Assembly: GCA_021841725.1 (NCBI GenBank)
Contig: JAKCEC010000019.1
Span: 1-13,678, forward strand
Reading direction: 5' to 3'
Source of the DNA: Actinomycetes bacterium
GTDB taxonomy: Bacteria > Actinomycetota > Acidimicrobiia > Acidimicrobiales > RAAP-2
DNA: 13,678 nucleotides
A program made the translations under genes and the position numbers. This document shows positions 1 to 13,678 of the stretch, in pieces. How positions within the stretch are numbered: position 1 is the stretch's first letter; each line of letters opens with the position of its first letter. The notes below the pieces were generated by a model. The model was not told the DNA's origin and did no database searches. It worked only from the letters and a program-made list of their open reading frames with translations.

Positions 1-1
1 G

Positions 2-643
2 CAGATGCTCGGGGTGAGGTACTACATCGCCTTCTCGCCCGGCGCGGTGGCGCAGGCGCGGCGCGACCACGAACTGCGCCTCGTGGCCACGACGAAGAGT
101 TGGCCCGCGCCCGGGGCCCGGTGGTACGTCTTCTTGATCAGGGACAGTCCCGTGGTCAGCGCCCTCACGCACGTCCCCGTGGTGGTCGCCGGGCTCTCGA
201 GTCGGGTCGCGTGGCTCGACGCCAACGAGAGCTGGTGGTTGAACCCGAGCGCGTGGTCGGTGCCGATCGCCGCGAGCGGTCCCGCGGACTGGCCGCACGT
301 GGGTGCGCCGGACCTCGTGCGCCACTCCGCGGCGCTACCGCGGGTGCTCGTCAGTGACGTGCGCCAGGGCACCCAGTCGATCTCCTTTCGCGTTTCGCGC
401 GTCGGGGTCCCGGTCCTGGTGAAGATCTCGTACTTCCCGCGATGGCGCGCGAGCGGGGCGACGGGCCCCTACCGGGTCAGCCCCAATCTGATGGTGGTGG
501 TACCGACCGCCCACGCGGTCTCGCTGCACTACGGGGCCAACGCCGCCGTCGCGTGGGGCAGTCTGGCGAGCGAGATCACCGGCGTCGGGGGTCTCGCGGT
601 GGGCGCGGTGAGTCTTCGGAGGCGTCGCCGGGCTCGACGTTAG
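2..643 (+). CDS. C-terminal part of a large polytopic membrane protein (5' end outside window)
   Basis: The frame is open to the left edge of the window (CAG codon at 2-4 before the first ATG at 5), so this is the last ~213 codons of a longer gene. The segment opens with LGVRYYIAFSP. It later carries VPVLVKISYFPRW and SPNLMVVVPT, which I recognise from the extracytoplasmic C-terminal region of very large actinobacterial membrane proteins (YfhO-like or '6-pyruvoyl-tetrahydropterin synthase-related' annotations, GT-C-like architecture). A final moderately hydrophobic stretch (about residues 183-205) is followed by an Arg-rich tail (RRRRRARR), consistent with a last membrane helix ending in the cytoplasm. 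The stop TAG (641-643) lies 11 bases before the phosphomannomutase start, so the two may be co-transcribed. A role in envelope glycoconjugate assembly is inferred from this neighbour only; the biochemical function is unknown. Confidence 0.75.
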   Translation, partial: QMLGVRYYIAFSPGAVAQARRDHELRLVATTKSWPAPGARWYVFLIRDSPVVSALTHVPVVVAGLSSRVAWLDANESWWLNPSAWSVPIAASGPADWPHVGAPDLVRHSAALPRVLVSDVRQGTQSISFRVSRVGVPVLVKISYFPRWRASGATGPYRVSPNLMVVVPTAHAVSLHYGANAAVAWGSLASEITGVGGLAVGAVSLRRRRRARR

Positions 644-646
644 GAT
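641..646 (+). promoter_or_regulatory. Candidate -10 element (TAGGAT) upstream of phosphomannomutase
   Basis: TAGGAT matches the actinobacterial TANNNT pattern and lies 8 bases before the ATG at 655, close enough for a leaderless or near-leaderless transcript. I see no convincing -35 box. The same bases could act as a poor Shine-Dalgarno (AGGA, 9 bases from ATG), and they overlap the stop codon of the upstream gene, so read-through transcription is equally possible. Confidence 0.25.
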
Positions 647-654
647 GGGCGGTC

Positions 655-2001
655 ATGGACACTTCGCTGATCTTCAAGGCCTACGACGTTCGCGGGACGT
701 ACCCCGAACAGCTGAACGAAGACGTCGCGAGAGCCGTGGGGTCCGCGTTCGCCACGTTCGTGGGCGGACCGTCGGTGGTCGTGGCGCGCGATATGCGCCC
801 GTCGGGTCCGAGCCTGGTGGCGGCCTTCGCCGAGGGGGTGCGTCGGGTCGGCGTCGAGGTGGTCGACATCGGACTGGCGTCGACGGACCTCCTCTACTTC
901 GCCTCGGGGTACCTGAATTCGCCGGGGGCGATGTTCACGGCGTCGCACAACCCCGCCCAGTACAACGGGATCAAGATGTGTCTGGCCGAGGCCAAACCCA
1001 TCGGTCTCGAGACCGGACTGGCCGAGATCGAGCGCCGGACCCACGAGTTCCTGGCCGCACCGGCGACCGGTGAGCTCGCGGCGCTGTCCGAGGCTGACGT
1101 GCGCGACGCGTGGGTGGCCCACGTGCATTCCTTCATCGACACCACGCAACTGCGCCCGCTCAAGATCGTGGCCGACACCGCGAACGGCATGGGGGGCTAC
1201 GTGGCCCCGCTCATCTTCGCGGGACTGCCCTTCGACGTCGAGATCCTGTTCCCCGAGCTCGACGGGACGTTCCCCAACCACCCGGCCGACCCGCTGAACC
1301 CGGCCAACATCGTGGACTTGCAGCGACGCGTGCTCGAGAGCGGCGCCGATATCGGCCTGGCCTTCGACGGCGACGCCGACCGCGTCTTCTTGATCGACGA
1401 AAGGGCCCAGGGGATCAGTGGTTCGACCACCACCGCGATGGTGGCCGCCAGTCTCCTCGACAAGAATCCCGGCGCCACCATCCTCTACAACGTCATCTGC
1501 TCGAAATCCGTGCCCGCGGTGATCGCCGAACACGGCGGAGTGGGGGTGCGCACGCGCGTCGGTCACAGCTTCATCAAGCAGACGATGGCCGAGACCAACG
1601 CCATCTTCGGCGGGGAGCACTCGGGTCACTACTACTACCGCGATAATTACCGCGCGGACTCGGGCATCATCACCGCCCTGGTGGTGTTGGAACTGCTGAG
1701 TCAGTCCCGCGGTCCCCTGTCGGAGTTGGTGCGGCCCTTCTCGCGCTACGCGGTCTCGGGTGAGATCAACACGGTCGTCACCGACCCGGCCTCGACCGTC
1801 GCGACGATCACCGGACTCGTGCGCGCGGCGGGCGCGTCGATTGACGAACTCGACGGGCTCACCGCGGACTACGGCGACTGGTGGTTCAATCTGCGACCCT
1901 CCAACACCGAACCGCTGCTGCGACTCAACGTGGAGGCCGACTCCGAGGAGGCGTGCGCACGCCACGCGGCGGAGGTCGTCGACATGATCACGGCGCACTG
2001 A
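655..2001 (+). CDS. manB: Phosphomannomutase/phosphoglucomutase (alpha-D-phosphohexomutase family)
   Basis: The 448-residue product should interconvert mannose-6-phosphate and mannose-1-phosphate (possibly also the glucose phosphates) in the cytoplasm, supplying GDP-mannose and related precursors. All four family signatures are present. The phosphoserine loop TASHNP has Ser97. The metal-binding loop DGDADR has Asp238, Asp240 and Asp242. The sugar-recognition loop GGEHSGH spans about 319-325. The phosphate-binding loop RPSNTEP spans 414-420 in the C-terminal domain. Length is normal for bacterial ManB/CpsG/AlgC enzymes (about 450-460). The frame is open upstream to 442, but ATG 655 gives the expected N-terminus (IFKAYDVRG motif at about 6-14) and avoids overlapping the upstream gene. 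A small Trm112-like gene follows after 2 bases. Substrate preference between mannose and glucose phosphates cannot be read from sequence alone; the symbol reflects the family. Confidence 0.93.
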   Translation: MDTSLIFKAYDVRGTYPEQLNEDVARAVGSAFATFVGGPSVVVARDMRPSGPSLVAAFAEGVRRVGVEVVDIGLASTDLLYFASGYLNSPGAMFTASHNPAQYNGIKMCLAEAKPIGLETGLAEIERRTHEFLAAPATGELAALSEADVRDAWVAHVHSFIDTTQLRPLKIVADTANGMGGYVAPLIFAGLPFDVEILFPELDGTFPNHPADPLNPANIVDLQRRVLESGADIGLAFDGDADRVFLIDERAQGISGSTTTAMVAASLLDKNPGATILYNVICSKSVPAVIAEHGGVGVRTRVGHSFIKQTMAETNAIFGGEHSGHYYYRDNYRADSGIITALVVLELLSQSRGPLSELVRPFSRYAVSGEINTVVTDPASTVATITGLVRAAGASIDELDGLTADYGDWWFNLRPSNTEPLLRLNVEADSEEACARHAAEVVDMITAH

Positions 2002-2003
2002 CG

Positions 2004-2231
2004 GTGGCCCTCGACGCCTTCTTACTCGAGCTACTCGAGGACCCGGCCGACCACGGGCCCCTGCGCTACGTGGCCGCGCGCGACGTGCTCTACAACCCGC
2101 GCGCGCGCCGCGCCTACGAGGTGCGCGACGACATCGCCGTCCTGCTCACGACCGAGGCCCGCGACGTCGACGACGCCGAGCACGCCGCGATCATGGACGA
2201 TCCCTCGGGGCGGGACACCGGCCTAGCCTGA
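2004..2231 (+). CDS. Trm112-like small protein lacking zinc-ligand cysteines
   Basis: This 75-residue product starts at a GTG two bases after the phosphomannomutase stop, so translation is probably coupled. The pattern LDAFLLELLEDPADHGPLRY...LYNPRARRAYEVRDDIAVLL...EA matches the Trm112/UPF0434 fold (Pfam Trm112p family). In zinc-binding members, CPxC-type motifs occupy the two knuckles. Here they read EDPAD and YNPRARRAY, and the whole protein has no cysteine, so it cannot bind zinc in the usual way. From memory, actinobacterial genomes often place such a gene between a phosphomannomutase and a SIS-domain phosphosugar isomerase; here the next gene is instead a convergent permease. Eukaryotic and archaeal Trm112 activates methyltransferases, but the role of this bacterial branch is not established and I do not assign one. 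Its 3' end overlaps the convergent permease gene by 9 bases. Confidence 0.8.
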   Translation: MALDAFLLELLEDPADHGPLRYVAARDVLYNPRARRAYEVRDDIAVLLTTEARDVDDAEHAAIMDDPSGRDTGLA

Positions 2232-3176
2232 GTCGGCCCCGTCGGACGCGCGCCGGGGCGTCCGACGCCGCACGCGGCCCTGGGCGAGCGCCGCGCCCGT
2301 CAGGATGACGAGTGCCCCGGCCGGCTCGTTCCACGTCAGGGACTCGCCCAGGAACGCCACCCCCACGATCGCGGCGAAGACCGGCGTGAGGTAGGTGACG
2401 CTGCTGACGACGCTGGCCGGCGCGTGTCGGACCAAGTGAAAATTCATGACGTAGGCCACGCCGGTGCCCAGTACGCCGAGCGCGCCGAGTCCGAGGAACG
2501 ACGAGAGGGGCGGGTGCGCGCGCACGTGCCCCACGAGGAGGGCGAAGGGCGCGAGTTGGAGCGCCCCGCAGAGGACTTGGCCCGTGGCCAGCGCGATGGG
2601 CGAATGCGCGGTGTCGCTCAGGTGTCGGCGCGCGTAGGCGAACCCGAAGCCGTAACAGACGACGGCCCCGAGGCAGGCGGCGACACCCGTCCACTGGCTC
2701 GCGCCGAAGCCTCGCCCCACGCCGATGAGGATGACGACGCCGACCAGTCCGACGCCGAGCCCGGCCACCACCGTGACGCGCGGCTGTTCGTAACGCAGGA
2801 CGAAGAGCACCACGATCAACGTCGTCAACGGGGTGGTGGCGTTGATCAGGCCGGCCAGCACGGCCGACACGTGCGTTTCGCCCACGGAGAAGAGCGTGAA
2901 GGGGACGCTGTTGAGCAAGATGGCGACGACGAAAAGGTGGGCCCAGGTCGAGAAGCGGCGCGGTGGTGCGGAGCGGGTGAGGAGCGACAGGACGACCAGG
3001 GTCAGGGCGCCGGTGCCGAGGCGCGCGAACGCCACGTCGACCGGCGAGAGCGCGCGCAGTCCGAGCTTGATCCACCAGAAGGAACAGCCCCACACGGCAC
3101 CCAGCGCGACGAACCACACCGGCCAGGGGACGCGCGCACGGGTGGGGGCCGGCACCGCGAGCCCGACGTCGCTCAC
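2223..3176 (-). CDS. EamA-family (drug/metabolite transporter superfamily) permease
   Basis: The 317-residue hydrophobic protein shows the duplicated EamA architecture: about ten membrane helices in two repeats (roughly residues 18-147 and 160-300). The first helix region reads ALGAVWGCSFWWIKLGL, the typical start of EamA repeat 1, and the second repeat includes LGVLGTGVAYVMNFHLV and YLTPVFAAIVGVAFLGESL. It acts in the inner membrane, and members export amino acids, metabolites or drugs; the substrate cannot be predicted. The start chosen is GTG at 3176-3174, which overlaps the ada stop as GTGA; a longer reading from 3233 would lie mostly inside ada and adds a Gly/Arg-rich non-membrane stretch. 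The overlap implies translational coupling to Ada. The 3' end overlaps the Trm112-like gene tail-to-tail by 9 bases with no terminator hairpin that I can see. Confidence 0.88.
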   Translation of the reverse strand: MSDVGLAVPAPTRARVPWPVWFVALGAVWGCSFWWIKLGLRALSPVDVAFARLGTGALTLVVLSLLTRSAPPRRFSTWAHLFVVAILLNSVPFTLFSVGETHVSAVLAGLINATTPLTTLIVVLFVLRYEQPRVTVVAGLGVGLVGVVILIGVGRGFGASQWTGVAACLGAVVCYGFGFAYARRHLSDTAHSPIALATGQVLCGALQLAPFALLVGHVRAHPPLSSFLGLGALGVLGTGVAYVMNFHLVRHAPASVVSSVTYLTPVFAAIVGVAFLGESLTWNEPAGALVILTGAALAQGRVRRRTPRRASDGADSG

Positions 3177-4225
3177 GCGGTGGCCGTCGCGCCCTCGGCC
3201 CGCAGGAGGGCCGCCTTGGCGTCGAGTCCCCACCGGTACCCGCCGAGGGAACCGTCGCCGCGAACGACGCGGTGACAGGGGATCGCCACGGCCACGGGGT
3301 TCGCCGCGCAGGCGGACCCGACCGCGCGCGCCGCGCGCGGCGCGCCCGCGAGGGTCGCGAGCTCGGCGTAGGAGATCGTGGCACCCCGCGGCACGCGACG
3401 CAGCGTCTCCCAGACGCGCACCTGAAACGCCGTTCCCTGGACGTCGAGGGGCAGCGACGCCACCTCACCCTCGCCGCGCACGGCCAGGGCCAGGACCGAG
3501 GCGAGGGGTCCCAACCCCGCGTCGTCGCGCTCGCGGCGCGCCCGCGGGAACTCCTCGGCCAGTTCGCGCTCCAGCGCCGCCTCGTCGTCGCCGAGGCGCA
3601 CCGCGCAGACGCCGCGCGCGGTCGTCGCGACGATCACGTGACCCAGTGGCGTGACGAGCGTGGTGTACCTGATGTGTTCGGCGTCGGCGCCCCCCCGGTA
3701 GCGCTGCGGCGCCATCCCCAGCGAACGGGCGCCGTGCTCGTAGAAGGCGCGACTCGAACCGAAGCCCGCCGCGTACACGGCCTCGGTCACGGCCGGCGAC
3801 GAGGGCAGGATCTCGCGCGCCCGTCGGGCCCGGACGCTGCGCGCGTAGGCGGCCACCGGCACGCCGATCACCTCGGCGAACCGGCGTCGCAGGTGGCGTT
3901 CGCTGTAGCCCACCTCGGCGGCGAACGCGACGACGTCGACCGCGCCCTCCTGCTCGAGGCGACGACAGAGCCGGGTCACCGCCTCGAGGGAGGCGTCCAC
4001 GACACGTCCCTGGTCGGGCCGGCACCGCCGACACGCCCGGTAGCCCGCCCGTTCGGCGTCCGCGAGCGTCGCGAAGAACTCGACGTGGTCGCGGCGCGGC
4101 GTTCGCGCGGCGCAGCCCGGTCGACACGCGACGCCGGTGGTCGACACGGCGTAGATGAACACGCCGTCGTAGCGCGTATCGCGCCGCTGTACCACGGCCC
4201 ACCGTGTCTCGTCGAGCTTCGTCAT
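3173..4225 (-). CDS. ada: Bifunctional Ada: methylphosphotriester/O6-methylguanine-DNA methyltransferase and AraC-type regulator
   Basis: The 350-residue product has the full three-part Ada layout, similar in length to E. coli Ada (354). The N-terminal zinc domain carries Cys34, Cys38, Cys65 and Cys68 (ACRPGCAART and CRRCRP). The first corresponds to the cysteine that takes a methyl group from DNA phosphotriesters in E. coli Ada. An AraC-type helix-turn-helix follows at about 80-175 (VGYSERHLRRRF, MAPQRYRGG). The C-terminal Ogt domain has AIPCHRVV with the acceptor Cys317. By family knowledge, it repairs alkylated DNA and, once methylated, activates its own regulon. The ATG at 4225-4223 is chosen because the upstream extension to 4351 would run into the thiolase gene and has no homologous sequence. 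No Shine-Dalgarno precedes the ATG; a TANNNT box ends 7 bases upstream, suggesting a leaderless mRNA. The EamA permease is downstream, overlapping as GTGA. Confidence 0.93.
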   Translation of the reverse strand: MTKLDETRWAVVQRRDTRYDGVFIYAVSTTGVACRPGCAARTPRRDHVEFFATLADAERAGYRACRRCRPDQGRVVDASLEAVTRLCRRLEQEGAVDVVAFAAEVGYSERHLRRRFAEVIGVPVAAYARSVRARRAREILPSSPAVTEAVYAAGFGSSRAFYEHGARSLGMAPQRYRGGADAEHIRYTTLVTPLGHVIVATTARGVCAVRLGDDEAALERELAEEFPRARRERDDAGLGPLASVLALAVRGEGEVASLPLDVQGTAFQVRVWETLRRVPRGATISYAELATLAGAPRAARAVGSACAANPVAVAIPCHRVVRGDGSLGGYRWGLDAKAALLRAEGATATA

Positions 4226-4232
4226 GACGTGA

Positions 4233-4238
4233 AATCTA
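4233..4238 (-). promoter_or_regulatory. Candidate -10 box (TAGATT) for a leaderless ada transcript
   Basis: On the minus strand TAGATT fits TANNNT and is separated from the ada ATG (4225) by exactly 7 bases, the geometry expected if transcription starts at the A of ATG. There is no Shine-Dalgarno motif between it and the ATG, which favours leaderless translation. No good -35 hexamer is visible at 16-18 bases upstream, which is common for activator-dependent promoters. Confidence 0.4.
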
Positions 4239-4265
4239 CGGGACCCGCGCGGCTCCGGCACTCCG

Positions 4266-4281
4266 ATTACGGACACGTAAT
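4266..4281. promoter_or_regulatory. Perfect palindrome ATTACG-N4-CGTAAT, candidate operator of ada
   Basis: The arms ATTACG (4266-4271) and CGTAAT (4276-4281) are perfectly complementary around GACA. The site lies in the 74-base gap between thiolase and ada, centred about 48 bases upstream of the ada ATG. If the ada transcript is leaderless, this is at about -41 to -56, a usual position for an activator site. It could instead be a small hairpin after the thiolase, but six base pairs without a T-run make a weak terminator. Confidence 0.4.
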
Positions 4282-4299
4282 TCCTGGGCGCGCGAGCGT

Positions 4300-5508
4300 T
4301 CAATCGAGGCGTTCGATGATCATGGCCATACCCTGACCACCCCCGACGCACATCGTCTCGAGGCCGTAACGCAGGCCCGACTCCTCGAGCGAGTGCAGCA
4401 GCGTGGTCATGATGCGCGCGCCGGTCATCCCGAAGGGGTGCCCGAGGGCGATGGCCCCGCCGCGGACATTGAGTTTCTCCAGGGGCACGCCTAAGTGACG
4501 CGCGCTCGGCAGCACCTGGGCGGCGAAGGCCTCGTTGATCTCCACCAGGTCGATGTCCTTCATGGTGAGGTGCGCGCGCGCGAGCGCCTGGCGACTCGCC
4601 TCGATGGGTCCGAGGCCCATGATCTCGGGGTTCAACCCGCTGAGCCCCGAGGACACGATGCGCGCCCGCGCACGGATTCCGAGTTCTCGCGCGCGGACGT
4701 CACTCATCACCACGACCGCGGCGGCTCCGTCATTGAGCGGACACGCGTTGCCCGCGGTGATCGAACCGTCGGGCCGAAAGACGGGGGCGAGAGAGGCGAG
4801 GCGTTGCATCGAGGTATCGGCCCGCGGACCGTCGTCGGTGTCGACCACGCGACCGTCACCGCGCGTGAGCGCCACGATCTCGCGGGCGAAGTAGCCGTTG
4901 GCCTGATGGGCGACGGCGAGTTCCTGGGAACGAAGGGCGAACTCGTCCATCTGCGACCGGCTGACGCCCTCGAGCTGGGCGACGTTCTCCGCCGTCTGGC
5001 CCATGGCGATATAGACGTCGGGCAGACCCGGGGGCGGGGTCCACGTCGCCGCGCCGCTCGCCGAGCGCGCCGCGCTGCGCTCGCGCGCGCTCGCGAATCG
5101 GGGGTTGGCGGCCGCGTCGACGTCGGACAGACCCGCGCCGAAGCGCGAGACGGTCTCGACCCCCGCGGCGACGAACACGTCGCCCTCTCCCGCGCGGATG
5201 GCGTGGGCGGCCATGCGGATCGTCTGGAGCGAGGAGGAACAGTAGCGGTTGACGGTGACGCCGGGGACGTCGTCGAGGCCCGCGAGGATCGCACTCACGC
5301 GCGCCAGGTTGAACCCGGCCTCACCGGCCGGCTGGCCGCACCCCACCAGGAGGTCCTCCACCATGTGGGGGTCGAGTTCGGGTACCTGCTCGAGGACCCG
5401 ACGCACCACGAAGGCGGTGAGGTCGTCGGGACGTTCGTCCACCAGGGACCCCTTGAAGGCGCGACCGATCGGCGTTCGACCGGCGGCGACGAGGACGGCT
5501 TCAGCCAC
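4300..5508 (-). CDS. Acetyl-CoA acyltransferase / thiolase
   Basis: The 402-residue product is a thiolase-superfamily enzyme that would cleave 3-ketoacyl-CoA with CoA (beta-oxidation of fatty acids or sterol side chains) or run in reverse to condense acetyl-CoA. The nucleophile is Cys90 in NRYCSSSLQT. NEAFA carries Asn325, GHPFGMTGAR carries His357, and CVGGGQG carries Cys387. The length is normal (about 390-405). A segment at about residues 125-160 (Ala/Arg-rich, then TPPPGLPDVYIAMGQTAENV) resembles the loop seen in actinobacterial FadA proteins. The asparagine usually found in NVNGGAIALGHP is Arg here (NVRGGAIALGHP). The GTG start gives the expected MAEAVLVAAGRTPIGR. It begins 10 bases after the riboflavin synthase stop, so it is likely in the same operon. 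No enoyl-CoA hydratase/hydroxyacyl-CoA dehydrogenase partner is adjacent, so substrate class is uncertain. Confidence 0.92.
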   Translation of the reverse strand: MAEAVLVAAGRTPIGRAFKGSLVDERPDDLTAFVVRRVLEQVPELDPHMVEDLLVGCGQPAGEAGFNLARVSAILAGLDDVPGVTVNRYCSSSLQTIRMAAHAIRAGEGDVFVAAGVETVSRFGAGLSDVDAAANPRFASARERSAARSASGAATWTPPPGLPDVYIAMGQTAENVAQLEGVSRSQMDEFALRSQELAVAHQANGYFAREIVALTRGDGRVVDTDDGPRADTSMQRLASLAPVFRPDGSITAGNACPLNDGAAAVVVMSDVRARELGIRARARIVSSGLSGLNPEIMGLGPIEASRQALARAHLTMKDIDLVEINEAFAAQVLPSARHLGVPLEKLNVRGGAIALGHPFGMTGARIMTTLLHSLEESGLRYGLETMCVGGGQGMAMIIERLD

Positions 5509-5518
5509 GGCGACCGCC

Positions 5519-6061
5519 CTACTTCAACTGCAGCGGGCCGGCGTCGTCAAAACCTTGACGAACGCCTTGACCGGCGCGGCGGCTCAGTTGGTGGGGCTCG
5601 AAGAGCATCCAGTACGCGTTGCGCGCGTGCTTGCGCGAACGGTTCTCGAAGACGCTGGCCAGGACCTTGGGGTCACTGGCCTCGTCCTCGTGGACGAAGA
5701 CCTCCAGGATGGGCGTGCCGGTGAGGAGTTGGGCCATCATGATCCCCTGGGCGGCCTCGTGGGCGCACTGCTTGTCGATGGGCGCCGACCCGGGCATGCC
5801 CAGGGCGACGACGATGGCGCAGCCGTCCTCGCGAATCATGTTCATCGCCGCCACGGCGAGGTCCTTGAAGCCCGGTACCGTCCGGGCCACCACCTTGAAG
5901 GTCGTGTTGTAGCCGGGACAGATCGCCAACTCGTCGCGGGCCGCCTGGCCCATGTCGTAACGCGCGAAGGTGGTATCGACGACCCCGATGCGGATCTTCG
6001 GGACCCGTGACTTCTTGGGCGCCTTCTTCTCGGAGGTCTTCTTCTTCTGGCTCTTTTTCAT
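5519..6061 (-). CDS. ribC: Archaeal-type riboflavin synthase (RibC, lumazine-synthase fold) with lysine-rich N-terminal tail
   Basis: The 180-residue product matches, block by block, the archaeal riboflavin synthase known from Methanocaldococcus MJ1184. The blocks are VVDTTFAR (27-34), TVPGFKDL (61-68), ALGMPG (86-91), DKQCAHEA (96-103), EVFVHEDEA (120-128) and GQGVRQGFDDAGP (164-176). By family knowledge this enzyme dismutates two 6,7-dimethyl-8-ribityllumazine molecules to riboflavin plus the pyrimidinedione. It is a pentamer related to lumazine synthase and not to the usual bacterial trimeric RibE. The first 22 residues contain 10 lysines and lie ahead of the conserved core; archaeal members that I recall start almost directly at the core. 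The ATG at 6061 is preferred over a GTG at 6067, because GGGAG (6071-6067) sits 5 bases before the ATG and would overlap the GTG. Neighbours are PPK2 (39 bases upstream) and thiolase (10 bases downstream); no other rib gene is in the window. Catalytic activity is inferred from motif conservation. Confidence 0.87.
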   Translation of the reverse strand: MKKSQKKKTSEKKAPKKSRVPKIRIGVVDTTFARYDMGQAARDELAICPGYNTTFKVVARTVPGFKDLAVAAMNMIREDGCAIVVALGMPGSAPIDKQCAHEAAQGIMMAQLLTGTPILEVFVHEDEASDPKVLASVFENRSRKHARNAYWMLFEPHQLSRRAGQGVRQGFDDAGPLQLK

Positions 6062-6066
6062 CGTCA

Positions 6067-6071
6067 CTCCC
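6067..6071 (-). promoter_or_regulatory. Shine-Dalgarno (GGGAG) deciding the ribC start
   Basis: GGGAG on the minus strand is followed by a 5-base spacer (TGACG) and ATG at 6061. It overlaps the alternative in-frame GTG at 6067, which therefore lacks a usable ribosome site. Confidence 0.6.
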
Positions 6072-6100
6072 GTCTGCGCCCAAGTCTAGGGAGTCGGTGC

Positions 6101-6883
6101 TCACGCCAGGTAATTGGTCCCGTGCGAGGGCGGCACCGTGAAGCCGTGACGTTCGAGGTCGTGTTCCCAGCGTTTGATCAGCGTTTCGAGGACGTAGACC
6201 CGGGCGAAGTGCTTGTTCTCGCCCGCGACGAGGTCCCAGTGCGCGTGCGCGTGGTCGGTCTCGTCGATCATGTCGCGCACCGCGCGCAGGTAGAGCGGGC
6301 GCAGGGAACGGTTGTGCCAGTCGGCCTCGGTGAGTTTCCACTGCTTGGAGGGGGTGCTGGCGCGGTCGTTGAAGCGACGCAGCTGCTCCTCGTCGGAGAT
6401 GTGCATCCAAAACTTGACCAGGGTCACGCCGTCGTTGACCAGGGCGTCCTCCCACTGGACGATCTCCTTGGCCGACCGGGCGACGGCGTCGGCGTCGATG
6501 AGCTGGTCCACGCGCTCGACCAGGAGGCGTCCGTACCACGAGCGGTCGTAGACGGTCATCTCGCCCTCACCGGGCAGCGACGGGGAGAAGCGCCACAGGA
6601 AGTGGTGGCGCAGTTCCTCGGGCGTGGGGGTCGCGATCGGCACCACGAGCACGTGGCGCGGGTCGAGGCCCGCGGTCAGTCGACGGATCGCTCCGCCCTT
6701 GCCGGCGGCGTCGAAACCCTCGAAGAGCACGATCAGGCCCGGGGCGTGCGCCGCGGGTCCGAGCAGTCCGGCGCTGAAGAGCCGCAAGTGCAGGAGTCGC
6801 TTCTGGGCGGCGGCGATGCGTCGCTCGGACTCCTCGACGCCCATCGTCTGGGAGAGGTCTAAATCGTCGAGGCGGTTGCTCAT
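6101..6883 (-). CDS. ppk2: Polyphosphate kinase 2 (PPK2) family protein
   Basis: The 260-residue product is a single-domain PPK2, which uses polyphosphate to phosphorylate nucleoside mono- or diphosphates (or the reverse) in the cytoplasm. The Walker A loop is FEGFDAAGKGG (54-64, with Lys62). The Walker B/polyphosphate region is VYDRSWYGRLLVERV (111-125, with Asp113). The lid region continues with DEEQLRRFNDR, followed by the C-terminal signature WDLVAGENKHFARVYVLETL. These motifs resemble the catalytic domain of Pap-like (AMP-phosphorylating) PPK2 more than class I enzymes, but subclass is not certain from motifs alone. The ATG is 4 bases after the glycosyltransferase stop, indicating co-transcription, and riboflavin synthase follows after 39 bases. 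Polyphosphate-dependent nucleotide supply is a plausible role; the operon partners do not share an obvious pathway with it. Confidence 0.92.
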   Translation of the reverse strand: MSNRLDDLDLSQTMGVEESERRIAAAQKRLLHLRLFSAGLLGPAAHAPGLIVLFEGFDAAGKGGAIRRLTAGLDPRHVLVVPIATPTPEELRHHFLWRFSPSLPGEGEMTVYDRSWYGRLLVERVDQLIDADAVARSAKEIVQWEDALVNDGVTLVKFWMHISDEEQLRRFNDRASTPSKQWKLTEADWHNRSLRPLYLRAVRDMIDETDHAHAHWDLVAGENKHFARVYVLETLIKRWEHDLERHGFTVPPSHGTNYLA

Positions 6884-6887
6884 GGGC

Positions 6888-8522
6888 CTAGTCTGGCACC
6901 GGCGGACGGTACTGCACGGTGGGCCCGAGCAGGCGCAGGCTCTCCGCGAAATACGGGTCGCGCAGCGAGGCGAAGACGTCCCAGCGTCGTACGAAGAGAT
7001 TGCGGTCGCTCAGGGGGTCGAGCCGCCCCCGACTCGACCCGGCGAAGTGCGTGATCACGACGTCGGGGACCATGACGACGTGGGCCCCGTCAGACTGGCT
7101 GCGCAGGCAGAGGTCGACGTCGTTCATCACGACCGCGAGCTGTTCGTCCATCCCGCCGAGGTCGAGGTAGCGCGCCCGCGAGATCACCTGGACCGCGCCG
7201 GTGACGGCCGCCACGTCGCGTCGCGCCAGCACCCAGTCGTCGTCGACGAGGTAGTTGATGCCCCGGCGCAGGTGTTGGGGATAGGGGGCGATGACGATCC
7301 CGTCGTGCTCGTGCACGTCGTGGCGGTCGAGCAGGGTGGCACCGACCACACTGACGTCGGGCAGCGACGCCACGCCCACCAGTTGCTCGAGCCAATCAGG
7401 GGTGCGCACGACCGTGTCGTTGTTGAGCGTGACGACGTAGTCGGCATTCGAGTGGGCGACGCCGCGGTTGATGATGGCGGCGTAGTTGAAGGGACCGGGG
7501 CAGGGGACCACCCGGTGGGGGGTACGGGCGAAGAACGCGCGCGTGGGCGCCTCGACGGAATCGTTGTCCAAGATCGTGATGGTGAAGTGGGGGTAGCTGC
7601 TGGCCTCCACCGATTCGACGCACTGGCGCAGCAGGTCGGCGCGGTCGCGGGTGGGGATGAGGACGTCGACGGTGGGCCACGGGGTGAGTTGGGGCGACCA
7701 CGTCACCAGCGACGGACGTTCGCCGACGCGGACCCGGGCCGTGACGCCGCGGCGCGCGAGGGCGTCGCTCACGACGCGCACGGTGTCGGCGCCGAGGTCC
7801 GGGTGGTGGCGCTCCTCGGGGGTTCGACCGGGCAGCACCATCGCCACGTGGGCGAAGGTGGCCCGCGACTCGAGGAGACGCAGGTAGAGGTCGTGCTCGG
7901 CGGCGCGACCCGTCGCGGGCCGCAGGCCCCCCACGCGAGCGACCGCGTCGCGGCGCAGGAGGGCGGGACGACCCACCACGTTGTAGCTGAGCTGGGTGTG
8001 GGGCCCGACGACGGGTGCCTTGAGAATCGGAATCGTGGCGAGGTCGCCCACCTCGTCGGCGAAGATCACGTCCGCGTCGCCGCGGCGCGCGTACAGGGCG
8101 CCCGCGGTCGCCCGACGCGCGCCCTCGTCGTCGCGGGTGACCAGGAGCCACTCCTTGGAGGTCGTCAGCGCGACGCGAAACTTCTCGAACAGCTCGTCGG
8201 GGTCGTCGCCGGAGAGGGCGATGAACTCCACGGCGTCGCGGACGTCGTCACCCGACACGCTCGCCGCGCTCGCCGCGACGTAGTTGACGGGAAAGACGCG
8301 CACCGACGCGGGGTCCAGCACCCGCGGCTCGCGCGCGGGCGGACGCAACGCGTCGAAGAGTCGACGCCGCCGGGTGGCGTCCCCTAAGAGGGGGCCCACG
8401 AGACGGGCCAGGCGCGACGAGGAGACTCGTCGGACCTGGCGGTGGAACTCGCGCCAGCGCCGAGCCACCTCACGGGGCGTCGCCGCCCGTTCGTCGAGGT
8501 CGAAGCGCTCAAATGCTGACAC
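6888..8522 (-). CDS. Two-domain family 2 glycosyltransferase
   Basis: The 544-residue product has two GT-A-like units. The C-terminal unit (about 284-495) looks catalytic: VDVLIPTRDRADLLRQCVES opens it, NNDT (367-370) stands at the DxD position, GAVQVISRARYLDLGGMDE follows, and MNDVDLCLR (466-474) matches the EDxDLxLR acceptor/base motif. The N-terminal unit (about 100-235) begins where the second half of a GT2 domain would, with LLVTRDDE (126-133) replacing the usual LDADDE. It continues with DADVIFADE, YNVVGRPALLRRDAVARVGG and EHDLYLRLLE, so it seems to have lost its nucleotide-binding half. Such tandem proteins are typically annotated as rhamnosyl or O-antigen/capsule transferases, acting on the cytoplasmic side of the membrane; donor and acceptor are unknown. 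The GTG at 8522 is supported by AAAGG (8532-8528) with a 5-base spacer. It is the first gene of the leftward operon. Confidence 0.88.
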   Translation of the reverse strand: MSAFERFDLDERAATPREVARRWREFHRQVRRVSSSRLARLVGPLLGDATRRRRLFDALRPPAREPRVLDPASVRVFPVNYVAASAASVSGDDVRDAVEFIALSGDDPDELFEKFRVALTTSKEWLLVTRDDEGARRATAGALYARRGDADVIFADEVGDLATIPILKAPVVGPHTQLSYNVVGRPALLRRDAVARVGGLRPATGRAAEHDLYLRLLESRATFAHVAMVLPGRTPEERHHPDLGADTVRVVSDALARRGVTARVRVGERPSLVTWSPQLTPWPTVDVLIPTRDRADLLRQCVESVEASSYPHFTITILDNDSVEAPTRAFFARTPHRVVPCPGPFNYAAIINRGVAHSNADYVVTLNNDTVVRTPDWLEQLVGVASLPDVSVVGATLLDRHDVHEHDGIVIAPYPQHLRRGINYLVDDDWVLARRDVAAVTGAVQVISRARYLDLGGMDEQLAVVMNDVDLCLRSQSDGAHVVMVPDVVITHFAGSSRGRLDPLSDRNLFVRRWDVFASLRDPYFAESLRLLGPTVQYRPPVPD

Positions 8523-8527
8523 GACGA

Positions 8528-8532
8528 CCTTT
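8528..8532 (-). promoter_or_regulatory. Shine-Dalgarno (AAAGG) deciding the glycosyltransferase GTG start
   Basis: AAAGG lies 5 bases upstream of the GTG start codon at 8522 on the minus strand and supports that start. Confidence 0.5.
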
Positions 8533-8567
8533 CGCTGCCTCGTTCGGTCACGGCCCGAATGGTTGAC

Positions 8568-8573
8568 ATTTTA
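8568..8573 (-). promoter_or_regulatory. Candidate -10 (TAAAAT) for the leftward operon
   Basis: On the minus strand TAAAAT differs from TATAAT at one position and lies about 45 bases before the glycosyltransferase start, leaving a short leader with the AAAGG ribosome site. No matching -35 is visible at 16-18 bases upstream. On the opposite strand a TTGACA (8563-8568) overlaps it, but has no -10 at normal distance. Confidence 0.25.
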
Positions 8574-8601
8574 CTCGGTCGGGTGGGTGCGCGACGGGGC
8601 C

Positions 8602-8687
8602 CCAAATTCACGCGATCGAGATTGATTTGGCCCTCACGGGTTCGCGGCGGCGGCTATGTTGTTGCCAATTTGAGAATTTCCTAATTG
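8602..8687. promoter_or_regulatory. Divergent control region with AT-rich patch and two short inverted repeats
   Basis: The 194-base gap between the divergent glycosyltransferase and APC permease genes contains the most AT-rich stretch in the window (about 8655-8700). Two dyads are visible: CCAAAT (8602-8607) with ATTTGG (8625-8630), 17 bases apart; and CAATT (8666-8670) with AATTG (8683-8687), 12 bases apart. TATGTT (8655-8660) is a possible -10 for the permease but has no clear -35. The arms are short, so chance occurrence in AT-rich sequence is possible. Confidence 0.3.
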
Positions 8688-8704
8688 AAGGTGATATCCA
8701 ACAG

Positions 8705-8711
8705 AAAGAGG
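8705..8711 (+). promoter_or_regulatory. Shine-Dalgarno (AAAGAGG) deciding the permease start
   Basis: AAAGAGG stands 5 bases before GTG 8717. It settles the start there rather than at the TTG 90 bases upstream (8627), whose extension contains Arg- and Cys-rich sequence unlike the family. Confidence 0.65.
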
Positions 8712-8716
8712 CCGTT

Positions 8717-10210
8717 GTGTCTGAAACCGTTGTTCCCAGCTCTTCGAGTGCCCACGAGCATTCACTGAAATCGGGGGTCCTCGGACTCTTCGATTCCGCG
8801 ATCATGGGCATCGCGGGTTCCGCACCCGCGTATTCAATCTCGGCCACGACCCTCTTCCTCTTCGCGGCGGTGGGCGTGGGGGGCGCGGCGTCGCTGCTCT
8901 ACTGCGGGTTCTTCATGTTCGGCATCGTCTTCGCGTTCAACTATCTTTCAAAATCCGAGTCGAGTGCCGGGGCGACCTACTCGTGGGTGCGGCGTGCCCT
9001 GCACCCCTTCCTCGGGTACATGGCGGGATGGGCGTTGATCGTCTCCGCGCTGATCTTCATGGTCATCGCCACGTTCCCGGCCGGTTCCAACGTCCTCGAC
9101 ATCGTGCGACCCTCGCTCGCGTCGAACAAGACCCTGATCACCGTCCTCGGCGCGGCCTTCTTCTTGTCGATGGTGTGGGCGGTGGCCGCGGGGGTCACCG
9201 TGACGGTCAAGATCCAGATCATCATGTCGAGTATCGAGATCGCCCTGTTGTTGCTCTTCGCCGGACTCGCCCTGTTCCATTCGCACAAGCTGGGGGCGCC
9301 CTTCTCGTGGAGCTGGTTCTCGCCCAACGTGTTCAAGACCTCCTCGGGAAATACCTTCTTCGCGGGGGCGCTGCTCTCGGCCTTCTACTACTGGGGCTGG
9401 GACGTGACGGCCAACCTGAACGAGGAGACCAAGTACGGGCCCTCGGAGGGAAACCAGCGGGTCCCGATGTCGACCTCGGGCCTGGGGGGCATCCTCGGCA
9501 CCATCGTCGTGTTCTTGTTGTTCGAGATCTTCACCATCGGTTCGACGATGGTGATCCCGGCGAAGGACATGGGTTCGAATTCGCCGTACTCCGCGGACAT
9601 CTTGGCGCACTTGGGTCAACTGGTCGCCCCGGGGTGGTTCGGCAAGCTCATCGTGGTGGGCGTGCTGCTCTCCACGGTGGCGACCCTCGAGACCACGCTG
9701 ATCCAGGTCACGCGCACGATGTTCTCGATGGGCCGTGACAAGACGCTGCCCGAGGCGCTGGGGCGTGTGCACCCGGCGCGGCGCACCCCGATCGTCTCGA
9801 CCATGGTGGTCACGGTGATCTCCCTGGCGCTCTTCGTGGGTTCGCAGTACATCGGGTCGGTCTACAACATCCTCCAAGACGGCTACTCGGCGATCGGCAT
9901 CCAGATCTGCATCTACTACGCGTTGGCCGGTTTCTCGGTCCTCGTCCTGTACCGACGCCAGCTCTTGAAGTCGGTGAAGAACTTCATCTTCATGGGTCTG
10001 TGGCCGCTGTTGGGCGCGATCTTCATGACCGTCGTCTTCTTCAAGGTCCTCCCGGGACTCAACACCACGACCAAGGTCGTGGGGCTGGGTTCCATGGCGC
10101 TGGGTCTGGTGCCGATGGTGTGGTACTGGTTGAAGAAGGCACCGTACTTCGAGATGCCCGCCAAGGAGGACCGTCACGCCATCCTCTTGGAGATCGAGCA
10201 GAACCTGTAG
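8717..10210 (+). CDS. APC-superfamily amino acid permease
   Basis: The 497-residue inner-membrane protein should import an amino acid or related compound by secondary transport. After a polar N-terminus (about 20 residues, Ser/Glu-rich), the first helix region reads VLGLFDSAIMGIAGSAPAYSI, the glycine-rich unwound helix typical of APC transporters. SAGATYSWVRRALHPFLGYMAGW (split: SAGATYSWV, then RRALHPFLGYMAGW) at about 83-105 matches the conserved helix 2-3 loop. Further hydrophobic segments bring the total to about 12 helices. FYYWGWDVTANLNEET (about 227-242) corresponds to the conserved helix 6 region. The C-terminus ends with a polar cytoplasmic tail. Substrate is not predictable. The gene is transcribed alone: the glycosyltransferase operon diverges from it and the MFS gene converges on it through a hairpin. 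Codon use (GTC/CTC/TTC, frequent TTG) is like its neighbours. Confidence 0.9.
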   Translation: MSETVVPSSSSAHEHSLKSGVLGLFDSAIMGIAGSAPAYSISATTLFLFAAVGVGGAASLLYCGFFMFGIVFAFNYLSKSESSAGATYSWVRRALHPFLGYMAGWALIVSALIFMVIATFPAGSNVLDIVRPSLASNKTLITVLGAAFFLSMVWAVAAGVTVTVKIQIIMSSIEIALLLLFAGLALFHSHKLGAPFSWSWFSPNVFKTSSGNTFFAGALLSAFYYWGWDVTANLNEETKYGPSEGNQRVPMSTSGLGGILGTIVVFLLFEIFTIGSTMVIPAKDMGSNSPYSADILAHLGQLVAPGWFGKLIVVGVLLSTVATLETTLIQVTRTMFSMGRDKTLPEALGRVHPARRTPIVSTMVVTVISLALFVGSQYIGSVYNILQDGYSAIGIQICIYYALAGFSVLVLYRRQLLKSVKNFIFMGLWPLLGAIFMTVVFFKVLPGLNTTTKVVGLGSMALGLVPMVWYWLKKAPYFEMPAKEDRHAILLEIEQNL

Positions 10211-10212
10211 GG

Positions 10213-10250
10213 GAGCGGGGCCCGTCGCGCACGAGGCGGGCCCCTCGCTC
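10213..10250. terminator. GC-rich hairpin between convergent permease genes
   Basis: The left arm GAGCG+GGGCCCG (10213-10224) pairs with CGGGCCC+CGCTC (10237-10243 and 10246-10250), with a 2-base bulge on the right arm and a loop that can add TCG/CGA. It sits between the APC stop (10210) and the MFS stop (10249), overlapping the latter, so it could end transcription from both sides. There is no T-tract on either side, so it is either a non-canonical GC-rich terminator of the actinobacterial kind or an mRNA 3'-end stabiliser. Confidence 0.55.
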
Positions 10251-11421
10251 ACCCCGGGGTGACGAATCGACGGATGTGGGCGAAGAGCGCCAGGTCCAGC
10301 GCGGCCAGCGCGGCGAAGGCGTAGGGGATGGCGTGGGTGCCGAAGTGCGCGACGAGGAAACTCACGCCCCCCGGGCCGATGACGCCCCCCGACATCATGG
10401 CGAACAAGACGAAGGTCACACCGTCGCTGTCGTGGGGGAGGAGTCGGGTGAACCAGACCAGGCCCATCGGGAAGACGGAGGCCAGGATGAGGCCGAGCAG
10501 CGGGTAGCTGACCAGGGCCACGCGGTTCGACGTGGCCGCCAGGTCGGCCACCACCGCGAGGGCGAGACCACCGAGGATGAGGCGCTGGGCGCTGAGGACG
10601 CGGTGCAGCGCACCCCCGAGACTCCGACCCAGGGTCATGCCGACCCAGAACCCCGCGGTCACGACGCTCCCGACCGAGGGGGAGTAGCCACCGCGCTGGA
10701 GTTGGGCCGACATCCAACCCGACGCGCTGGTCTCCAGGGCCACGTAGACGACGTAGGCCGCGACGAACGACGCGATGATGGACCAGCGCGCCGTCGCGGG
10801 GGCGTCGCGGCGACGCGCGTGTTCCCCGGTGGCCAGGGCCGGGGCGTGTACTCCCGCGTTGAACGTGGTGAGGCTCACCGCGATGACGGCGACGCCGACC
10901 AGGACGGCGGCGAAATTACCCGGGTGCACGACGACCAGGAGGAGCGGGCTGATGACCGCCCCGAGACCGTAGCCGGCGTTCACGATGCTGAGTCGATGCG
11001 CTCGACCCGAGGCGCCGGTGCGCGAGAGCAGCACGTTGATGCTCATGTCGAGGGCGCCGAAGCCCACGCCGAGCAGGAAGATACTGGCGAGGAATATCGG
11101 CCAGGCGTGTACCAGACCCGAGCAGAGGCTGCCCGCCGCAACGGTGATCAGCGACGCCGACAGGACGCGTCGACCCGTGGAGTGGCCGAGCCCCCAACGG
11201 CCCGGCACCACGCCGATCAACCCACCGACGAAGTAGACGCTCACGACTTCGCCCGCGCGCGGCAGGGACACCGCGAAGTGGTGTGAGAAAGTGACCAGCA
11301 GCGGCCCGAACAGTGCCGACGTCGCGCCGAGCAGAATGAAGGCGCTCGTCAAGTTACTCAGGGCCAGGGTGGTGAGCTCGACCTGGGTCGACGCGGCGAG
11401 TGGCGGGGGCGCTGAGGACAC
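10249..11421 (-). CDS. Major facilitator superfamily permease
   Basis: The 390-residue product has about 12 hydrophobic segments in two six-helix halves separated by a charged loop (around GEHARRRDAPATARW). Motif-like stretches include VYFVGGLIGVVPGRWGLG in the first half, GVGFGALDMSINVLL and NAGYGLGAVISPLLL in the middle, and GFWVGMTLGRSLGGALH in the second half, the last repeating the motif A position. The pattern GALDMSINVLL...GYGLGAVISP recalls sugar/FHS-like and YbjJ-like MFS proteins, but the substrate is unknown. The frame opens at 11529, but the GTG at 11421 is preceded by AAGGAG with a 5-base spacer and gives a normal MFS N-terminus, while the upstream 36 residues are Pro/Arg-rich. 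It converges on the APC permease and diverges from the ATP-grasp gene. Confidence 0.88.
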   Translation of the reverse strand: MSSAPPPLAASTQVELTTLALSNLTSAFILLGATSALFGPLLVTFSHHFAVSLPRAGEVVSVYFVGGLIGVVPGRWGLGHSTGRRVLSASLITVAAGSLCSGLVHAWPIFLASIFLLGVGFGALDMSINVLLSRTGASGRAHRLSIVNAGYGLGAVISPLLLVVVHPGNFAAVLVGVAVIAVSLTTFNAGVHAPALATGEHARRRDAPATARWSIIASFVAAYVVYVALETSASGWMSAQLQRGGYSPSVGSVVTAGFWVGMTLGRSLGGALHRVLSAQRLILGGLALAVVADLAATSNRVALVSYPLLGLILASVFPMGLVWFTRLLPHDSDGVTFVLFAMMSGGVIGPGGVSFLVAHFGTHAIPYAFAALAALDLALFAHIRRFVTPG

Positions 11422-11426
11422 GATCT

Positions 11427-11432
11427 CTCCTT
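11427..11432 (-). promoter_or_regulatory. Strong Shine-Dalgarno (AAGGAG) deciding the MFS start
   Basis: AAGGAG on the minus strand with 5 bases (AGATC) before GTG 11421 is the best ribosome-binding site in the window and rejects the longer reading from 11529. Confidence 0.75.
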
Positions 11433-11538
11433 GGGGGCGGTCCTCGATGGTACTCCCCGACCGGCGGGCCCTCGGTGCGGGTCCGTCGTCGGGGCGCGTC
11501 GCCCCGGGCGGTCGCGCCGGCTGGTTCATCGAGGGCGC

Positions 11539-11560
11539 GCGGTTACATCGCCGTTACCGC
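11539..11560. promoter_or_regulatory. 22-base imperfect palindrome upstream of the ATP-grasp gene
   Basis: GCGGTTAC (11539-11546) and GTTACCGC (11553-11560), separated by ATCGCC, are complementary except for one central pair. The same stretch also reads as two direct GTTAC copies 11 bases apart, so they face the same side of the helix. It is centred about 52 bases before the ATG at 11602 and about 128 bases before the divergent MFS start. An operator for the ATP-grasp/alpha-E operon is a reasonable inference; the regulator is unknown. Confidence 0.35.
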
Positions 11561-11589
11561 CTAGAAACGTGGCGGACACACTCGCGTCG

Positions 11590-11595
11590 TAGGTT
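11590..11595 (+). promoter_or_regulatory. Candidate -10 (TAGGTT) for a leaderless ATP-grasp transcript
   Basis: TAGGTT fits TANNNT and lies 6 bases before ATG 11602 with no good Shine-Dalgarno between, consistent with a leaderless start. If so, the in-frame GTG at 11596 would fall upstream of the transcript. No -35 box is clear. Confidence 0.3.
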
Positions 11596-11601
11596 GTGAG
11601 A

Positions 11602-13137
11602 ATGGGAGTCGCCTTCGAAGATGATGCGTCGGGCGCGTGGAACGAGATGTTCTCGTCCCCGGGTCAACCGCGGCCTATCTACGAGCGGCTCCTCGCCGAT
11701 CTCAACGCCTACCAACCCCAAGAACTCCACCAGCGCGCCGAGCAACTCGCGCGGACCTTCATCGACCGCGGCGTCACCTTCGCCCACAGTGGTGAGGAGC
11801 GGCCCTTCCCGCTCGACCTGGTGCCGCGCATCCTCGGGGCCCTGGAGTGGGATCGCCTCGCGCGCGGCATCGCCCAGCGGGTCCTCGCCCTCGAGGCGTT
11901 CCTCGCCGACGTCTACGGTGACGGACGCATCTTCGACGAGGGGTTGATGCCGCGTCGCGCGGTGACGTCGAGCCCCCACTTCACCCGGGCGGCCTTCGGT
12001 ATCGCGCCGCCCAACGGCGTTCGCATTGCGGTGGCCGGGATCGACCTCGTCCGCGACGAACACGGTAACTTCTGCGTGCTCGAGGACAATGTGCGGATCC
12101 CCTCGGGCGTGAGTTACGTCATCGAGAACCGTCGCGCCATGACCCAGGCGTTCTCCGCCCTCTTCTCGGATCACCGCGTGCACCCGGTGGACTCCTACCC
12201 CTCGCGGCTCTTCGCGGCGCTCCTGGCCGCGGCGCCCGTCAAGGCGGTGGACCCCGTGATCGTGGTGTTGAGTCCCGGGGTGTTCAACGCCGCCTACTTC
12301 GAGCACGTGCTGCTGGCGCGCATGATGGGCGTGGAGTTGGTGGAGGGCCGCGACCTAGTGTGTCGCTCGAATCACGTGTACATGCGCACGACGAACGGCG
12401 AGCGCGCGGTGCACGTGATCTACCGTCGCGTCGACGACGACTGGCTCGATCCGCTGCAGTTCCGCCCCGACACCGTCATCGGGGTGGCGGGGGTGGTGAA
12501 CGCCGCGCGCGCGGGCCACGTGGTGATCTCCAACGGCATCGGTAACGGCGTGGCCGACGACAAGTTGATCTACACCTACGTCCCCGCGTTCATCCGCTTC
12601 TACCTGGGCCAGAAGCCCCTCCTCGACAACGTCGAGACCTACCGACTCGAAGACGACGAGGCGCGCGCCGAGGTGCTCGGCCACCTCGAACGCTACGTGG
12701 TCAAACCCGTCGACGGTTCGGGGGGCAAGGGCATCGTCATCGGCCCGGCGGCCACCAAGGCCGAGCTCAAGAGCCTGCACCGGGCGGTCAGCGCGTCACC
12801 GCGCAGCTACATCGCCCAGCGCCCGGTCGCCCTCTCCACGCACCCCACCCTGGTGAACGACACCATCGCCCCGCGTCACATCGACCTGCGACCTTTCGCG
12901 GTGAACGACGGCGAGGAGGTGTGGGTGCTCCCCGGCGGCCTCACCCGCGTGGCACTCGGGGCCGGGGACCTCATCGTCAACTCCTCGCGCGGTGGGGGGT
13001 CCAAGGACACTTGGGTCCTCAATGACGAGGCGATACCCTACCGCGGCGCGGTGCCGCCCGCGAGTGCGCGTTCGCGGCGCTACGCGGCGCCCCCGCGCCA
13101 AAACGACGAGTACGTCGTGGAGCAGGGCGAACAGTGA
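11602..13137 (+). CDS. Circularly permuted type 2 ATP-grasp protein (COG2308 family)
   Basis: The 511-residue product belongs to the circularly permuted ATP-grasp group (formerly DUF404/DUF407), predicted ATP-dependent carboxylate-amine ligases. Family signatures are in order: LEDNVRIPSGVSYVIENR (160-177), YRRVDDDWLDPL (274-285), NGIGNGVADDK (311-321), the ATP-binding loop VVKPVDGSGGKGIVIGP (366-382), YIAQ (403-406), RHIDLRPFAV (425-434), then GGLTRVALGAGDLIVNSSRG (445-464) followed by GGSKDTWVL. Length is usual for the family. The ATG at 11602 is chosen; an in-frame GTG lies at 11596 and cannot be excluded. Its stop overlaps the alpha-E gene as GTGA, indicating coupled translation. By published comparative genomics (Iyer, Aravind and co-workers on amidoligases), this pair often travels with a transglutaminase-like gene and is predicted to make or attach a peptide; the actual substrate is unknown. 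Confidence 0.92.
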   Translation: MGVAFEDDASGAWNEMFSSPGQPRPIYERLLADLNAYQPQELHQRAEQLARTFIDRGVTFAHSGEERPFPLDLVPRILGALEWDRLARGIAQRVLALEAFLADVYGDGRIFDEGLMPRRAVTSSPHFTRAAFGIAPPNGVRIAVAGIDLVRDEHGNFCVLEDNVRIPSGVSYVIENRRAMTQAFSALFSDHRVHPVDSYPSRLFAALLAAAPVKAVDPVIVVLSPGVFNAAYFEHVLLARMMGVELVEGRDLVCRSNHVYMRTTNGERAVHVIYRRVDDDWLDPLQFRPDTVIGVAGVVNAARAGHVVISNGIGNGVADDKLIYTYVPAFIRFYLGQKPLLDNVETYRLEDDEARAEVLGHLERYVVKPVDGSGGKGIVIGPAATKAELKSLHRAVSASPRSYIAQRPVALSTHPTLVNDTIAPRHIDLRPFAVNDGEEVWVLPGGLTRVALGAGDLIVNSSRGGGSKDTWVLNDEAIPYRGAVPPASARSRRYAAPPRQNDEYVVEQGEQ

Positions 13138-13678
13138 GCGAACGCGGCATGCTCTCACGACTCGCCGAGTCATTGTTCTGGATCGGTCGCTACATCGAAC
13201 GCGCCGACGACACCGCGCGCATCGTCGACTCCTACGTGCACCGCATGGTCGAAGACCCGTTCAACGACGAGAGCGCCACGTGCCGTTCACTCTTCGCCAT
13301 CTTGGGTATCAGCGTCGACGCCGAGCGACTGCGCACGCCCGAGACCCTCCAGACCATCGCCTACGACGTCGAAAACCCCAATTCCATCGCGGGCGCCCTG
13401 AACGGGGCCTTCGAGAACGCGCGGCGCAGTCGCGACTACATCTCCTCGGAGATGTGGGTGGCGCTCAACACCACGCGCAACGAACTGCCCAAGCACGAAC
13501 GGCGCGCGCGCGACCTGGGTCCGTCGACCTACCTGACCTACGTGCGCGAACGCACCGCGCTCCTGGCCGGACTCACGGACGCGACCCTGAGTCACGACGA
13601 CGGGTGGCGCTTCGTGGTACTGGGGAGAAACCTCGAGCGCATCGACATGAGTGCGCGCCTCCTGCACAGTCGGGTGGT
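13134..13678 (+). CDS. Alpha-E domain protein (COG2307/DUF403 family), 3' end outside window
   Basis: The frame runs without a stop from GTG 13134 to the window edge (181 codons), so the C-terminal part is missing. The start of the product reads MLSRLAESLFWIGRYIERADDTARIVDSYVHRM (split: MLSRLAESLFWIGRYIERAD, then DTARIVDSYVHRM). It is followed by about 45 residues, then NARRSRDYISSEMWVALN and later HDDGWRFVVLGRNLERIDMSARLL. These are the hallmarks of the all-helical, Glu-rich alpha-E family. GTG 13134 overlaps the ATP-grasp stop (GTGA); an in-frame ATG at 13149 begins exactly at the conserved MLSR and could be the true start. Function is not established; constant linkage with the ATP-grasp protein suggests a partner subunit or substrate carrier. 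The family is usually about 300 residues, so a little over half is visible. Confidence 0.9.
   Translation, partial: MSERGMLSRLAESLFWIGRYIERADDTARIVDSYVHRMVEDPFNDESATCRSLFAILGISVDAERLRTPETLQTIAYDVENPNSIAGALNGAFENARRSRDYISSEMWVALNTTRNELPKHERRARDLGPSTYLTYVRERTALLAGLTDATLSHDDGWRFVVLGRNLERIDMSARLLHSRV

Follow-up and report, generated by a model that had tools for sequence, protein, structure and literature searches.

Riboflavin synthase is described as a homotrimer in bacteria, yeast and plants and as a homopentamer in archaea, where its sequence is completely different (PMC10366380). In A. aeolicus and B. subtilis, a C-terminal tail packs the bacterial enzyme, RibE, into the cage of RibH (PMC13376624). 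An archaeal-like synthase, RibE2, has been described in roseoflavin-producing Streptomyces, where it is ascribed to horizontal transfer and belongs to the rosB cluster (rosG, ribE2, ribX, ribY, rosB) of Streptomyces davaonensis, S. cinnabarinus and S. berlinensis (PMC11039241). We examined a 13,678-nucleotide stretch of actinobacterial DNA, called the window throughout, in which an original prediction had placed an archaeal-type riboflavin synthase gene, ribC. The genome that contains the window is a metagenome-assembled genome (MAG) of 1.4 Mb, 73% complete and split into 203 contigs. We hold with high confidence that ribC encodes the only riboflavin synthase of this organism, an archaeal gene having displaced RibE in a mosaic pathway.

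The gene runs on the minus strand from an ATG at 6061 to a stop at 5519; the plus-strand reading of 5519..6061 is interrupted by a stop. An alternative GTG start at 6067 would yield 182 aa, and the 180-aa start was chosen on the basis of the ATG at 6061 with gggag at 6071-6067.

5519..6061, minus strand: ribC, archaeal-type (pentameric-family) riboflavin synthase, 180 aa, assigned by TIGR01506 (180.3 bits) and by sequence and fold match to PDB 2b98/2b99
6067..6071, minus strand: Shine-Dalgarno-like gggag, 5 bases ahead of the ATG, read from the sequence
5993..6061, minus strand: Lys-rich N-terminal extension, residues 1-23, from sequence and model

All six RibC blocks quoted in the original prediction (VVDTTFAR, TVPGFKDL, ALGMPG, DKQCAHEA, EVFVHEDEA and RQGFDDAGP) are found in the minus-strand translation. 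RibC and RibH have a common fold, and we considered whether the window protein could be a divergent RibH that is caught by the archaeal model through this similarity. PF00885 also matches the protein, and the RibH model TIGR00114 gives 24.8 bits, far under its curated cut-off of 84.6 bits. In contrast, the protein matches the archaeal model TIGR01506 with 180.3 bits (NCBIfam; E 2.1e-53, model positions 2-151 of 151, curated cut-off 100.55 bits), which favours archaeal RibC as originally called. The RibE model TIGR00187 gives no match to the protein. The top solved structures by sequence are M. jannaschii RibC (2b98/2b99) and constructs containing it, and an AlphaFold monomer model (pLDDT 87.6) superposes best on 2b98_C, at an rmsd of 1.2 Å and 52% identity (about 50% by sequence), whereas the next structural matches are lumazine synthases at ~20% identity and mostly 3-5 Å. 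The same genome also encodes a separate RibH. A divergent RibH is thus rejected on profile scores, and we regard it as extremely unlikely.

We compared residue conservation after thinning near-identical rows and found 33 positions conserved at ≥95% in both archaeal and bacterial rows, all of which the window protein keeps; at eight other positions, it deviates from the archaeal 90% consensus. Comparison with seven relatives gives dN values of 0.065-0.144 against dS values of 0.86-2.29 (dS near saturation), indicating purifying selection. The N-terminal extension is modelled with lower confidence (mean pLDDT 65 for residues 1-10 and 69 for residues 11-20), and a similar Lys-rich stretch precedes the core in many same-genus-like rows but is missing from the majority in other families. 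By its sequence, the gene appears to be a real and functional-looking archaeal-type riboflavin synthase that would catalyse the reaction of its family. Many of these genes are already named 'riboflavin synthase' in sequence databases.

The gene is flanked by a kinase and a thiolase gene, as originally noted, and no other riboflavin gene is present among the ten ORFs scanned.

6101..6883, minus strand: PPK2-type polyphosphate kinase, upstream neighbour, context only (PF03976, 223 bits)
4300..5508, minus strand: acetyl-CoA C-acetyltransferase (thiolase), downstream neighbour, context only (NF005890, 652 bits)

The three genes are co-directional, separated by 39 and 10 bases, and the 'operon' of the original prediction appears to be co-directional packing only. 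Beyond the thiolase lie Ada and then an EamA transporter, and a glycosyltransferase is also among the neighbours. An Rfam scan of the window gave no family above gathering score, and thus no FMN riboswitch was found in it. At the far end of the window, 11596-13676 holds a circularly permuted ATP-grasp protein (PF14403/PF04174) followed by another ORF, a putative alpha-E partner.

We next consider the relatives of the protein. The best 80 of 524 in the named collection comprise 61 bacterial copies at 68-90% identity and 19 archaeal copies at 58-63%. The 61 bacterial loci carry labels such as Acidimicrobiaceae, Acidimicrobiales, Actinomycetes, uncultured actinobacterium and similar; three are labelled Acidobacteria/Acidobacteriota, and one copy with this type of label (L034) is placed among the other bacterial rows in the tree described below. 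In these 61 loci (L031-L091), a thiolase gene lies on the same strand within 1.75 kb of ribC in 47, and a PPK2 gene on the same strand within 3.5 kb in 42. Only two of the 14 loci without an adjoining thiolase end within 1.2 kb downstream, indicating that the neighbourhood truly differs in some relatives. The location of ribC is therefore inherited in much, but not all, of the Acidimicrobiales-type lineage. All 61 of these loci are MAG records, and the assembly containing the window is fragmented (203 contigs), which would suit a binning artefact, that is, an archaeal contig or gene misplaced in actinobacterial MAGs. Against this stand the 68-90% identity of the 61 loci, the thiolase beside ribC in 47 of them, the presence of ribC on a 1.2 Mb contig in L048, and the finding that no archaeal row is closer than about 65% among the rows compared (the best 80 of 524 and the tree rows). 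With 61 related loci among the best 80 of 524, we rejected a binning artefact, which is hardly credible.

We also searched whole genomes drawn at several taxonomic levels. RibC scores over the cut-off in 107 of the 120 genomes of the window's family, and 79 of the 83 good-quality family genomes have some RibC match, although the match of one of these (G171, 19.7 bits) falls only at the place of RibH. Wider draws give 30 of 198 genomes for the order (across ten family labels), 12 of 148 for the class and 9 of 396 for the phylum, the last all within two families of the same order. The archaeal draw, made around an Aciduliprofundum-labelled genome, gives 128 of 194. RibC is over the cut-off in 3 of 14 control genomes overall, and three of the four archaeal controls give a match (M. 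jannaschii, Sulfolobus and Methanosarcina, but not Haloferax). Archaeal-type RibC is not peculiar to one MAG.

The distribution of canonical RibE is complementary. TIGR00187 matches only 1 of the 120 family genomes and none of the 83 good-quality ones, and Lum_binding (PF00677), tried on 30 genomes, exceeds its cut-off in one (G195) and has a further weak match of 22 bits in G106. Neither model matches the window's genome; since this genome is 73% complete, the absence of RibE is read from its relatives, 119 of 120 of which in the family give no RibE match. RibH passes its cut-off in 112 of the 120 family genomes, and the separate RibH of the window's genome lies on another contig (C158). In the class draw, RibE matches 118 of 148 genomes but none of the 12 RibC carriers. 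In the order draw, RibE matches 127 of 198 genomes, 42 have neither synthase, and 29 of the 30 RibC genomes are without any RibE match; the match in the remaining one (G341) is a 19-bit fragment containing a stop. The co-occurrence of the three proteins indicates that RibH is mostly accompanied by exactly one of the two synthases.

The gene order of the rib operon bears on the absence of RibE. We inspected the 25 RibC loci in which ribD and ribBA are both in view (23 from the window's family and 2 from the family labelled f42). The order is ribD-ribBA-ribH in all 25, with no ribE match, and the aligned ends of ribD and ribBA are -84 to 197 bases apart. As a control, ribE was found in all 19 RibE-bearing loci, arranged as ribD-ribE-ribBA-ribH in 14, as ribE-ribBA with or without ribH in three, and as ribE alone in two. 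Gene identities were confirmed by NCBIfam in six loci (L249, L250, L251, L252, L254 and L166). In one RibC locus of family f5 (L252), ribBA-ribH stands at the contig start and ribD is beyond reach; in the window's genome, contig C158 carries the C-terminal part of ribBA and then ribH, and the ribD junction lies off this contig. Thus, ribE is missing from the slot between ribD and ribBA that relatives fill.

These observations bear on the two outcomes offered in the original prediction. With no RibE match in 119 of 120 family genomes, its slot empty and RibH kept, replacement of RibE is strongly favoured over a new role for the fold. The window ribC very probably encodes the one riboflavin synthase of the organism. 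On this view, a ribC of archaeal origin would have entered an ancestor of part of an actinobacterial order (Acidimicrobiales, by the names of the relatives), the native trimeric RibE would then have become redundant, and ribE would have been lost from between ribD and ribBA. In the resulting pathway, 6,7-dimethyl-8-ribityllumazine would be made by bacterial RibD, RibBA and RibH, and RibC would dismutate two lumazines, yielding riboflavin and 5-amino-6-ribitylaminouracil. Judging by M. jannaschii RibC, the enzyme is probably a homopentamer. Alternatively, ribC could encode an accessory synthase of secondary metabolism like the roseoflavin RibE2, and not the housekeeping enzyme. The RibE2-type copies of Streptomyces fall on the same tree branch and are accessory there, and ribC is here distant from the rib operon. 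However, RibE is missing both from RibC carriers and from the operon, RibC is over the cut-off in most genomes of the family (107/120), and neighbours such as PPK2, thiolase and Ada do not form a biosynthetic cluster. Because RibE is missing, an accessory gene as the main role was rejected, and we consider it very unlikely.

Exceptions occur around this replacement of RibE by RibC. In the family, 13 of 120 genomes are without RibC over the cut-off; among the good-quality ones, four (G102, G214, G171 and G172) have RibH and neither synthase, and one (G220) is without RibC, RibE and RibH. One family genome (G195) has RibC plus an ORF in which RibE and RibB are fused; this ORF (G195:C65, L167:4713-6068, minus strand) reads as RibE then RibB domains and is either contamination or a real fusion. 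In the family labelled f61, RibC occurs in one genome and RibE in three, indicating that the history was not one simple event. From the listed class and order rows outside the family, we picked 11 near-complete genomes with neither synthase (the order total being 42), and RibH is also missing in 10 of these, the exception being G258. The absence of RibC, RibE and RibH in these ten looks like loss of the whole pathway. The ten near-complete class genomes with no RibE or RibH match and no RibC over the cut-off (G002, G019, G051, G075, G122, G281, G266, G268, G018 and G022) are probable riboflavin auxotrophs.

To place the bacterial copies relative to archaea, we built an unrooted tree with 58 rows from bacteria and 80 from archaea. 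Near-duplicates were thinned, from 117 actinobacterial rows to 72 and then 58, and from 70 newly fetched archaeal rows to 52. The archaeal sample comes mostly from the 128 over-cut-off genomes (30 loci, and 40 places from the lower-scoring part), beyond which archaea are few. A single branch (100/100, present in all 200 bootstrap trees) separates archaea from bacteria, so that all sampled bacterial copies, ours included, lie on one side of it. The archaeal rows nearest to this branch vary, being the L100 group in the first tree and L283 in a larger tree. RibH tells another story. In a quick tree of RibH, one branch (SH-aLRT 97) sets off 25 rows from families f1 and f5 (22 from RibC carriers), another (SH-aLRT 100) sets off 25 archaeal rows, and 27 other actinobacterial rows lie between them. 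Because the RibH of the lineage and that of archaea form separate groups, ribC was apparently acquired on its own.

As the tree is unrooted and few archaea come from beyond the draw, the direction of transfer is read from distribution. The same two features of the data leave room for an archaeal-type enzyme that is ancestral in bacteria, or that moved from these bacteria to archaea. Yet RibC is found in 128 of 194 genomes of the archaeal draw against 9 of 396 of the actinobacterial phylum, these within one order, and three of four archaeal controls match. In addition, 34 of 49 archaeal loci have ribC adjoining ribH, against none of 65 actinobacterial loci (L222 and L092 being one locus in this count). 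A bacterial origin is therefore very unlikely. The transfer from archaea suggested in the original prediction gains from the fully supported split, the rarity of RibC in the phylum and the non-archaeal RibH. An archaeal origin of this ribC is supported, with an archaeon as the presumed donor.

Other bacterial copies connect this lineage to RibE2. A tblastn search of a plasmid collection returned one match, 61.7% identical and annotated ribC, on Streptomyces camelliae plasmid NZ_CP115301.1 (L338). It has a gamma-glutamyltransferase gene on one side and ribX on the other; rosB follows at a greater distance, ribA is nearby, and by its gene content this locus resembles the published rosB cluster. 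Among the relatives of this plasmid-encoded copy are proteins from S. cinnabarinus and Streptantibioticus rubrisoli, along with two from Dormibacteraeota MAGs. When these relatives were added in the larger tree (rows thinned to 37 and 60), all bacterial rows still fell on one side of a 100/99 branch. The two Dormibacteraeota proteins (P0250 and P0251) adjoin the Streptomyces RibE2-type group. The larger tree suggests a nesting of the Streptomyces and Dormibacteraeota copies inside the Acidimicrobiales-type copies (98/93), but an AU test does not reject a tree in which the Acidimicrobiales-type copies are held together (p-AU 0.504).

One residue distinguishes most bacterial copies from archaeal ones.

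5969..5971, minus strand: codon of residue 31, Thr (the archaeal state) in the window protein, from the alignment

Residue 31 is Thr in 59 of 60 archaeal rows. Of the 127 Acidimicrobiales-type rows extracted, with duplicates kept, 122 have Met, and so do 91% of the 58 thinned rows. The window protein is among the five Thr31 rows of the 127; L031 and L032, which are close to it, carry Met. In the Streptomyces/Dormibacteraeota group, Met is found throughout the seven named rows (Streptomycetaceae and Dormibacteraeota), and one further row (P0258) has Thr. This pattern is compatible with a common bacterial ancestor of these copies. We tentatively propose, at somewhat below an even chance, the joint scenario that a single archaeal ribC, acquired by an Acidimicrobiales-type ancestor, displaced RibE as sole synthase across about ten family-level groups, that the RibE2 of Streptomyces roseoflavin clusters and the Dormibacteraeota copies came from this lineage instead of straight from archaea, and that RibE-type loading into the RibH cage does not take place.

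An archaeal-like, transferred RibE2 is already known; the new elements are a lineage-wide replacement of RibE and the link of this lineage to RibE2. The matches listed from the open-licence literature include none that reports RibE being replaced in these bacteria. Here a lineage of uncultured actinobacteria appears to cross the divide between bacterial and archaeal synthases at an essential step of vitamin synthesis, and the operon shows the states before and after clearly. Since RibE is packed into the RibH cage elsewhere, the lineage is a natural experiment on whether a synthase needs a matching RibH; a swap of RibE for RibC, if true, means that no RibE-type loading into the cage occurs. 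The RibE2 of roseoflavin producers may also have passed through this lineage as a bacterial intermediate. Finally, the lineage warns against calling a genome riboflavin-deficient solely because RibE is missing.

Four known systems frame the comparison. RibH (TIGR00114) has a fold in common with the window protein, with weak sequence similarity and a score far under cut-off. Canonical RibE (TIGR00187, PF00677) is expected to carry out the same reaction with a protein of a different sequence family; RibE is a trimer (PMC10366380), and its operon slot is empty in RibC-carrying relatives. M. jannaschii RibC (2b98, 2b99; TIGR01506) resembles the window protein in family, identity (about 50%), fold (rmsd 1.2 Å) and conserved residues, whereas the window ribC belongs to a bacterium with a non-archaeal RibH, does not adjoin ribH and encodes a Lys-rich N-terminus; most bacterial copies also differ from it by Met31, the window protein excepted. 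RibE2 of the rosB cluster is alike in being an archaeal-type synthase in an actinobacterium, and the copies of S. cinnabarinus and the S. camelliae plasmid fall on the same bacterial branch and share DTMF. RibE2 is, however, an extra copy within an antibiotic cluster, beside many riboflavin genes. The window ribC is not beside rosG, ribX, ribY or rosB, its neighbours being PPK2, thiolase, Ada and glycosyltransferase, and in its lineage it is apparently the sole synthase, with ribE gone from the operon.
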